DNA of 64,000 nucleotides from Butyrivibrio sp. AE3004 (lineage in GTDB: Bacteria > Bacillota > Clostridia > Lachnospirales > Lachnospiraceae): assembly GCF_000703165.1 (NCBI RefSeq), contig NZ_JNLQ01000001.1, positions 248,001 to 312,000 of the forward strand. The letters are read 5' to 3'. Shown in pieces: positions 1 to 64,000 of this stretch. A model generated the notes under the pieces. It saw only the letters and a list, made by a program, of their open reading frames with translations. It did not search any database and was not told where the DNA came from. How positions within the stretch are numbered: position 1 is the first letter of the stretch; each line of letters begins with the position of its first letter. The position numbers and the translations under genes are program-made.

Positions 1-642
1 ATTGGTAAGATGGGCTCCTGTCTGTTCAGCAAGATATGAATGCTCGAAATATGCAGCATTGTACCTTCCCGGTGTAAGGATAACTGTATGTCCTCCTACA
101 TTAACGTTATTCATGGTTCTTCTCAGAAGCTTTGCATAATTTCTGTTATCCTCAAGTCTTACATCATTAAATGTCCCGGGAGAGCTCCTCCTGCAGAATT
201 CTCTGGCGATCATAGGATATGAAGCCCCTGAAGGAACACGTAGGTTGTCCTCCAATATATACCACTGCCCATCCTTACCTTTTACAAGATCGATTCCGGA
301 AATGTGGGAATATATCCCTTTTACCGGATACACTCCATCACATTCCACCATATAACCGCTGGAAGCAAAGATAAAATCCTCCGGCACGACACCGTCCCTC
401 ACTATCTTCTTATCACTGTAAATATCCCTTAGAAAAAGGTTAAGTGCCGTAACACGCTGTTTTAGTCCCTTTTCAAGGTATTCAAATTCATCGTGCTCAA
501 TAATCCTTGGTATGGCATCAAAAGGAAAAAGCTGCTCCTTAAACTCATTATTTTTATAAATTCCGAATTTCACTCCATACCTTGCCAGCAGAGCATTGAC
601 ATCATCTGTATGTTTTAGCAGGTTCACATTGTTCATAGGCAT
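1..642 (-). CDS. Circularly permuted ATP-grasp type 2 protein, N-terminal part (runs off window)
   Basis: The minus strand encodes the start of a protein of the DUF404/DUF407 (COG2308) group, a circularly permuted ATP-grasp family linked elsewhere to peptide or amide bond formation with unknown substrates. Recognisable stretches are FPFDAIPRII, then LNLFLRDIYSD, then the conserved GIDLVKGKDGQWYILEDNLR and VILTPGRYNAAYFEHSYLA. The ATG at 642 is chosen because GAAGGG lies 6 bases upstream; a second ATG two codons later is possible. It overlaps the 3' end of the FUSC-HAD gene by 41 bases, so the two are translationally coupled. The C-terminus lies beyond base 1. Family assignment is firm; function is not known. 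Confidence 0.88.
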   Translation of the reverse strand, partial: MPMNNVNLLKHTDDVNALLARYGVKFGIYKNNEFKEQLFPFDAIPRIIEHDEFEYLEKGLKQRVTALNLFLRDIYSDKKIVRDGVVPEDFIFASSGYMVECDGVYPVKGIYSHISGIDLVKGKDGQWYILEDNLRVPSGASYPMIAREFCRRSSPGTFNDVRLEDNRNYAKLLRRTMNNVNVGGHTVILTPGRYNAAYFEHSYLAEQTGAHLTN

Positions 643-1912
643 TTTCCCTTCTCTTGAAATAAAACATATGGTGTAGTTTACGCACTATTTGGTCGCACTC
701 TGTATAACAGTAATCTGTCCTGTTGCTTTCATTGTCACCAAAAGTAATCATATCTACCGCTCCGGTCATATTTTTCAGGTAGTCTGTCATATTCTGTACA
801 GAGGCATTCTTGTTATAAATTTTTATGTATGAATATCCTTCGTACTCATCTGACGGATACGAAAGAATCTTTAGCTCATCATAAAAATCGCTTCCCTTTA
901 TATCCTTTACAAGCTGCTCTATCTTTACGGTCTCATCAATACACATCATATATACGACCGGATGATCCTCAGGTCTTGCTTTATTTAGATAGTTGCGATA
1001 GGGAGACTTGTGCATTTTCCCATAGATGTCTTTTTCCGCCACATTCTTCAGCTCGTCATAATAGATGATAAGTACATCCTCAAGAATTATTGTTGTAAAG
1101 ATATTAAATCCCCTGTCTCTGATAAAATTCTCCAGATTGGAAGAATGTTCTGCTGATATCACATATACCTTTGGATATCTGTTTTCTTTTATGTCATAAA
1201 GGATTGCTCCATCCATCGCTATTATAGGAAGCGTAGGTCTTATGTCCGGCATTCCTTCCAAAAATCCCGCAGGAGTCCTCAAAGTCATGAATGTAAGCCG
1301 AATTCCCTTTTCAAGCATATTCCTTATCATGATCTGACCATACGGTGTTATTCCTGTAGAAAGTCCATCCATTGCCCTATCAACATCTGCAATAAAAAGT
1401 GTATCCCTGTCATATTCACCGTGAATACATATGGAGTTAAGAGCAAGCCCCACAAATATCCCGATCAGGGTATCAAGCGATCTGTTAGCCACAAATATGT
1501 ATGGGTTTTCATCCATGAGGTGATTTACAACAATGCTCAGAAAAACAACACAGGAAAAATATGATGCCTTCTTCTGCTTTAAAACAACAGTTGTATATAT
1601 TATGGGGATTAGTGCCAGTGCAATACTGCAGTAATGAAGAAAGCTATCACCAAGTACAGAAAATTTTTGCTTTACAAGAATATAAACCAGTCCATATGCT
1701 GCACCGATTCCCGTTCCTATTGTCCGTTGGAATGCATTTCCCACCGTGTTTTTTGTCTGGTTCTGTATGCACCATAAAACCGCTAGTGCTGAATAAAATG
1801 GTGTGCCCTGCTTATCCCTAATAAAATAAATTGCAAAACAGATAAGCACACCAAGCGAAGATTTTATAATCCGCATCCCTATATGCGGAATGTGCGGTAA
1901 TGTTTTTCTCAT
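602..1912 (-). CDS. FUSC/aromatic-acid-exporter-like membrane domain fused to a degenerate Cof-type HAD domain
   Basis: Residues 1-160 hold about six membrane segments typical of the FUSC/ArAE (DUF939-like) exporters. Residues 170-415 align by eye with Cof-type HAD phosphatases: motif I is DVDRA (D176, D178), where DxDGT is usual; motif II threonine is at T210; LPIIAMDGAILYD at 229-240 matches the Cof cap entry; motif IV is FGDNESN at 391-397 where GDxxND is expected. The T of motif I, the lysine of motif III and the last Asp of motif IV look lost, so the HAD part may be a sensor or a dead enzyme. The gene overlaps the downstream ATP-grasp gene. The start at 1912 lacks an ideally spaced ribosome site (GAGGAG about 16 bases upstream), so the start is less certain. 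Confidence 0.75.
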   Translation of the reverse strand: MRKTLPHIPHIGMRIIKSSLGVLICFAIYFIRDKQGTPFYSALAVLWCIQNQTKNTVGNAFQRTIGTGIGAAYGLVYILVKQKFSVLGDSFLHYCSIALALIPIIYTTVVLKQKKASYFSCVVFLSIVVNHLMDENPYIFVANRSLDTLIGIFVGLALNSICIHGEYDRDTLFIADVDRAMDGLSTGITPYGQIMIRNMLEKGIRLTFMTLRTPAGFLEGMPDIRPTLPIIAMDGAILYDIKENRYPKVYVISAEHSSNLENFIRDRGFNIFTTIILEDVLIIYYDELKNVAEKDIYGKMHKSPYRNYLNKARPEDHPVVYMMCIDETVKIEQLVKDIKGSDFYDELKILSYPSDEYEGYSYIKIYNKNASVQNMTDYLKNMTGAVDMITFGDNESNRTDYCYTECDQIVRKLHHMFYFKRRENAYEQCEPAKTYR

Positions 1913-2071
1913 ATATCAGTCCAAAACTCTCCTCATTGCTCAGCGCAGGATTCCCACCCTGTCTGCTTTTTCTCCATCTTAAGCCTCATACTTCACATTA
2001 TTTAGTACGTGAAGATCTCCCAAATTCATATTCTCATTTCCTGTTTGGTCATTACCCTTTTTTGTCCTATA

Positions 2072-2110
2072 GAAAAAAAATGGCGCTCAGGTATCAACCC
2101 AAAACGCCAT
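2072..2110 (-). terminator. Intrinsic terminator 2 in leader of FUSC gene
   Basis: Reading the minus strand, ATGGCG pairs with CGCCAT around a 19-base loop and is followed by eight T. It resembles the hairpin at 2160-2198 in stem (GGCG...GCGCC) and in the GTTTTG that opens the loop. It lies between a promoter at 2210-2237 and the FUSC start. Confidence 0.65.
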
Positions 2111-2159
2111 TGTCTTATCGCACTTATATAGGATTAGTTATATAAAAAGATTAAAAGAA

Positions 2160-2198
2160 AAAGGCGCTCTGAAACACTGTGTGAATCAAAACGCCTTT
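2160..2198 (-). terminator. Intrinsic terminator 1 in leader of FUSC gene
   Basis: On the minus strand AAAGGCG pairs with CGCCTTT around a 25-base loop, followed by TTTTTC. It begins within about ten bases of the predicted transcription start, so it belongs to the FUSC leader rather than to the ABC operon end. Confidence 0.65.
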
Positions 2199-2209
2199 GT
2201 TTGTATATA

Positions 2210-2237
2210 AGTATACGGTTTGCAATTATTTTGACAA
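2210..2237 (-). promoter_or_regulatory. Predicted sigma-A promoter for the FUSC/ATP-grasp operon
   Basis: Minus strand shows TTGTCA (2237-2232), a 16-base spacer and TATACT (2215-2210). Transcription would start near 2203, just ahead of two tandem terminators. Confidence 0.5.
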
Positions 2238-2293
2238 TTGTTGTTTTGTACAATTTTTTTGCAACAATAGCTAATTCTTTTTATTGTTTTTGA

Positions 2294-2404
2294 CAAACAT
2301 GAACCTAATCCTAGTGTCTATCAGAAGTCTCTGGCTACCGCGACACTAGGATTGGTCCTGTAATATTTAGTGTTTTCTACAAATCAGTCGTTCCCTAAAA
2401 CACT
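2294..2404. repeat. Inverted repeats in the ABC/FUSC intergenic region
   Basis: A 12-bp perfect stem (AATCCTAGTGTC at 2307-2318 with its complement at 2342-2353, 23-base loop) is followed by an 8-bp stem AGTGTTTT/AAAACACT (2369-2376, 2397-2404). Neither has a T-run on either strand, so they do not look like ordinary terminators. The 16-mer CAAACATGAACCTAAT at 2294-2309 recurs exactly at 38869-38884. Confidence 0.55.
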
Positions 2405-2447
2405 CACAAACCCATAAAACCGCTCCAGGAGTATTATACTTAAAATT

Positions 2448-4232
2448 TTACGAAGCCCTCACAAACTGAGCGGAGTACAACTCGTAGTAAGCGCCCTTCT
2501 TGGCCATGAGGCTCTCGTGGCCACCCCACTCCAGAATTCCGCCATCGTCAATGACAAAGATCTTGTCTGCATTCTTGATGGTTGAAAGTCTGTGTGCCAC
2601 CACAAAGGAAGTCCTCTTTTTAAGAAGCTCTTCGATTCCCTGCTGAACCAGGATCTCAGTTCCGGTATCTATGCTGGCAGTTGCTTCGTCCAGGATCAGT
2701 ATCTTTGGATCCGTCAAAAGAGTTCTCGCAAATGCCACCAGCTGTCTCTGGCCATTGGAAAGTCCGCCACCCCTTTCGGTGATGACCGTGTCATAGCCCT
2801 TCTCCAGCTTGCTGATGAAGTCGTGGGCATGTACCGCCTTGGATACTTCTATCATATCTTCGTCAGTGGCATCGGGTCTTCCGTACTTGATGTTGTCCCT
2901 GATGGTTCCCGAGAACAGATAGTTGTCCTGGGTCATGATGCCGAACTGATTTCTCAGAGACTGGATGGTAACCTTGCTAATGTCATATCCATCCACCATA
3001 ATTCTTCCCGACTTAGTGTTGTAGAAGCGGCTAAGAAGGCTGACAATGGTTGTCTTCCCGGCACCTGTGGGACCAACAAGTGCGATGGTCTCGCCCTGCC
3101 CGGCTGTGAAACTCACATCGTGGAGAATGTCCACATCGGGCTCATCGGGATAAGCAAAGGTAACATGGTCAAATTCCACATTTCCCTTGATCTCCGGAAG
3201 ATCAATAGCCTTCTCGCCATCCTTTACCAGAGGATCCATATCCATAATCTCATAAACCCGCTCCGCAGATGAGAGGTTGGTTATGAGCTTGTTGTAGTAA
3301 TTGGCCAGGTTCCTAATGGGACTAAAGAACATCCCCAGGTACAGTACGAAGGCCGACAGAGTTCCCAGTGATTCCTGTGTCACACCGAGTTTTGTCACGG
3401 CCAGGTAATACAGTGTTGCTGTTCCAAGACCACCTGCAATCTCAATTGTGGGACTGTACAAGTCAGCAATGAGAACTGCGGATCTGAAAGCATTGATGAC
3501 TTCGTCTACTATTCCGTTGAACTCTCTGGAGGATTCCTCCTGAGCGTTGAAACTCTGAATTACCGACACGCCCTCGATACCCTCGTGGATAAATGCTGTC
3601 ATGTTGGAGTCCTTCTTCTTCCATTTCTGCCATCTCTTGTGGGCAAGAATCTCACAGAAGAACAGTCCCATCATGATGATGGGAACTGCCACTGCCGCAG
3701 AAAGAGCAAGTACCGGGCTCTTGATGATCATTATTGCCAGGATCACCACAAGGCTTATGGCCTCAGGAGCCAGGGTTGTAATGGTACTGGAGAGAACTTC
3801 CTTAAGCGCATTTACGTCGCCGGTTACCCTGGCCAGGATCTTGCCCGAAGGCCTCTGATCAAAGAAATCCACTCCCAGCTCCTGAATGTGAACATAGAGC
3901 TTTCTTCTGATGTTCCTGATCATGTCATTGGAGATGTCGGCCATTATGCGCCTCCAGACTCTGGTGGCGGCGTAGTGTATGAGAGCCATGGCCACCATGA
4001 TACCTGCCATAATGAACAGGCCTTTTTCATTCTTGTCTATGATCTCGTCGTTTATTACTTTTTCAATCAGCAGAGGATAAGTGGTTGAGATTGCTACTGT
4101 GATCAGTATAAGTATTGTTACCAGTACAATCTTTCCTTTGTATTCCAAAAGATTTTTAAGAAGACGCCCTAGTACATCAAGCTTTAGGGTTTCCTTTAAA
4201 TCCTCATCCTCTCTGGTGCTGTTTATTGCCAT
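2448..4232 (-). CDS. ABC exporter half-transporter, BmrD/YheH-like (catalytic-site subunit)
   Basis: A 594-residue exporter half: six-helix membrane domain (about 30-325) then an ATPase domain (about 350-590). Walker A GPTGAGKT is at 387-394, Walker B ends in LDEATAS with the catalytic glutamate at E516, and the switch histidine is H547. The signature is LSNGQ (491-495), not LSGGQ. Heterodimeric exporters such as BmrC/BmrD and TM287/288 pair a subunit with a changed signature with one whose Walker B is changed, and the upstream gene has just that change. The gap to the upstream gene is 15 bases, so they are one operon. Likely role: export of a drug or other amphiphile; substrate unknown. Confidence 0.92.
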   Translation of the reverse strand: MAINSTREDEDLKETLKLDVLGRLLKNLLEYKGKIVLVTILILITVAISTTYPLLIEKVINDEIIDKNEKGLFIMAGIMVAMALIHYAATRVWRRIMADISNDMIRNIRRKLYVHIQELGVDFFDQRPSGKILARVTGDVNALKEVLSSTITTLAPEAISLVVILAIMIIKSPVLALSAAVAVPIIMMGLFFCEILAHKRWQKWKKKDSNMTAFIHEGIEGVSVIQSFNAQEESSREFNGIVDEVINAFRSAVLIADLYSPTIEIAGGLGTATLYYLAVTKLGVTQESLGTLSAFVLYLGMFFSPIRNLANYYNKLITNLSSAERVYEIMDMDPLVKDGEKAIDLPEIKGNVEFDHVTFAYPDEPDVDILHDVSFTAGQGETIALVGPTGAGKTTIVSLLSRFYNTKSGRIMVDGYDISKVTIQSLRNQFGIMTQDNYLFSGTIRDNIKYGRPDATDEDMIEVSKAVHAHDFISKLEKGYDTVITERGGGLSNGQRQLVAFARTLLTDPKILILDEATASIDTGTEILVQQGIEELLKKRTSFVVAHRLSTIKNADKIFVIDDGGILEWGGHESLMAKKGAYYELYSAQFVRAS

Positions 4233-4247
4233 ATAATATGCACCTCC

Positions 4248-5981
4248 TTATTCGCAGGCAGCCATAGCTTTGTGGTAGTCGCCATACTGAGCCTCATAGG
4301 TGCTGTAATACAGACCGCCTTTTCTGATGAGCTCAGCGTGGGTTCCTCTCTCGGCCACCCTTCCGTTTTCAAGTACAAGGATCTCATCGGCATCCTTCAC
4401 TGAAGAAATACGGTGTCCGATGATGATCTTGCTCATATCATTCTTTTCCTGAAGTTCCTGCTGAATTGCAGCTTCAGTTTCCATATCCAATGCGGATGTA
4501 GAGTCATCCAACACAAGAAGATCTGCTTTCTTGGCAAGTGCTCTCGCAATGGAAAGCCTCTGTTTCTGCCCTCCGGAGAGGCCGATGCCTCTTTCTCCGA
4601 TGACAGCGTCATAACTGTCGGTTATCTTCTCGACAAATTCCTGTGCGTGAGCACTCTTGATGGCAGACTTAACGGTTCTTACGTCCATTGTGTCTTTGAA
4701 TCCAAGTCTGACGTTCTCAGTAATGGTATCCGAGAAAAGAAATACATCCTGCGTTACAACCGAGGAAAACGCTCTTACATCGCTAAGTGGCATCTTCATA
4801 ATGTCTTTTCCCTCGATCTTGATGCTGCCGCTTGTGACGTCGTAGAACCTCTCAATAAGGTTTACGATGGTGCTCTTTCCGGCACCGGTGGCACCCATGA
4901 TTCCAAGGGTCTTACCTTTTCCTAAGTTAAAACTGACATCGTCCAAGATTGTCTTGCCGTCAATTTTGAAGCTCACATGATCGAAGCTGATCTCACCTGA
5001 CTTGCCAGCTTCCTTAAGCATCTCTTTTGCCGGGGTATCTGTAATCTCGGGCTCGGTCTTCATAACCTTGGTAATTTTCTTGTAGCCTGCAAGCCCTTGG
5101 GAAACCAGAGAAAGCATCCAACCAAGATTTTCAATGGGCCATACTACCTGGATTGAATATGACACGAATGCAACAAGTGTTCCGTAGGTGATGCTGCCCT
5201 TGATGGCTGCGTAGCCGCCGATGGCCACCACCAGAACCTGCATGATCTTGGGAATCAGGCCGATAAGAGGATCGCTGTCCGCAAGATCTGAAGCAAACTG
5301 CTTGTTAGCATCGCTGTAGGCTTCGTTCTTTTCATCGAACTTTTCCATCTCAAGGCCCTCGGCAGAGAATGCCTTTACAGTTCTGACACCTGAAATGTTC
5401 TCTTCAACAACCTTTGTGAGAGCGGCGTTTCTTTCGCTGATATCGTCGTAGTCCTTGCCCAGCTTTTTTTCAAGGTGAAGGGCCACATATGCAAGAGGCG
5501 GCATAAATGCCAGCGGGATTATGCTGAGCTTCCAGTTCAGTGTGATCATACAGATTACAACGCCTATGAAATAAACGGTTGCCTCAGTCAAAAGCATGCC
5601 CACAAATCCCGTAAGATCCCATACAGATCCGGCATCATCCTTGACTCTGGCCATAAGCTCACCGGTGTTGGTCTTGTCAAAATAGCCCTTATTCAGGGAG
5701 AATATGTGCTTCATCATGTCTTTTCTAAGTCCCGATGCCACGCGGCAACCGGACATGTCACACAGGAACTCCTTAACAAACTGGAAGAAGGCTCTTCCAA
5801 GGCCTGCTGCAACAAAGAGAATAATATCTCTCCTGAATATATCCATATTTCTGCCCACGATAACATCATCAACCATGGACAGGGTAACGAAAGGCAGCAT
5901 TACATCAATTGCGGTGCTGCAGATCAGAGATATTCCTCCAATCAGGTATCGCCACCAGTTTTTTATCAAATACTTTTTCAT
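4248..5981 (-). CDS. ABC exporter half-transporter, BmrC/YheI-like (degenerate-site subunit)
   Basis: A 577-residue exporter half with a membrane domain (about 10-300) and ATPase domain. Walker A GATGAGKS is at 363-370 and the signature LSGGQ (468-472) is canonical, but Walker B reads LVLDDSTSALD, with D493 where the catalytic glutamate should be; H523 is kept. With the partner's LSNGQ this builds one active and one degenerate ATP site. It is the first structural gene of the operon and follows a leader peptide and three hairpins at 6087-6315, an arrangement known for B. subtilis bmrB-bmrC-bmrD. The start has GAGAGG upstream. Confidence 0.92.
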   Translation of the reverse strand: MKKYLIKNWWRYLIGGISLICSTAIDVMLPFVTLSMVDDVIVGRNMDIFRRDIILFVAAGLGRAFFQFVKEFLCDMSGCRVASGLRKDMMKHIFSLNKGYFDKTNTGELMARVKDDAGSVWDLTGFVGMLLTEATVYFIGVVICMITLNWKLSIIPLAFMPPLAYVALHLEKKLGKDYDDISERNAALTKVVEENISGVRTVKAFSAEGLEMEKFDEKNEAYSDANKQFASDLADSDPLIGLIPKIMQVLVVAIGGYAAIKGSITYGTLVAFVSYSIQVVWPIENLGWMLSLVSQGLAGYKKITKVMKTEPEITDTPAKEMLKEAGKSGEISFDHVSFKIDGKTILDDVSFNLGKGKTLGIMGATGAGKSTIVNLIERFYDVTSGSIKIEGKDIMKMPLSDVRAFSSVVTQDVFLFSDTITENVRLGFKDTMDVRTVKSAIKSAHAQEFVEKITDSYDAVIGERGIGLSGGQKQRLSIARALAKKADLLVLDDSTSALDMETEAAIQQELQEKNDMSKIIIGHRISSVKDADEILVLENGRVAERGTHAELIRKGGLYYSTYEAQYGDYHKAMAACE

Positions 5982-6086
5982 TGTTTTACCTCTCTATCTA
6001 CAAACGCACAGTTGTGCGCTCTACACTCCATTTCGCTCGTTGCGAAACGCTCATCCCCCAGATGAGCAGCAACCTAAGCGGAGCGG

Positions 6087-6122
6087 TTTTTATTTCATAG
6101 GCAATTCCTATGAAATAAAAAA
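6087..6122 (-). promoter_or_regulatory. 15-bp perfect hairpin in ABC exporter leader
   Basis: Bases 6087-6101 are fully complementary to 6107-6121 around the 5-base loop CAATT. The stem includes the T-run of the terminator at 6111-6147, so the two structures are mutually exclusive or form in sequence. It could act as an antiterminator, or as a terminator for the opposite strand. Confidence 0.55.
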
Positions 6123-6147
6123 GCGACAGGATCGGAGACCCTATCGC
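6111..6147 (-). terminator. Second intrinsic terminator in ABC exporter leader
   Basis: On the minus strand GCGATAGG pairs with CCTGTCGC (one mismatch) around nine bases and is followed by TTTTTTATTT. It lies 97 bases beyond the leader peptide stop and 130 bases before the exporter start. Confidence 0.7.
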
Positions 6148-6187
6148 CTAGTTATCGCCTGTAGCACATCGCGCGCATGTGCCCAAT

Positions 6188-6225
6188 AATATAAAAGGCG
6201 TGGTCTCCTGAGCGGATACCACGCC
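6188..6225 (-). terminator. First intrinsic terminator, just after leader peptide
   Basis: On the minus strand GGCGTGGT pairs perfectly with ACCACGCC around 13 bases and is followed by TTTTATATT. It starts 18 bases after the leader peptide stop codon, close enough for a stalled ribosome to alter folding upstream of it. Confidence 0.8.
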
Positions 6226-6243
6226 AAAATATGCCTGATAGTA

Positions 6244-6315
6244 TTACTTGGCAAACTTCTGCGAGGTAACCACAATTACCATGTTCAGTCCATCAATATG
6301 TCTAGTCTTAATCAT
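6244..6315 (-). CDS. 23-residue leader peptide of ABC exporter operon
   Basis: A short frame begins at ATG 6315 behind an ideal AAAGGAGG site 8 bases upstream and ends at TAA 6246-6244. The peptide is MIKTRHIDGLNMVIVVTSQK followed by FAK. Its MVIVV run recalls arrest motifs such as IAVV and IFVI in Erm leader peptides. It is followed at once by a strong terminator, then a second one, then the exporter pair. The layout matches ribosome-mediated attenuation as described for bmrB upstream of bmrCD: a drug-stalled ribosome would stop the terminator forming. The coding call rests on ribosome site, position and context; the length is too short for homology by eye. Confidence 0.7.
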   Translation of the reverse strand: MIKTRHIDGLNMVIVVTSQKFAK

Positions 6316-6368
6316 TGCGTTTACCTCCTTTCTAAAAAAATAAGTTTACAGTGTCACAAGCAACTACT

Positions 6369-6397
6369 ACGTTATGCCAAATGAAAATCTTTGTCAA
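6369..6397 (-). promoter_or_regulatory. Promoter of leader peptide/ABC exporter operon
   Basis: Minus strand shows a perfect TTGACA (6397-6392), a 17-base spacer and TAACGT (6374-6369). The leader ATG is about 55 bases downstream. Confidence 0.6.
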
Positions 6398-6490
6398 TAC
6401 AATATTTGAAATTTACAGAATTTTTATTCAACTTGTTTTGTTGTTATTAAGTTTAAGCGCTTTAACTACTGCCTCATCCGGCAAAAAGTG

Positions 6491-7531
6491 TCACATACTC
6501 TTCATGAGACAATCCGATAGTACTTCCGCCGCTATACGGTGACCTTCCGGATCAGGATGGAGCCTTGCACCTACGTGTATTCCTGAGCAATCCGGGAGCC
6601 TCAGATATATAACGTTATCATCATTTTCCGCATTATATGTATCAATAATTTCACAGATATACTCTTCCATCTCATTTCCAAGCATTCCATATGCCCAGAT
6701 AATCTTTGCTTTTGGATTACTCTCCCTTACGGATTTAAGGAAATGATTTCCACAGGTTTTAAACTGCTGCAGGAATTCATCTTTACTCCATTTGTCCAGT
6801 TTCATTGCACCGCCGTCATTGGTTCCAAGGTTGATAATAATGGCATCCTTTTCATTATTGCTAAAATCCCAGCTATCCATACATCCGAGTTTTTTGGCAT
6901 CCTCAGATATCTGCGCAGCACACACATAGGGATATACCTTCGGAAGTGAGCATTCGGTACTGCCATCCCAGGAAGCATACACTCCCTGTCCGCTCTGACT
7001 CAGAATACTGTAATCCGCATCAAGTTTTTTTGCAGTCATATATGCATAGCTGTTTACACTGTCAAAAACTGTGGGTATCCATTCTTCACGCGAAAGCGCA
7101 TACGCTCCCTCCCCTGATGTAATACTGTCACCAATGAATTCAAGACTGTACTTCCTCTTCTTAACAGGAAGGAATTCCCCATCTGTATCAAAAGAGAATA
7201 TTTTAATTACAGAAGCACATTCCTCCATCATGGACTGTGTACTTCTCGCAATCCTGACATTTGTAACATGTGACTTATCAAATCCCCGCATCAGCTGATA
7301 TCTGTGTCTGCCCTCCTGAAGGGGGAAATGCATTATACGAGCATCATCAACAAAAACATCTATCCACAACTCAAGTGTTCCAAAGGTAGACTCTATATCT
7401 GCATACAGATATCCCGCACTGACATTTACTTCTATTCCACTCCCGGTCCAAAATAATGTAGTGCAGTCATCTAAGGAAGAACATCTTCCCCATATACGCT
7501 TATTTTCTATTTCTGACAATTTATATTCCAT
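6491..7531 (-). CDS. SGNH/GDSL carbohydrate esterase, CE2-like
   Basis: A 346-residue protein with an N-terminal beta-rich domain (1-120) and an SGNH hydrolase domain (125-346), the layout of CE2 acetyl-xylan/glucomannan esterases. Block I is FIGDSITSGEGAY with the nucleophile S136; LGTNDGG is at 235-241; the histidine is H325 in LHPDPEGH. The Asp usually three residues before the histidine is absent (GARLH), which fits the Ser-His dyad reported for some CE2 enzymes. No signal peptide is seen, so it probably acts in the cytoplasm on imported acetylated oligosaccharides. Start ATG 7531 has GAGGAG upstream. Confidence 0.82.
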   Translation of the reverse strand: MEYKLSEIENKRIWGRCSSLDDCTTLFWTGSGIEVNVSAGYLYADIESTFGTLELWIDVFVDDARIMHFPLQEGRHRYQLMRGFDKSHVTNVRIARSTQSMMEECASVIKIFSFDTDGEFLPVKKRKYSLEFIGDSITSGEGAYALSREEWIPTVFDSVNSYAYMTAKKLDADYSILSQSGQGVYASWDGSTECSLPKVYPYVCAAQISEDAKKLGCMDSWDFSNNEKDAIIINLGTNDGGAMKLDKWSKDEFLQQFKTCGNHFLKSVRESNPKAKIIWAYGMLGNEMEEYICEIIDTYNAENDDNVIYLRLPDCSGIHVGARLHPDPEGHRIAAEVLSDCLMKSM

Positions 7532-7630
7532 AATTTATACTCCTCATGTATATATTTTATTTCTTGGATTTTTCGTCCCATACAGGTATATCAATTTTCA
7601 TATTTCTTATATTACTGTTTCCCGGATATA

Positions 7631-8134
7631 TCAATTTTCAATCGTGATCAGGTCATCGGAGAAAGCTACCTGTCCTTGTTCCCTGAATGATACGTTTTTG
7701 AATTCACCTGCATTTGACACAACAGTCATAATAACTGTAGGATGACCGGCTTCTCTTACCTTATCCAGATCAACTTCAACAATAGACTGACCTGCCTTCA
7801 CATTATCACCTGCTTTTACAAATGCCTTAAAGCCTTCACCTTTCATCTCGACTGTATCTATGCCGATGTGAACAAGAAGCTGTACTCCCCCGGGGCACTC
7901 CATTCCGAACGCGTGAAGTGTATCGGAAAGAGTTGCAATCTTGCCATCACATGGCGCAACAACCGTGCCTTTACTTGGCTCTATACCAACACATGGCCCA
8001 ACCATTCCCTGTGAAAAAACCGGATCCGGTATATCCTTCATTGCTACTATCTCACCTTCTGCTGTAGCTTTCATTGATATAGGAAACATGGCAGTAGCCT
8101 TTTCTTCTTTCTTAAACATATCAAATAATCCCAT
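7631..8134 (-). CDS. PTS glucose-type EIIA protein
   Basis: A stand-alone 167-residue EIIA of the glucose/sucrose type (PTS_EIIA_1), a cytoplasmic phosphocarrier between HPr and EIIB. The two histidines of the active site are H74 (DTLHAFG) and H89 (LLVHIGIDTV). The lipoyl-like hinge region GTVVAPCDGKI precedes them. GGAG lies 6 bases before the ATG. No EIIB or EIIC gene is nearby, so it probably serves a permease elsewhere or has a regulatory role. It sits between an esterase and a galactanase and is separated from the galactanase by a terminator. Confidence 0.93.
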   Translation of the reverse strand: MGLFDMFKKEEKATAMFPISMKATAEGEIVAMKDIPDPVFSQGMVGPCVGIEPSKGTVVAPCDGKIATLSDTLHAFGMECPGGVQLLVHIGIDTVEMKGEGFKAFVKAGDNVKAGQSIVEVDLDKVREAGHPTVIMTVVSNAGEFKNVSFREQGQVAFSDDLITIEN

Positions 8135-8304
8135 ATTACTCCTTTCCCATAATACTGATAATCAAAAATACCTTCTTTGCATATGTAATTATTATTTCAT
8201 ACCTTTGCCATTAGTAGCAATGACCTTTTGATACCAGTAAAACAAATCCTTAGACCGGGCATGTAATCATTCCCGTCAGTATATTAAATGGACAAACTCT
8301 GTAG

Positions 8305-8356
8305 ATCGACAAAAAAATAAAGCAGAAATGTTTCCCGTATCAGAAACATTTCTGCT
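8305..8356 (-). terminator. Terminator of galactanase gene
   Basis: A 14-bp perfect stem (8321-8334 with 8343-8356) follows the galactanase stop and is followed on the minus strand by TTTATTTTTTTG. Confidence 0.85.
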
Positions 8357-8363
8357 TTTTGTA

Positions 8364-11534
<3,171 letters not shown>

Positions 11535-11549
11535 CTAAACCTGATTTCC

Positions 11550-11704
11550 TTGCGCAACAGTTGCGCAACCGTTTGCGCAACTAATGCTCTGTTAGTATAA
11601 CACTTAAAAAGTTAGCTTATCCATTGTATTAAGTCACAATTTTCGTTCTGCTGTTTTTGTTGAATAATCACAAAATTTATTGTGTTTTTGCGCAACTTGC
11701 GCAA
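11550..11704 (-). promoter_or_regulatory. Five TTGCGCAA operators at the galactanase promoter
   Basis: The 8-bp palindrome TTGCGCAA occurs at 11550, 11561, 11573, 11688 and 11697. Three copies lie 34-60 bases upstream of the galactanase ATG, and two lie about 110 bases further up. A possible -10 (TATACT near 11598) lies between the clusters. Palindromes of this kind suit a LacI-family repressor; no such gene is in the window. Confidence 0.65.
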
Positions 11705-11726
11705 CATTTTGTATAGCTCATAACAC

Positions 11727-11770
11727 AAAAAAAGGAACAGGTTATACTGTGCCGAAGTATATCCTGTTCC
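11727..11770 (-). terminator. Terminator of copper operon
   Basis: GGAACAGG plus ATAC pairs with GTAT plus CCTGTTCC (11734-11747 with 11757-11770), followed on the minus strand by TTTTTTTGTG. It lies 35 bases after the csoR stop. Confidence 0.88.
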
Positions 11771-11804
11771 GTAAACTTAAAATTGCCAAAAATTTTCAAA
11801 ACTA

Positions 11805-12089
11805 TTATTTCATAAGCTTTCTTATCGTTTTTAATAGTTCATCAACGATTTCTTCATCTCCGTTTTTTATTCCATCAGTAACGCATCCTTTCAGGTGATA
11901 TCCAAGGAGTTCCTGATTAAAGCCATCTATTGCGGAAGCAGCTGACATGGACTGCTGAAGGATGTCATTGCAGTATGCGTCTTCCTCAATCATCTTTTCC
12001 ACCCCGCGTATCTGTCCTTCCAGGCGCTTTAAGCGGTTAATCAGAGCCTTTTTCTGTGCTGCTGTTCTCATTGTCTTTTTGTTTGCCAT
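11805..12089 (-). CDS. csoR: CsoR-family copper-sensing repressor
   Basis: A 94-residue all-helical repressor of the CsoR/RcnR family. The Cu(I) ligands of true CsoR are visible as C40, H65 and C69 (DAYCNDIL and GYHLKGCV). The start at 12089 is preferred over one eight codons upstream because GGAG precedes it at 8 bases and the protein then begins MANKKTMRTAAQKK, as usual for the family. It is the last gene of the copper operon and should repress it through the operator at 15254-15270, releasing DNA on binding Cu(I). Confidence 0.93.
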   Translation of the reverse strand: MANKKTMRTAAQKKALINRLKRLEGQIRGVEKMIEEDAYCNDILQQSMSAASAIDGFNQELLGYHLKGCVTDGIKNGDEEIVDELLKTIRKLMK

Positions 12090-12125
12090 AAGTAATCTCC
12101 TGCAAATCATCATTGTACCGGCTTT

Positions 12126-12488
12126 TTATTGTACTGATACAACCTTATAGCCCAGTCCTTCTATCTCTTTTATCAAAGTTTCATCTTCTACTTCTTTTTC
12201 ATACTGCACAACTGCCTGCTTCTTTTTGAGATTAAGTTTAGCAGATACTCCGTCAATTCTATTGATTGCCCTCTTCACACGATTGGTGCAGTTTTCGCAA
12301 TGCATTCCGTCAATCTTGAATACTTTTGTCCTGATCACACTTCCGGATAGTTTTTTATCAGGCTCTTTAACGGTCCCGCCTCCGCCTCCGCAGCATCCGC
12401 CTTCTCCTTTAAAATGCTTGATCGAACCTCTGAGTGCAACAATAAAAATGATAACAATTACTGCAATGATAATGATATTTGAAGTCAT
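12126..12488 (-). CDS. Membrane-anchored heavy-metal-associated (HMA) domain protein
   Basis: A 120-residue protein with one N-terminal membrane segment (4-20), a short basic and Gly/Cys-rich stretch (KGEGGCCGGGGG), and an HMA domain (about 53-120) with the metal site GMHCENC (C64, C67). It probably passes Cu(I) near the membrane to or from CopA. It lies 3 bases after copA and 36 before csoR, so it is in the same transcript. Confidence 0.85.
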   Translation of the reverse strand: MTSNIIIIAVIVIIFIVALRGSIKHFKGEGGCCGGGGGTVKEPDKKLSGSVIRTKVFKIDGMHCENCTNRVKRAINRIDGVSAKLNLKKKQAVVQYEKEVEDETLIKEIEGLGYKVVSVQ

Positions 12489-12491
12489 AGC

Positions 12492-12701
12492 TTATTCCAC
12501 TCCCAACACCTTATAGTCTTGATCTTCTACAGCTTTTGTAAGCACATCATCTGCTACATCTGTGCTAAGTGTTACCACTGCTGTATTAGCGTTGTGATCA
12601 GCCACAGCGCTTTCAACACCTGCAATAGCTTCAAGGGCCTTCTTTACACGGGCCTCGCAGTGCTCACACATCATTCCTTCTACCTTAAGTGTCTTTGTCA
12701 T
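12492..12701 (-). CDS. Possible internally initiated CopZ chaperone inside copA
   Basis: ATG 12701-12699 lies in the copA frame, 8 bases after a GGAGG at 12714-12710. Translation from it gives a 69-residue protein, exactly the size of free CopZ chaperones, beginning MTKTLKVEGMMCEHC. If used, the gene yields both a tethered and a free Cu(I) chaperone. E. coli copA makes a free chaperone from its own message by another route (frameshifting), so the idea has precedent. The internal start is an inference from sequence alone. Confidence 0.5.
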   Translation of the reverse strand: MTKTLKVEGMMCEHCEARVKKALEAIAGVESAVADHNANTAVVTLSTDVADDVLTKAVEDQDYKVLGVE

Positions 12702-15065
12702 CGTCTTTTCCTCCATTTCGTTATTGTTATTATTATCTATTACTTCCTCTATCGAAGCAGGATGTCTCATCTTATGGTCATGAGATGTATCATGTACCTT
12801 GAAAAGATTAAGTCTGAGCGCATTCATACATACCGTGAAGCTTGACAGGGACATTGCCGCTGCTCCCCACATGGGATTCATATGAATACCGCGGTACAGC
12901 CCTGCCGCCATGGGGATGAGAATAATATTATAGGCAAATGCCCAGAAAAGATTCTCATATATGTTCCTAAGAGTTCCCCGGCTGAGCCTTATAGCTGCTG
13001 ATACATCAGTAAGCTTTGAATTCATCAGTACAACATCAGCGGAATCCACTGCAACATCAGCTCCTGCACCGATTGCTATGCCAATGTCTGCGCGGGTAAG
13101 TGCAGGTGAATCATTGATTCCATCACCTACCATTGCGACTTTTCCATATTTCTGAAGTTTTCTAATAACCGATTCTTTACCCTCCGGAAGAACACCTGCT
13201 ATGACTCTGTCTACTCCAGCCTGCTTTCCGATTGCCCTGGCTGTCCTTTCGTTATCACCGGTAAGCATGACAACCATGGTACCCATGTTCTGAAGTTCTT
13301 TTACAGCCTGAGCAGAATCTTCTTTGATAACATCAGCAACAGCGATTATCCCGAGAAGCTTCCCATCTCTTGCAAAAAACAGCGGGGTCTTACCTTCTTC
13401 TGAAAGGCTCTTTTCTCTCTTCTCCATAGCAGCATCTATCTTACATACAGTGCGGATAAATTTTCCGGAACCTGCATACAAAGCCTTACCATCCTGCTCG
13501 GCGGATATTCCGTTTCCCGGAAGCGCCTTCCAGTTAATGATGGGATGCACCGGGCATGGCGGATTGGGGACAGAGTTTACGATTGCCTTTGCCAGAGGAT
13601 GTTCGCTCCTTACTTCCATAAGGTAAGCTGCAGTAACAAGTTCTTTTCCTGTGACTCCGTCTACAGGAATTACATCTGTTACCTCAGGCTTACCTGCAGT
13701 TATTGTTCCTGTCTTATCAAGCGCCACAATCTGAACTTTTCCTGTAGACTCCAGAGATTCACTGGTCTTAAACAGAAATCCGTTCCTGGCGCCCATACCA
13801 TTACCAACCATAATCGCAACGGGTGTTGCAAGTCCCAATGCACACGGACAACTTATAACAAGCACGCTTATAGCCCGTTCAAGAGCAAACACCACTCCGG
13901 CTCCCTGAACCATCCATATGATAAAAACTATGACTGCAATAGCTATAACTGCCGGTACAAATACACCCGAAACCTTATCTGCTATTCTGGCAATTGGTGC
14001 CTTTGTGGCTGCAGCATCGCTGACCATCTGAATGATCTGTGAAAAGGTTGTATCTTCACCGACGCGACTTGCTTTCGCCTTAAAGAATCCGGATTGATTT
14101 ATGGTTGCAGCACTTACGCTGTCTCCTACGGATTTATCTACAGGTATTGATTCTCCTGTAAGGGCCGATTCATCAACAGCAGTATCTCCCTCAATGATTG
14201 TTCCATCTACAGGTATTGAATCTCCGGGCTTTACAACAAATACATCTCCCGTCTGAACTTCGTCGATATCCACCAAAATCTCTTTCCCATCACGCTCTAC
14301 CGTGGCGGTCTTGGGGGCCATCTTCATAAGATTCTTAAGCGCATCTGTTGTTCTTCCCTTGGACATTGATTCCAGGGTCTTACCTACTGTGATAAGGGCC
14401 GGAATCATTGCCGCTGACTCAAAATACAGCTGACTGTGGTAAATCTCCATAAGATCCGAATTAGGTGTTCCCTGAGTAATCATCACGGTCATCTTATAAA
14501 AAACATACAGTGACCAGCCAAAAGATACCGATGAACCAAGAGCCACCAGAGCATCCATATTGGGACTCCCATGGAAAAGCGTCCTGAACCCCGAGATGAA
14601 GAATGCTCTGTTAATATACATCACGATTATTGCCAGAAGCATCTGCGTAAGAGAAAGTCCAAGATGATTGTGCTCAAGGAACGCCGGAACCGGGAACCCA
14701 AGCATGTTGTGCCCCATGGTCAGATACATAAGGATTAAAAGAAATCCTATGGACCAGGCAAGCCTCTTAACAAGCTTTGGGGTCTCATGGTCCTTTAAGG
14801 CTTCTTCCTCCGCAGCAAGCTTAGCGGAAGCGCTGTGCTTTTCCTTATTCTCTTTTGCATCTGCTGCATTCTTTGGCTTTGCGCCATAGCCTGCTTCTTC
14901 TACAGCACGTATAACATCAGCTTCGCTGACATCACCGTCTACACCCATAGAATTGGTAAGAAGTGAAACACTCACCTCTTTTACCCCGGGTAGCTTTCCT
15001 ACCGCCTTTTCAACTCTGGCCTGGCATGCAGCGCAGGTCATTCCCGTAACAATATACTGCGTCAT
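12492..15065 (-). CDS. copA: Copper-exporting P1B-type ATPase with C-terminal CopZ-like domain
   Basis: An 857-residue Cu(I) pump. N-terminal HMA domain with GMTCAAC (C11, C14); membrane helices from about 100; TGES at 303-306; the transport motif CPC at 406-408 in SCPCALGLATP; phosphorylation Asp D450 in DKTGT; HP motif EHPLAKAI; hinge GDGINDSPAL; and a final MSLSSFTVCMNALRLN helix. Unlike usual CopA, a second HMA domain (MMCEHC) follows at the very C-terminus after a linker of five Asn. That linker is stop-rich in the other frames and contains GGAGG 8 bases before an in-frame ATG, as if a separate copZ gene had become fused. Start ATG 15065 has GGAGCGAT upstream. Confidence 0.95.
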   Translation of the reverse strand: MTQYIVTGMTCAACQARVEKAVGKLPGVKEVSVSLLTNSMGVDGDVSEADVIRAVEEAGYGAKPKNAADAKENKEKHSASAKLAAEEEALKDHETPKLVKRLAWSIGFLLILMYLTMGHNMLGFPVPAFLEHNHLGLSLTQMLLAIIVMYINRAFFISGFRTLFHGSPNMDALVALGSSVSFGWSLYVFYKMTVMITQGTPNSDLMEIYHSQLYFESAAMIPALITVGKTLESMSKGRTTDALKNLMKMAPKTATVERDGKEILVDIDEVQTGDVFVVKPGDSIPVDGTIIEGDTAVDESALTGESIPVDKSVGDSVSAATINQSGFFKAKASRVGEDTTFSQIIQMVSDAAATKAPIARIADKVSGVFVPAVIAIAVIVFIIWMVQGAGVVFALERAISVLVISCPCALGLATPVAIMVGNGMGARNGFLFKTSESLESTGKVQIVALDKTGTITAGKPEVTDVIPVDGVTGKELVTAAYLMEVRSEHPLAKAIVNSVPNPPCPVHPIINWKALPGNGISAEQDGKALYAGSGKFIRTVCKIDAAMEKREKSLSEEGKTPLFFARDGKLLGIIAVADVIKEDSAQAVKELQNMGTMVVMLTGDNERTARAIGKQAGVDRVIAGVLPEGKESVIRKLQKYGKVAMVGDGINDSPALTRADIGIAIGAGADVAVDSADVVLMNSKLTDVSAAIRLSRGTLRNIYENLFWAFAYNIILIPMAAGLYRGIHMNPMWGAAAMSLSSFTVCMNALRLNLFKVHDTSHDHKMRHPASIEEVIDNNNNNEMEEKTMTKTLKVEGMMCEHCEARVKKALEAIAGVESAVADHNANTAVVTLSTDVADDVLTKAVEDQDYKVLGVE

Positions 15066-15094
15066 TTATCGCTCCTAAATAGTCCTGTGTACTA

Positions 15095-15240
15095 TCACAT
15101 GTTTTTGACAATCTTTACAAGTCTGTGAGCTCCCAGCTCGATAAACTTCTCAGCATCTTCAATGGATGCAATTCCGCCTGATGCCTTGATCTTGATATTG
15201 GGACCGCAGTGCTTTGCAAAGAGCTCTATAGTCCCCCCTA
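15095..15240 (-). pseudogene. 3' remnant of deoxyribose-phosphate aldolase gene (deoC)
   Basis: Minus-strand bases about 15234-15095 translate as [20 protein letters not shown] followed by [20 protein letters not shown] and VKIVKNM then stop. This is the C-terminal strand-helix end of DeoC, including the GGI phosphate-binding loop after the KIKAS strand. The rest of the gene, with the Schiff-base lysine region, is absent. It lies between the copper promoter (15249-15277) and copA, so it is transcribed as part of the copA leader. Confidence 0.82.
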
Positions 15241-15248
15241 CCATCTGC

Positions 15249-15277
15249 AATATATACTAGAGGGGAGTATTTGTCAA
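15249..15277 (-). promoter_or_regulatory. Copper operon promoter with embedded CsoR-like operator
   Basis: Minus strand shows a perfect TTGACA (15277-15272), a 17-base spacer and TATATT (15254-15249). The spacer holds ATACTCCCCTCTAGTAT (15270-15254), an ATAC/GTAT-flanked C-run palindrome like known CsoR boxes. A repressor there would block polymerase directly. Confidence 0.72.
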
Positions 15278-15460
15278 GCCTTTTTATCAGACATTTTTGT
15301 TAGTTGATGTTAACCATACAGCTACTCTGTCTTCCAATTTCTCTTATTGCCGATATCCGGAATAAAAGAAAAATCCCCCTTATGCAAATCATCATTCAGG
15401 TATTTATCTACAGGGTTTTCCAAATATATGATATTATTATATTGTGAGGAGGAACATAAA

Positions 15461-16294
15461 ATGAATATCAGAAATTTTGAAAATGAGGGAAGAAAATTTG
15501 TCAGTAATATGGGGAATTTTCATGTACTTGAATACATTAAAGATTCAAGCGTATCACCGGCAAATGCTACAGCAGAGTATTTTATGGGCAAGATGGGAGT
15601 AAGAAGAAGGCAGGTGGTAATAGAGCTTGATGAGAACAATTCTGCAATTGTGCAGGCAGGTGCTATGCAATGGATGGCAGGAGATGTTCGGGCAACATCA
15701 GGAATAAAAGGTGTGGGAGATCTTTTCGGAAAGATGGTAAAGGGAGCTGTTACCAAAGAGTCCGCTGTTAAGCCTGAATATGTAGGAAATGGATGGCTTG
15801 TTCTTGAACCAACATATAAGTATATAATACTTGTAGATGTAGGTTCATGGGGATCCGGGATTACTATAGAGGATGGCATGTTCTACGCATGTTCCGGAAC
15901 GGTTAAAAATTCAGTGGTTGCAAGGAAAAACCTGTCATCAGCAGCACTCGGAGGAGAAGGATTTTTTAATCTCAGCCTTTCAGGAAGTGGTATAGCAGCA
16001 CTTGAGAGTAATGTTCCATATGACGAAATGATAGAAGTGGAACTTAACAATGAAACTCTGAAGATTGATGGTAACCTTGCAGTATGCTGGTCTTCAAATC
16101 TTGAGTTTACTGTTGAAAAATCGACGAAGACACTCTTAGGTTCCGCAGTAAGCGGCGAAGGTCTGGTAAATGTATACCGAGGAACCGGAAGAGTTCTTAT
16201 GAGTCCCGTTGCACCAACAAACTCTCTTTATGCGGCAACTAACACTGTCGCTGCAAAAGCAGCTGCTGTTACCAGCAATACATTTGGACACTAA
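15461..16294 (+). CDS. AIM24 family protein
   Basis: A 277-residue protein of the AIM24 (TIGR00266-like) family: beta-rich, with MGKMGVRRRQVVIELDENN, VQAGAMQWMAGDV, GEGFFNLSLSGSGIAAL and the Gly-rich end GEGLVNVYRGTGRVLMSP. The molecular role in bacteria is unknown. The start at 15461 is chosen because GAGGAGGAAC precedes it; the open frame extends upstream without a good ribosome site. A broken kamA-like gene follows 15 bases later with its own AGGAGG, so they once formed an operon. Confidence 0.88.
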   Translation: MNIRNFENEGRKFVSNMGNFHVLEYIKDSSVSPANATAEYFMGKMGVRRRQVVIELDENNSAIVQAGAMQWMAGDVRATSGIKGVGDLFGKMVKGAVTKESAVKPEYVGNGWLVLEPTYKYIILVDVGSWGSGITIEDGMFYACSGTVKNSVVARKNLSSAALGGEGFFNLSLSGSGIAALESNVPYDEMIEVELNNETLKIDGNLAVCWSSNLEFTVEKSTKTLLGSAVSGEGLVNVYRGTGRVLMSPVAPTNSLYAATNTVAAKAAAVTSNTFGH

Positions 16295-16309
16295 TAGGAG
16301 GTATTTAAT

Positions 16310-16761
16310 TTGAGCTGGCAGAACGAGTTAAGTAATTCCATTACAACCGCAAAACAACTGGGTGATAAACTAGGGCTGTCCTCTTCTGAAACAGATAAGC
16401 TTGAAAAAATAGTCTCACGTTATCCCATGATGATAACTCCATATTATTTTTCACTGATAGATATTAATGATCCTGAGGATCCCATTGCAAAAATGTGCAT
16501 TCCTTCTAAGGAAGAACTATTGCAAAACGGAAGCTATGATACAAGTGGAGAATGCGAAAACACTAAATGTGAGGGGGGGTTCAGCATAAATACAAACAGA
16601 CAGCCCTTATACTCTCCACCAATGTCTGCGCCATGTACTGCAGATACTGCTTCAGAAAACGTCTTGTTGGCCTCTCGGATTCTGAATTGCTAAAACAGTT
16701 GATGAAGCAGCGGGCTATGTGCGAGAATATGATTAAAAATTGTTTTCAAGTGAAATCATAA
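16310..16761 (+). pseudogene. 5' part of lysine 2,3-aminomutase-family gene, frameshifted and truncated
   Basis: A TTG start at 16310 follows AGGAGG. The frame encodes a KamA-type N-terminus (KIVSRYPMMITPYYFSLID, DPIAKMCIPSKEEL) up to KCEGG, where a run of seven G (16573-16579) shifts the frame. The next frame resumes as VQHKYKQTALILSTNVCAMY then CRYCFRKRLVGLSDSE, including the radical-SAM motif CxxxCxxC, and ends at TAA 16759-16761. About 150 residues of the barrel are missing. The family's C-terminus is found on the other strand at 20979-21190. Confidence 0.85.
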
Positions 16762-16823
16762 AAAAATTTAATCCTCGATGTATGGCTCCTGCAATTCAGC
16801 TGCCACCAACAAGTAAAAGCAAA

Positions 16824-16862
16824 AAAGACTATGAAGCTACATAAGCCTTTATCACAGTCTTT
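16824..16862. terminator. Weak hairpin between convergent kamA remnant and mazF
   Basis: AAAGACT at 16824-16830 pairs with AGTCTTT at 16856-16862 across a 25-base loop, with a T-rich tail on both strands. It could end transcripts from either side. Confidence 0.35.
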
Positions 16863-16884
16863 ATTTCGAAATTAAAATGTATTA

Positions 16885-17196
16885 TCAATCATACTCAAAA
16901 ATTCCCTGCACCGCATCTGATACATTCATAATGTCCTCATATGCAAGAGAATCTACTCTATTACATCCTCTTGCCCTAGGATCTATTGCTTTAATCTGCT
17001 CGCAAATTACAGTCCCTGATTCACTCTTTTTCCCACACACTGGAATATGTATAGGCCCCGCCTGAATATTAGAAAGCATAGGACATACATGAAATATGCC
17101 AGTTGCGTTTATAAAAGCATTTTTGCTAACTATAACGAACAGCTGTCTTTTGAAACCTGTAATCCTTATAATATCCCCCTGATTATACTCGCTCAT
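16885..17196 (-). CDS. mazF: MazF/PemK-like endoribonuclease toxin
   Basis: A 103-residue toxin of the MazF/PemK fold: YNQGDIIRITG near the start, the VCPMLSNI strand, PIHIPV, and the conserved SGTVICEQIKAIDPRARG. These proteins cut mRNA at short sites. The ATG at 17196 overlaps the antitoxin stop by 4 bases (ATGA), which fixes the start and couples translation. It is the second gene of a mazEF pair inside a segment flanked by kamA fragments. Confidence 0.88.
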   Translation of the reverse strand: MSEYNQGDIIRITGFKRQLFVIVSKNAFINATGIFHVCPMLSNIQAGPIHIPVCGKKSESGTVICEQIKAIDPRARGCNRVDSLAYEDIMNVSDAVQGIFEYD

Positions 17197-17435
17197 AAAA
17201 TCTCTCTCCCTACCGGTTCGCCCCAATCAAAATCGCAAACTGTTATTTCACCGTTAAACTCTGCAAGTCTTTCTTCGAAAGTTTTATGAACAAACTGTTT
17301 TCTAAGCACGATAGTGTCATTTTCTATTTCTATATCCAACACATCAGAAACCTTTAACTGCAATTTTTCCAATATATCCTTAGGTATTCGAATCCCCTGG
17401 CTATTACCCCAGGCCCTTATTGCAACCTGTTCCAT
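17193..17435 (-). CDS. mazE: MazE-like antitoxin (AbrB/SpoVT fold)
   Basis: An 80-residue protein with an N-terminal swapped-hairpin DNA-binding domain (AIRAWGNSQGIRIPKDILEK, 5-24) and a C-terminal tail that should wrap the toxin (ERLAEFNGEITVCDFDWGEP). The ATG at 17435 follows AAAGGAGG; longer upstream frame is promoter. It should bind the palindrome at 17451-17466 and repress its own operon. Confidence 0.9.
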   Translation of the reverse strand: MEQVAIRAWGNSQGIRIPKDILEKLQLKVSDVLDIEIENDTIVLRKQFVHKTFEERLAEFNGEITVCDFDWGEPVGREIL

Positions 17436-17450
17436 GTGATCACCTCCTTT

Positions 17451-17491
17451 TAATGTATATACATTATACCGTATATCCAAAAAGTGTACAA
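17451..17491 (-). promoter_or_regulatory. mazEF promoter and palindromic operator
   Basis: Minus strand shows TTGTAC (17491-17486), a 17-base spacer and a perfect TATAAT (17468-17463). The 16-bp palindrome TAATGTATATACATTA (17451-17466) overlaps the -10 and the start site, as expected for MazE autorepression. Confidence 0.75.
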
Positions 17492-17557
17492 TCACTTGAT
17501 GTAGTTCCCATCACTCATTAAAATAATCTTTTTATTTCATGAGTTTTCGGATCGTCT

Positions 17558-17662
17558 TCAATCCTTCATAGTATGTTTTGAATCGTTTACCATATTTCCA
17601 TTCGAAAGGCTTACAGAAGCTCCTTTCTTTTTCTTTTCGATGGCTTTGCTGATTTTTCCCAT
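17558..17662 (-). CDS. Small open frame of unknown function, possibly frameshifted remnant
   Basis: A 34-codon frame starts at ATG 17662 behind GGAGG (GATGGAGGTGTTT) and begins MGKISKAIEKKKKGAS. After that, an adjacent frame reads KPFEWKYGKRFKTYYEGLKT and ends IRKLMK at TAA 17534-17532, which looks more protein-like than the in-frame tail. The locus may be a small gene with a frameshift. No family is recognised. Apart from this and the terminator at 17895-17930, bases 17500-17950 hold nothing else I can identify. Confidence 0.3.
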   Translation of the reverse strand: MGKISKAIEKKKKGASVSLSNGNMVNDSKHTMKD

Positions 17663-17894
17663 AAACACCTCCATCTGCATGATCGGTATATTTAACCTTA
17701 AAATATTTGATCTAATGCAAAGGTCTTGGGAAGTATTAAATTTCTATAAATTCTCATCTTTGCAAAGTAATGATTATCGAATTCACATAAAAAACATATA
17801 AACTTCACTTTAAGTTACGATTTCCAATGTAAGATAACATCATAGAACAAAACATATAACCCCCCTCATAAGAAACACTTTTCTTCATACAAAT

Positions 17895-17930
17895 AAAATC
17901 CGGATTCTACGTGACAAGAATCCGGATTTT
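17895..17930 (-). terminator. Terminator of AraC/AhpD-like operon
   Basis: A 13-bp perfect inverted repeat (AAAATCCGGATTC at 17895-17907 with 17918-17930) lies after the minus-strand gene at 17958 and has T-runs on both sides, so it can work in both directions. Confidence 0.85.
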
Positions 17931-17957
17931 CTCATTAATCCATGAATATTATTCCAT

Positions 17958-18293
17958 TTAGTTAGCTTCATAGACTTCCTTTGCCAGTCTGAATGCTGCC
18001 CAAGCTTTAGGCCATCCTGAATAGAATGCTGCATGTGTTATCACAGCTGCAATCTCTTTTTGGGTAACACCATTTTTCTTGGCATTCTCAAGATGATGTT
18101 TAAAGGAAATATCTGTAAGCCCCTGTGCCATGAGCGCAACCACAGTAATAATGCTCCTGGTCTTTAGGTCGATATCCTCATTATTCCAGTTCTCACCAAA
18201 GAGAACATCATCATTGAAATGTGCAAACTCAGGAGCAAAATCTCCAAGCTGATCCCTTCCTGCTGTTTGAACGATCTTCTCTGCCATACTCAC
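17958..18293 (-). CDS. Carboxymuconolactone decarboxylase-family (AhpD-like) protein
   Basis: A 111-residue all-helical CMD-family protein: NNEDIDLKTRSIITVVALMA, then DISFKHHLENAKKNGVTQKEIAAV, then YSGWPKAWAAF. The CxxC of peroxidase-type AhpD is absent, so it is closer to the gamma-carboxymuconolactone decarboxylase-like group. Its ATG overlaps the stop of the AraC gene by 4 bases, so the regulator and enzyme are one unit. Many Firmicutes carry such a pair; the substrate is unknown. Confidence 0.85.
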   Translation of the reverse strand: MSMAEKIVQTAGRDQLGDFAPEFAHFNDDVLFGENWNNEDIDLKTRSIITVVALMAQGLTDISFKHHLENAKKNGVTQKEIAAVITHAAFYSGWPKAWAAFRLAKEVYEAN

Positions 18294-19063
18294 TCTCTCC
18301 TTCCCATACTGGTAAATGTTTTGTTATAAGTTTTCTTTCTATATTCTTTAGGTGTAACACCTTCATACTTCTTAAAAAGCGCTGAAAAATGACTCTCATT
18401 GGCAAACCCCAGGTATTCAGCTATATCTGTGCAGCTATATTCGTTATATGAAAGCAGGTGCTTTGCAGCGGTCAATTTTTTCTGCCTTATATAATCTGAT
18501 ACTGATAGCCCCACTTCTTTTGCAAAAACAGTAGAAAGCCATGAAGCATTCATCTCGATTTCGTCAGCAATAATCTTTATTGTGATCCTATTATGCATAT
18601 GATTTTCAATGTATTCCATACACTGAAGGATTTTGGGTGAGTAATCCGTGTGATTTTCATGATATGCTTTCATCCTGCCTGCATAATCAAGCATCATCTC
18701 CTCGTACAGAGCTTTTATATCCTCAGTCGTTTTTAAGCTGTCCATCTTCAAGATATAGAGATCCGATAATCCATAGGACTCATCGGATGGCATCCCACTC
18801 TCAATACAAACTCTGCAACAAGTAGTTATAACTGATACAAATAAATATCGCTCCTGCTGTACCGGAGATTCTGACAGCTTAGGAAACTCAGCTTTTCTAT
18901 GCCTTACAAGAAAGCGTTTCAGCCCTTTGATATCACCGTTTTTTACATATTCAAAGCCTGACATCTCCTGGGGCAGTGTTGCATGAACATACTCCTCTTC
19001 ACGCTGCCGGAAAAGATAATCTGAAAGCGCTACATCCATCTTTTTTACCACTTCATCCTGCAT
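18290..19063 (-). CDS. AraC-family transcriptional regulator
   Basis: A 257-residue protein with an N-terminal sensor region (1-150) that I cannot assign and a C-terminal double HTH of the AraC/XylS family (about 155-250). Clear marks are IKIIADEIEMNASWLSTVF in the first helix pair and DIAEYLGFANESHFSALFKK, then GVTPKEYRKK, in the second. It should activate its own operon with the AhpD-like gene. AAGGTGAT lies before the ATG. Confidence 0.9.
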   Translation of the reverse strand: MQDEVVKKMDVALSDYLFRQREEEYVHATLPQEMSGFEYVKNGDIKGLKRFLVRHRKAEFPKLSESPVQQERYLFVSVITTCCRVCIESGMPSDESYGLSDLYILKMDSLKTTEDIKALYEEMMLDYAGRMKAYHENHTDYSPKILQCMEYIENHMHNRITIKIIADEIEMNASWLSTVFAKEVGLSVSDYIRQKKLTAAKHLLSYNEYSCTDIAEYLGFANESHFSALFKKYEGVTPKEYRKKTYNKTFTSMGRRE

Positions 19064-19197
19064 AATCTATCACCTTGACCATTATTGTTTTAGCCCCACG
19101 ATTTACGCTAAAGAATCACATATTTATTATATATATTAAAAATTTAGCGCACAATTCATACTGAATCATGCGCATCAAAGTCTCTCTTTAATATATA

Positions 19198-19362
19198 TCA
19201 GATAGTAAATGTCGCACCAAATACCATTACGGCTTTTCTGTTACACATGTTTACACAGGAAAGTCTCTCCATAAACTGTGAAAATATCTTCTGGACAGCT
19301 GCATCTCTCTGCTCTTTTCTTACTTCTGCTTTTCTTGTATCCTGAACATCTTTAAATCTCAT
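19198..19362 (-). CDS. Small protein of unknown function (54 residues)
   Basis: A 54-codon frame starts at ATG 19362 behind GAGGAGGAATATACC. The N-terminal half is highly charged (MRFKDVQDTRKAEVRKEQRD), the middle amphipathic, and the end hydrophobic (CNRKAVMVFGATFTI). The charged half followed by a short variable tail could suit a peptide precursor, but no family, modification enzyme or transporter is next to it, so function is not assigned. The open frame extends upstream, but the ribosome site decides this start. Confidence 0.45.
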   Translation of the reverse strand: MRFKDVQDTRKAEVRKEQRDAAVQKIFSQFMERLSCVNMCNRKAVMVFGATFTI

Positions 19363-19503
19363 GGTATATTCCTCCTCATCTGTGTTTGGTGTTTGTGTTT
19401 TCCTTATGTCTGTATTATGCTTCTTATCTGTTTTTAAAAACACAATATCTGTTTGGTTTTATGTCTATTGATTTGTTTATGAGAAAAAATCCAATCTGAC
19501 GAC

Positions 19504-19545
19504 CAAAAAAGCTCTGGACTCTATATATAACAAGAATCCAGAGCT
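19504..19545 (-). terminator. Hairpin with T-run on minus strand
   Basis: AGCTCTGGA (19510-19518) pairs with TCCAGAGCT (19537-19545), followed on the minus strand by TTTTTTGG. No minus-strand gene is recognised directly upstream of it, so it may be left over from a lost gene. Confidence 0.65.
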
Positions 19546-19564
19546 AATGTTTTTAATTTGATGA

Positions 19565-19708
19565 TCTAAAGAGTACAGACAATACGAAATAGATCAGATT
19601 GAAGCAAACAGGCACTTACTTGATAATCTATTTCCTATGCCAGAGCAGCCTAAGGTATCAAATAATAATGAAAAATCTGATTTGCAATCAGATACGGCTA
19701 TTGCATAA
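19565..19708 (+). pseudogene. C-terminal remnant of an unrecognised gene
   Basis: A plus-strand frame without a start reads YRQYEIDQIEANRHLLDNLF and then PMPEQPKVSNNNEKSDLQSD and TAIA before TAA 19706-19708. It is protein-like (amphipathic helix then polar tail) and is followed 5 bases on by a terminator hairpin. The family is not recognised. Confidence 0.4.
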
Positions 19709-19713
19709 GAAAA

Positions 19714-19734
19714 CCTGCAGATTAAATCTGCAGG
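19714..19734. terminator. Bidirectional hairpin
   Basis: CCTGCAGATT pairs with AATCTGCAGG across a 1-base centre. It follows the remnant at 19565-19708; the T-runs are weak. Confidence 0.5.
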
Positions 19735-19860
19735 AACTTTGTTGACTAAAAGTTTAGAAAGTAGGAAAAGTCTTAAACTTTCTTGATTTTTCAAAATGGT
19801 ATTCTGTGTGGGCTTCCTCTTTAATGCTTACGGATGATTTTAAAAAAAGATAAAAAATAA

Positions 19861-19918
19861 TGCAAAGTTAACTTGACATAATATGCAAAGCAAACTATAC
19901 TAAATCTGCAAAGCAAAC
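19861..19918 (+). promoter_or_regulatory. XRE operon promoter with three 23-bp-spaced direct repeats
   Basis: Promoter: TTGACA (19873-19878), 17-base spacer, TATACT (19896-19901). Direct repeats TGCAAAGTTAAC (19861), TGCAAAGCAAAC (19884) and TGCAAAGCAAAC (19907) are exactly 23 bp apart, placing one before -35, one in the spacer and one after -10. This suits cooperative autorepression by the XRE protein. Confidence 0.72.
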
Positions 19919-19941
19919 TTAGCAAGAGTATGGAGGCTGTC

Positions 19942-20151
19942 ATGAAAAACAAAATAAAGGAGTTAAGGAAAGTGAATAAACTTTCGCAATCTGAACTTGC
20001 TGATATTGTTGGAACTACGCGTCAGACAATTACCTCTATAGAGGTAGGAAAATATACAGCGTCTCTGATATTAGCGTATAAGATTGCACATCACTTCAAT
20101 ATGAACATTGAGGAAGTATTTGATTTTGAGAGCTTGGAGGAAGAAGACTAA
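19942..20151 (+). CDS. XRE/Cro-CI-family HTH regulator
   Basis: A 69-residue protein that is little more than an HTH_3 domain: KIKELRKVNKLSQSELADIV, then GTTRQTITSIEVGKYTAS, LILAYKIAHHFNMNIEEVF. The ATG at 19942 is chosen because GGAGG precedes it by 5 bases; another ATG lies four codons upstream. Its stop overlaps the next gene's start (ATGA), so it is coupled to a membrane protein, a common pairing in Firmicutes. It probably represses its own promoter through the direct repeats at 19861-19918. Confidence 0.92.
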   Translation: MKNKIKELRKVNKLSQSELADIVGTTRQTITSIEVGKYTASLILAYKIAHHFNMNIEEVFDFESLEEED

Positions 20152-20630
20152 TGAATAACAAAAAAATGAATCAGATGAGAGAATCAATTAAAAAACAGAA
20201 TTTTGCATATGTTGGAATTATACTACTTAGTGCAGCATTGTATTTTGTGTCACAGAGACCAACTATAACTGCAAGGTATGCAACATCTAATTATGCTGAT
20301 TTCATGCAGGGATTTGTAATAGGAATGGTAATCGTATTGGACATCATAAGTATTTATCATCTTGTAAAGTATTCAAATGCTCTTAAGGATGATAAGAAAC
20401 TTACACAAATCTATAACGAAATGCATGATGAGCGTATGTGTCATATCGAATCACTATCTGGGAAGTTTACAGTAAAGTTTGCAGCTATTTTCCTATTATT
20501 ATTTGCAATAGTAGTAAGCTTTTTCAGTTTTGAAGCAGCAATTGCTATTATGGCAGCATTGTTTATACTGGGGATTGCCAAGAAAGTAAGCATGGTACAC
20601 TATACTAGAACATATACGGGCGAGGAATAA
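20151..20630 (+). CDS. Four-helix membrane protein paired with XRE regulator
   Basis: A 159-residue protein with four predicted membrane helices: about 18-35, 53-72, 107-122 and 123-142, with a charged cytoplasmic loop (NALKDDKKLTQIYNEMHDER). This layout resembles DUF2178/DUF3169-like proteins that are encoded next to small XRE regulators. The biochemical role is unknown. It ends 8 bases before a strong terminator. Confidence 0.75.
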   Translation: MNNKKMNQMRESIKKQNFAYVGIILLSAALYFVSQRPTITARYATSNYADFMQGFVIGMVIVLDIISIYHLVKYSNALKDDKKLTQIYNEMHDERMCHIESLSGKFTVKFAAIFLLLFAIVVSFFSFEAAIAIMAALFILGIAKKVSMVHYTRTYTGEE

Positions 20631-20637
20631 AAAGAAA

Positions 20638-20675
20638 AGACTCAAGTTTCTACGCAGCTTGAGTCTTTTCTTTTT
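20638..20675 (+). terminator. Terminator of XRE operon
   Basis: AGACTCAAG (20638-20646) pairs with CTTGAGTCT (20658-20666), followed by TTTCTTTTTG. Confidence 0.9.
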
Positions 20676-20728
20676 GTACTTCATTTGTAAGCGACCAACT
20701 AGAGGGCTTTTTATTTACCGCTTACCTT

Positions 20729-20941
20729 CTATGCCCAAACCATTTTCAACTTTCTATTGCTTTCTGCACATTCAGTTAAATACAAATTCATAAGGGTCTG
20801 GTAAGGAATCCCAACCTTCTCTGATAAATCTCTAAAATAATCAATAGTATTATTATTTATTTTTATTGTTATTTGTTTTTTCTTTCCTTTATCATAAGAA
20901 GACATGTTTGCATCTAAACTAGTAATGTCATATTCTTTCAC
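20729..20941 (-). CDS. Orphan ribbon-helix-helix antitoxin (BrnA/CopG type)
   Basis: A 70-residue protein, GTG start at 20941 behind GGGGTTAGG. The RHH core is KKQITIKINNNTIDYFRDLS then EKVGIPYQTLMNLYLTECAE. Such antitoxins normally follow a toxin gene (BrnT or similar) in the same transcript, but the slot directly upstream holds the kamA 3' fragment instead. It is therefore an orphan, or its toxin was lost when the region rearranged. Confidence 0.72.
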   Translation of the reverse strand: MKEYDITSLDANMSSYDKGKKKQITIKINNNTIDYFRDLSEKVGIPYQTLMNLYLTECAESNRKLKMVWA

Positions 20942-20978
20942 AATAACCTAACCCCTTTCTTGAAAATACTCCGCACAT

Positions 20979-21190
20979 TTATGCAAGTAAAAACTCTGAT
21001 TCTTTATACTCTATTTTTTCGTTCAAATAATTTCTAAGAACCAATGATTTCGAATCCGAATGTACTATATAATTTGGTTGCATAGGAACTTTTCCTTTTC
21101 CACCTTTGGTATCTACTACAAATACCGGCACTGCCATTCCTGTAGTCCAGCCTCTTAAATTTTCAATTATCTCTAACTGTAAATCCTTTA
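20979..21190 (-). pseudogene. 3' part of lysine 2,3-aminomutase-family gene
   Basis: Minus strand from about 21190 reads LQLEIIENLRGWTTGMAVPV then FVVDTKGGKGKVPMQPNYIV, HSDSKSLVLRNYLN and ends FLLA at TAA 20981-20979. This is the C-terminal signature of KamA-type aminomutases (EIIEGLRGHTSGYAVP...GGGGKIP..PNY). The matching 5' part is on the plus strand at 16310-16761. Inverting 16762-21190 would put both parts on one strand in the right order, lacking only the middle. Confidence 0.82.
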
Positions 21191-21816
21191 TTATCTTTTT
21201 TAATTGTTCTTGCGAATTCAGTTATATCAACGTCATCTTTTAAATTAAGAAGCATTGCGGAAACAGCCTTTTTATCAATGCCCGTTTTCTTTACAAGCAA
21301 ATTCTTATCCATAATCACCAAAGGAAATGTTGAATCCGCCTGGAACAAACCTTTATCCTCACAAATATTTGTTATGGATATTTTTTTTTCTCCCTCCATC
21401 GTGTAAAAATTTATTTTATCCTTAGCGGCAAGTTTATTATTTGATGCTGTGCTCTTGCTGATAATTACCGGTTTTTTTCCTAACTCAGACTGGAGTGTGA
21501 TAAGTCCCGCATCCACTAGTTTTTTAACATCCGTTCCGAGTAGCTTATAATATGTATTTTTATTGTCCTTATCTTCGATTACATAATAAGTTAGCTCTAT
21601 GGAATCCTCTGTATTATCTTTTTTGTATTTTAGATCTTTTACTTTAAAGGTAAGATCATCAGAAGTGATAAGTGCATCATAATCGTGATAAATCCCTTTT
21701 TGAGCTTCTTCATACTGGGCTACTATGTCATTATTTGTTACAAAATTCAGAAAAATAACTAATGCAGATATCATAATTGAAACTATAATTATGAAACTTC
21801 TACCTAAGCTATTGGC
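21163..21816 (-). pseudogene. Internal fragment of FtsX/MacB-type ABC permease
   Basis: The minus strand from about 21816 reads SLGRSFIIIVSIMISALVIF (first membrane helix) and then an extracytoplasmic-type domain (DYDALITSDDLTFKVKDLKY ... TNICEDKGLFQADSTFPLVI) as in MacB_PCD permeases. Both ends are cut: upstream by the NRPS fragment at about 21816, downstream by the kamA fragment near 21190. The remaining three membrane helices and the partner ATPase are absent. It may have been the exporter of the broken NRPS locus, which is an inference from position. Confidence 0.6.
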
Positions 21817-22776
21817 AATTGGGTATTTAAATAGAGAAGAACTTACAAATGAGAAATTTATAGATAATCCTTTCGGGGAAGGGAAGCTGTATCTTAGCGG
21901 TGATGTTGCCAGATGGAAGCCAGATGGAAATATAGAATACCTTGGCAGAAATGATAATCAGGTAAAAATTCATGGATTTCGTATTGAGCCAGAGGAAGTA
22001 GAAAGTACTATCCGCCAATATAAGAATGTTAATGACTGTGTTGTTGTGGCAAAAGAAGATTTATCAGGTGATAAAGCGTTATATGCATACATGACTAGCG
22101 ATACAGTTCTGGATTTAGAAGATATAAAAGCTGTCTTAAGGACAAACCTTCCTGATTATATGGTCCCTGCATATATGATGCAGATAGATAAAATTCCAGT
22201 AACGACTAATGGAAAGCTTGATGTGAGAGCATTACCGGAAATCAAAACAAACAACAGGGCTGAATATATTGCACCTGAAACAGATGCTGAAAAGGCAATA
22301 TGTAAGGCATTTGAAGATATTCTTGGGATCTCAAGTGTAAGTGTTGATGAAGACTTTTTTGAACTGGGTGGTGACTCTATAAAAGCAATAAGAATTGTAT
22401 CTAATGTTAGAGAGAGTAATCACTTGATTAGTGTAAAGGATGTAATGACAGGTCGATGCCCAAGAAAAATAGCTATGACAGCAGCTGCTGAAGACAATGT
22501 CAAATATGAGCAGGGAGAGGTATCCGGAGAGGTTCAGAAAACACCAATAATACATGAATTTGAGAATTGGAATCTTCCAAAACCCTGGCACTTTAATCAG
22601 TCAATAATGATAAATACGCAGGATGATGAGAATATGACAGAGCTTATATTGCAAGCTTTGACAAAACATCATGATATGCTTCGTGCAGTTTATAAAGATG
22701 GAAATATTGTAGTTAAACCATTTGAGCAAAATAAAGGCTATTCGTTGGATATATTTAATATTTGCGATGTTGAGGA
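21815..22776 (+). pseudogene. NRPS fragment: end of A domain, PCP domain, start of C domain
   Basis: The plus-strand frame begins inside an adenylation domain at AIGYLNREELTNEKF and continues through GKLYLSGDVARWKPDGNIEY, the A8 motif FRIEPEEVE and the A10 lysine region TTNGKLDVRALP. A carrier domain follows with the phosphopantetheine serine in DEDFFELGGDSIKAIR, then the start of a condensation-type domain (LQALTKHHDMLRAVYKDGN). The first half of the same A domain lies on the opposite strand, ending at GELCIAGDG, exactly where this part begins. A BamHI-like GGATCC marks the right breakpoint at 22774-22779. Confidence 0.85.
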
Positions 22777-23637
22777 TCCATCACCGGCTATACATAATTC
22801 ACCAGCCATGCCTATACCACACAGTTTGTTATTTTTATCTAAAATATAAACCTGCGTATTCTCTATAGGCTTTCCAATAGGTATATTTCCATCTACAGCA
22901 TGTATTTCGTATGTAGTAGTAAATGTTGTACTTTCTGTAGGTCCATAACCATTCGTAAGTCTTATATTAGGATTATTCTCCCTAAACAGTCGTACATGAT
23001 CTTCCTTTAGTTTTTCTCCTCCTATTAATAAGTGAGATAATCCGGAAAAAATATATTTATCCATCATTATCATCTGATTAAATAGTGCTGCAGTAAGCCA
23101 CATTGTAGTAATTGAATTTTCAGATATACATTCCCTTAGCAATTTGCAATCCAATAGCTTGTCAGAATCTGCTAAAACCAGCAATCCTCCATTTAATAGA
23201 GTGCCCCATACCTCCAATGTAGAAGCGTCAAAGGCTATAGATCCTGTCTGAAGTAACCTGGTATCTTCATCCAAATCTATGTAGCTAACACCTTTTACTA
23301 ATCTATTTATGTTTTTATGGCTAATAATAGTGCCCTTTGGTTGACCTGTTGTTCCGGATGTATATATTGCATAGGCATAATCATCAGGACTATTAGCTAT
23401 ATCTATAGCATCATCTTCAAGTCCCATATAGTCTTCTATATCAACCACCTGTACATCAGTTTCAAACTTAAAATCATGAGCAATTATCGCCTTAGGACAA
23501 CAATCCTTTAAAATATAATGTATTCTGTCTTCAGGATAATCAGGATTTATTGGGACATAAGCTGCACCTGCCTTAATAATTCCGCATAATCCAACAACCA
23601 TCGAAAGACTCTTTTCAGCCATGATTGCTACAAAATC
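22777..23637 (-). pseudogene. NRPS fragment: N-terminal half of adenylation domain
   Basis: Minus-strand translation shows NDFVAIMAEKSLSMVVGLCG, PINPDYPEDRIHYIL, the A3 loop YTSGTTGQPKG, A4 FDASTLEVWG, A5 NGYGPTESTT and GELCIAGDG, after which homology stops and unrelated residues run to a stop at 22738. The domain lacks its beginning (a stop precedes the fragment) and its C-terminal half, which is inverted next to it at 21815. It cannot make an active enzyme. Confidence 0.87.
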
Positions 23638-23639
23638 AT

Positions 23640-23834
23640 TTACTCCAACTCCATATTACCTACGCTGGAAATCGTATTAGCGATATCATCCCGATCATAT
23701 ATATTCAACAAAACACATTTCTGATGGCGCATTGTTTCAAAAACCGCTACAGATGTTTCCTTCAAACACTCCCTAAAAGTTCTTCCTGCGAGTTTTGTTT
23801 CAAGCGGTATAGCATTAACATACATCTTCATCAT
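23640..23834 (-). pseudogene. NRPS condensation-domain fragment
   Basis: The frame reads VNAIPLETKLAGRTFRECLK then ETSVAVFETMRHQ, which resembles the region near the C5-C6 motifs of condensation domains. It is out of frame with the A domain that follows and is cut off after MRHQ, where the sequence no longer resembles the family. It overlaps the end of the truncated phosphopantetheinyl transferase gene. Confidence 0.6.
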
Positions 23835-24162
23835 ATATCTTCTTCTCTATGTCAATTCCTATTTCATCATCTGAAAATGCTACACTTACCCAATTTCCAG
23901 CATGTGAAATGTTAAAAAAGGTGTCGTTTTTTCCCATATAAGGCTTTCCGAAAGAATTATGAAAAATTGAAATGTCCTTTTCATATCCTTTCTTTAATAA
24001 TCCATATCTGACTAAAGCTTCACCAAAAACACATCTTTTCTCATCATCCCGGAACTTATATCTTCTAGCCTTTTTCTTTCTATCTTCTGAAATCCATGAA
24101 TATGCTTTTTGTAACTGATATTCGCTTATAGATTCTATATCGAAATAATATATTTCTATCAT
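23815..24162 (-). pseudogene. Truncated Sfp-type 4'-phosphopantetheinyl transferase
   Basis: Residues match the N-terminal half of Sfp-like enzymes: KKARRYKFRDDEKRCVFGEA, FGKPYMGKNDTFFNISHAGN, and SDDEIGIDIEKK. Sfp enzymes have about 220-240 residues and need the later W-S-x-K-E-A motif; here the frame ends eight residues after GIDIEK. It is therefore inactive. ATG 24162 (GAGAAGGG upstream) is preferred to the one seven codons earlier. Such a gene would have activated the carrier domain of the adjacent NRPS. Confidence 0.8.
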
Positions 24163-24190
24163 TTGTGCCCTTCTCGTATCCATTTATATC

Positions 24191-24823
24191 TCACAAAATA
24201 CCCGCAATCAAAGAAATATATCCAACTACGTTTATTGCTGAGTGTAAAGCTATTGAAGTAAATGGATTCTTCTTTTTCATATAAAATGATGTTAAAAAGA
24301 GTGATGGTATAAGATAATAAAAGAATTCAGGAAGCCTCACTATATGAATACAATCAAACATTACCACTGAAACAATAAATAATAGCATCTGTGCAATTCT
24401 ATTCTCGGTTTTGCTAATAATAGCATATCTAAATACCAACTCTTCAATAACCGGAGCAAAAATGCACCCCTGAATCATGGTCAAATAAAGCGGAACTACC
24501 ACCATTTGGTCTTTTACGTTATTATTATTCTGCGGTAAAATATCCCATCCAAAAGTATTTATTCCCCAAAGTAATAAACCGGTAAAAAGCAAATCCAAAA
24601 CCAACCAAATTATCAGATATACATAAAATGATTTCGTTTTCAGAATAGAAGAAAATTCCTTCCATTCTGATTTAAGTTCATTCCAAAAAATAAAAATCAT
24701 CAACGGAAATAGAATCACATATACCAGAAATGAATCCCATTCACTACCAATATATCCTTTAAGCAACTCCCACAATCCAAAATTTATCAAATAAAACGAT
24801 GCTATAGCCAGTATTCTTTTCAA
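24191..24823 (-). CDS. CPBP-family intramembrane protease (Abi domain)
   Basis: A 210-residue protein with about six to eight membrane helices. The glutamate motif EELVFRYAI (EExxxR) and later ALHSAINVVGY (HxxxN) are the metal-binding and catalytic motifs of CPBP/Rce1-like proteases; a further histidine lies in FDCIHIV. Members next to peptide or bacteriocin genes often give self-immunity; here the neighbour was an NRPS locus, now broken. The gene itself looks intact. Confidence 0.85.
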   Translation of the reverse strand: MKRILAIASFYLINFGLWELLKGYIGSEWDSFLVYVILFPLMIFIFWNELKSEWKEFSSILKTKSFYVYLIIWLVLDLLFTGLLLWGINTFGWDILPQNNNNVKDQMVVVPLYLTMIQGCIFAPVIEELVFRYAIISKTENRIAQMLLFIVSVVMFDCIHIVRLPEFFYYLIPSLFLTSFYMKKKNPFTSIALHSAINVVGYISLIAGIL

Positions 24824-24915
24824 GTTCTTCTCCTCTTGTTATACATCTTCATGGTAATAATCCTGAATTATTATACCCACAGAAACATACACAAACAATT
24901 CTTAGCTCAAAAAAA

Positions 24916-25215
24916 TTACATATCAGAACAGTTCTTCTCTCCACCAAACCTTCCTCCCCAGACCAACCTCCCTGGTTCTATACCTCCCTTACCATCATCC
25001 GCAGTAGTAGAAGCAACCACAATCACGCCCTCATTAGACAACAACAGTAATTCAACAAACACAGCCCTGCTTATATAAAAATCCCTAAATGGCAGCTCCT
25101 CACTCCCCCACTGACGAATGATATAATCCTTGTCATTCTCATCAAGTAACCTCACAATCTCTTTCCTCGAGCTTCCCCATAAAAAACCAAACTTCTTCAT
25201 TAACCTGCTCTTCAT
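24916..25215 (-). CDS. Hypothetical protein (99 residues)
   Basis: A short protein of unknown family. ATG 25215 follows GAGAGGTTGTT. It has a basic start (MKSRLMKKFGFLWGSSRKEI), a middle that looks folded (YIIRQWGSEELPFRDFYISR, AVFVELLLLSNEGVIVVAST) and a Gly-rich tail. No signal peptide or clear membrane helix. It is separated from its neighbours by about 90 and 285 bases. Coding is likely from composition and the ribosome site, but not certain. Confidence 0.45.
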   Translation of the reverse strand: MKSRLMKKFGFLWGSSRKEIVRLLDENDKDYIIRQWGSEELPFRDFYISRAVFVELLLLSNEGVIVVASTTADDGKGGIEPGRLVWGGRFGGEKNCSDM

Positions 25216-25365
25216 AACAACCTCTCTCATCTATAAACGAATGTTTTTCAGACTCATACCTGTCTGTTGCAGTGCCCTTGCCCATTCACACTACGTATTT
25301 TCATCTTTATGTTTCATAAACACATAATTTCAATTATTCCACCTAAGAAATACCCCAAAATCCTC

Positions 25366-25396
25366 AAAAAAAGAAAGCTGCCAAGATGACAGCCTT
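25366..25396 (-). terminator. Terminator of ATPase/PD-(D/E)xK operon
   Basis: AAAGCTG (25374-25380) pairs with CAGCCTT (25390-25396) with one wobble, followed on the minus strand by TTTCTTTTTTTG. It lies about 100 bases after the last gene of the pair. Confidence 0.65.
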
Positions 25397-25499
25397 CCTC
25401 ACTCACTTTATCGCGTTAATTTGTTAAAGTATATGCACAGTAACCCCCACAATCATTTGACTAGCAAAAATAGTTTCTCATGACCTATGAGTGACCTAA

Positions 25500-26408
25500 T
25501 CATAGATAATCTCCCCAATCCCAATTATCAAAATCACCATTTTCTAAAAGCATTTTAAAATCGGTACCAGAAAAAAGTGTAACCTGACGAATTTTACCCT
25601 TTGCTTTATCTTTGCGTTCCTTAGGTATACCTGGTACAGAAAATTCATCCTTTAAACAATACGCAAACTGCAAATCACGAATCTTACAAGCAAAACTGTC
25701 TATTTTGTCTGCAATGTCTTTACGGTTTTCAATTTCTAAATCTTTATCTAGAGTGGATTCCGTATCTAAGTCTCTATACTTTTTTGATTTTTTATCATAA
25801 TTTCTATTTTTATTAATATTTCTGTTTGGGCTATGAAATGCGTTTCTAACAGCCTTTTTCTGTTTTCCTTTATCATCCTTTTCCGCTTTATTGGAACCTG
25901 GAAGACGTGGCTGTTCATTTCCAGCCTTATCATTCTTTCCGGCATATACCACAATCACATGTGTATTCTTAATCAGATCTACCGACTCAAGACATCCTCC
26001 AAACAGGATTTCGTCTTTCATAAGTAATGCCGTATCTCTAAACTTAAAATATATCGAATCGTCTTTCCCATTATCAAGTATATCTATAACACCGCTTTTA
26101 GATGCTTTTTTAAATTCAATCAGGTAATTTAGTTTTTCAGCATTGCTAAAATGATACATGAAAGCATCTACGGACTTTCTGTTCCTATCAATTAGACCTT
26201 TGACATTATCCATAAGAATAGTAGGTATTTGACTGGATTTACTCCCAATCCAATCATCATTACTATTTCCTTTAGAATCATTTGCCAATGCTCTCTCGCT
26301 ATGACTATATGCCGCACACTTTAATGTTGAAAAAATATATTCATCCTCATATTCTACGTGTGTGCTACCTTCCTTCTCTTTTTTTACATAATCTAAAACT
26401 TTAATCAT
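25500..26408 (-). CDS. Putative PD-(D/E)xK-fold effector partnered with AAA ATPase
   Basis: A 302-residue protein with no family name that I recognise. Residues 79-100 (SVDAFMYHFSNAEKLNYLIEFKK) show D81, E98 and K100 in the order and spacing of PD-(D/E)xK nucleases, followed by a helix FRDTALLMKDEI. Residues 160-235 are strongly charged and Asn/Lys-rich, probably disordered, then a folded C-terminus ends DFDNWDWGDYL. ATG 26408 follows GGAGGG and overlaps the ATPase stop by 8 bases, so the two are made together. Role inferred: nuclease arm of a defence-type pair. The nuclease reading is from motif spacing only. Confidence 0.6.
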   Translation of the reverse strand: MIKVLDYVKKEKEGSTHVEYEDEYIFSTLKCAAYSHSERALANDSKGNSNDDWIGSKSSQIPTILMDNVKGLIDRNRKSVDAFMYHFSNAEKLNYLIEFKKASKSGVIDILDNGKDDSIYFKFRDTALLMKDEILFGGCLESVDLIKNTHVIVVYAGKNDKAGNEQPRLPGSNKAEKDDKGKQKKAVRNAFHSPNRNINKNRNYDKKSKKYRDLDTESTLDKDLEIENRKDIADKIDSFACKIRDLQFAYCLKDEFSVPGIPKERKDKAKGKIRQVTLFSGTDFKMLLENGDFDNWDWGDYL

Positions 26409-27789
26409 TACCCTCCAATAAAGCATCCAATGCATCAAGCGGCGCTGCTAAATCATCATACAGCTTTGACATTCCAAACTCGCTGTATGAAACATTTTCC
26501 ACTTCAATTTCCCCATCTTCTCTCTTTGTCAGCTCATATACATTCATTTCACCCATTTTTCCATAAATATCAGCATAGCATTCTAGTGCTCTGATAAAAA
26601 ACGGACTATGTGAAGTAATAATAAATTTAATATTGCATTGCTTTTCCAGTTCAACTATTGTCCTTGCATATTCAACTTGCCATTCCGGATGCAAGTTTAT
26701 TTCCGGTTCATCAAGAATCATAATATCGCCTGCTTTTATAGCACCAATCCTCAATGCATATTCCAAAAGTGCCATAGATTTAAGCCCTGCTGACACATTA
26801 CCTGCATGAATTGTCTCCGTATATCTTTCGTCTTTAAATTCAAGTCCTATCTTTTGGTAAAATGACGCATTTCCCCCCATTACATTTTCCAAACGTGCAA
26901 GTATCCCTGAAAAACTCTTGTCCAGATTTAAAAGACCTTTGCTCTTGTTATAATCCAAATCATACTGTCTCTCCAAGTTTTTCATCTTGTATATATTTGG
27001 TCTCATAAGGAACTGTAGAAAAGCCTTTTGATCACTTCCGTGCTTGGCATCTGATAAGAAATCAAAAAGTTTTGATGTCTCAATATAAAAAATCCTATTA
27101 TTCTCTCTAATAACAATATTCTGCTCACAATTATCATGATCAAATTGAAAACGAATATCTCTTTCAATGGAATCAGTATATTTAATCTCTGCGTTCTGAC
27201 TTCCAATTTTTATAGCCTGTTTTTCAAAAACTTCATTAATGCAGTTAAAAATCATTCCTTTTTGCAATTCAAGCTCATCAAATTCCATATCATCTATATG
27301 GTTCAGAATTTCGGTTTTCCATTTATTTAGCTTTTCACTATGCTGCTTTTTGAAAATCTTTCTTTCATCATCAGCAGGCATATAGACAGATATATAGTCA
27401 TCACAAAACTTGTCAACCAACTCTTCCAAAGTATGTTTAGAATTACAATCCTTACTCTTATAATCCTCAATCGCAATTCGGATATCTTCACTAAACGCTA
27501 ATGCATTTAATATCATAGATATCCTATTTGTTCTTCTCCTATATACCCCCTCAATTGAAAGACATAAATCCTCCAAGATTACATTTTCTTTATCAAAAAT
27601 CTCATATATTAATCGAGCACATTGATCCTCATATATCATGCTCCAAACTTCCATGTTTTGAAGTAGGGCAAACAATGTTTTTCCTACTGTGCTTTTTCCG
27701 ACATTATTCTGCCCGGCTATTATTGTTATTCCTTCTAATTCTATATTTGCATTTTTTAATGGGCCTATATTACTAATCTCTAATCTCAT
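26401..27789 (-). CDS. AAA/SMC-like ATPase (OLD/RecF-type) of a two-gene module
   Basis: A 462-residue ABC/SMC-type ATPase. Walker A is GQNNVGKST at 26-34; the signature-like region NVSAGLKSMALLEYAL lies near 335; Walker B is IMILDEPEINLHPEWQ near 365; and IITSHSPFFI is the H-loop. Between them are about 280 residues of helical insert. Proteins of this shape act in anti-phage systems (for example the ATPase subunits of Septu, PARIS and Gabija), usually with a nuclease partner. No TOPRIM domain is fused here; instead the next gene looks like a PD-(D/E)xK protein. Base composition is AT-rich as in neighbouring accessory genes. Confidence 0.85.
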   Translation of the reverse strand: MRLEISNIGPLKNANIELEGITIIAGQNNVGKSTVGKTLFALLQNMEVWSMIYEDQCARLIYEIFDKENVILEDLCLSIEGVYRRRTNRISMILNALAFSEDIRIAIEDYKSKDCNSKHTLEELVDKFCDDYISVYMPADDERKIFKKQHSEKLNKWKTEILNHIDDMEFDELELQKGMIFNCINEVFEKQAIKIGSQNAEIKYTDSIERDIRFQFDHDNCEQNIVIRENNRIFYIETSKLFDFLSDAKHGSDQKAFLQFLMRPNIYKMKNLERQYDLDYNKSKGLLNLDKSFSGILARLENVMGGNASFYQKIGLEFKDERYTETIHAGNVSAGLKSMALLEYALRIGAIKAGDIMILDEPEINLHPEWQVEYARTIVELEKQCNIKFIITSHSPFFIRALECYADIYGKMGEMNVYELTKREDGEIEVENVSYSEFGMSKLYDDLAAPLDALDALLEGND

Positions 27790-27869
27790 TCCTAGTCCTT
27801 CTTAGTTTTTCACATTTTTAAAGAGATATATCTTTATAACTTCAGAAAGAGTGTTTATATCAGATTTTT

Positions 27870-29312
27870 TTATTTGAATAACTCTTCCCCGGTTATAACA
27901 GCTTGTAATTCTCCTGAATACTCGTTTTCCACAACACCATAATTAGTAATTAAAGTAGCATGAATGGCATGTTTTGTCTTACTGTCAATCAGATAATCCG
28001 ATATTTTCCGCTTCATATCTCTATCAAATGAATCATCAACTCGATAATCAGCCTTTGAGTACTTAGATTCACATATATTGGTAATCTGATCATCCCTTAC
28101 AATCAGAAGGTCTATCTGCGAGCCTTGTAATCCCTTTTTCTTATCTGCATCGCATTTCCACGCATTGACTTCTGTGTGCACACCAGCAATTCCTAGCGCC
28201 GCTTTAATCTGAGGTACATGTTCCAGACAAACACGCTCAAAAGCGACTCCACTCCATGCGTTTATTTTGGGGCTATTATTCAGAGTCTGCCAATAATGTT
28301 CATCATAGGTGTTATTTTTTAAGAATCTCAAATAAAATAGCGTATAGTTATCTACCAATTGAAAAATCGCATTCCGCTCTACATATCCTGCCGGGATATA
28401 TTTCCTAATAAATCCACAAACCTCAAGTTCCTGTAATTTTTTAGAAAATGCGCCGGAGCTTGCAATCCCTGTCTTTTTACATATTTCCTCTCTGCTTATT
28501 CCCTTATTTTCAGAACTTAATGCTTCTATTATCTTTACATACTGCTCCGGCTTTTTAAAAAGTGCTCTATACAGATTGTTATACTCTTTTTGAAGCGGAG
28601 CATTTTCTGCAAAGAAAAGTTCATCAATATTTTGAGGAAGACTTCGTCCTTTCTTCAGAAGGCTCCAGTAATACGGAACTCCCCCCATGATCATGTAACA
28701 CTGGATAATCTGGTGTCTGTTTAGTAATATTTTTCTTGTATGAAGATACTCCTCACATTCCTTCAATGTGAATGGCTTCAGATGTATTTGCCCCGTCAAT
28801 CGGTTGTGGAATCCACCCTTATCATTCACTATTTTTTCCATAATCCAATAGGTTGCTGATGCGCAGATGATAAGAATAATATCTTTCTCTTTTCTGGCTG
28901 TTGCCCACCCATTCCAAAAATGCTCAAGCTCAGTTACAAGACCACTGTCTTTTGTATCCATCCATGACAATTCGTCAATAAATATGACTTTCTTCTTCTC
29001 TTTTGACTTCTTTATTACTTCTTTAAGCGCATTAAAAGCCTCTGTCCATGAAGTAAGTCTTTCTTCACAGTCATATCCCGCTTCTGATAGGGATTCACTA
29101 AACTTATTTAGCTGCTCCTGCTTCTGTGTTTCAGCACTCTTTTTCTCGTCATTTCCTACTCCGGTATGTTGAAAGGTGAACTCATATTCAAAACTTTCTC
29201 TAATCAGGTATGTCTTTCCAATCCTTCTTCTCCCATAAACTGCTATAAATTGCGGTTCCTCCTCATTCTTTAGCGATCTGAGTTGTTTTATTTCCGCTTC
29301 TCTTCCTATCAT
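27870..29312 (-). CDS. AAA ATPase with C-terminal DUF234-type nuclease-like domain
   Basis: A 480-residue protein of the ATPase_2/AAA_14-DUF234 group. Walker A is GRRRIGKTYL near residue 25, Walker B KKVIFIDELSW near 110; a winged-helix follows (ISREEICKKTGIASSGAFSK). The C-terminal domain has QIDLLIVRDDQITNICESKY, which fits the D...ExK core of a PD-(D/E)xK fold. ATG 29312 (MIGREAEIKQL) is the usual family start; GGGAG lies 3 bases upstream, a tight spacing. Function of the family is unknown; it is frequent in Lachnospiraceae and archaea and may be linked to mobile or defence DNA. Confidence 0.85.
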   Translation of the reverse strand: MIGREAEIKQLRSLKNEEEPQFIAVYGRRRIGKTYLIRESFEYEFTFQHTGVGNDEKKSAETQKQEQLNKFSESLSEAGYDCEERLTSWTEAFNALKEVIKKSKEKKKVIFIDELSWMDTKDSGLVTELEHFWNGWATARKEKDIILIICASATYWIMEKIVNDKGGFHNRLTGQIHLKPFTLKECEEYLHTRKILLNRHQIIQCYMIMGGVPYYWSLLKKGRSLPQNIDELFFAENAPLQKEYNNLYRALFKKPEQYVKIIEALSSENKGISREEICKKTGIASSGAFSKKLQELEVCGFIRKYIPAGYVERNAIFQLVDNYTLFYLRFLKNNTYDEHYWQTLNNSPKINAWSGVAFERVCLEHVPQIKAALGIAGVHTEVNAWKCDADKKKGLQGSQIDLLIVRDDQITNICESKYSKADYRVDDSFDRDMKRKISDYLIDSKTKHAIHATLITNYGVVENEYSGELQAVITGEELFK

Positions 29313-29400
29313 ATGCTCCCGCCATTTCTTCCATAACTTGCTATTTTTTGTAGTTGTGGAAATTTTACACCTTGATTGTACCACCTTGTAATGCTTTTTT

Positions 29401-29451
29401 CTACATTTTTTCCACAACTGCATAATTCTATATGGTTATGGAAAAATGTAG
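29401..29451. repeat. Imperfect inverted repeat upstream of DUF234 ATPase
   Basis: CTACATTTTTTCCACAACTG (29401-29420) is nearly complementary to 29433-29451. A third TTGTGGAAA-type half-site occurs near 29354. It lies where the promoter of the ATPase should be and may be an operator. Confidence 0.5.
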
Positions 29452-29497
29452 TCTTTAATCGTTAACCAATATTGAGCAGTATGCAGTAGATTAAAGG

Positions 29498-29529
29498 AAG
29501 ACGTCCTGCTCCAGGAAGCAGAACGTCTT
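29498..29529. terminator. Hairpin after HD-domain gene
   Basis: AAGACGT-C-CTGCT pairs with AGCAG-A-ACGTCTT around CCAGGA. It lies 20 bases past the HD gene stop; the minus-strand T-run is short, so termination is possible but not certain. Confidence 0.5.
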
Positions 29530-29548
29530 GATAAAGAACTTGATAGCA

Positions 29549-29908
29549 TTAGAGAAAATGACGATCCGAATGATGTACGAACCAAGCTAATCCGCACGCT
29601 ATATATTCATCTGTGGTCATATTGTTAAATGAATGAGTAAGGCAAACCCTGGCAACCTCATCATAGCCCAGCGACATCATGTACGAATAGCCATCTGAGA
29701 CATGTCCAAGATGTCTTACTCCAAACTTTCTTCCTATGTCATGCAGTAAGCCAAGAACATATGCCTTTTCTTTATCCATCCCAGAACATTCTGCTATCTT
29801 CTCAGCACAATAAGCCGCTGTCCTGCTATGGTTTCCCCAAGGCCCTGGATTACATCTTTCCGCTTCGCGCAATATTTCCTCGGCCTTTTGCCTATCTGGA
29901 TAGCTCAT
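29549..29908 (-). CDS. HD-domain phosphohydrolase, probably C-terminally truncated
   Basis: A 119-residue protein with an HD fold: NHSRTAAYCAEKIA gives the first histidine, LLHDIGRKFG the HD pair and HLGHVSDGYSYM a further one. GGAGG precedes the ATG. Similar proteins have about 170-200 residues; here the similarity appears to stop after LTHSFNN and the last 24 residues (TTDEYIACGLAWFVHHSDRH) look unrelated. It may be a truncated remnant, or a short variant. Confidence 0.65.
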   Translation of the reverse strand: MSYPDRQKAEEILREAERCNPGPWGNHSRTAAYCAEKIAECSGMDKEKAYVLGLLHDIGRKFGVRHLGHVSDGYSYMMSLGYDEVARVCLTHSFNNMTTDEYIACGLAWFVHHSDRHFL

Positions 29909-30088
29909 ACTTCTCCTCCATCGTTGTCATAATCCCTCAAAACAAGTGCTTATTACAACTATAGCCTGTTTTTGCACATAAATAAAGGCATTTAGTGGCT
30001 TTTAGCCTACTATATGCCCCTAAAATCTATAATGTGCAGCTTCTCAAAAGTGTATCGAAAATCATTAGTTTTATGAGACAGATGATTG

Positions 30089-30571
30089 TTATGAAAATAG
30101 CCATTTTCTGAAAAACCTGTTCATGGTACTGTGATTCACTTCCTTGGGGCGCTCTATTTCTTTATACCCCATCTTCTCATAGATGTGGATTGCGGCCTGA
30201 AGTTTATCGTGAGTCTCCAGATATGAAACCTTGAATCCTGCCTCGCGCATCCTGTCCTCAATGAAGTCGATCATTTCATAGCCAAGGCCTGAGCCTTTTG
30301 CTGAATCCATAAGATAGAGCTTTTGTAGCTCGGCTGTATCCTGTCCTAGCTCAAATCTGGCAAATCCAATTCCGCCAATTACCTTACCATTATCGTCCTC
30401 AATAACAAAATATCTTCGCTCATCTCTTCCGTAATAATCACTGAGGTGGTCCAGTCCTTCGTCAAAATAAACCGTTCCCGGAATATCAAGCTTAAACTTT
30501 TTCAGGTTGTCTCTGATCATCGTAGCGACTACAGTGTTGTCAGCCTCTGTCATTTCTCTATATTTGACCAT
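30089..30571 (-). CDS. GNAT-family N-acetyltransferase
   Basis: A 160-residue GNAT protein. The acetyl-CoA pyrophosphate loop is visible as LMDSAKGSGLGYEMIDFIED (Q/RxxGxG/A type), preceded by strand GKVIGGIGFARFE and followed by YLETHDKLQAAIHIYEKMGYK. Substrate unknown. It lies 17 bases after another GNAT gene on the same strand, suggesting an operon. Confidence 0.9.
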   Translation of the reverse strand: MVKYREMTEADNTVVATMIRDNLKKFKLDIPGTVYFDEGLDHLSDYYGRDERRYFVIEDDNGKVIGGIGFARFELGQDTAELQKLYLMDSAKGSGLGYEMIDFIEDRMREAGFKVSYLETHDKLQAAIHIYEKMGYKEIERPKEVNHSTMNRFFRKWLFS

Positions 30572-30588
30572 TTTTCCAATACTCCTTC

Positions 30589-31032
30589 TCAGTCTCGCTC
30601 CAACATAACAATATATTCTGGTGTACCTTCTTCAAATTGTCTTTTCCCGTTAAGCTTAAAGTCATGCGCCTCATAAAAGCGAATGGCGTCTTCGTTCTTC
30701 TCCAGTGCCCATACGAACTTAGCATCAAATTTTTCTTTTGCAAATTCTACCAGCTTAGATCCGATGCCCTCTTTCCAGAAGAAGTAATCTACATATAATT
30801 CTACAATTTCTTTTCCACTAAGATGGATCATTCCCTTAACTATACCATCATCGTATACCCAGACTTTATCGAGGAGTTCCGGATCCTTGAATTCATCGGC
30901 AACCTTAACTACCTGCAACTCGTTAAAAGAATATTCATCATTATGAAAGATTGATCGGTACTTTATTCTTTTTGCAAACACCAGGATTTCAGCAATTCTT
31001 GATAGATCTTTTGGTTCGGCTTTTCTTATCAC
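30589..31032 (-). CDS. GNAT-family N-acetyltransferase
   Basis: A 147-residue GNAT protein: VIRKAEPKDLSRIAEILVFA at the start, GIVKGMIHLSGKEIVELYVD, the CoA loop FWKEGIGSKLVEFAKEKFDA and LEKNEDAIRFYEAHDFKLN. The GTG at 31032 is preferred because it gives the family's usual start (IRKA) and lies 5 bases after the preceding stop with GGAG about 10 bases upstream; an in-frame ATG at 31077 would overlap the previous gene. Substrate unknown. Confidence 0.85.
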   Translation of the reverse strand: MIRKAEPKDLSRIAEILVFAKRIKYRSIFHNDEYSFNELQVVKVADEFKDPELLDKVWVYDDGIVKGMIHLSGKEIVELYVDYFFWKEGIGSKLVEFAKEKFDAKFVWALEKNEDAIRFYEAHDFKLNGKRQFEEGTPEYIVMLERD

Positions 31033-31036
31033 GTTT

Positions 31037-31264
31037 CTAATTTTTCTCCATAATCTTTGTTTTATTTTGGGTTTCACCGCTCAATGATGCATATAGAGGA
31101 TTAACCTCTCTGATAGTTTTTCCATATTTAGGTCCATATCCATTGATATCATCCTGAAGCCACGGGATCTCACCCATCAACAGATTTACGTACCTATCCA
31201 GGTTCCACATTCCATGAATGGGCTCCGAAATCTGCTGACCATATCCTCTCATTTTTCTAAACAT
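31037..31264 (-). CDS. Hypothetical protein (75 residues), possibly a fragment
   Basis: Starts at ATG 31264 with GAGGTG 4 bases upstream, inside the end of the SMR remnant. The sequence MRGYGQQISEPIHGMWNLDR then YVNLLMGEIPWLQDDINGYG looks like part of a folded protein but I do not recognise the family. It may be the N-terminal piece of a larger gene cut off before the GNAT gene. Confidence 0.4.
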   Translation of the reverse strand: MFRKMRGYGQQISEPIHGMWNLDRYVNLLMGEIPWLQDDINGYGPKYGKTIREVNPLYASLSGETQNKTKIMEKN

Positions 31265-31272
31265 GCTGCACC

Positions 31273-31428
31273 TCATTCTTTGGCTAAAATCTTAAGACCG
31301 GCTACTCCAACTACAATTAGAATAACACATATTACCTGTGGAACTGTCAGCTTTTCATGGAAAAGAAACATTCCTAACAGCATAGTTCGAATAATCCCCA
31401 TCCCTGTCCACATAATAAAATACGCCAT
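31273..31428 (-). pseudogene. C-terminal half of a small multidrug resistance (SMR) transporter gene
   Basis: The 51 residues MAYFIMWTGMGIIRTMLLGM then FLFHEKLTVPQVICVILIVV and GVAGLKILAKE match helices 3-4 of EmrE/QacE-type transporters, which normally have about 105 residues and start well upstream of AYAIW. The first two helices, with the essential membrane glutamate, are absent, so the product cannot work alone. GGTAGGG lies before the ATG, so it might still be translated. Confidence 0.75.
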
Positions 31429-31583
31429 TTCCCTACCTGCTAATACCTAACGATAAAGAAATGACGTAAATCCCACTACTCGGTAGCAATGGGCGTCTGT
31501 TTGTTTTGTTTCATCAAATATACTGGGTAAAGAGCTTTGTTGGCTAAAATCAACTGCTACATTTCATGAATATCACAGCCTCA

Positions 31584-32411
31584 TTACTTGAATTTAATCC
31601 TTATGATCTGCATTTTTACCAAGCTGTCACAGAACCTGATCATCAGCTTATGCAGGATTCTCACATCATTGTAGATATCTCGGTAACCTCTCATGTAACT
31701 TCGCGCGGTTACCGATACAAAATCTCTACTCCACGCCTCTATTTCAGCTTTGTCTTCAATAGAGAAAAACGCATTCACATCTGCTATGCCTGCTTCCTTT
31801 AGCCAGGTCTTTGTCATCATCTTTGCACCACGCTTATTGCAGGAATCAAATACTATTACTGCACCGGGAAATCTTTTTGCCATCTTTTGAAATAATTCTC
31901 TTACCACTTCGGTCTTAAAATAATAGAAAACACCGGATGCAAAGAACACACACCCATGAGACGGGTCTATTTCATCCATCCAGCGTTCATCATTAAGGTC
32001 ATATCCAAGATTAGTCTCCCTCTCTCCTGCAGAAAGGATCTCGTTTCTGATTTCTATTACATCCGGCATATCTATGTTGTAGCCCCTGCAGACTCCGTTA
32101 TCACATTTTCGAAAAGTATCATCCAGTCCGCATCCAAGGTTTACTACCGCTGCGTTTGGATGTTTCTTTAGATAATCCTTAACCTCCCATGCAAGATCAT
32201 ACTGTCTTTGCGCGACTTCAAGCGCGCCAAAAAGCCCTACTGCACTCTCCATCTTCTTACCCTTTTCTGCAAAATCATAATCCAGCAAAGAGCAGATGCG
32301 CTCTGCCTCAGGGTCTTTAAACAAATCCGGAAAATGCTCTGAGCATACTTTTCTACCAAATAAAGGTATTATCAATGTTTCCTGTACTGTATTTTTTTCA
32401 ATATGATACAT
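31584..32411 (-). CDS. Class I SAM methyltransferase, leucine carboxyl methyltransferase-like (TcmP/PPM1)
   Basis: A 275-residue methyltransferase of the LCM/TcmP group. It has the SAM loop VVNLGCGLDDTFRKCD, the acidic loop YNIDMPDVIEIRNEIL, then LNDERWMDEID and FFASGVFYYFKTEVVRELFQ. ATG 32411 (MYHIEKNTVQ) follows AAGGATAAGG and is preferred to an ATG thirteen codons upstream that overlaps the preceding gene. Substrate unknown; the family methylates carboxyl or hydroxyl groups of small molecules. Confidence 0.85.
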   Translation of the reverse strand: MYHIEKNTVQETLIIPLFGRKVCSEHFPDLFKDPEAERICSLLDYDFAEKGKKMESAVGLFGALEVAQRQYDLAWEVKDYLKKHPNAAVVNLGCGLDDTFRKCDNGVCRGYNIDMPDVIEIRNEILSAGERETNLGYDLNDERWMDEIDPSHGCVFFASGVFYYFKTEVVRELFQKMAKRFPGAVIVFDSCNKRGAKMMTKTWLKEAGIADVNAFFSIEDKAEIEAWSRDFVSVTARSYMRGYRDIYNDVRILHKLMIRFCDSLVKMQIIRIKFK

Positions 32412-32422
32412 AAACCTTATCC

Positions 32423-32695
32423 TTATTTCTTTGCTATCACAGTAATCCACGGTTTGCTCTTATGATGATCAGTCTTTACCTTAGAAAAACCAGCTCCTTT
32501 TAAAACTCCTTCAATTTCTTCCACCACCAATACAGTAGCCACTCCAATTGAAGGATCTTTACTTCGCACAATACAGCAGATATCCTTGCAGCTGGCTCCG
32601 TCATTATCAGCAATGACATCTGCAACAACCATCCTCTGCTTTGTAATCCTCATCCCACGTTCTTTTAAAGCCTCAACTATCTTCTCATTATTCAT
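32423..32695 (-). pseudogene. In-frame chimera: Fur N-terminus joined to methyltransferase C-terminus
   Basis: Residues 1-54 (ALKERGMRITKQRMVVADVI, ...IGVATV) are the winged helix of a Fur-family regulator up to the point where YRM should follow. Residues 55-90 (EEIEGVLKGAGFSKVKTDHH KSKPWITVIAKK, written with a gap) instead match the C-terminal strand-helix of UbiE/Methyltransf_11 enzymes. Metal-binding and dimer domains of Fur are missing. The join is in frame, so a 90-residue hybrid could be made, but it is best read as a deletion scar. Upstream lie a Fur-box-like sequence and two GTTAG/CTAAC palindromes. Confidence 0.72.
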
Positions 32696-32725
32696 TCAGC
32701 CACTACTATCTTTCTCACTTTGCAC

Positions 32726-32830
32726 GTTAGTTATAGCTAACCTTTTATCAAAAGTAAAACCCGAAAAAATCGGGTCTATTATATATCTTGAAAATCATTA
32801 TCATTTGTATTATATGTTAGACTATGCTAA
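32726..32830 (-). promoter_or_regulatory. Fur box and two TTAG/CTAA palindromes upstream of the Fur chimera
   Basis: GTTAGTTATAGCTAAC (32726-32741) is a near-perfect palindrome; TTAGACTATGCTAA (32817-32830) is a looser one of the same form, recalling DtxR-family boxes. TGAAAATCATTATCA (32789-32803) matches the Fur 7-1-7 consensus at 13 of 15 bases. A short hairpin ACCCGA/TCGGGT with a T-run (32759-32775) between them may end the methyltransferase transcript coming from 33004. Confidence 0.5.
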
Positions 32831-32839
32831 CCCGCTCTG

Positions 32840-32899
32840 TCAATCCATGCAGATAATAAGTTTTTTCACTCTATTCCGTACGGTTATGTGTTGTTTCTC
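32840..32899 (-). repeat. Diverged repeat copy A (partner at 57438)
   Basis: About 58 bases here match 57438-57497 at roughly four bases in five, with almost all differences being transitions. On the minus strand both end in LI-(any)-(any)-(M/V)D-stop (RNRVKKLIICMD here, RNRMRKLIVYVD there), so they may be tails of related genes. Confidence 0.45.
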
Positions 32900-32920
32900 G
32901 ACTTTTACTGCAGTATACAT

Positions 32921-33010
32921 GTCCTCAAAGATGAAGGTTTCATTACAATAGCTGATACCGGCTCTGCCCGGCTTACCAAAGCAGGGCAGAAAATCGCCTA
33001 TAATTATTGG
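32921..33010 (+). pseudogene. Fragment of a DtxR/MarR-type winged-helix regulator
   Basis: The plus strand reads VLKDEGFITIADTGSARLTK then AGQKIAYNYW, which matches the wing of DtxR-type iron/manganese repressors (LKxEGxI...xLTxxGxxIA). Start, recognition helix and metal domain are absent. It runs into the 3' end of the methyltransferase gene on the other strand. Confidence 0.55.
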
Positions 33011-33780
33011 TCAATCTTCTGTGCAACGATGAGATATCTGTGAATTGTTCCCTCAACAAATCCTTTATTATCAATCTCTTCCTGCATTTCAAGAAGTCTA
33101 TCAAAACACTTTTCTACAGAGAATCCCGGAAACTCCCACTCTATTATATGTGCGAACCAGACAAATGCGCCAACATCATAAAAGCGGATAGGTCTGAATG
33201 CTTCCTCTGCTCTAATAACCTTTAATCCTGCATCCTCAAACTTTTTCTTCTGAATAGATAACTCAAGCTCCGGAAACGGCTTCGGTACATCAGGCAGGAC
33301 CATCTTTACAAGGTCTCTGTCATTTTCCGCCCCAACCTGCTCAGTAATAAACAATCCGTTTTCTCTCAGCAGTCTTGATGTTTCTGAAGAATCAAAGTCA
33401 CCATGTCTATTTATGATCATGTCAAAAGAGCTGTCTGCAAAAGGAACATTTGCAGCATCATCACAAGCTTTGAATTCAATGCCAAGAGGCAATAGCTCTT
33501 TCCTACATAACTCCACATTTGGAGGATAACCCTCTGTAGCTGCTGTGTTGCCATAAGGATGTCCAAGCGATAACAGGAACTCTCCACCGCCTGTATCGAA
33601 ATCCAATAACTTCATACTGTCTACACGGTTCTCATCAATTATCTGCCTGTAGTCCCAGGGAAGATCTTCCTCTTCTTCGTATCTGTCATGAATATGAGAA
33701 AAATCCCATCCGTGTATATGAGCTATCTTCTCCTCTGCTTCCCACTCTTTTCTTAATTCTGTTATTCTATCTGTATTCAT
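33004..33780 (-). CDS. Class I SAM-dependent methyltransferase
   Basis: A 258-residue protein with a Methyltransf_11 core. Motif I is KLLDFDTGGGEFLLSL, with GTGGG replaced by DTGGG; the acidic loop is ATEGYPPNVE and motif II is VPFADSSFDMIINRHGDF; then LLRENGLFITEQVG. The N-terminal WEAEEKIAHIHGWDFSHIHD and the C-terminal RPIRFYDVGAFVWFAHIIEW are typical of a Firmicute group found with drug-resistance and regulatory genes. Substrate unknown. AAGGAG precedes the ATG. Confidence 0.88.
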   Translation of the reverse strand: MNTDRITELRKEWEAEEKIAHIHGWDFSHIHDRYEEEEDLPWDYRQIIDENRVDSMKLLDFDTGGGEFLLSLGHPYGNTAATEGYPPNVELCRKELLPLGIEFKACDDAANVPFADSSFDMIINRHGDFDSSETSRLLRENGLFITEQVGAENDRDLVKMVLPDVPKPFPELELSIQKKKFEDAGLKVIRAEEAFRPIRFYDVGAFVWFAHIIEWEFPGFSVEKCFDRLLEMQEEIDNKGFVEGTIHRYLIVAQKIDQ

Positions 33781-33850
33781 ATCTGCTCCTTTTCAAATAT
33801 GTGTCTTTAATTTTATATTCAAAAAGCTATCATTCATTTTACTTCAATTG

Positions 33851-33890
33851 TTTTTGACTTTTAGGTTATTTTTAGGTTCACTATGTTATC
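33851..33890 (+). promoter_or_regulatory. Promoter region of beta-helix lipoprotein with tandem TTTTAGGTT repeats
   Basis: TTTTAGGTT occurs at 33859-33867 and 33870-33878, 11 bp apart, as expected for an OmpR/PhoB-type response regulator dimer. TATGTT (33882-33887) may be the -10. Confidence 0.5.
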
Positions 33891-33940
33891 ATGCGTTCAA
33901 CCAAAAAACAAAACCTTTTTGAAATTAGGAGTGAAATATT

Positions 33941-35500
33941 ATGAAAAGAATCGAAGTTAAAAAACTAATTCCTTGCGTAACTATAATACTAATGTGCATG
34001 TCAGTATCAGCATGCGGACAAAATGGGACCGTTACTGAAGTAATCACAGAAGAAGCCACAGCATCTGCACAAGAGCCGGTTCAGACCGAAACGCCGAATA
34101 AACCTGATGGAGAAGCTCCGGACGGAGAAACACCCGGTGAACCACCAGCCGGAGATAAGCCTGACGGTGAAGCACCAAACGGAGAAGCTCCCGGTGAACC
34201 ACCAAGTGGAGATAAGCCTGACGGAGCACCCGGTAATGCCCCCGGTGATGCACCTGGCGGCGGATTTGGTGGTGGCGGAATGAGCAGCGCTGACATAGAT
34301 TATACCGGAGCTGTGAATATAACAAGCAGCGATTCACAGGATGGCCAGACCTATGAGAGCACTACTGCTGATGAAAGCGCTCTTTTGATCGAAACATCAG
34401 AGGATGTTACTATTTCAAATGCAACTGTCAGTAAAACCGGTGATTCTGACGGCGGAGACAGTTGTAACTTCTACGGCCTTAATGCAGCAGTTCTGGTAAA
34501 GGACGGATCAACAACCACTATTACAGATGCTACCATTACATCTGATGCAGATGGTGCTAACGGTGTATTTTCATATGGTGGAAACGGCGGCCAGAACGGT
34601 GCAGACGGAGATGGAACAACAGTTATCATTTCTGATTCAACAATTACAACAAAAGGCGATGGTTCCGGAGGTATCATGACAACCGGCGGTGGAATCACAA
34701 AAGCTTCTAATCTCACAGTTGAAACCAGCGGACAGTCATCAGCTGCAATACGTACAGACCGTGGTGGTGGAACCGTTACGGTGGATGGCGGAATTTATAC
34801 AACTAATGGACTTGGCTCACCTTCAATATACTCAACTGCTGACATAACAGTTTCCAATGCAACTCTTGTTTCAAATCTTTCAGAAGCAGTATGTATTGAA
34901 GGAATGAACTCCATTACTCTGAAAGACTGTGACATGACAGCAAACAACACAAAAATGAATGGTAACGCTACTTTCCTTGATTCCATCATGATTTATCAGT
35001 CCATGTCAGGTGATGCAGATAGTGGTACATCAACCTTTGACATGACCGGTGGCAGCCTTACCAGTGAAAGTGGTCACGTGTTCCATGTAACAAACACCAA
35101 CGCTGTAATTAATCTGAACAATGTAACAATCACTAACAAGGATTCTAAAAACATCCTACTCTCAGTCTGTGATGACGGATGGAATGGTGCCGACAATATC
35201 GCAACGGTTAATGCCGTAAATCAGACTCTCGAAGGTACAATCCTTGTAGGCAGCAATTCTACCCTTACATTTAACCTTACTGATGGTTCCAGCTTTACAG
35301 GTTCTATCAGCGGAGAAATCACAAATGCAAAAGGCGATACAGTTTCTACGGAAGTCGGTGAAGTCAATGTAACTATCGACGAGGACAGCACCTGGACTCT
35401 GACAGCGGATACATATATCACATCGTTTGATGGCGATGTTTCTAAAATAGTAAGTAATGGTTATACACTATATGTAAACGGAACAGCCGTTATCGAATAA
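33941..35500 (+). CDS. Secreted beta-helix lipoprotein with Pro/Gly/Asp-rich spacer
   Basis: A 519-residue surface lipoprotein. The signal peptide ends in the lipobox SVSAC (Cys about 25). Residues 45-115 are an imperfect repeat of [14 protein letters not shown] type units ending in [11 protein letters not shown], a flexible stalk. From 120 to 500 the chain is full of short beta strands with regular Asn/Thr/Gly turns ([40 protein letters not shown]), the pattern of a right-handed parallel beta-helix of the pectate-lyase or adhesin type. No catalytic motif is recognised. Likely adhesin or polysaccharide-binding protein on the cell surface. AGGAG precedes the ATG. Confidence 0.8.
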
Positions 35501-35510
35501 ATATAATAAC

Positions 35511-35553
35511 GGAAGCAATTTTCAGTATTTCGAAGAATACGAAAATTGCTTCC
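35511..35553 (+). terminator. Hairpin after lipoprotein gene
   Basis: GGAAGCAATTTTC pairs perfectly with GAAAATTGCTTCC (35511-35523, 35541-35553). There is no T-run after it, so it may be a weak terminator or an mRNA end stabiliser. Confidence 0.55.
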
Positions 35554-35591
35554 AAATTCAGTACATCGAAAAAGACACAAAAAGAAAGGAA

Positions 35592-35706
35592 CATATCGCT
35601 TCTCCGGCATAACAAGCCCACGCAGCGAAACCTCACCTGTCATTGCAATCTTAGGATTCACATCGTTTCCGGTCACAAGAGACGCTATTGCAGTAGTCAT
35701 CGTAAG
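35592..35706 (-). pseudogene. Fragment of Lon protease proteolytic domain
   Basis: Minus strand reads [20 protein letters not shown] then [17 protein letters not shown], a clear piece of the Lon C-terminal domain (MTTALAS...[17 protein letters not shown]). The catalytic Ser region just upstream and Lys region downstream are missing. Bases 35735-35978 hold no gene that I can recognise; one plus-strand frame (TDAITIDFMASGLTTIAKHY) looks protein-like but is unassigned. Confidence 0.78.
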
Positions 35707-35978
35707 GCTGTACTTACAAAAGTGAGTCATCACCTGATAAACTCACTGATGCTATCACAATTGATTTCATGGCATCCGGACTAACAACTATTGCCAAGCA
35801 CTATGTAAAAAAACAAGTCTTGCATCACATGTGAGGATCTTGAAAAAATAAAATACATTCTCTTTAGTGAAACATATCTCGATTTTAAATGATACTCGTT
35901 TTTTTCTTATATACCGGAAACCACGATCTTAGTTATCCCGAATTTAAGCATAACTCAGATTATGTGATTAAAGAATCT

Positions 35979-36887
35979 TTATAGTTCCCAGAACTCCGGA
36001 ACTACATTCAATATTTCCTCAGCCGGAAGAACAGTTGCTTTTTCAATCGGAATATTCGTCTTTTCCAAGAAATATTTGATCAGATAATATCCTGTAGCAT
36101 ACCCGGCACAGTATGGAAGGCCAATTTTAGGGAAGCCCTGAATTTCAGCCATCTCATCTCCATATAAGTAAGATGTAATATTGTCAAAACCGGTTACATT
36201 TAATCCATCATGAATGATTTCCTTGATAAGTGGCATCAATTCCATATCTGTTTTTGTAACCCATGGGCCAAGAAACTCTTCTCCGAATATTGTTGTAGCG
36301 TAGTTTTCTGCCAATCCTTCACTCACTATCATTTCAGCAAGGTTAACATCATTAGTCCATTTGATATACTGATAACGCACATTGTGATTTGTCTCATGCG
36401 CCAGCGCTGAAGGAAGCCGCTTTATAGTATCTTCAGATGGAATAAGCCACCCCATTATGTAACCGGGAATACCTCCGTCTCCACAATATCCCTCATTCAT
36501 AACAGTATAGGCGTTCTTCGGATTTGCTAAAAGGATTGAATATAAATATTCCTGCACTTTCAATTCAACATTATGTTCCTCAAAGCGTTTCAGTGCCAGT
36601 TCAATGGCATTCTGACAATTATCCCATATTGCCACATCATTAAGAGCTTCTATCTGTATTTCACAGTCCCTGTCTATATCAGATGGAGGCATTAGTCCTA
36701 ATCTGTTGTTTGCCATAATAATGTCATAACCACCGGGATGTGTTGGCTTGATCGGAATATGATAACAATCCCATTTACCCTTAAAAGGCATCATCATATC
36801 GTAACGATAAATATCATCCTTTTTATCTGCTTCTGCCAGCATTATTTTTCTGTAAATATCCGGCGAAAAAACTTTATTTACTATCAT
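35979..36887 (-). CDS. DUF2268-type putative zinc metalloprotease
   Basis: A 302-residue protein of the DUF2268 group of predicted Zn-dependent proteases. The metal motif is ALAHETNHNVRYQY (HExxH), with a downstream glutamate in SEGLAENYA. The N-terminal half carries NAYTVMNEGYCGDGGIPGYI. GGAGG precedes the ATG. It stands alone and has its own promoter of the MerR type (36928-36958), so it is probably induced by a signal sensed by a MerR-family activator encoded elsewhere. Confidence 0.82.
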   Translation of the reverse strand: MIVNKVFSPDIYRKIMLAEADKKDDIYRYDMMMPFKGKWDCYHIPIKPTHPGGYDIIMANNRLGLMPPSDIDRDCEIQIEALNDVAIWDNCQNAIELALKRFEEHNVELKVQEYLYSILLANPKNAYTVMNEGYCGDGGIPGYIMGWLIPSEDTIKRLPSALAHETNHNVRYQYIKWTNDVNLAEMIVSEGLAENYATTIFGEEFLGPWVTKTDMELMPLIKEIIHDGLNVTGFDNITSYLYGDEMAEIQGFPKIGLPYCAGYATGYYLIKYFLEKTNIPIEKATVLPAEEILNVVPEFWEL

Positions 36888-36927
36888 AGTCTATGTCCTC
36901 CGCATGCATCTCTTTTTATGTCTATTA

Positions 36928-36958
36928 ACTATAAACTCTTACGTAACGTAAGAGTCAG
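36928..36958 (-). promoter_or_regulatory. MerR-type promoter with 19-bp spacer and palindromic operator
   Basis: Minus strand shows CTGACT (36958-36953), a 19-base spacer and TATAGT (36933-36928). The operator at 36935-36955 is a perfect palindrome: 10-bp arms (ACTCTTACGT and complement) about a single base. Long spacer plus palindrome between -35 and -10 is the hallmark of MerR-family activation. Confidence 0.78.
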
Positions 36959-37059
36959 GACTTAATAACCAATTAACAAATAACCATTAAACTTCTTTTC
37001 CATCGATAATTCTACCGCAATTTTATGTTGTGTTTTTTGCAACAGTGTATTTTAATTAA

Positions 37060-37185
37060 AATGGCCCCCAAGAAGTGGACACAGTGAAATATACATTTTG
37101 GCTGTATTTTATTAGTAAATTCAACATGTGGACACCAACGAACGCACCTTACTCGTAAACATGTTTCAATACAGCCATTTCTTTT
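37060..37185. mobile_element. Possible IS-end remnant
   Basis: GGCCCCCAAGAAGTGGACAC near 37063-37082 resembles the ends of IS3-family (IS150-like) elements, and TGGCTGTATT near 37099 is repeated inverted as AATACAGCCA near 37172. No transposase is present. The reading is tentative. Confidence 0.3.
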
Positions 37186-37209
37186 ATAAAATCCTATCCT
37201 CTAAGTAAG

Positions 37210-37288
37210 CTAGTGTACTGACATGTCCATCTTTAATCAAATTCATAGACAAGCAATTTGGTTAATTATGGATGTGTCAGTACACTAG
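37210..37288. repeat. Long hairpin element: 34-base arms, 11-base loop
   Basis: Arms 37210-37243 and 37255-37288 match at 29 of 34 positions, with the outer 14 bases (CTAGTGTACTGACA) perfect. It is too long for a simple terminator and has no T-run. It could be a MITE-like element or ends of a lost insertion. It follows the 3' end of the AAC(3) pseudogene. Confidence 0.7.
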
Positions 37289-37332
37289 TGTAGTTGTTTT
37301 TATATTTCTTGACTATATTGCTTAGATAAAAT

Positions 37333-37973
37333 CTATAATCTACTGCCCCTATTCTTGTTTATCCATGTAACAGCAAAATCTACTAACTCACGCTGCTTCA
37401 TTAAGCGTAAGTCTGCACCGCTCAGCGTTAGTCGGTTTACTTTATGAATAGTTTCAAATGCACCTCCGATTTCCTTAAAATCCTCACCATCAACGAATAG
37501 TGTTTCGTATGCTTTCCAATCGGGGATTCATCTCCGAAAATATTAGAAAGATCGTGGTTTTCTGTCAGATAAAGGGCATTTTTTCCCTAGGCTGCTACTG
37601 ATCTTGCCGGGTGGTCGCTCCTTATTGTTCCAGGCCAGGAACGAAACATCTCAGCAACAGCTCCCATAGTATTGGTAGGCGTAATTTCTTTATTGTAGGC
37701 AGGCCAGTTTTCACGGATAATGTCCCATTCCGATTCATCCACCTCCCAGTGGACTCCGGTCTCAAGATCCAGATTTTTCCATGACTGTGTGGGCATCATG
37801 ATTGTTCCTTCATCTCCCACTACTTCTATAAGTGCCTCTATAACTGTTCTGGCACCACCACACACATAGCCAATCTGACTAAGTGAGGTATGCACCATTA
37901 CATTATCGCACTTTTCCAGTCCTATATTATGTAAAGCTTCTATGATATCTGACTTAATAACAACTGTTTTCAT
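37333..37973 (-). pseudogene. Aminoglycoside N(3)-acetyltransferase gene, inactivated
   Basis: The first 128 residues (VMVHTSLSQIGYVCGGARTV, GTIMMPTQSWKNLD, ITPTNTMGAVAEMFRSWPG, SDHPARSVAA) are a clear AAC(3)-type Antibiotic_NAT domain. A TAG at 37589-37587 then interrupts the frame; the sequence continues as GKNALYLTENHDLSNIFGDE and SPIGK, shifts frame near 37520 and ends with DFKEIGGAFETIHKVNRLTL and LVDFAVTWINKNRG. The middle of the domain is also shortened. So there are a nonsense codon, a frameshift and a deletion. Confidence 0.85.
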
Positions 37974-38146
37974 ATATCCTCTCAGTCTCTATTACACTAT
38001 CAGTTTCCTTTTTTCACTATTTTTTTTAATGCTCTGATTTTGGAACCATATCGGTCGGACATCAAAAGCCCGGCAAATAACATACCAACTACCATGCCTT
38101 GAATAAATTAGGTAATGATCCTAATTAAGATGATACTCATCATATT

Positions 38147-38404
38147 TCATCCAAAGATTTTTATCGCATAGTTGATGATTATGCCTGCTGATCCGCCGGC
38201 AAGAATTAGTAATACTATCCCTACACCAATGCATATACGACTTGCAACCTTCTTTTTTGTGTCATTGGAAAAGTGTTTGCCTGTACAAAGAAGGATTATG
38301 CCTCCTGTTAATCCAGTGAAAAACATACCTATAAGAATAGCTGCTATCACAATAAATATAAAAATTACGGCTAATGTAATTAATCCCAACAATAAACTTA
38401 CCAA
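38147..38404 (-). CDS. Small two-to-three-helix membrane protein, TTG start
   Basis: An 85-residue hydrophobic protein. The TTG at 38404 is chosen because GGAGGAATATATT precedes it; upstream in-frame ATGs would overlap the previous gene. Helices cover about 5-28, 32-45 and 60-82, with a Lys-rich loop (GKHFSNDTKKKVASR). No family recognised. It follows the next entry's gene by 28 bases on the same strand, so they are probably co-transcribed. Confidence 0.6.
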   Translation of the reverse strand: MVSLLLGLITLAVIFIFIVIAAILIGMFFTGLTGGIILLCTGKHFSNDTKKKVASRICIGVGIVLLILAGGSAGIIINYAIKIFG

Positions 38405-38432
38405 AATATATTCCTCCGTCTGAATTGATTGA

Positions 38433-38801
38433 TCAATACTCGTATTTATTAGCTGCTTTATGATGTTTCTCAAAAACGCTCTTGATGATAAGTCCTGTAC
38501 CAATTACTACCGGAATGAACACAAGAAGGATATCTGTAAATGATGAGTATGCAAAGTAAAGCTCAGTTCCAAGAACGAGCGCTACAACCAGCAGACACAG
38601 CGACATTACGAAACAGCCCCATGTGAATTTGTTCTTATTAACTACTACTGCTATTGCTGAAATAATAAGAAGTACCAGAACGATTGCAGATGTGCTTACC
38701 CTGCCGATCCTAAAGAATCCAAATGATGATACACGAACCATCTTGAACAACATGAATAAGCCGATGATAACAAGCACCCAGCCAACATTTCTTTTAGTCA
38801 T
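38433..38801 (-). CDS. Four-helix membrane protein of unknown function
   Basis: A 122-residue protein with helices at about 4-18, 28-50, 60-82 and 88-108, resembling LiaF/LiaI N-terminal (DUF5668-like) membrane regions in its opening RNVGWVLVIIGLFMLFK. ATG 38801 follows GGAGG; an ATG five codons earlier lies inside that ribosome site. The upstream region carries the motif CAAACATGAACCTAAT shared with 2294, suggesting control by a response regulator. Confidence 0.65.
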   Translation of the reverse strand: MTKRNVGWVLVIIGLFMLFKMVRVSSFGFFRIGRVSTSAIVLVLLIISAIAVVVNKNKFTWGCFVMSLCLLVVALVLGTELYFAYSSFTDILLVFIPVVIGTGLIIKSVFEKHHKAANKYEY

Positions 38802-38839
38802 ACGCTTTTCCTCCATTTTAAAAGTTCCCCAAGTTTCAA

Positions 38840-38884
38840 TTATAGGGTAAACATGGAAATAAGTGAAGCAAACATGAACCTAAT
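38840..38884 (-). promoter_or_regulatory. Promoter with repeated TTnATGTTT motif
   Basis: On the minus strand AGGTTCATGTTTG and TTCCATGTTTACC lie about 21 bases apart just before TATAAT (38844-38839 region). The 16-mer at 38869-38884 is identical to 2294-2309. Confidence 0.45.
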
Positions 38885-38988
38885 TTTAATCTTTGGCAAA
38901 TACCATAGGCATACTAAAGCTATCTAGCAGGGCATTCATCCTCATTGTATAGCCCCCACCAACCAGTCTCTAACATTAAGTTGATAAT

Positions 38989-39546
38989 TTAGTACATAAC
39001 CACCCCTATCACTGCAGCAACACATATCAGCACTATTGGAGATATCCCTGATTTCGTTATTTTTCTTGAGCCAAAGTAGACAGCGGCCAGAACGGAGCAT
39101 AACACGACTGCTCGAAAATCCAGCGAAAAAGCCGTCCCCTTAATAACAATATTCTGCACAATCATGCTGATTCCCATTGCCAGGATTATTCCCATAATAC
39201 AGGGCTTCAGTCCTCTGAGCACGGCCTGTGTATAGGGATTCTTTAACAGTCTCTTAAACATGATCATTATAAGTATGATAATTACAAACGCAGGAAGAAC
39301 AACAGAAAATGTTGCAACCAAAGCTCCGGGAATCCCAGCCATCATGCTGCCTACATATGTAGCCATGTTGACCATAATAGGTCCGGGAGTGCTTTCACTT
39401 ACAGCAATCATATAAGTAAGCTGCTCATCATCAATCCATCCATAATGCAGAACCACATCCCTAATAAGCGGTATTGCTGCATATGCTCCGCCAAAAGAAA
39501 ACAGCCCTACTTTCAGAAATCCAAGGAAAAGATCAATATATATCAT
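38989..39546 (-). CDS. Chromate transporter family protein, half-size (ChrA)
   Basis: A 185-residue half-size ChrA/CHR membrane protein. The family signature is LGLFSFGGAYAAIPLIRDVV (near 12-30, written without its first residues), followed by SESTPGPIMVNMATYVGSMM, then hydrophobic helices. Its start overlaps the stop of the upstream half-size partner by 4 bases. Short CHR proteins work as pairs in which the two halves insert in opposite directions. Substrate may be chromate, sulfate or another oxyanion. Confidence 0.88.
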   Translation of the reverse strand: MIYIDLFLGFLKVGLFSFGGAYAAIPLIRDVVLHYGWIDDEQLTYMIAVSESTPGPIMVNMATYVGSMMAGIPGALVATFSVVLPAFVIIILIMIMFKRLLKNPYTQAVLRGLKPCIMGIILAMGISMIVQNIVIKGTAFSLDFRAVVLCSVLAAVYFGSRKITKSGISPIVLICVAAVIGVVMY

Positions 39547-40112
39547 AGGCTTCGTCCCTCCGTTCTCATGGAATTTTTGACGTAAAATGCTATAAGACTA
39601 CAGAGACCTGCAGTAACCATTAGTGTTATGGATGATACTTTTATTGAAAAAAGATTTACAGCCATCATAGTAAGAAAAGCAATAATCAACACGGTTATCT
39701 GAAATAGTTTCTTTGGCATTTTTCTTATCATCTTAAGAGCTGCATCCAATATCAGTATCCCTACAGCTATCTTAATTCCTCTAAATGCACTCGCTATCCA
39801 CGCTATTTCAAGAAATCTGTCAAGGAACAGTGAAATCAGATAGATAATAATAAAGGACGGAAGAACTACCCCTGTTGTAGCAGCTATAGCTCCTACCATT
39901 CCCCGCCTCTTATAGCCTACAAAAGTAGCACAGTTTATTGCTATCGGACCAGGTGTTGATTCAGCAATGACAGTAATGTCCATCATCTCATCATGGCTGA
40001 TCCACTTTTTCTTTTCCACGCAGATATCCTGTATCAGTGAGATCATGGCATATCCACCGCCAAAAGTAAAAAGTCCAATTCTTACAAAAGTGATAAAAAG
40101 TTCAATGGCCAC
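39543..40112 (-). CDS. Chromate transporter family protein, half-size partner (ChrA)
   Basis: A 189-residue partner of the above: VRIGLFTFGGGYAMISLIQD and AESTPGPIAINCATFVGYKR are the CHR motifs. The GTG at 40112 is chosen because GGAGG lies 5 bases upstream and the product then starts at the first helix; a longer frame upstream is covered by the preceding gene. It overlaps that regulator gene by 11 bases, so all three genes form one operon. Confidence 0.87.
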   Translation of the reverse strand: MAIELFITFVRIGLFTFGGGYAMISLIQDICVEKKKWISHDEMMDITVIAESTPGPIAINCATFVGYKRRGMVGAIAATTGVVLPSFIIIYLISLFLDRFLEIAWIASAFRGIKIAVGILILDAALKMIRKMPKKLFQITVLIIAFLTMMAVNLFSIKVSSITLMVTAGLCSLIAFYVKNSMRTEGRSL

Positions 40113-40839
40113 AATGACCTCCACAGTGATGATCCTCATCGTGATGATCGCTACATGCATGTCCTTCGCCATGATGATTACATTTAACATCAGGATTGAA
40201 ATCAAGTTCCCCTGCAAGAAATGCCTTTACAGCATCATCGGCATTGCCTGATACACCACCATAAAGGGTAATTCCGGCATCACTAAGAGCTGCCTGTGCA
40301 CCCCCACCGATTCCCCCGCAGATCAGGATATCAACCTTTCCACCCATGAGAAATCCAGCAAGAGCGCCGTGTCCCTGTCCGTTTGTGCTCACTACCTCTT
40401 CATTGACAATCTTTCCATCTTTCACATCGTAAACCTTAAATTTCTCCGTATGACCAAAATGCTGGAATATCTCACCGTTATCATATGTAACTGCTATTCT
40501 CATGTCGTTTTCTCCTTTTACTCTTATATTCTTGAAACTCTCGCTCTGCATAATATTAAATCTGACATTACCGCCAGAAATAGTAAGACTCCTTCCTTCA
40601 ACTAACATCTCTGCAACCTTTTTGCGAGCGCTCTCATACATAGCTGTTACAGTTGTCCTTGCAACTCCCATCTTATCTGCACACTGCTCCTGGGTCATTC
40701 CTTCTCTATCAAGCAAACGGATTGTTTCAAACTCGTCAAAAGTCAGCTTAACTGCATTTTCCCCAACATTATCTGCCGGAATGAATCCAAACTGTCCCGG
40801 AAGACCCGCTATTTTTCTGCATTTTGTAATCTTTGGCAT
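40102..40839 (-). CDS. DUF134 HTH regulator fused to NifX/NafY-like domain with His-rich tail
   Basis: A 245-residue protein. Residues 1-105 are a DUF134 DNA-binding domain (CRKIAGLPGQFGFIPAD, then LLDREGMTQEQCADKMGVAR in a sigma-like HTH). Residues 113-215 form a dinitrogenase iron-molybdenum cofactor-type domain (MRIAVTYDNGEIFQHFGHTE, VDILICGGIGGGAQAAL). The last 25 residues are rich in His and Cys (HHGEGHACSDHHDEDHHCGG), a probable metal sensor or store. It heads an operon with two chromate-transporter halves and probably controls them through the TTGACATATGTCAA sites. Confidence 0.88.
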   Translation of the reverse strand: MPKITKCRKIAGLPGQFGFIPADNVGENAVKLTFDEFETIRLLDREGMTQEQCADKMGVARTTVTAMYESARKKVAEMLVEGRSLTISGGNVRFNIMQSESFKNIRVKGENDMRIAVTYDNGEIFQHFGHTEKFKVYDVKDGKIVNEEVVSTNGQGHGALAGFLMGGKVDILICGGIGGGAQAALSDAGITLYGGVSGNADDAVKAFLAGELDFNPDVKCNHHGEGHACSDHHDEDHHCGGHCGH

Positions 40840-40852
40840 AATCTATCCTTTC

Positions 40853-40902
40853 TGACATATGTCAAATATATAATAATAGCCATATTGACATATGTCAATA
40901 TG
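40853..40902 (-). promoter_or_regulatory. Promoter with two TGACATATGTCA operators
   Basis: Minus strand shows TTGACA (40898-40893), a 17-base spacer and TATTAT (40875-40870). TGACATATGTCA occurs at 40886-40897, overlapping -35 within a 22-bp palindrome, and again at 40853-40864 just after the start site, 33 bp apart. Such placing implies autorepression by the DUF134 protein. Confidence 0.75.
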
Positions 40903-40963
40903 GCCTGCATATAGAAAAAACTGCCTTTATCTTTCCCGATTATCAGTCTTTGTAACCTTACGC

Positions 40964-41165
40964 TCATGCTCTAACGTATCTTCCGCTCTTTTTTGAAGCA
41001 TTCTTTAAAAGCTCCGCCCATTTTTTCTCGTCCATCCTTATATCGATCGATATAGGTTTTGATGTATCAAAGATCTTTTTCTCATATTCCTGATGTATTC
41101 CGGTCTCCTGAGGAACTGTAACAGTATCAGCGTTAGTTGCTTTGACCTTACAAGCTCCAGATACC
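40964..41165 (-). pseudogene. Fragment resembling the N-terminal region of a CotH-type protein
   Basis: Minus strand reads TVTVPQETGIHQEYEKKIFD then TSKPISIDIRMDEKKWAELL and KNASKKSGRYVRA before TGA 40966-40964. The phrase IFDTSK...SIDI.MDE..W..LL is typical of the entry into CotH kinase-like spore or cell-wall proteins. No start or kinase core is present. Confidence 0.5.
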
Positions 41166-41221
41166 GGACATAGGTAATGTCATACTTAAGCTCATGCCTG
41201 TAATGTCTCTTTTTTTCATAA

Positions 41222-41265
41222 AAAATACACCTCTATATTGGTTTGCTTAAGCCAATATAAAGGTG
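41222..41265 (-). terminator. Terminator of hydroxylamine reductase gene
   Basis: A 14-bp stem with one mismatch (41228-41241 with 41252-41265) is followed on the minus strand by TATTTTTTATG. It lies 53 bases past the hcp stop. Confidence 0.8.
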
Positions 41266-41317
41266 CAATATTAAAACAACGTTGAAAAATAATTAAGGAA
41301 TGACACATGTTCTATTT

Positions 41318-42952
41318 TTAATTAAAGAACATTTTTATATCATCATCTACATTTGTTATAGAACCAATTCCAAAATTATCTACCAGCACTTTTGCAACAT
41401 TTGGTGACAGGAATGCCGGAAGTGTTGGTCCAAGATGGATATTCTTCACTCCCAGATGAAGAAGTGCAAGGAGTACTATAACTGCCTTCTGTTCGTACCA
41501 TGAAATGTTATAAACAATTGGCAATTCGTTTATATCATCCAGTCCGAATACGTCTTTGAGCTTAAGGGCAATAAGGGCAAGTGAATAAGAATCATTACAC
41601 TGACCTGCATCAAGAACTCTTGGAATTCCTCCAATATCACCAAGATTCAGCTTATTGTACTTATATTTTGCGCATCCGGCCGTAAGGATAACCACATCCT
41701 TTGGAAGTGCCCTGGCAAACTCTGTGTAATATTCTCTGGACTTTGCTCGTCCATCACATCCTGCCATTACTACAAACTTTTTGATCGCTCCGGATTTTAC
41801 TGCTTCCACAACCTTATCAGCCAGGGCAAACACCTGCTCGTGAGCAAATCCGCCAACAATTTCACCTTTTTCTATCTCTGTGGGCGCTTCGCATTTTTTG
41901 GCAAGCTCAATAATCTCAGAGAAATCTTTTTTATCTCCATATTTACCTTCGATATGCTTGCATCCCGGATATCCTGTTGCACCTGTTGTAAAGAGTCTGT
42001 CTTTGTATGAATCAGCCGGAGGTACAATGCAGTTGGTTGTCATCAGAATAGGCCCATTAAAGCTTGCAAATTCCTCCTTCTGCTTCCACCATGCATTACC
42101 GTAATTTCCGACAAAGTTATCGTATTTCTTAAAGAACGGATAATAGTGTGCCGGAAGCATCTCTGAGTGAGTATATACATCAACACCTGTTCCCTTTGTC
42201 TGTTCAAGAAGCATCTCAAGATCCTTAAGATCATGTCCGGATATAAGAATTCCCGGATTATTTCTTACTCCGATATCAACCTTTGTAATCTCAGGATTAC
42301 CATATGCGGAAGTATTAGCTCCATCAAGAAGTGCCATTCCATACACTCCGTACTTTCCAGTTTCAAGAGCAAGTGCAACCAGGTCATCCACCGTAAGACT
42401 GTCATCAAGTGTTTTTGAAAGTGCCTCCTGGAGAAAACTATCAACATCTTCATTATCCTGTAAGAGTGCGTTAGCATGCTTTGAATAAGCTGCAAGTCCC
42501 TTAAGACCATAAGTGATCAGCTCCCTAAGTGAGCGTATATCTTCATTCTCTGTAGAAAGAACGCCAACGAGCTTCGCCTTCTCATCGTATTCACTCTTCT
42601 CACCATTCCAGAGAGCAGCTTCCGGAAGTCCTTCCTTTGTGTCAAGCTGCTTCAGCTTAATTGTCTTTACTTTAATAGTCTGATCAATCTTTTGGGCAAT
42701 GCTGTCATAATCGAAATTTGCATTTGTAATTGTAGTGAATAGATTTATGGTTATGAGATGATTGATATCTTCATCAACCCTTTTTCCTTCATTTCTAAGT
42801 CTTGTTGCAACTACAGCAAGTCCCTTTGTCACATATACAAGAAGATCCTGAAGATTAGCTACCTCCGGCTTTTTTCCGCACACTCCGGCCATTGTGCATC
42901 CGGTACAGCCTGCTGTCTCCTGGCACTGATAACAGAACATTTTATTTTCCAT
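41318..42952 (-). CDS. hcp: Hydroxylamine reductase (hybrid-cluster protein)
   Basis: A 544-residue hybrid-cluster protein, cytoplasmic, involved in nitric oxide and hydroxylamine detoxification. The N-terminal FeS ligands are C7, C10, C19 and C25 ([20 protein letters not shown] then C). Later hybrid-cluster ligands lie in [34 protein letters not shown] and [13 protein letters not shown] 42952 follows TAGGAGG; an upstream open frame lacks such a site. A 16-bp palindrome lies about 70 bases upstream and may be the site of a nitrosative-stress regulator of the CRP/FNR type. Confidence 0.96.
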
Positions 42953-43023
42953 GGTTAAAAACCTCCTACCTGTGAATTTCCTTGTTTTCATCATCAAGGA
43001 TAATCCCGGCGGAGTTTTAATAC

Positions 43024-43039
43024 TGTTGCAATTGCAACA
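43024..43039 (-). promoter_or_regulatory. Perfect palindrome TGTTGCAATTGCAACA upstream of hcp
   Basis: A 16-bp perfect palindrome lies 72 bases before the hcp start. Its form suits a CRP/FNR-family dimer, as HcpR regulators control hcp in many anaerobes; the exact consensus for this group is not known to me. Confidence 0.55.
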
Positions 43040-43092
43040 AGATATGTTTTTTATTGACTCATCAAAAAGATTTTGAATCTTTATTTTCTCTT

Positions 43093-44247
43093 TCACCTCA
43101 ACCTTCTGTATGCTGTTTCAAGCATTCCTATGTTTAATGCTGCAAACAAAAGCAGGTAAAACGGCATTATCCATATGCCCATCCGCTCCTGAAGATGGCC
43201 AAATACAAGTGGCATGAATGTACTACCCATGTATGCTGATGCCATTTGGAGACCTATGACTGCTGCACTGTATCTTTTACCAAAATTGGTTGGCGCCATG
43301 TGCTGAATGGCAGGATACACAGGTCCCATTCCCATTCCGATAATCACAAAGCCTATAACTGCGACCATATAGCCGGTAATCGGAAGAATTACCATGACTA
43401 TCCCCAAAAGTTCTACAGCTATTCCAATCCTTATCATTTTTCTATCGCCAAATCTATCGGAGATAAACCCGGAAATAAGTCTGCCAAGCATAAGCCCACC
43501 GAACATCAGCGAACCAAATGAGGCAATCAGTTCATTCCCAAGCCCTGTTCTTGTTCCGGCAAAATAACTTGGTACCCAGAGAGCACAGGTTGCTTCTCCT
43601 GAACAATAAGCGTAAAAAGCTATCAGTGTAAGTATGACTCCGGGAACTTTTAAGGTTTCTCTTATCCCCGCGCTATCAGCTATTTCCTCATCCCGTTCCT
43701 GCTCGTTTTTCTTCCATAGAGGAAGCGAAAGAATGCATACCAAAAGAATACCTATCTGAACAAACGCAGTCCATCTGTATCCTTCATTCCATCTGGCATG
43801 TTTAAGAGCAAGTGCCATAATGGACGGACTTATAACGGCTCCTACTCCATAAAAGCAATGCAGAAAATTCATCACAGACCCTGAATAGTTGTTGGCAACA
43901 TAGTGATTTACTGCTGCATCAATCGCCCCTGCTCCAAGGCCATAGGGAATCGCAAACAAAAACAGCATATAGTACTGCCCGGAAATCGAGAATCCCAAAA
44001 GTCCCAGTATTGTCAAAAATATTGAAAATATTACAATCCATTTTGTATGAAATCTTTTTATGAATCTCGGACTATAAAGTGCGGATATTATAGTCATAAA
44101 TGATATTGTCATGGACACGTATCCTGCATAGGATGACGGGACACCAAACGCCCCTTGCATTACAGGCCATCCCGAACCCAAAAGTGAGTCCGGAAGCCCC
44201 AGACTTATAAAAATCAGATATATAACAGCCAGTAGTAAAGAACCCAT
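43093..44247 (-). CDS. Major facilitator superfamily transporter
   Basis: A 384-residue MFS protein with about twelve helices. Features are [17 protein letters not shown] in the first loop, the motif-A-like [21 protein letters not shown] between helices 6 and 8, and [20 protein letters not shown]. The layout resembles the fucose/sugar-type (FHS) or YfkF-like permeases rather than drug pumps. ATG 44247 follows GAAGGAGAG. Substrate unknown; the proximity to hcp may be chance. Confidence 0.88.
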
Positions 44248-44392
44248 TTCTGTCTCTCCTTCGTTTAAATAATTTCTCAACTTATTCTTGATTTGATAAG
44301 ATTATATCGTTTATTATTCCAGTAGTAATAGTATTAAATGTGCAATATTCTGTAAAATAATAGTACAATATCGTTTTTATTTTGGAGGACTT

Positions 44393-44731
44393 ATGGCACT
44401 TTCATATTCGGTTGATAAAGTTGATGAAGATGGGCGCGAGATGCTCACCTATGGTACAGCAGAATTTAACGTCTCTTTTACCAGACTTGCAGCCTGTTCT
44501 ATGGCCAAAAAGCTTGAAACAGGTATGCATCTGGACGCCACTTATTCTACTCTTGGAGAACGTGTTATCAACTACATGACTTACAAATGTGAGAATAATA
44601 TCCTGAAAGGTATAGAAAAAGCTGCCTTTAAACTGCATTGCAGTTCAAGACAGCTTCAGCGTATCCTTAATTCTTATGAAAACGATGGTGTTGTTCAAAA
44701 GATTGGAAAAGGATGCTATAAATTAGTTTAA
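44393..44731 (+). CDS. C-terminal half of a CRP/FNR-family regulator (HTH only)
   Basis: A 112-residue protein with GGAGG before its ATG. The C-terminal 65 residues are an HTH_Crp-type winged helix (LGERVINYMTYKCENNILKG, AAFKLHCSSRQLQRILNSYE, GVVQKIGKGCYKLV), as in YeiL-like regulators. The cyclic-nucleotide-type sensor domain that normally occupies the first 110-120 residues is absent, and the first 45 residues match only its final dimer helix. It is probably a truncated gene, though a short DNA-binding protein could still be made. Confidence 0.65.
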   Translation: MALSYSVDKVDEDGREMLTYGTAEFNVSFTRLAACSMAKKLETGMHLDATYSTLGERVINYMTYKCENNILKGIEKAAFKLHCSSRQLQRILNSYENDGVVQKIGKGCYKLV

Positions 44732-44744
44732 ATTTTATCTACTT

Positions 44745-46349
44745 CTACATTGGAAGGGTTATTTCAAACATAGTTCTTCCGCAGGTCTTATCACCATCAA
44801 GTAGGCTGATTTTCCCTTCGTGAGCTTCGACTATCAACTTTGCAATCGAAAGTCCAAGACCTGTGCCTTGCCCACTTGTTCTGGATTCATTACCTACCAC
44901 AAATGGTTCAAAAATATTTCTACGTAGTGAATCCGGAATGCCAATTCCATCGTCACCAAGCCTTATTACTATCGCTGAATCGGCTATGGAAAGAGATGCG
45001 TAAATTGTAGTCCCCTTTTTATTTGACTTAACGGAATTTGATATTATATTTTCAAAAACTCGTTTAATCTGAATCTTATCAAAGCAATACTCCACTCTTT
45101 CATCAGGTATATCTATTTCCATGAAAAATCCCATAAGATCAAGCTCTTCATATTTTAGTGCAAGATACTCTCTGAAATACTCACAGATATCACTGGTTTC
45201 TTTACTAAGGCTAAACTCCGGATGCTCAAGCTTTGAGTATTCATAAAAGCTGTTAATTAGTTCTGAGAGATTTTCAGATTTAAGCCTTATGGCCTCAAGA
45301 TATTTCTTCTCATCCTTCCTTGGGACTACACCGTCTGCAATAGCCTTGGAATAGCCTTGAATTACTGTTATAGGAGTTTTCAGATCATGGGATATGTCCG
45401 CAAGCATCTTTTGCTTTTCATTTTCTGCCTTAATTCGTAGTTTTTCACTTTCCTTAAGCCGATTGGCCATGTCATTATATGCATCTATAATTTCCACAAA
45501 CTCTCTTGGACCCGAATAAGAAAGGCCACTGCTTTCACTTCCTACAGAGAACTCGGCCATGGCTTTTTTCAACATATCAAGCGGTCTTTTTACCGCAAAC
45601 GATACTCTTAATACAAATATAATAAGTATTATTCCCATGGCAATTATAAAAAGTAGCAATACCGAAAAGATTACCCTTCTGTATGCCCCCGCCTCATTTG
45701 TGCTCTCATAAGTATCATGGACAAGCAGAATTCTTCTCTCCCCTCTGTTATCGGTATACTCATACTTTTGAACAAAAGTATTTTCTTCAAATCCACCACT
45801 TAAGAATTCAATCTCCTTTTCAGACATCTTTTTGCCTTCAGTCTGATTATCGGAATAGACGGTCTTTCTCGAAGCATCAAGAACTGCCACACTGTTAAGT
45901 GTATATTGTTCATCTTCATCATAGGAATATCTTAGTATCAGATACCCACCCGCAGCACCGTTTTCGTATATTTTTTCAAGTGCGTAAAAGGTTGTTCCAT
46001 CAACGGTTGGGATATACTCTAATATTTCATCTGTATAACTGTTATTAACAGCTTTATCACTACAGTACAAAACCTTCCCATTTCTATCAAGAATTTCGAT
46101 ATAACTTCCGTTACCCAGATATCTTTCCACCTGAAGTCTCTGGTAATTTTCCGATTTTAGATAGTCTTTCTGTTCTATTATCCTGTTTATTCCATAGTTG
46201 GACTGAATTTTTGCCATATAAAGGTTAAAAAGGCCAAATATTAAAAGCGCAGTAATTACAACGATCACCGCGAACATAATATAGTTCCCGGTGATCAATG
46301 AGTATAGTGTTCTTTTATTTCGTTTTACGGATTTAAATAGTTTTTTCAT
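44745..46349 (-). CDS. Sensor histidine kinase of efflux operon
   Basis: A 534-residue membrane kinase: helices at about 24-45 and 226-250 enclose an extracytoplasmic sensor domain; HAMP about 250-305; HisKA with the phospho-acceptor in ADISHDLKTPITVIQGYSKA; ATPase domain with N box NIISNSVKSNKKG, DDGIGIPDS and GQGTGLGLSIAKLIVEAHEG. It overlaps its response regulator by one base and is the last gene of a five-gene operon with an export pump, so it likely senses the pump substrate or envelope stress. Confidence 0.93.
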   Translation of the reverse strand: MKKLFKSVKRNKRTLYSLITGNYIMFAVIVVITALLIFGLFNLYMAKIQSNYGINRIIEQKDYLKSENYQRLQVERYLGNGSYIEILDRNGKVLYCSDKAVNNSYTDEILEYIPTVDGTTFYALEKIYENGAAGGYLILRYSYDEDEQYTLNSVAVLDASRKTVYSDNQTEGKKMSEKEIEFLSGGFEENTFVQKYEYTDNRGERRILLVHDTYESTNEAGAYRRVIFSVLLLFIIAMGIILIIFVLRVSFAVKRPLDMLKKAMAEFSVGSESSGLSYSGPREFVEIIDAYNDMANRLKESEKLRIKAENEKQKMLADISHDLKTPITVIQGYSKAIADGVVPRKDEKKYLEAIRLKSENLSELINSFYEYSKLEHPEFSLSKETSDICEYFREYLALKYEELDLMGFFMEIDIPDERVEYCFDKIQIKRVFENIISNSVKSNKKGTTIYASLSIADSAIVIRLGDDGIGIPDSLRRNIFEPFVVGNESRTSGQGTGLGLSIAKLIVEAHEGKISLLDGDKTCGRTMFEITLPM

Positions 46350-47053
46350 TATTCCTTATCAATCTTATAACCCAGTCCGCGTATGGTTTTGATATATCTG
46401 GGGTTATTTCTGTCATCCTCAATCTTATCTCGAAGCTTACTCATATGAACCATTAATGCATTTTCGTCATTTTCAAAATACTCTCCATTAATTTGTTCAT
46501 AAATCTGAACCTTAGTAAAAACCCTTCCGGGATTTTTCATGAGAAGCTTCATTATTTTGAATTCAAAGGGAGTCAGAATGATTTCCTCATCATTTTTGGT
46601 AAATCTCATTTTATCAGTATCAAGTCGTAACGCTCCAACCTGATAAATACTCTGTGACGCATTTCCTCCACCAAGATTATAAAATCTTCTGAGAGCAGCT
46701 TTTACATGAGCCACCAGTTCAAGCGGGTTAAAGGGCTTAGTCATATAGTCATCAGCTCCCATATCAAGCCCCAGGATCCTGTCGTTGTCCTGATTTTTTG
46801 CGGATAAAACAATTATTGGGATGTTATTATAGGATGCCCTTATTTTCTTTATAAGCTCATATCCATTCATTCCGGGCATCATTATGTCACATATAATAAG
46901 ATCCGGATTATTATTTTCAATAATTCCGAAAGCAGTGATGCCATCCATGGCAACAAGTATTTCATAGCCATCTTTTTCCAGATATAATCTAAGCAGTTCG
47001 ATTATATCCATATCATCCTCCGCAATCAGTATCATATTTTTATTATCACTCAT
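46349..47053 (-). CDS. OmpR/PhoB-family response regulator
   Basis: A 234-residue response regulator. Receiver domain 1-122 with acidic pair D13/D14 region (AEDD), phospho-acceptor D56 in LIICDIMMPG and K in LSAKNQD; DNA-binding winged helix 135-232 (LTPFEFKIMKLLMKNPGRVF, YIKTIRGLGYKI). It overlaps the permease gene by 8 bases and the kinase by one. Likely target: the promoter at 50820-50880. Confidence 0.95.
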   Translation of the reverse strand: MSDNKNMILIAEDDMDIIELLRLYLEKDGYEILVAMDGITAFGIIENNNPDLIICDIMMPGMNGYELIKKIRASYNNIPIIVLSAKNQDNDRILGLDMGADDYMTKPFNPLELVAHVKAALRRFYNLGGGNASQSIYQVGALRLDTDKMRFTKNDEEIILTPFEFKIMKLLMKNPGRVFTKVQIYEQINGEYFENDENALMVHMSKLRDKIEDDRNNPRYIKTIRGLGYKIDKE

Positions 47054-48320
47054 ATCTAAGAGCCTCTATAGGATTAAGCCTGGCTGCCTTGTTTGCGGGA
47101 TAAAACCCAAAAAAGACACCAAAAATCATCGAGAACAATACACATAATATTATACCACTTACGGATGCATTCCCGCTTGCTCCTAAGAATTTGGATGCAA
47201 TAAATCCAAAAAGCTCCCCTGTTATTATTCCTAATATGCCACCTATAAGGCATATGACAACTGCTTCAGTAATGAATTGAAGGCGAATATAGCCATTAGT
47301 AGCGCCAAGAGCCTTTCTGGTACCTATCTCCTTTGTTCTTTCTGTTATTGACACCACCATGATGTTCATCACCCCAATACCGCCTACGAGTAGTGATATC
47401 GCACCCACAGCCATAAAGGCATAGGTCTGGGTATTCAACATTGATTCCATGGACTTTATTTCTTCCTTCATACTATATCCATAAGCTTCATAAGCATCGT
47501 TATTGTCATAATATTTTGTATTAATATATTCCATGATTTCTGTGGCCAGACTTCCCTGATCTTCTCCTGTAGCCGCAATCACATCAAAGTTTTCATAGAG
47601 TTCACCCGATCTTGCCTGTTTAACCGCACATTTTAGCGGAATATACAACCCTGTCCGCAGATCCCTCTGGGATATCTTAGCACTATAGCCTCCGGCGGCG
47701 CTTTCCACATACTCGTATACGCCTACTATCGTATAGTTATAATATTTATTTTCAAGAACAGCCTCCAACTGTTTTCCCAGAGCTTTTCCTGTATCCCCGC
47801 CAAAGAGATTGTTCACCAGTCTGTCTGATACAAGAGCCACCTTTCTGCCGTCCTCCTGCTCCTTTGCTGTAATATTTCTTCCGGAGATTATCGTAAACTT
47901 TTTATTTTTTATACCCTCTTCATTCAGACCTTCTATGCTTACGTTTGCATATTTTTTTCCATTTTCGATCTTTGCATCCGCAATTGATCTTGACAGGGAT
48001 ATTCCACTTACCCTTCCACTAAAATGACCCTTTACATCACTTAGCATCTCCGGTGAAAAATAGTCCTTATCCTTCATTGCCCTTATATTTTCACTATATT
48101 CTCCCGTATCGTGATCAGGCTTCTGACTCAGGTAAAAGGATATATTATTGACTCCCATATCCCCCATCTGACTCATTGTGGAATTTTTCATTGCATCCGC
48201 CACATTCATAATTGTGATCACCGAAGCAATTCCAATTATTATTCCCAGCATAGTCAGAAATGTTCTGAGTTTATTTGCCAAAAGCCCCGACAGTGCAAGC
48301 TTTATGTTTTCAAGAAGCAT
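47046..48320 (-). CDS. MacB/YknZ-type ABC permease
   Basis: A 424-residue FtsX-like permease with four helices: one near 15-40, then a large extracytoplasmic MacB_PCD domain (about 45-270), then three helices (about 295-415). Signature pieces are LANKLRTFLTMLGIIIGIAS, MNIMVVSITERTKEIGTRKA and PANKAARLNPIEALRYE. It works with the ATPase and adaptor encoded just upstream. Confidence 0.93.
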   Translation of the reverse strand: MLLENIKLALSGLLANKLRTFLTMLGIIIGIASVITIMNVADAMKNSTMSQMGDMGVNNISFYLSQKPDHDTGEYSENIRAMKDKDYFSPEMLSDVKGHFSGRVSGISLSRSIADAKIENGKKYANVSIEGLNEEGIKNKKFTIISGRNITAKEQEDGRKVALVSDRLVNNLFGGDTGKALGKQLEAVLENKYYNYTIVGVYEYVESAAGGYSAKISQRDLRTGLYIPLKCAVKQARSGELYENFDVIAATGEDQGSLATEIMEYINTKYYDNNDAYEAYGYSMKEEIKSMESMLNTQTYAFMAVGAISLLVGGIGVMNIMVVSITERTKEIGTRKALGATNGYIRLQFITEAVVICLIGGILGIITGELFGFIASKFLGASGNASVSGIILCVLFSMIFGVFFGFYPANKAARLNPIEALRYE

Positions 48321-49005
48321 ATCTGTATCCTATCCTTTCATCAACAATGCGGCCATCCTTCAAGGTCAGTATCCTTTCTGTCTCTGTCGCAAGCTCCGGT
48401 GAATGAGTAATAAAAACTATTGTTATCCCCTGCTCTTCGTGGAGCTTATGAAATAAATCCATTATTTTTCTTCCTGTTGCAGAATCAAGCGCTCCAGTAG
48501 GCTCATCCGCAAGGATTATCGAGGGATTATTAACCAGTGCTCTTGCAATAGCTACTCTTTGTTTTTGCCCTCCCGAGAGCTCATCAGGATTATGAAGCAT
48601 TCTCTCCTTCATCTCCACAAGCTCTAGCAGCTCCATTGCTCTGTCCTTTCGTTCCTTTGCCTTTATCCCTGCATAAAGCATGGGCAGCTCGACATTTTTT
48701 AAGGCACTTGTCCTTGGAATCAGATTATAGGTCTGAAAAACAAACCCAATTTTCTGATTTCTTATATGTGAAAGTTCCTTATCAGAAGCATTACACACAT
48801 CAATACCATCAAGGAGATATGTTCCCTCTGTAGGCTTATCAAGGAGCCCAATAATGTTCATAAAAGTTGATTTTCCTGAACCTGAAGTTCCTACAATTGA
48901 AACAAACTCTCCCTTTTTCACATTGATATCTATTCCGTGAAGTATCTCTATTTCGTTTTCTGTTCCTATATTGAAACGCTTATATATTTTTTCGGCCCGG
49001 ATCAT
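48310..49005 (-). CDS. LolD/YknY-type ABC ATPase
   Basis: A 231-residue ABC ATPase with Walker [10 protein letters not shown] (39-47), Q-loop [10 protein letters not shown], signature LSGGQKQR, Walker [14 protein letters not shown] and H-loop FITHSPELA. The EPTGALDS end is typical of MacB/LolD/FtsE-type ATPases paired with FtsX-like permeases. It overlaps both neighbours by a few bases. Confidence 0.95.
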
Positions 49006-50783
49006 TCCAAAGTATCCTCACTGTAGTCAGTGGTTGGTATAACCACCTTCATTCCTTCCTTAATTCCTTTTCCGTTTATTTCCACATAGTAATCTGTTTT
49101 AATTCCATAGGTAACATCTATCTTCTCCGTCTTTGGAACAGGATTTTCTCCTCCCGCATTTTCTTCTGTAGTACTTTCTCCTGTCACCACCTCAATATAG
49201 TTTTTGCCATCATCTGACTGTTGTATTACGGAATCCGGAACAACAAGTGCATCCTTCTTTTCCTGCTGGACTATTGTAATCTTAGCTGTCATCCCGATTC
49301 TCAGTCTGTCGGTCTTGTTTTTTATTGAAACCTCAATAGGATAATCATTGCTGCTTGAAGCTGTGCCCGATGACTGCTCAGTGCCCGAAGCCTCGCCTCC
49401 GGGTATAGGAGATACAAAAGAAACTGTACCCTCAAGAAGTTCATCTCCCATTGAATCTGTTTTTATTTTTACGGGCATTCCTTCCTTAACATCACAGATA
49501 TCAAACTGATCTACAGTAGCATTAACCTTGTAGCCCTTATCATTCTGAATGTTCATTATTTCCTTACCGTTGTCGTAAATAGCACCTTCCTTTATTCCCA
49601 CTGAGGTAACAAGCCCGTCACAGGGAGCAATAAGCGTTGCGCTCGCAATCTGCTGTTTACACTTTTCAATCTCCTGTTGCAGTGAAATATTGCTGGAAGA
49701 TTGTCCAAGCTCAGTACTCTTAATGCTATCCTTTGCATCAGCTAAGCTCTTTTCACCATCTCTGATAATGTCTTGTTGTGAATCCTTTGCCTTTGTGACT
49801 GAATCCTGTGCTCCATCAATTCCTTCCTTTTTCGATTTCGCATCTGCCTCAGCATTTGCCTGATCTGCCTTTGCATCAGCAAGATTACTCTTTGCATCAC
49901 TAAGTGCATTCTGATTTGATTCAAGTGCGCTTTGAGCCTTCTCGTTTTCATGCTTTGCTTTTCTCACTTCCTTCTCTGCCTTTTCAACCGCTGCTCTCGC
50001 ATCGTCAAGTTCTCTTTGTGCCTCTTCCTTTTGTGCATTAAGGTTCTCTACCTGATCTTCCTGCATTCCGTCCAGTTCGGTTTTTACCCTCTCTGCTTCA
50101 GTAAGTCTCTTTTGGGCATCCTCAAGCTTTTCCTGCTTTCTTTCGTACTTTTCAGCCGTATTTTTAGCATTTCCGCTTGCTTCATCATAAGTGCCCTGAG
50201 CATAATTAGCTTCTCCTGTTTTATTATCAACATTCTCCTGAGCGGAAGCATAAAGTCCATCAGCAGTACCGGAGGCATTGACAGATTTTTCATATTCCTG
50301 CTGTGCTCTATCCACCTCTCTTTGTGCTCTCTCCTGCTGAATTCTTGCCTGCTCTACTGCAGTATCATAGTTTCTTTTGGCTGTAGCCATTTCAAGAGCA
50401 TCCTTCTGTTTAGCTATTTCCAGGCTGTCCTCTGCTTGCTTCAATGCCTTTTCTATAGTAGATGTATCCAGTTCTGCAACCACATCACCCTTTTTTACAT
50501 GGTCACCTACCCTGACCTTTATGGATTTTACCTTAACCCCTGACAATTCACTTGTTACAGACTGGCTCTCAAGAGCTGCAATAGTACCATTTATGGAAAG
50601 TGATTTCTCAAGATCCTGTTTGGTAATATCCTCTGTCTGTAGCTGATTTTCATTATCTGCAGCCTTTACCACTGATTTTTTATAGATTCTTACTCCGCCG
50701 GTTGTTGCTATTGTAATAGTCAGAACGATTGCGGAAAGTATAATCCCTGCTTTCCTTTTATCCTTTAACTCTATTTTTTTCAT
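49002..50783 (-). CDS. MacA/YknX-type adaptor protein with very long coiled coil
   Basis: A 593-residue membrane-fusion-type protein. One N-terminal helix (about 10-30), a lipoyl half-motif (VKVGDHVKKGDVVAELDTST, with residue order as in HlyD family), then about 250 residues of coiled coil rich in Ala/Glu/Lys/Gln (ARIQQERAQREVDRAQQEYE), the second lipoyl half (ATLIAPCDGLVTSVGIKEGA) and beta-barrel domains. Typical YknX or MacA has about 370 residues, so the coiled coil is unusually long. ATG 50783 is preferred because GAGG precedes it; two in-frame ATGs lie just upstream. First gene of the operon. Confidence 0.9.
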   Translation of the reverse strand: MKKIELKDKRKAGIILSAIVLTITIATTGGVRIYKKSVVKAADNENQLQTEDITKQDLEKSLSINGTIAALESQSVTSELSGVKVKSIKVRVGDHVKKGDVVAELDTSTIEKALKQAEDSLEIAKQKDALEMATAKRNYDTAVEQARIQQERAQREVDRAQQEYEKSVNASGTADGLYASAQENVDNKTGEANYAQGTYDEASGNAKNTAEKYERKQEKLEDAQKRLTEAERVKTELDGMQEDQVENLNAQKEEAQRELDDARAAVEKAEKEVRKAKHENEKAQSALESNQNALSDAKSNLADAKADQANAEADAKSKKEGIDGAQDSVTKAKDSQQDIIRDGEKSLADAKDSIKSTELGQSSSNISLQQEIEKCKQQIASATLIAPCDGLVTSVGIKEGAIYDNGKEIMNIQNDKGYKVNATVDQFDICDVKEGMPVKIKTDSMGDELLEGTVSFVSPIPGGEASGTEQSSGTASSSNDYPIEVSIKNKTDRLRIGMTAKITIVQQEKKDALVVPDSVIQQSDDGKNYIEVVTGESTTEENAGGENPVPKTEKIDVTYGIKTDYYVEINGKGIKEGMKVVIPTTDYSEDTLE

Positions 50784-50819
50784 TCTTAACCTCATATCTC
50801 TTTGCATTTATTACGGAAA

Positions 50820-50942
50820 TCAGTATATTTAATCTGCATTAAGAAAACCTTATCCAAACCTTAAGATTTATTAAGGTTTGCTCTCAGCCTTGCTACATCA
50901 TGAAACCACAAGAAAAGACAAGGGAACTGCATATCCCTTGTC
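50820..50942 (-). promoter_or_regulatory. Leader of efflux operon: repeats and a terminator-like hairpin
   Basis: GACAAGGGA (50917-50925) pairs with TCCCTTGTC (50934-50942) and is followed on the minus strand by TTTTCTTG. If transcription starts upstream of it (a TTGACG lies near 51003), it would act as an attenuator. Between it and the adaptor gene CTTAA occurs three times (50840-50880), a possible binding region for the operon's own response regulator. The plus-strand GH3 promoter must also lie in 50943-51068. Confidence 0.45.
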
Positions 50943-51068
50943 CGAGGAATAATAATATATGCCTCCTTAATCAAACAATATTTGGTAAAATATAGTCGTC
51001 AAATAAAGTTAATTGGCAATATCATTTACAATATAAAACCATGAACCATCATAAGGGGGAAAACGCAA

Positions 51069-53618
51069 ATGAGTCAGCAAAAATATCCAGGAACAACTTC
51101 TCTTGAAATATCAGATAGAGAATTATCCTCCATGAAAACAGCAAGAAAAGCTGCAGCAGAGGGCATTGTTCTACTTAAAAATGATGGCATACTGCCGCTT
51201 AAAGAAAGTGAGAATATCACACTTTATGGCGGCGGAGCATCATATACCGTAAAAGGCGGTACAGGCTCTGGCATGGTAAATAACAGGAATAATGTAAATA
51301 TCACTGAAGGTCTTAGGGCTGCGGGTTTTAAGATTCTCAATGAGGACTGGCTTGCTGACTATGATGCTGAATATGAATCCTGCCGTGAAGCATGGGTTCA
51401 GAAAATATATGACATTGCAGGAACTATCGGAGATTTCGCAAAACTATACGATGCTCACGCATCAAACCCCATTATCATGCCCAAGGGTGGTCCCATCGTA
51501 AAAAAGGATACTGATATTGCCATTTATGTAATAGCCAGGGTCTCCGGAGAGGGTGCAGACAGAAAAAATATACCGGGGGATTATGAACTCTCTGAGGATG
51601 AATTTGAAACTCTTAAATGCATTACTGAACAATATAAAAAAACCATTGTAATTCTGAATGTGGGCGGAATCATTGATCTGTCCTTCATGGATAAACTAGA
51701 CATATCTGCTCTTGTTCTCATGTCACAGGCAGGTATGGAAGGTGGCAATGCCCTTGCTGATGTCCTTAAAGGAAGCGTTAATCCCTGCGGTAAACTAACT
51801 GACACTTGGGCCATGAAATATTCTGACTACCCCGGTAGTGCTGATTTTAGTCATAACAACGCAAATGTTATTGAGGAAAAATACTCAGAAGGGATTTATG
51901 TAGGGTATCGCTACTTTGATACTTTTGATGTTACACCCAGGTATCCATTTGGCTTTGGTTTATCCTACACAACCTTTGAATTTTGCCAGACTGAAATCTC
52001 CATATACGAGGACATAATAACAGTCAATTATAACGTGACAAATATAGGTGAAATTCCCGGAAAAGAGGTGGTTCATCTATATAGCTACCTCCCCAAAGGT
52101 GAACGCCATAAGGAAAATAAAAGGCTTGTGGCTTTTGCCAAGACAGGCATTCTAAATCCCGGGCAGTCACAGACTCTTTCACTCTCATTTTCCTGCTATC
52201 TCCTGGCATCCTACCACACAGCCAGGTCACAGTACTTCCTTGATGCCGGAAGATATATTCTTGAATCGCAGATATGTGATTCATGTGGCTATTTAAAGAA
52301 AAGGCGGGAAAGTGCCTTGCTTTTACAGAAAAAAACTGTGCTTTCAACATTAAGTCCTATCTGCCCTCTTCTTGATTCGCTTAAGGAAATGGTGCCATCA
52401 GACCCCGTGCCCCAAAAACGTGATGAGTTATCAGCAAGAACAGATAGTCCGACAGCCTACAAGCAAAATGATCCATATGCATTCACTGACATAAGCGATA
52501 TTGACATTGAAAATGCCGTCACTTCCTACATCGAAAAAGACAGGCTTTTAAGGGCTAACATCAAAAAGAACCACATTTCATTTAGCAAACAGGCCACGGA
52601 AGTTCTTGCAAAAATGACAGCAGATGAAAAAGCCAGGTTGGTCTGCGGTCAGCCCAGTGTTATGAGCGGTGAGATAATAGGCTCTGCGGCCATGACAATA
52701 CCGGGCGCAGCAGGAGAAACCTTTAATGGTCTAAAACACCTTGGCATCGGTCACCTTATTCTTGCGGACGGTCCTGCAGGTATAAGGCTTCAGAAGCATT
52801 ATCAGGTGAATCCGGAAGATGGCTCTATCTATAAGATGAACCGCTACGAGTCTTTAGAAAATCGTATTTTCGGAAAAGAATTCCTTCACCCTGAAGGTGA
52901 AGACCACTATATGTTCTGCACCGCTATCCCTGTTGGCACAGCGCTTGCGCAAACATTTGACGTTGCAATCATAGAAGAAATCGGTGATCTTATAGGCACC
53001 GAAATGGAAGAAATGGGCGTTCAGCTATGGCTTGCTCCCGGGATGAACATACACAGAAACCCACTCTGCGGAAGAAATTTTGAATATTATTCGGAAGATC
53101 CTTTAGTAAGTGGGCTAATGGCTGCCGCTATCACCAGGGGTGTCTCATCGCACAAGAACTGTGCAGTTACCATCAAGCATTTTGCCTGCAACAACCAGGA
53201 GGAAAACAGACGCGGAGTATCAAGCATAGTATCCGAGAGAGCCCTTAGAGAAATCTATTTAAAAGGCTTTGAAATCGTCGTAAAAGAAGCTGATCCTAAA
53301 GCTATAATGACTTCATATAACAAGGTTAACGGAGTGCACTCGGCTAACAACTACGACCTGTGCACCACAGCGGCAAGAGATGAATGGGGCTTTTCAGGTA
53401 TAATAATGACCGATTGGCTTACCACAAACGCAAATGGAGGATCTGCTGCAACAAAATGTATTGAAGCAGGTAATGACCTTATCATGCCGGGAAACAACTC
53501 TGACATTCAGGAGATTCTTGATGCCCTTGAAAAGAAAAAAGATCTGGCACTGTCCATGGAAGCTCTGGATACATGCTGTCACAGAATACTTTCTGTGATT
53601 CTTCAGCTGACATCCTAA
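51069..53618 (+). CDS. GH3 beta-glucosidase with permuted domain order
   Basis: An 849-residue GH3 enzyme in which the usual C-terminal alpha/beta sandwich comes first (AAAEGIVLLKNDGILPLKES near 30, to about 270), then an FnIII-like domain (about 290-400), then the catalytic TIM barrel (about 515-845). Nucleophile is D782 in GFSGIIMTDW; KH and NRR substrate motifs lie in TIKHFACNNQEENRRGVSS. This order is known for Butyrivibrio fibrisolvens and Ruminococcus albus enzymes and supports the taxonomic call. No signal peptide, so it hydrolyses imported beta-glucosides. AAGGGGGA precedes the ATG. Confidence 0.93.
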   Translation: MSQQKYPGTTSLEISDRELSSMKTARKAAAEGIVLLKNDGILPLKESENITLYGGGASYTVKGGTGSGMVNNRNNVNITEGLRAAGFKILNEDWLADYDAEYESCREAWVQKIYDIAGTIGDFAKLYDAHASNPIIMPKGGPIVKKDTDIAIYVIARVSGEGADRKNIPGDYELSEDEFETLKCITEQYKKTIVILNVGGIIDLSFMDKLDISALVLMSQAGMEGGNALADVLKGSVNPCGKLTDTWAMKYSDYPGSADFSHNNANVIEEKYSEGIYVGYRYFDTFDVTPRYPFGFGLSYTTFEFCQTEISIYEDIITVNYNVTNIGEIPGKEVVHLYSYLPKGERHKENKRLVAFAKTGILNPGQSQTLSLSFSCYLLASYHTARSQYFLDAGRYILESQICDSCGYLKKRRESALLLQKKTVLSTLSPICPLLDSLKEMVPSDPVPQKRDELSARTDSPTAYKQNDPYAFTDISDIDIENAVTSYIEKDRLLRANIKKNHISFSKQATEVLAKMTADEKARLVCGQPSVMSGEIIGSAAMTIPGAAGETFNGLKHLGIGHLILADGPAGIRLQKHYQVNPEDGSIYKMNRYESLENRIFGKEFLHPEGEDHYMFCTAIPVGTALAQTFDVAIIEEIGDLIGTEMEEMGVQLWLAPGMNIHRNPLCGRNFEYYSEDPLVSGLMAAAITRGVSSHKNCAVTIKHFACNNQEENRRGVSSIVSERALREIYLKGFEIVVKEADPKAIMTSYNKVNGVHSANNYDLCTTAARDEWGFSGIIMTDWLTTNANGGSAATKCIEAGNDLIMPGNNSDIQEILDALEKKKDLALSMEALDTCCHRILSVILQLTS

Positions 53619-53689
53619 GTAAAATGGCTATCGCTGGATTGTTTTTATTACCAAGGGTCTTAACCTTCATACTGAAACCTCACACAATC

Positions 53690-55051
53690 TTATACTGCTG
53701 TAGAAAAAGTGATGACCATCATCAAACAGAAGAACAGCATGAATGATATGGTCCCTTTATCCGAATGCTCTCCTGTGTGCATAGATGGTATGTTTTCTTC
53801 CAATACCAGGAATGCAATCGCACCTGCTGTAAGAGACATAACAAACATCTGAATTCCCGGGAACGCAGTAATCAGAATCATCATTACAATTCCTAGAAGC
53901 GGCTCAACGGCACCTGATACTACCCCCATAAGGAATGACTTACTCTTCTCCTCTCCGCCGGTCCTGATGGGATTCGAAACAAAAATCCCCTCCGGGATAT
54001 TCTGCACAGCAATGCCGATAGTAAGCGCAAAAGCTGCAGCCAAAGACATTCCCTCTGCTCCGTTTAGTGCCCCGGCGAACATGATTCCCACAGCCATTCC
54101 TTCCGGAACGTGGTGAATAACTTCTGAAAGCATTACTTTAAACGGATATTTCAGGCTGCTTGATGGGCCTTCTTCAGCTTTTGTGAAAACATGAGTGTGG
54201 GGCACAACCTTATCAAGCAAATACTGGAAGCCTATTCCAATGATAAATCCAACTGCAGCCGTTACTATTTTTCCCCTAAGGATTGATGGATATAGCAGTG
54301 TCCACATAGCGCAAGCCATCATTATACCGCCGGCCATGCCCATCATGATCAGTTTGAAATCTTCCTTTATCTCACTGTCTGTAATGAATACAAGGGCTGA
54401 CCCCAGAACGGTCCCTACAAATGGAATCAGTAATCCGAACACAACATCTCCCTTGCCCAAAAATTCCAACGCTCCAAGGTGCTCCAGTAATATTTTTAGC
54501 CCTATGAAAATAAGGACAAAACCTCCCGCCGCCTCTGCTCCTGATTTAAACCTTGTCCCAAAGGCATTACCTATCTTAACTCCAAATGAAGAAAAGACAA
54601 ATGTCGTAGCCATGATGATCAGACATCCAATTACAGTGTTTAGCAACGCCGAAGCTTTTACTAACGTAACCGGAACAGCCACAAATGTGATGCCGACAGC
54701 CAGCGCATCAATTGAAGTGGCAACCGCCAAAATGAACATTGATTTTACATCAAAACCTGCTCTGGTATCTTCTTCCTCAGAAGAAAAGGCCTCACGCAGC
54801 ATATTTACACCAATGATGGTAAGAAGTATAAACGCCAGCCATGGTGCTACTTTATTGATGATAAATTCAAGCCTTGATCCCAAAACATAACCAATGAATG
54901 GCATCAGCCCTTGGAAAAAGCCAAACCAAACACCGCACAGCATTACCTGTTTGAATCCGGCCTTTTTTGTCTCTATTCCTTTACATATAGAAACAGCAAA
55001 TGCATCCATGGAAAGACCTATGCCCAGAAGTAATAATTCAATTAAACCCAT
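53690..55051 (-). CDS. MntP-like manganese exporter fused to a ZIP-family transporter
   Basis: A 453-residue fusion. Residues 1-195 are a complete MntP (YebN) exporter with the two conserved acidic motifs SMDAFAVS (D16) and SIDALAVG (D115). Residues 198-453 are a complete ZIP-type transporter with EVIHHVPEGMAVG (H313, H314, E317) in helix 4 and NIPEGIF (351-357) in helix 5, and a His-containing loop (VVPHTHVF). Each half has its usual length and no break between them. GGAGAC precedes the ATG. The gene is under a yybP-ykoY riboswitch, which ties it to manganese. I infer Mn export or balance; the ZIP half's direction is unknown. Confidence 0.92.
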   Translation of the reverse strand: MGLIELLLLGIGLSMDAFAVSICKGIETKKAGFKQVMLCGVWFGFFQGLMPFIGYVLGSRLEFIINKVAPWLAFILLTIIGVNMLREAFSSEEEDTRAGFDVKSMFILAVATSIDALAVGITFVAVPVTLVKASALLNTVIGCLIIMATTFVFSSFGVKIGNAFGTRFKSGAEAAGGFVLIFIGLKILLEHLGALEFLGKGDVVFGLLIPFVGTVLGSALVFITDSEIKEDFKLIMMGMAGGIMMACAMWTLLYPSILRGKIVTAAVGFIIGIGFQYLLDKVVPHTHVFTKAEEGPSSSLKYPFKVMLSEVIHHVPEGMAVGIMFAGALNGAEGMSLAAAFALTIGIAVQNIPEGIFVSNPIRTGGEEKSKSFLMGVVSGAVEPLLGIVMMILITAFPGIQMFVMSLTAGAIAFLVLEENIPSMHTGEHSDKGTISFMLFFCLMMVITFSTAV

Positions 55052-55081
55052 AAAATTTGTCTCCTTAACCTGATTTAATAT

Positions 55082-55117
55082 ATAAAAACCCGGATATAGC
55101 CTTGACTATACCCGGGT
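55082..55117 (-). terminator. Riboswitch expression-platform terminator
   Basis: ACCCGGATATAG (55088-55099) pairs with CTATACCCGGGT (55106-55117), followed on the minus strand by TTTTTATAT. It lies 38 bases after the aptamer and 30 before the gene start. Confidence 0.85.
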
Positions 55118-55155
55118 ACATTCTCATATATAGACACACGTATAGCCACACTATA

Positions 55156-55239
55156 CATGAGTCTCGCAATTTAAAACAAGCCAGATCCGCCGACCAGTAT
55201 GTTGACTTGCTACGCTGTCGCGCTTGCTACTCCCTCATG
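55156..55239 (-). ncRNA. yybP-ykoY manganese riboswitch aptamer
   Basis: Read on the minus strand, P1 is formed by CATGAG (55239-55234) and CTCATG (55161-55156). Inside are the conserved GGGAGTAGC, the GTCAACATACTGG segment and GCGAGACTC, which are the fixed positions of this class. Mn2+ binding is known to favour the antiterminated state and so turn on mntP-type exporters. The gene below is a MntP-ZIP fusion, in agreement. Confidence 0.88.
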
Positions 55240-55253
55240 GGATTTATTGAAAA

Positions 55254-55283
55254 ATATTATCACAATAATAATATCTATGTCAA
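55254..55283 (-). promoter_or_regulatory. Promoter of riboswitch/MntP-ZIP gene
   Basis: Minus strand shows a perfect TTGACA (55283-55278), an 18-base spacer and TAATAT (55259-55254). The aptamer begins about 15 bases after it. Confidence 0.65.
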
Positions 55284-55342
55284 AAAAGATTTTTTGCAGA
55301 ATGAGTGAAAATTCTATCACACTCTTAATGAGTCTTAATGCT

Positions 55343-56173
55343 TCAGTAAAACCAACTCTTCACTGTCGCTATCTCCTGTACATAACCTTCATTATCATTA
55401 GGTGTCTCCAAGATAAATGGTAATCCTTCGAAAACAGGATGCACTGCAAATCTCTTCATTGCCTCCAATCCTATCATTCCTTGTCCGAGTTTTTCATGGC
55501 GATCTTTTCCGGAACCACGTTCATTTTTGCTGTCATTAAAATGAACCGCCTTAAGTCTGTCCAGACCAATAATCCTATCAAACTGATCAAGTACACCATC
55601 AAGATCACCAACAATATCGTATCCGGCATCCCAGATATGACATGTATCGAAACAGACTCCAAGTTTATCTTTTAACTCCACCAGATCAATTATCTGCCTG
55701 ATCTCTTCAAAACTTCTTCCAATTTCTGAACCTTTGCCCGCCATGGTTTCAAGCAAAACTGTTGTCCTCATCTCCGGCCAGAGTACTTCATTTAGTCCAT
55801 CCGCTATCTGTTTAATTCCTATATCTGCTCCCTGTCCTGTGTGGGATCCGGGATGGAAGTTGTAATATTGGTTCGGAAGAAATTCCATTTTCTTCAAATC
55901 ATTCTTCAACATATCCCGCCCACTAATTCTCGTATCAGCATTTGCTGAACAAAGATTCATAGTGTAACTGGCATGAGCTACAAGCTTCCCGAATTTATTT
56001 TCAGAAAGTATCCGATTCAGTGCTTGAGCATCCTCCGTGACAATATCCTTTGATTTTCCTCCCCGAGGATTTCTTGTAAACCATGAAAATGTATCTCCAC
56101 CAAACTCTACCATTTTACATCCCATAGCTTCATATCCATTTGTAACCGATAAATGACAGCCTATGTAAATCAT
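55343..56173 (-). CDS. nfo: Endonuclease IV (AP endonuclease)
   Basis: A 276-residue TIM-barrel AP endonuclease of the Nfo family, acting on abasic sites in base-excision repair. Metal and catalytic motifs are HASYTMNL, NFHPGSHTG, VLLETMAGKG, CFDTCHIWDAGYD, KAVHFNDSK, DRHEKLGQG and FILETP. Length is normal. It is transcribed alone on the minus strand and ends 60 bases before the riboswitch promoter of the next gene. Confidence 0.96.
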   Translation of the reverse strand: MIYIGCHLSVTNGYEAMGCKMVEFGGDTFSWFTRNPRGGKSKDIVTEDAQALNRILSENKFGKLVAHASYTMNLCSANADTRISGRDMLKNDLKKMEFLPNQYYNFHPGSHTGQGADIGIKQIADGLNEVLWPEMRTTVLLETMAGKGSEIGRSFEEIRQIIDLVELKDKLGVCFDTCHIWDAGYDIVGDLDGVLDQFDRIIGLDRLKAVHFNDSKNERGSGKDRHEKLGQGMIGLEAMKRFAVHPVFEGLPFILETPNDNEGYVQEIATVKSWFY

Positions 56174-56356
56174 TTTTTATTCTTTCGCTCCCTTATACTT
56201 AATAATTGCCCTTTGTCTCCATCAAATAATCTAAAACCTGCTCATTCACATCCATATAATATACTTTCTTTTAATGAATTCTATAATTGAATGGCTATAA
56301 TTGTTCTTTATTTATAGTACTACCACCATCATAGTTACAAAAAATTTTACACAGAT

Positions 56357-57270
56357 TTAGAAATTAAGATAATTGTACTTTTTGTTCTGCGTAAAGAGAA
56401 ATATCCATGAAAGTAAACACGATGCAACTTCCGCCACAGCTACAGCTCCCCAGATTCCATTTACTCCAAATATAATTGGTAAAATACCATGCTCACAAGG
56501 GATGATGCGATGTTTGCCATTAGCTCTGACATGCCGTTAAATGCAGCTTTTCCCACCACATCCATTTCAATCCTGGTAAAAGAGAATCTCAAAAGGCTGT
56601 CATTTTCCCCGGCAAAATAAATTAGCGGAATAATGCCTCCCACTATCTGACTAAAACCTGTTGCAAGAGCAGCTCCGGTTACTCCCCACTTTAAGAATCC
56701 GACAAAAACAGCATCAAGTGTCATATTGGTCAGTCCTGCAGCTACAGTTATCCTAAGCCCAAGTCGCGGCTTTTCGGCCGCAGTCATGAAACTTTGAAAC
56801 ACGAACTGAAGATCAGCTGACGCAGTAAAGAGAATAACAACCCTTCCATAAAGAACTGCCTCGTCTCTTATAAGAGCTGATGCTCCCAAAGCATCCACAA
56901 TCTGAGGCATGAAAACAAATCCTATGAATGTGGAGAGCATTCCCAGAAGCACTGCAAACTCGATCATCATGGAGAAATACTTATTGGCCAGATCATTTTT
57001 CTTTTCTCCGAGAGTTTTCGCAACAAGTGCTGTTCCACCGGAGCCAAACATAAGGCCCAGTGCTCCCAGGATCATAAGCGCCGGCATCACTATGTTTATC
57101 GCCGCAAAGGCGTTTTTACCAACAAAGTTGGATACAAACAGTCCATCAACCACTCCATATATCGACGTAAACACCACCATTGTCATTGATGGAAAGCAGT
57201 ATCTTAATAATCTTCTGTAATCAAAGTGGTCCGAAAGCTGGATCACATCTTTTTCTTTTCTCAAAAACAT
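56357..57270 (-). pseudogene. MATE-family efflux gene with internal deletion and frameshift
   Basis: The first about 265 residues (CFPSMTMVVFTSIYGVVDGL, ALMILGALGLMFGSGGTALV, GAALATGFSQIVGGIIPLIY) are the N-terminal half of a MATE transporter. After SLVSMVFYQ the frame meets a stop at 56461, but the adjacent frame continues PIIFGVNGIWGAVAVAEVAS CLLSW (written with a gap) and ends YNYLNF at 56357, the family's C-terminus. So a central piece of roughly 130 residues is deleted and the join is out of frame. ATG 57270 follows GAGG. Confidence 0.82.
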
Positions 57271-57278
57271 AACTGACC

Positions 57279-57393
57279 TCAAAATCTATTCATTTCATCT
57301 TCAAGCCTTTTGTTGTACTTTTCAAGGAGGCTCACAATGGTTTCCTGCTCTTTTTCCGTGAACGAAAAGAATGCCTTTTGATTATGAGATCCG
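57279..57393 (-). pseudogene. 3' remnant of MarR-family regulator gene
   Basis: The minus strand reads QKAFFSFTEKEQETIVSLLE then KYNKRLEDEMNRF and TGA 57281-57279, the C-terminal dimer helix of a MarR-type regulator (AF..FTEKEQE.L...L...N..L). Its stop lies 8 bases before the MATE start, the usual marR-matE operon layout. The HTH is gone. Confidence 0.7.
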
Positions 57394-57437
57394 AAGCATT
57401 CATCCTTTCAGGCTCTCCTTTATCCAACTATGATCTG

Positions 57438-57497
57438 TCAATCCACATAAACAATAAGTTTTCTCATTCTATTTCGTATGATTATATATTGTTTTTA
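57438..57497 (-). repeat. Diverged repeat copy B (partner at 32840)
   Basis: See 32840-32899. This copy sits directly upstream of the marR remnant. The rest of 57500-57628 holds no recognised gene; it should contain the promoter of the phosphoesterase gene. Confidence 0.45.
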
Positions 57498-57628
57498 CGG
57501 CTATCACTATAGTCTGTCTTTACTCATAGAGATTATTGTAACATATTGCAGTGACCAATATTATTGATTACAATAGGTTGTAAATAAGTACTTAATAAAC
57601 ATAATCTTTACAGCTAAAGGAAACGATT

Positions 57629-58600
57629 TTGGAAAAATTAGCTCACAATTCATATAAAAAGATATTAATGATTTCCATTGTTGCAATAGTAGTAATAGTT
57701 GCAATTAAAATGGGCATCAAAAACGACGAATTTCATATTACTCAATTTGAAAAAGCCGGATATAAGATAGAAAATGTTCATATCAAAGTTGAAGATATTG
57801 ACCGTCCCTATCATTTTATATGGGTATCAGATTTACATATTACAATACCAAATGACGAGGTAGCAGAATCCGATAAACCCACAGTACAAGCCAGAGAAAA
57901 TGCATTTGTAAATGAAAACGGTATTAAATCGCATGATGTTTGGGCGGATTCCTTACCAAAATTGTTAGATGAGGCCCATGCGGACGGTATTTTCTTTGGT
58001 GGGGATATGATTGACTTTTGTTCAGAAGCTACTGTTTCCTGTCTTAAAAATGGATTAAGCTCTATAAAAACTCCATATATGTATATTCGTGCAGACCATG
58101 ACGTTTATCCATTCTGGCTTACAGAGCAAGATTTAGGTCACGGTAAAAGCCTTCAAGATACTGTTTGTAAAAATGAAGATATAATGTATATGGAGTATGA
58201 AAAATTTATCATCCTTGGTTTTAATAACAGTACAAGCCAGTTACCGCCCCAGGCTTTAGAGAAACTGACAGAATTAAGCCAGAAGAATAAACCTATTATC
58301 CTCTTAACCCATGTTCCAATTCATTCACAAGTGGATTCTTCTTTAGAAGATGCATCCCGGGCTGCATGGAGTGATAGAGATTTAACATGGGGTAACGCTA
58401 CGACATATTATGTTCCTGATAATAATACACAAAAAATATTAGACCTTATCTATGCACCTGACAGTAAGGTATCGGAAGTATTAGGCGGACATCTGCATTT
58501 TTCATGGGATGGAAAAATAACAGAAAATGTTCATGAACACGTTTTTGGGCCGGCATTTCAAGGATATATAGGCGTAATTACGATTGATAATGGACGATAA
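57629..58600 (+). CDS. Membrane-anchored metallophosphoesterase
   Basis: A 323-residue protein with an N-terminal anchor (about 10-28) and a calcineurin-like phosphoesterase domain outside. Metal motifs are WVSDLHI (D68, H70), FGGDMIDF, RADHDVYP in place of GNHD, LLTHVPIH and GGHLHFSWDG. The second Asn of the GNHD motif is thus replaced by Asp-flanked RADHD, which may lower or change activity. TTG start at 57629 follows AAAGGAAA. Substrate unknown; it stands alone. Confidence 0.83.
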   Translation: MEKLAHNSYKKILMISIVAIVVIVAIKMGIKNDEFHITQFEKAGYKIENVHIKVEDIDRPYHFIWVSDLHITIPNDEVAESDKPTVQARENAFVNENGIKSHDVWADSLPKLLDEAHADGIFFGGDMIDFCSEATVSCLKNGLSSIKTPYMYIRADHDVYPFWLTEQDLGHGKSLQDTVCKNEDIMYMEYEKFIILGFNNSTSQLPPQALEKLTELSQKNKPIILLTHVPIHSQVDSSLEDASRAAWSDRDLTWGNATTYYVPDNNTQKILDLIYAPDSKVSEVLGGHLHFSWDGKITENVHEHVFGPAFQGYIGVITIDNGR

Positions 58601-58648
58601 TAAGATATGGCGTCAATTGTCTATCCATGCACTAATTCTTTTTCTACA

Positions 58649-60244
58649 TTATTTACGTTGCCTGATATAAAGCTCTATTATCTCAAATATGGCATCAATT
58701 AGCATGAATGTTCCAAAAGAAATCATGTACCATCCAAGTACGACCGATGGTGAAAACAGAAGATATCCGCCATATAAAAATGTCATGACCATCTCAAAAC
58801 AGTATCTGGACTTTTGCCACTTATTAGTACTGTTTTTAAGCCTTGCCAAACATTGATAGGAACTGATAAAAAAGAAAATGCCAAACAGTATACTGGAAAA
58901 CAGAAGCAGCGCCGCATCTTTCATTATCAGGATCACATAGGATACTATCAGCACTATACTCAGGTTGACTCTCACTCTTTCTTTGTTAAAATCCCATTTT
59001 ACCTTATAGAGATAATAAAGTGACCTCGAAACCTGATATGCAACTATCGCAAAAATTGCAATTGCAAAAGCGGTCTGTATCAAACTATTGGGAATGATAT
59101 AACACATACCGGCAATCAAGAGCGATACGCATATTCTTATGATACTTTTTGTTTCACCTTCCTCTGTAATCACTTTCCACAGAAATGTTTTTGAAAAGTC
59201 CTGAACAAGGCTTTCTTTTACTTTTTTTAACGGATGATGCCCACTTTCGTCATCAGTGGCGATTTTCATTATCAGGTCTTCAAATGCATTGGGACCTTTT
59301 TTTACAAAATCTGAAATAGTAATTGCCCCGTTTTGCGACATTGTATCAAAAATAGAGTTTACAAATGCCTGTCTGTCCTCAAGAGCATCCATCTTCTCGA
59401 TGAATGCACCAAATAATGAATTTATTTTGTCGCTGACCGCATCATGTCCATCAGCAAGATCAAGCCCTTCAGGCTTAATCTGCCAGCTAAGAAGGGCATG
59501 CTGCAGTATTTGAGGTGCTGAGCTTTTTACAATATAGTCCACTGTTATTTCCGGCTGAAAAATACCTCCTACTATACAATATTCAGGAGTGATTCTCACA
59601 CATATATCATCTATTTGCCGTATCAGATCTGCATTTAGGACATCTTCGCAAAATCCCGGTCCGTCATTCAGATATACCTTTTTTATGCAGTCCTTAGTGT
59701 CTATCAGATGAGCCGCCCCATATAGCGCCAGATTTGCCCCCTTCGAATGCCCCCCTACATAAAACTTCTGCCCTGTAGCCGCAATTTTCTCTAGATATTC
59801 AAGTGCTCTTTCCTGCGCAGGGACCTTGCAGTAGCTGATCATAAAATCTTCTTTCCAGCCAAGAATTGTATCATCTGTACCCCTAAAGGAAATATACTTC
59901 TCCCCGAAAGAAGTACTGAACGTCATCGCAGCAAATTGCGTATTGTCAGAATCATAACTACTATCTTCATAATCTGATATGACAACATCTGCAAATCTAT
60001 TTGACAATGCACAGGCTTCCAACAACAAGATATCACCATCCGAAAACGAAAGGGCTCTGAATTGCGCACTTTTTCCAAGTTTTTCCCATATTTCTCTGAT
60101 GGTAATCTGTCCTTCAGACATCAGCCACTTGGGTATTTCCAGATAACCCAACTCCGAAAAAACAAGATTATCCACTATATTAAAAGGTCTTTCTTCAAAG
60201 GAAATATCACCTTTCCATTGAACATAATCAATAATGTTTGCCAT
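58649..60244 (-). CDS. DUF2974/Mbeg1-like alpha/beta-hydrolase with C-terminal membrane helices
   Basis: A 531-residue protein. Residues 25-300 form an alpha/beta-hydrolase of the DUF2974 family with the nucleophile elbow GGHSKGANLALYG (S167), preceded by YISFRGTDDTILGWKEDF, as in lipase-3-like folds. Residues about 365-510 hold roughly five membrane helices. It may act on lipids or on a peptide at the membrane; no substrate is known. GAGGAATAA precedes the ATG, 13 bases after a small lipoprotein gene, so the two are co-transcribed. Confidence 0.83.
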   Translation of the reverse strand: MANIIDYVQWKGDISFEERPFNIVDNLVFSELGYLEIPKWLMSEGQITIREIWEKLGKSAQFRALSFSDGDILLLEACALSNRFADVVISDYEDSSYDSDNTQFAAMTFSTSFGEKYISFRGTDDTILGWKEDFMISYCKVPAQERALEYLEKIAATGQKFYVGGHSKGANLALYGAAHLIDTKDCIKKVYLNDGPGFCEDVLNADLIRQIDDICVRITPEYCIVGGIFQPEITVDYIVKSSAPQILQHALLSWQIKPEGLDLADGHDAVSDKINSLFGAFIEKMDALEDRQAFVNSIFDTMSQNGAITISDFVKKGPNAFEDLIMKIATDDESGHHPLKKVKESLVQDFSKTFLWKVITEEGETKSIIRICVSLLIAGMCYIIPNSLIQTAFAIAIFAIVAYQVSRSLYYLYKVKWDFNKERVRVNLSIVLIVSYVILIMKDAALLLFSSILFGIFFFISSYQCLARLKNSTNKWQKSRYCFEMVMTFLYGGYLLFSPSVVLGWYMISFGTFMLIDAIFEIIELYIRQRK

Positions 60245-60257
60245 AATCAGTTATTCC

Positions 60258-60440
60258 TCATCCTTTTATAGCTTCTGGAAAATTTTCAATTGGAGTCCAG
60301 GAAGCTTCCGACGCAGACTCGGATGCATCGCTATCCTTAGATTCTATCTCTGATTCACCATTATCAGTATTGCCACATCCTGAAAGCAGGTTACATGTGA
60401 TTGCAGACATCACTATCAAAGCTATTAGTTTTCTTTTCAC
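60258..60440 (-). CDS. Small lipoprotein (60 residues)
   Basis: A GTG start at 60440 follows AAGAGGTG. The signal peptide ends in the lipobox LLSGC (Cys about 22); the mature part is about 38 residues, acidic and Ser-rich (NGESEIESKDSDASESASEA). It may be a complete small lipoprotein or the leader of a truncated larger one. It precedes the DUF2974 gene in the same direction. Confidence 0.6.
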   Translation of the reverse strand: MKRKLIALIVMSAITCNLLSGCGNTDNGESEIESKDSDASESASEASWTPIENFPEAIKG

Positions 60441-60507
60441 CTGTCACCTCTTCAATACTTATTTTTCAATCTCTACTTAATTTGGAAAAATAACTCTCAT
60501 TAGCAAT

Positions 60508-60553
60508 CAAAAAGCCTTCTCTTAGACAAAACTCACATGTCCTAAGAAAAGGC
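60508..60553 (-). terminator. Terminator of sugar isomerase-like gene
   Basis: AGCCTT...CTTAG pairs with CTAAG...AAGGCT in an interrupted stem (60513-60553), followed on the minus strand by TTTTTGATTG. Confidence 0.7.
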
Positions 60554-60642
60554 TAATATGATTATTAATAGTTTTCAAGAAAAATTTTCGGATCCGACTT
60601 ATTATGAAAAGCTTCAGCTCTCTGCTTTTTGAAAAGTAACAA

Positions 60643-61653
60643 TCAGGATAATCTTTCAAACCACTTGGCACTGACTTTAAGACTCTTAACAGGATCCTTA
60701 TCAATCCAGTTTTTATGTGTCTCTAATACAATTGCTCTTACGTTTGTATTTACGCGCACATTATCCAAATAAGTATCCAAAGGCATATTCCCTGTTCCCA
60801 GTTCAGCAGCATCTTCCTTGAGTATTGGAGTCGTAAATGGTCCTGTTTTTTTGCATCCTCTGTCATTGATATGCCACATTACCATCCTGTTACCCAGCTT
60901 GTTTATTATGGCATTCACATCCGCGCCTGCGTCGGTCATCCAATATGTATCAAGCTCGAAATTTACATATTTCGGATCCGTGTTCTCCACAATGATATCA
61001 TAGGCAGTCTTATCTTCTGTAACCCTTTGAAGCTCAACATTATGATTGTGGTAAAGCAGCTTAACCCCGTATTCTGAAAGCATTTCACCGGCTTTGTTAA
61101 GCCTCTCTGCCAGCTTATTCACTTCCGTGGGATTACCGTAATCAAACCTGTACATTCCTGTTATAACCACAGTATCCGTCCCAAAACTAAGCGCTTGTTC
61201 AGCAACAGCTGCAGGATTTTCTTCAATACTGTTCAAATAACTGTGAACACTTATGACCTTAAGCCCACTTTCTGCTATCAGTTTCTGCCAGTCAAGCTTT
61301 CCACCGTTACCGGCCGGCATTCCGGCAACCTTAGTCATTATCTTTACCATTAACGGCGTCGGCTTAATCATGAATTCATTAAGCTCTATACCATCGTATC
61401 CAGCCTCTTTGATCTGTTTAAGTGTAGCAAGTGCTTCATCATAATTATTGCACCTGCTCCCTATCATTATCTGCTGAACACCTGTAAGGATTCGATTCTG
61501 CTCCTTTCCTGCCTGTAATTCCGACTCATAATCAATAGGGCTATTCTCTCTTGTATACACTCTTTCTTCACCACTTCCTGTAACAAAAAATGTTGCTAGA
61601 CAAAATATAATGATTACTGCTGCAATAATAGCAGCAATTATTTTCCGTTTCAT
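60643..61653 (-). CDS. Membrane-anchored sugar phosphate isomerase/epimerase-like protein
   Basis: A 336-residue protein with an N-terminal helix (5-25) that looks like an uncleaved signal anchor, then an AP_endonuc_2/xylose-isomerase-like TIM barrel. Motifs are GYDGIELNEF, VISVHSYL, LLYHNHNVEL, NFELDTYWMTDAGAD, MVMWHINDRG and AIVLETHKNW, which hold the usual Glu/Asp/His metal ligands (HNH, ELDTYW, WHIND). Cytoplasmic members isomerise sugars or inositols; an anchored one suggests action outside the membrane. It follows the GH1 gene by about 70 bases on the same strand. Confidence 0.82.
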   Translation of the reverse strand: MKRKIIAAIIAAVIIIFCLATFFVTGSGEERVYTRENSPIDYESELQAGKEQNRILTGVQQIMIGSRCNNYDEALATLKQIKEAGYDGIELNEFMIKPTPLMVKIMTKVAGMPAGNGGKLDWQKLIAESGLKVISVHSYLNSIEENPAAVAEQALSFGTDTVVITGMYRFDYGNPTEVNKLAERLNKAGEMLSEYGVKLLYHNHNVELQRVTEDKTAYDIIVENTDPKYVNFELDTYWMTDAGADVNAIINKLGNRMVMWHINDRGCKKTGPFTTPILKEDAAELGTGNMPLDTYLDNVRVNTNVRAIVLETHKNWIDKDPVKSLKVSAKWFERLS

Positions 61654-61725
61654 TTAAAATTTTAAATCCCTTCAAACATAATCCCGGTACTCTTCTGTAA
61701 TTTCTGATTATCAGGCCAACTACCT

Positions 61726-63060
61726 TTATTGTATGTAGCTCCCCAGATGTTTCAAACTTTGTTTGGGTGTTCTGATCTGGGTTTTCCTGTCAACAGCACA
61801 GAGCCCGAAAGTAAGGGCATAGCCCTTCTGCCACTCAAAGTTATCAATAAGAGACCAGTGACAATATCCAATTACCGGGATACCTTCACTTATGCAATTC
61901 TGCACACCTTCTACTGCCTTATCTATGAATGCAACTCTCTGAGCATCATCTGATGTGGCAATTCCATTCTCTGTAACCATAATGGATATACCCGGCATCT
62001 CTTTATGAACACGTCTGATCACATTCTCAAGAGCCTCAGGATATACCTCATAATCCATCTGTGTCATTGGTGTCCCTTCCGGAACAGGCACTATTCCATC
62101 ATGTCCATATGTAGTTCTTGTATAGTTTTGCAGGCCAAAGAAATCGTCATCCTTTATATATGGAATATAATGTACAAATTCTTCATCCCATTCTCTGTCT
62201 GCTGCTTCCTTGCCACCCTCTATATACTGACAATCATGAAGAGACAACGTTATTCCGACTTTAATACCCGGATTGACAGCCTTTATCGCTGCTTTCGCTG
62301 CCTGATGCGCTTTTATTACGATCATGTCTCCATTGGCATCGGTAGCCGAAACAAATGTATGTGGCTGAGGATCTCCAAATACTTTTGCATTTTCCATGGC
62401 TGCCATCTTCATTTTTTCCATTGGATCAGAGAGATTAAGCCCTACCTGAACCTGGCCTTCCATTGAATCCTTTTCACTATTATCAGTGTGGTGTTCCTTA
62501 CCTGCATCCCCTGCTGCAGCTGCCATTTTAGCCATCATCTGCTTTTTGAATCTTTCCATGAGGGCACCAATCTGCAATCTCATATTAGCTTCATTGATGG
62601 TACAGATGTACTTGATGTCGTCTCCAAGCTGCTCCGTTACATACTTTGTGTAATTCGCAAACAGCTCCACTACATTTTCATTATCCCATCCCCCCTGCTT
62701 GATCAGCCATATTGGGGATGTAAAATGCATGAGTGTAATAACAGGTTCGACTCCATTTTCCCTGCAGCATCTGATCACATTTCTATAATGCTCAATCTCT
62801 TTTTCATCGAATTTACCCTGCTCCGGCTCAATACGTGCCCACTCGATTGAAAACCTATATGTATTAAGACCTGCATCGGCAAGCATCCTGATGTCTTCCT
62901 CATATCTGTTATAGTGATCAACCGCATCAAGAGACGGCTCAACAAACTGGGAATATTCCATGTTCTCCATTATCCAGTAATCGGAGTTTGTATTGTTCCC
63001 TTCCACCTGGTGAGCTGCAGTTGATGCGCCAAGCATAAATCCTTTATCAAATTTTTTCAT
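61726..63060 (-). CDS. GH1 family beta-glycosidase
   Basis: A 444-residue GH1 enzyme. Acid/base E157 in CTINEANM and nucleophile E364 in MVTENGIA are both present; YRFSIEWARIEPEQGKFDEK and the end HWSLIDNFEWQKGYALTFGL are standard family blocks. A less usual insert (about 160-235, MMAKMAAAAGDAGKEHHTDN) is rich in Met, Ala and Lys. No signal peptide, so it probably cleaves imported disaccharides. It shares a strand with GH78 and the isomerase-like gene, consistent with a plant-glycan locus. Confidence 0.93.
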   Translation of the reverse strand: MKKFDKGFMLGASTAAHQVEGNNTNSDYWIMENMEYSQFVEPSLDAVDHYNRYEEDIRMLADAGLNTYRFSIEWARIEPEQGKFDEKEIEHYRNVIRCCRENGVEPVITLMHFTSPIWLIKQGGWDNENVVELFANYTKYVTEQLGDDIKYICTINEANMRLQIGALMERFKKQMMAKMAAAAGDAGKEHHTDNSEKDSMEGQVQVGLNLSDPMEKMKMAAMENAKVFGDPQPHTFVSATDANGDMIVIKAHQAAKAAIKAVNPGIKVGITLSLHDCQYIEGGKEAADREWDEEFVHYIPYIKDDDFFGLQNYTRTTYGHDGIVPVPEGTPMTQMDYEVYPEALENVIRRVHKEMPGISIMVTENGIATSDDAQRVAFIDKAVEGVQNCISEGIPVIGYCHWSLIDNFEWQKGYALTFGLCAVDRKTQIRTPKQSLKHLGSYIQ

Positions 63061-63105
63061 TTTAATTATCCTCTCATATATAAATGCATAGATTCCTAAG
63101 TACGT

Positions 63106-64000
63106 TTAAAAATCATAACTTCCGCTTAACAAAATAATCGGTTCCTGTCCCGGAAGTATAAGCTCTGCTTCCATTCCATCCGGTATTTCAAAATGATAGG
63201 AAAAAGAGTCTTTATCTTCCATATATCTCCATTCAGACACAACGCGTCCTTTTGGCGAATCATAGAATCCCTTGGCAAACTTTAGACTCTTATCCGGTAC
63301 AGGCCTTATTCTGACCTTTTCAAAATCATACTGAATACCCAAAACACCTGACAAAAGCCATCCGGAAACAGCTCCGTATGAATAGTGGTTCAGCGAATCA
63401 TGAACTGTGCCGTCTTCTCTGATACCATCCCAGGTCTCCCAGATGGTTGTGGCACCTTTATCAACTGCATACAGCCATGATGGATAACCCTTTTGCAAAA
63501 GAAGTCTGTATGCAGTATCCACATATCCAAAATCTGATAAAACACTACAAAGGAACGGTGTCGATAAAAAGCCTGTATTCAGGTGGTAATCATTTTTGAT
63601 CACCAGCTCATTAAGGTCCCTCGCCGCATCCCTGGCCTCTTCATCAGAAAGCAGCCCTAAAGCAAGAGGTCTTACATACTCGCACTGTCTCTCAGATCTT
63701 ATGTGTCCATCCTTTAATACCAGATATCTGTACGCACTTTTTACCTTCTCTGATATCTGCTTATAACGGGCACAGTCTTCCTCCTTCCCTAATATATCTG
63801 CTATTTGGGAAAGGATTCCTGATGAATATGCATAATAAGCTGTTGCAACTTCCGGCTGCCCGTTCTTAAAAGCAGCCATCATAGTCTTCATAACATCTGC
63901 TCCAGGCTCGCACCATTCGCCATAATCCATTCCGGTGTCAATTATGTATTTCCTATATGGATTCTTTCCAAACCGGTTTTTTAGCTTGCTTTTCCCGGCT
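63106..64000 (-). CDS. GH78 alpha-L-rhamnosidase, C-terminal part (runs off window)
   Basis: The frame is open to the window end. It encodes the C-terminal part of the (alpha/alpha)6 barrel and the final beta-domain of a GH78 rhamnosidase: DTGMDYGEWCEPGAD, LALGLLSDEEARDAARDLNE, LNTGFLSTPFLCSVLSDFGY, GATTIWETWDGI, NHYSYGAVSGWLLSGVLGI. The last 60 residues are the C-terminal sandwich. Substrate: rhamnosyl ends of rhamnogalacturonan or glycosides. It precedes GH1 on the same strand by 45 bases, so these probably form one operon. Confidence 0.9.
   Translation of the reverse strand, partial: AGKSKLKNRFGKNPYRKYIIDTGMDYGEWCEPGADVMKTMMAAFKNGQPEVATAYYAYSSGILSQIADILGKEEDCARYKQISEKVKSAYRYLVLKDGHIRSERQCEYVRPLALGLLSDEEARDAARDLNELVIKNDYHLNTGFLSTPFLCSVLSDFGYVDTAYRLLLQKGYPSWLYAVDKGATTIWETWDGIREDGTVHDSLNHYSYGAVSGWLLSGVLGIQYDFEKVRIRPVPDKSLKFAKGFYDSPKGRVVSEWRYMEDKDSFSYHFEIPDGMEAELILPGQEPIILLSGSYDF

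Follow-up and report, generated by a model that had tools for sequence, protein, structure and literature searches.

In mechanism, the locus described here comes closest to three known leaders, those of ErmK, Mef(E), and TlrB. Their shared [KR]-x-[KR] sequence, the +X+ motif, arrests ribosomes in the presence of macrolides or ketolides; the arrested ribosome holds x in its P site and the second basic residue in its A site (PMC8298421, PMC6851288). The ErmDL, TlrB, and Mef(E) leaders use the motif for stalling (PMC8298421, PMC6851288, PMC4335068). As reported in PMC6851288, only a subset of +X+ motifs stalls with a given drug. ErmK/ErmD of Bacillus combines a +X+ leader (MTHSMRLR..., with the ErmK stall site at MRLR) with transcription attenuation at two adjacent intrinsic terminators (PMC4335068). 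It controls an rRNA methylase, whereas the locus here would control an exporter, and the likeness is drawn from a citing description. In mef(E)/mel of Streptococcus, a +X+ leader (MTASMRLR) and an intrinsic terminator precede a macrolide efflux operon, and macrolides induce read-through; as described there, the system has one terminator and a leader of 8 codons, whereas the leaders here have 22-25 codons and an earlier motif (PMC4335068). In the tlrB (yxjB) leader of B. subtilis, macrolide stalling at R-x-R relieves an upstream terminator. That motif, however, is C-terminal in a peptide of 9 residues, the account given identifies no overlapping antiterminator, NusG pausing is needed, and the inducer is tylosin rather than erythromycin (PMC6851288). 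Relative to these leaders, the present locus appears to be new in its gene and peptide, in the early position of +X+ within a longer leader, in a pairing that sequesters the Shine-Dalgarno (SD) sequence (1:2 in the segment numbering used below), and in a conserved complementarity between two terminators (4:5).

Three further systems share parts of the design. The bmrB-bmrCD locus of B. subtilis has a leader peptide, a terminator, and an antiterminator before a heterodimeric ABC exporter (PMC4191407). Its terminator lies inside the coding region, whereas the first terminator here (T1) begins 18 bases past the leader stop; a single terminator is described there (PMC4191407). Its exporter halves are only distant relatives of those here. 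The 'ABC-leaders' of lactobacilli are predicted attenuators before a multidrug export operon in Lactobacillus gasseri and L. johnsonii, likened here by description and not by sequence, and the main text of that report mentions neither Butyrivibrio nor Lachnospiraceae (PMC2965389). The E. coli trp attenuator shares the 1:2 / 2:3 / 3:4 logic, of which the stalling is described in PMC4191407; here a drug stall would take the place of uncharged tRNA, and a second terminator is proposed to be coupled via 4:5. Among the literature matches listed, no title or abstract opening describes an attenuator of a Lachnospiraceae exporter.

The exporter locus and its conserved leader

The window is a stretch of 64,000 nt (G000:C1:248001-312000) from a 4.47 Mb genome in six contigs. 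All parts of the putative switch, and the exporter pair that it precedes, lie on the minus strand:

6369..6397, minus strand: promoter, TTGACA (6397-6392), 17-base spacer, TAACGT (6374-6369), read directly
6321..6329, minus strand: segment 1, the leader's SD AGGAGGTAA, read directly; pairs with segment 2
6244..6315, minus strand: leader peptide gene of 23 codons, an open reading frame encoding MIKTRHIDGLNMVIVVTSQKFAK and a stop
6301..6309, minus strand: Lys-Thr-Arg codons 3-5, the +X+ motif and proposed stall site
6261..6273, minus strand: segment 2, GTGGTTACCTCGC, codons V15-S18 plus one base, nearly invariant at the nucleotide level; pairs with segment 1 or 3
6214..6225, minus strand: segment 3, the 5' arm of T1 in the predicted fold
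6197..6208, minus strand: segment 4, the 3' arm of T1; changes within T1 keep the pairing; complementary to segment 5
6185..6225, minus strand: terminator T1 (3:4; hairpin 6197-6225) with U-rich tail TTTTATATTATT, predicted fold
6133..6147, minus strand: segment 5, the 5' arm and loop of the second terminator; pairs with segment 4
6117..6149, minus strand: second terminator T2 (5:6; hairpin 6121-6149) with T-run, from predicted fold and simple terminator scan
6069..6124, minus strand: dispersed palindromic repeat, outside the switch
4248..5981, minus strand: ABC exporter half 1, 577 aa, LSGGQ intact, DD at the expected catalytic Glu (motifs read by eye)
2448..4232, minus strand: ABC exporter half 2, 594 aa, with DE retained and LSNGQ as its signature (motifs read by eye)

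We propose that this region is a ribosome-mediated, trp-like transcription attenuator of the exporter operon, operated by a macrolide or ketolide stall at the early +X+ motif (probability about 0.7). As a computational prediction, a drug pump of a rumen bacterium appears to be switched on by an antibiotic-jammed ribosome, the antibiotic probably being a macrolide. The leader, its +X+ motif, the terminator hairpins, and the complementarities, together with their conservation, are established from sequence and its comparison; the mechanism built on them would run as follows. Without drug, the ribosome would cross the leader and cover segment 2, while in an untranslated leader segment 2 would pair with the leader's own SD (1:2). 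Either way, T1 (3:4) and T2 (5:6) would form and transcription would stop. With a macrolide or ketolide in the tunnel, the ribosome would stall at +X+ (within codons 3-7), occluding segment 1 and freeing segment 2. Segment 2 would then take the 5' arm of T1 (2:3) before segment 4 is synthesised, so that T1 fails, and the released segment 4 would pair with the 5' arm and loop of T2 (4:5), so that T2 fails and the exporter is transcribed by read-through. If correct, Butyrivibrio possesses an intrinsic drug-sensing exporter switch, and the scheme predicts which of its codons and base pairs matter.

Both exporter halves carry ABC_membrane and ABC_tran domains, and the asymmetry of DD/LSGGQ against DE/LSNGQ is typical of heterodimeric exporters. 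The pump of mef(E)/mel, an MFS pump plus ABC-F protein, is of a different type. By exporter sequence, the closest named relatives are Butyrivibrio. When half 1 was compared with solved structures, eukaryotic ABCB proteins topped the list, and bacterial half-transporters scored about equally with one another: TM288 307 bits, 5mkk_B (presumably TmrB) 303, and BmrC/YheI 303. The first-pass annotation had called the pair 'BmrCD-like'; it is an ABC exporter pair, but that label holds only loosely, since TM288 and 5mkk_B score as well as BmrC/YheI. The window lies on a contig of 430,542 bases beside one of 3.63 Mb, so a secondary replicon may carry the exporter in this strain.

The leader was compared across 23 exporter loci with exporter identity of at least 76%: the window itself, L088-L107, L110, and L009. 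The first 21 of these besides the window come from a single contig scan that yielded 32 loci, the other 11 being at most 34% identical, and L009 is from another genus. An SD-led frame of 22-25 codons is present in 23/23. The promoter pattern TTGACA-N17-TAATGT or TAACGT occurs in 17/23 leaders and related -10 boxes occur in 4 more; the sequence of L096 ends short of the promoter, and in L094 the pattern match fell on another TTGACA. T2 is found as a hairpin in 23/23 leaders, with a weak T-run in L009 (CCCTTTG) and an interrupted one in L102, and T1 in 21/23, L096 and L103 being without it. In the window the two hairpins fold with -19.3 kcal/mol (T1, z -4.6) and -18.2 kcal/mol (T2, z -4.9), and the fold of the whole leader has z = -6.7, with 0/100 shuffles equally good. 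A simple scan of the window recovered T2 and one other minus-strand site (5800-5781, within the exporter gene), and listed neither the promoter, whose -10 box matches 3/6, nor T1, which it missed probably because of an A-G mismatch in the T1 stem. The promoter, the strong ribosome site AGGAGGTAA at 6329-6321, the 23-codon frame at 6315-6244, the terminator 18 bases past its stop, and the second terminator had all been claimed in the first-pass annotation and are borne out.

A covariance model, R1, was built from an alignment (A1) of the 21 leaders with T1. It matches 22/79 genomes of the genus at E<1e-9, namely all of the only 21/79 with an exporter ortholog (E<=1e-200) and G369. Among 397 genomes of the family, R1 matches G000 and G290 only, with 7 candidate places scored per genome, such that weak matches may be missed; a DNA pattern search gives the same two genomes. 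Judged by this comparison the short frame is a real leader. The first-pass annotation had made its proposal hinge on conservation of the frame in orthologous loci, and there the leader is found throughout. In G369 (L141, G369:C18, about 1500-2020) the leader is intact, but of the exporter genes behind it only a short, decayed remnant is left.

Weaker R1 matches (E 1e-3 to 1e-2) lie before another gene or are antisense matches. Those in L144-L148 (about 1500-1800 of each locus, E 9e-4 to 5e-3) are sister-like leaders, MSANRTEIVNEYSMMTSVYAF and MRVRKTEIVIEYSMMTSVCVF, each with a hairpin of terminator type and an SD, GCGAGGTAATC, that looks like the complement of ATGACCTCG in the leader. They precede a frame for an RsgA-like GTPase, which stands alone in L145 and is fused behind an acetyltransferase-like part in L146 (both named by eye). 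In the same loci the gene has GGAGAC as its ribosome site, and a GGTCTCC upstream of the gene is complementary to it.

The leader peptide and the proposed stall site

All 20 distinct leader peptides contain [KR]-x-[KR], which begins at the third, fourth, or fifth residue and so lies within residues 3-7. The motif takes the forms KTR, KIR, RIR, RIK, RVR, KMR, and KLR, with K and R interchanging. Permutation of residues gives 2.5 of 20 peptides expected with +X+, a figure that yields no strict probability because the rows are related. In distant homologues the motif is often missing, though the leader and 1:2 persist.

The first-pass annotation had placed arrest later, on an MVIVV run, by an Erm-type hydrophobic mechanism. 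The peptide in the window does contain MVIVV, which is reminiscent of the IAVV/IFVI of Erm leaders. The residues before VTS vary between leaders, however (NKEIVVTS, NNSSTVTS, DIRIVDTS), and the VVTS positions tolerate D, A, T, and M while their codons, GTG GTT ACC TCG, are nearly fixed, third positions included. This pattern indicates a stretch conserved as RNA and not as peptide. In the stall scan, moreover, the window's leader loses all 2:3 pairs once the P site has reached I14, as a ribosome there masks segment 2, and the scan therefore places the useful stall early. Arrest on MVIVV is on these grounds very improbable, and an Erm-type IFVI/IAVV arrest leader was rejected. The IVV residues looked for across orthologous leaders are variable, +X+ being kept instead, and in the modelled folds of the window's leader 2:3 is compatible with an early +X+ stall and not with one at the codons from I14 onward.

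A different objection is that the attenuator is real but its signal is a general slowing of translation, by lincosamide, chloramphenicol, or uncharged Lys/Arg tRNA, and that no macrolide action at +X+ is involved. The bmrB-bmrCD system responds to ribosome-targeting drugs such as lincomycin, with no arrest motif named in that description (PMC4191407). In the window's leader a pause anywhere in codons 1-10 would suffice for 2:3 if the SD is covered, and the distant homologues that often have no +X+ point the same way. What speaks for the motif is that its charge pattern is kept in 20/20 peptides while the codons and the K/R identity change, which is predicted neither by general slowing nor by starvation for a single amino acid. 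We consider general slowing unlikely, and favour a macrolide or ketolide stall at +X+.

Predicted pairings at the first terminator

In the window the four duplexes have predicted energies of -12.7 (1:2), -12.5 (2:3), -18.6 (3:4), and -16.1 kcal/mol (4:5). Shuffled letters do as well in 0.6% of cases for 1:2, 1.9% for 2:3, and 0.8% for 4:5. For 1:2, 90/91 cells are paired over seven positions, against 84.4 when shuffled, and 0/2000 shuffles reach as high; this table comprises 13 distinct segment pairs and draws on all 23 close leaders together with 13 hand-picked distant ones of plain register, the other distant leaders being left out. With the chosen distant relatives included, 1:2 shows compensatory exchanges of U-A to C-G and A-U to G-C. 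Within the close leaders the 1:2 pairs hardly vary and T1 has two pairs with double changes. Taking 1:2 and T1 together in that set, the cell count and the covariation score exceed all 500 shuffles, while two of five covariation measures are not above shuffles: double-change pairs, which 70/500 shuffles reach, and pair types (500/500).

The pairing of the SD with the end of the coding region extends to more distant exporters. At 28 loci with 46-59% identity, drawn from 53 genomes matched other than G000 and G290, 16 carry a short frame that is led by an SD and can pair with it through its 3' half (p<=0.01), against 2/28 on the opposite strand and 0/28 inside the gene. Given such frames before homologous exporters elsewhere in the family, the device may be family-wide, with different sensing peptides. 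The same SD-to-coding-end pairing is seen with different peptides in L010, L014, L017, L018, L019, L034, L036, and others.

The antiterminator 2:3 in the window consists of 9 pairs with two U-U mismatches. A stall was modelled by masking the RNA from its 5' terminus through the first 15 nt beyond the stalled P site. Under this mask, and with the transcript cut off just ahead of segment 4, all 21 leaders that contain T1 form 2:3, with 7.9-9.9 expected pairs, whereas none of the 21 has any when the ribosome stands at the stop codon and leaves the SD free. With the stall at the x codon of +X+ and the SD covered, at least 8 pairs form in 23/23 leaders, 2:5 replacing 2:3 in the two without T1. A strict 30-nt footprint at the stall codon that leaves the SD free is less effective: 17/23 keep at least 6 pairs and 6/23 have only 3-5. 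In the absence of any ribosome, the transcript ending before segment 4 already prefers 2:3 in 6/21 leaders, and ribosomes at both stop and start bring 2:3 back to at least 5 pairs in 11/21.

The mutually exclusive pairings 1:2, 2:3, and 3:4 of a trp-type attenuator are all present as predicted pairings, with no covariation in 2:3, whose pairs hardly vary. No tested stretch pairs with segment 2 better than segment 3 does in 15/21 leaders, and an equal or better partner exists elsewhere in 6/21. Swapping segments between species hardly alters the 2:3 energy. In full transcripts at equilibrium under the stall mask, T1 wins in 14/21, 2:3 is favoured in 5, and 2 are mixed. As the terminators usually win at equilibrium, the switch would need kinetics, with 2:3 forming before segment 4 is made. 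In the trp attenuator, too, the terminator is more stable than the antiterminator. A direct 2:4 antiterminator was considered and rejected, as native segments (-9.8) have no advantage over swapped ones (-10.0) and the pairing is weak (-7.1) in L101 and L102.

The second terminator and the dispersed repeat

At least 6/7 core positions of 4:5 pair in all 21 leaders that contain T1, and all 7 do so in 13/21 if G-U is included. Three fully paired states co-occur: GGAGACC/GGUCUCC, GGAGAUC/GAUCUCC, and GGAAAUC/GAUUUCC. When other 15-nt stretches lying outside T1 and T2 were tried against segment 4, none was a better partner than segment 5 in any of the 21 leaders. If segments 1-3 are blocked while segment 6 is still unmade, 4:5 forms with 6.9-10.9 pairs in 21/21. 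Under the stall mask, again before segment 6, it has at least 6 pairs in 16/21 and just 2-4.4 pairs in L093, L097, L100, L110, and L009, and with a ribosome at the stop it has at most 0.7 pairs in 17/21. In the window, L088, L104, and L095, 4:5 forms before segment 6 whether the RNA carries no ribosome or one at the stop, and on this modelling 4:5 is not stall-dependent in these four.

These complementarities suggest that one stall may be relayed through both terminators, the freed 3' arm of T1 serving as the antiterminator of T2, so that 1:2, 3:4, and 5:6 are exchanged for 2:3 and 4:5. By the modelled folds, one stall could open both terminators in most leaders, and a folded T1 would keep segment 4 off T2. 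In the clade of the window itself, where 4:5 forms regardless of a stall, the checkpoint would rest on kinetics alone, and this slightly lowers the odds that we give the relay, which stand at somewhat under even. Were it true, leakage past a folded T1 would be caught at T2 while true induction would pass both, making a two-stage RNA checkpoint; it offers a testable point on how tandem terminators might be opened by one event. In L096 and L103, which have no T1, segment 2 may be wired directly onto T2, with 2:5 duplexes of -13.4 and -14.6 kcal/mol, respectively; this is only suggestive, as L100, which bears T1, also reaches -13.4. Of 19 distant leaders, 17 have a terminator hairpin, but in only 5 does at most one background stretch beat the terminator 5' arm as partner for segment 2, so that neither 2:3 nor the relay is general among distant homologues. 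Following this family-wide test, the relay is claimed only for Butyrivibrio and close relatives.

The simpler possibility is that 2:3 switches T1 alone, T2 being independent and leaky and 4:5 incidental. T2 wins at equilibrium in 20/21 full transcripts under the stall mask and still does in 17/21 when segments 1-3 are blocked; in the clade of the window 4:5 needs no stall; L096 and L103 do without T1; and exchanging segments across species costs 4:5 little (-13.9 to -13.2). Incidental complementarity sits poorly, however, with segment 4 having its best tested partner in segment 5 in 21/21 leaders, with the co-occurrence of three fully paired states, and with the formation of 4:5 by the stalled transcript in 16/21. 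We think a switch confined to T1 a real though doubtful contender. Far less probable is that nothing is sensed at the ribosome, the frame and terminators merely keeping basal expression low, or control of the region lying with a protein or ligand. The T1 and T2 hairpins are strong by themselves, which speaks for this reading, but it leaves the conservation of +X+ and 1:2 and their co-occurrence with the exporter unexplained. None of the four Rfam matches in the region reaches its gathering score, the best having 21.2 bits where 36 are required, and a riboswitch of an Rfam family was rejected. The first-pass reading of the region as a ribosome-mediated attenuator is supported in its conserved leader, tandem terminators, and fitting alternative pairings, and unsupported in MVIVV as the arrest motif and in the third hairpin.

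That third hairpin, a 15-bp palindrome (6121-6087, -15.3 kcal/mol, z -7.6), is present and overlaps the T-run of T2, but does not belong to the switch. None of the other 22 aligned leaders has the palindrome, and a similarity search across the genomes of the genus matched 6069-6124 to dispersed copies in 23 others. In L088, whose exporter is 95% identical, different sequence lies beyond the T-run in place of the palindrome. A role as an anti-T2 device was rejected on this distribution; termination at T2 would, in addition, precede synthesis of the palindrome's 3' arm. The repeat is composed of TTTTTATTTCATAGG...CCTATGAAATAAAAA and CGCTCCGC, with variants across the 23 genomes. In its own genome the exact palindrome form occurs at one place, with two diverged matches elsewhere. 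In the examples inspected, copies often adjoin a terminator-like hairpin. Nearer the exporter start, the hairpin-rich stretch 6034-6076 matches G314 (twice, 88%) and G373 (86%) and may be another dispersed element.
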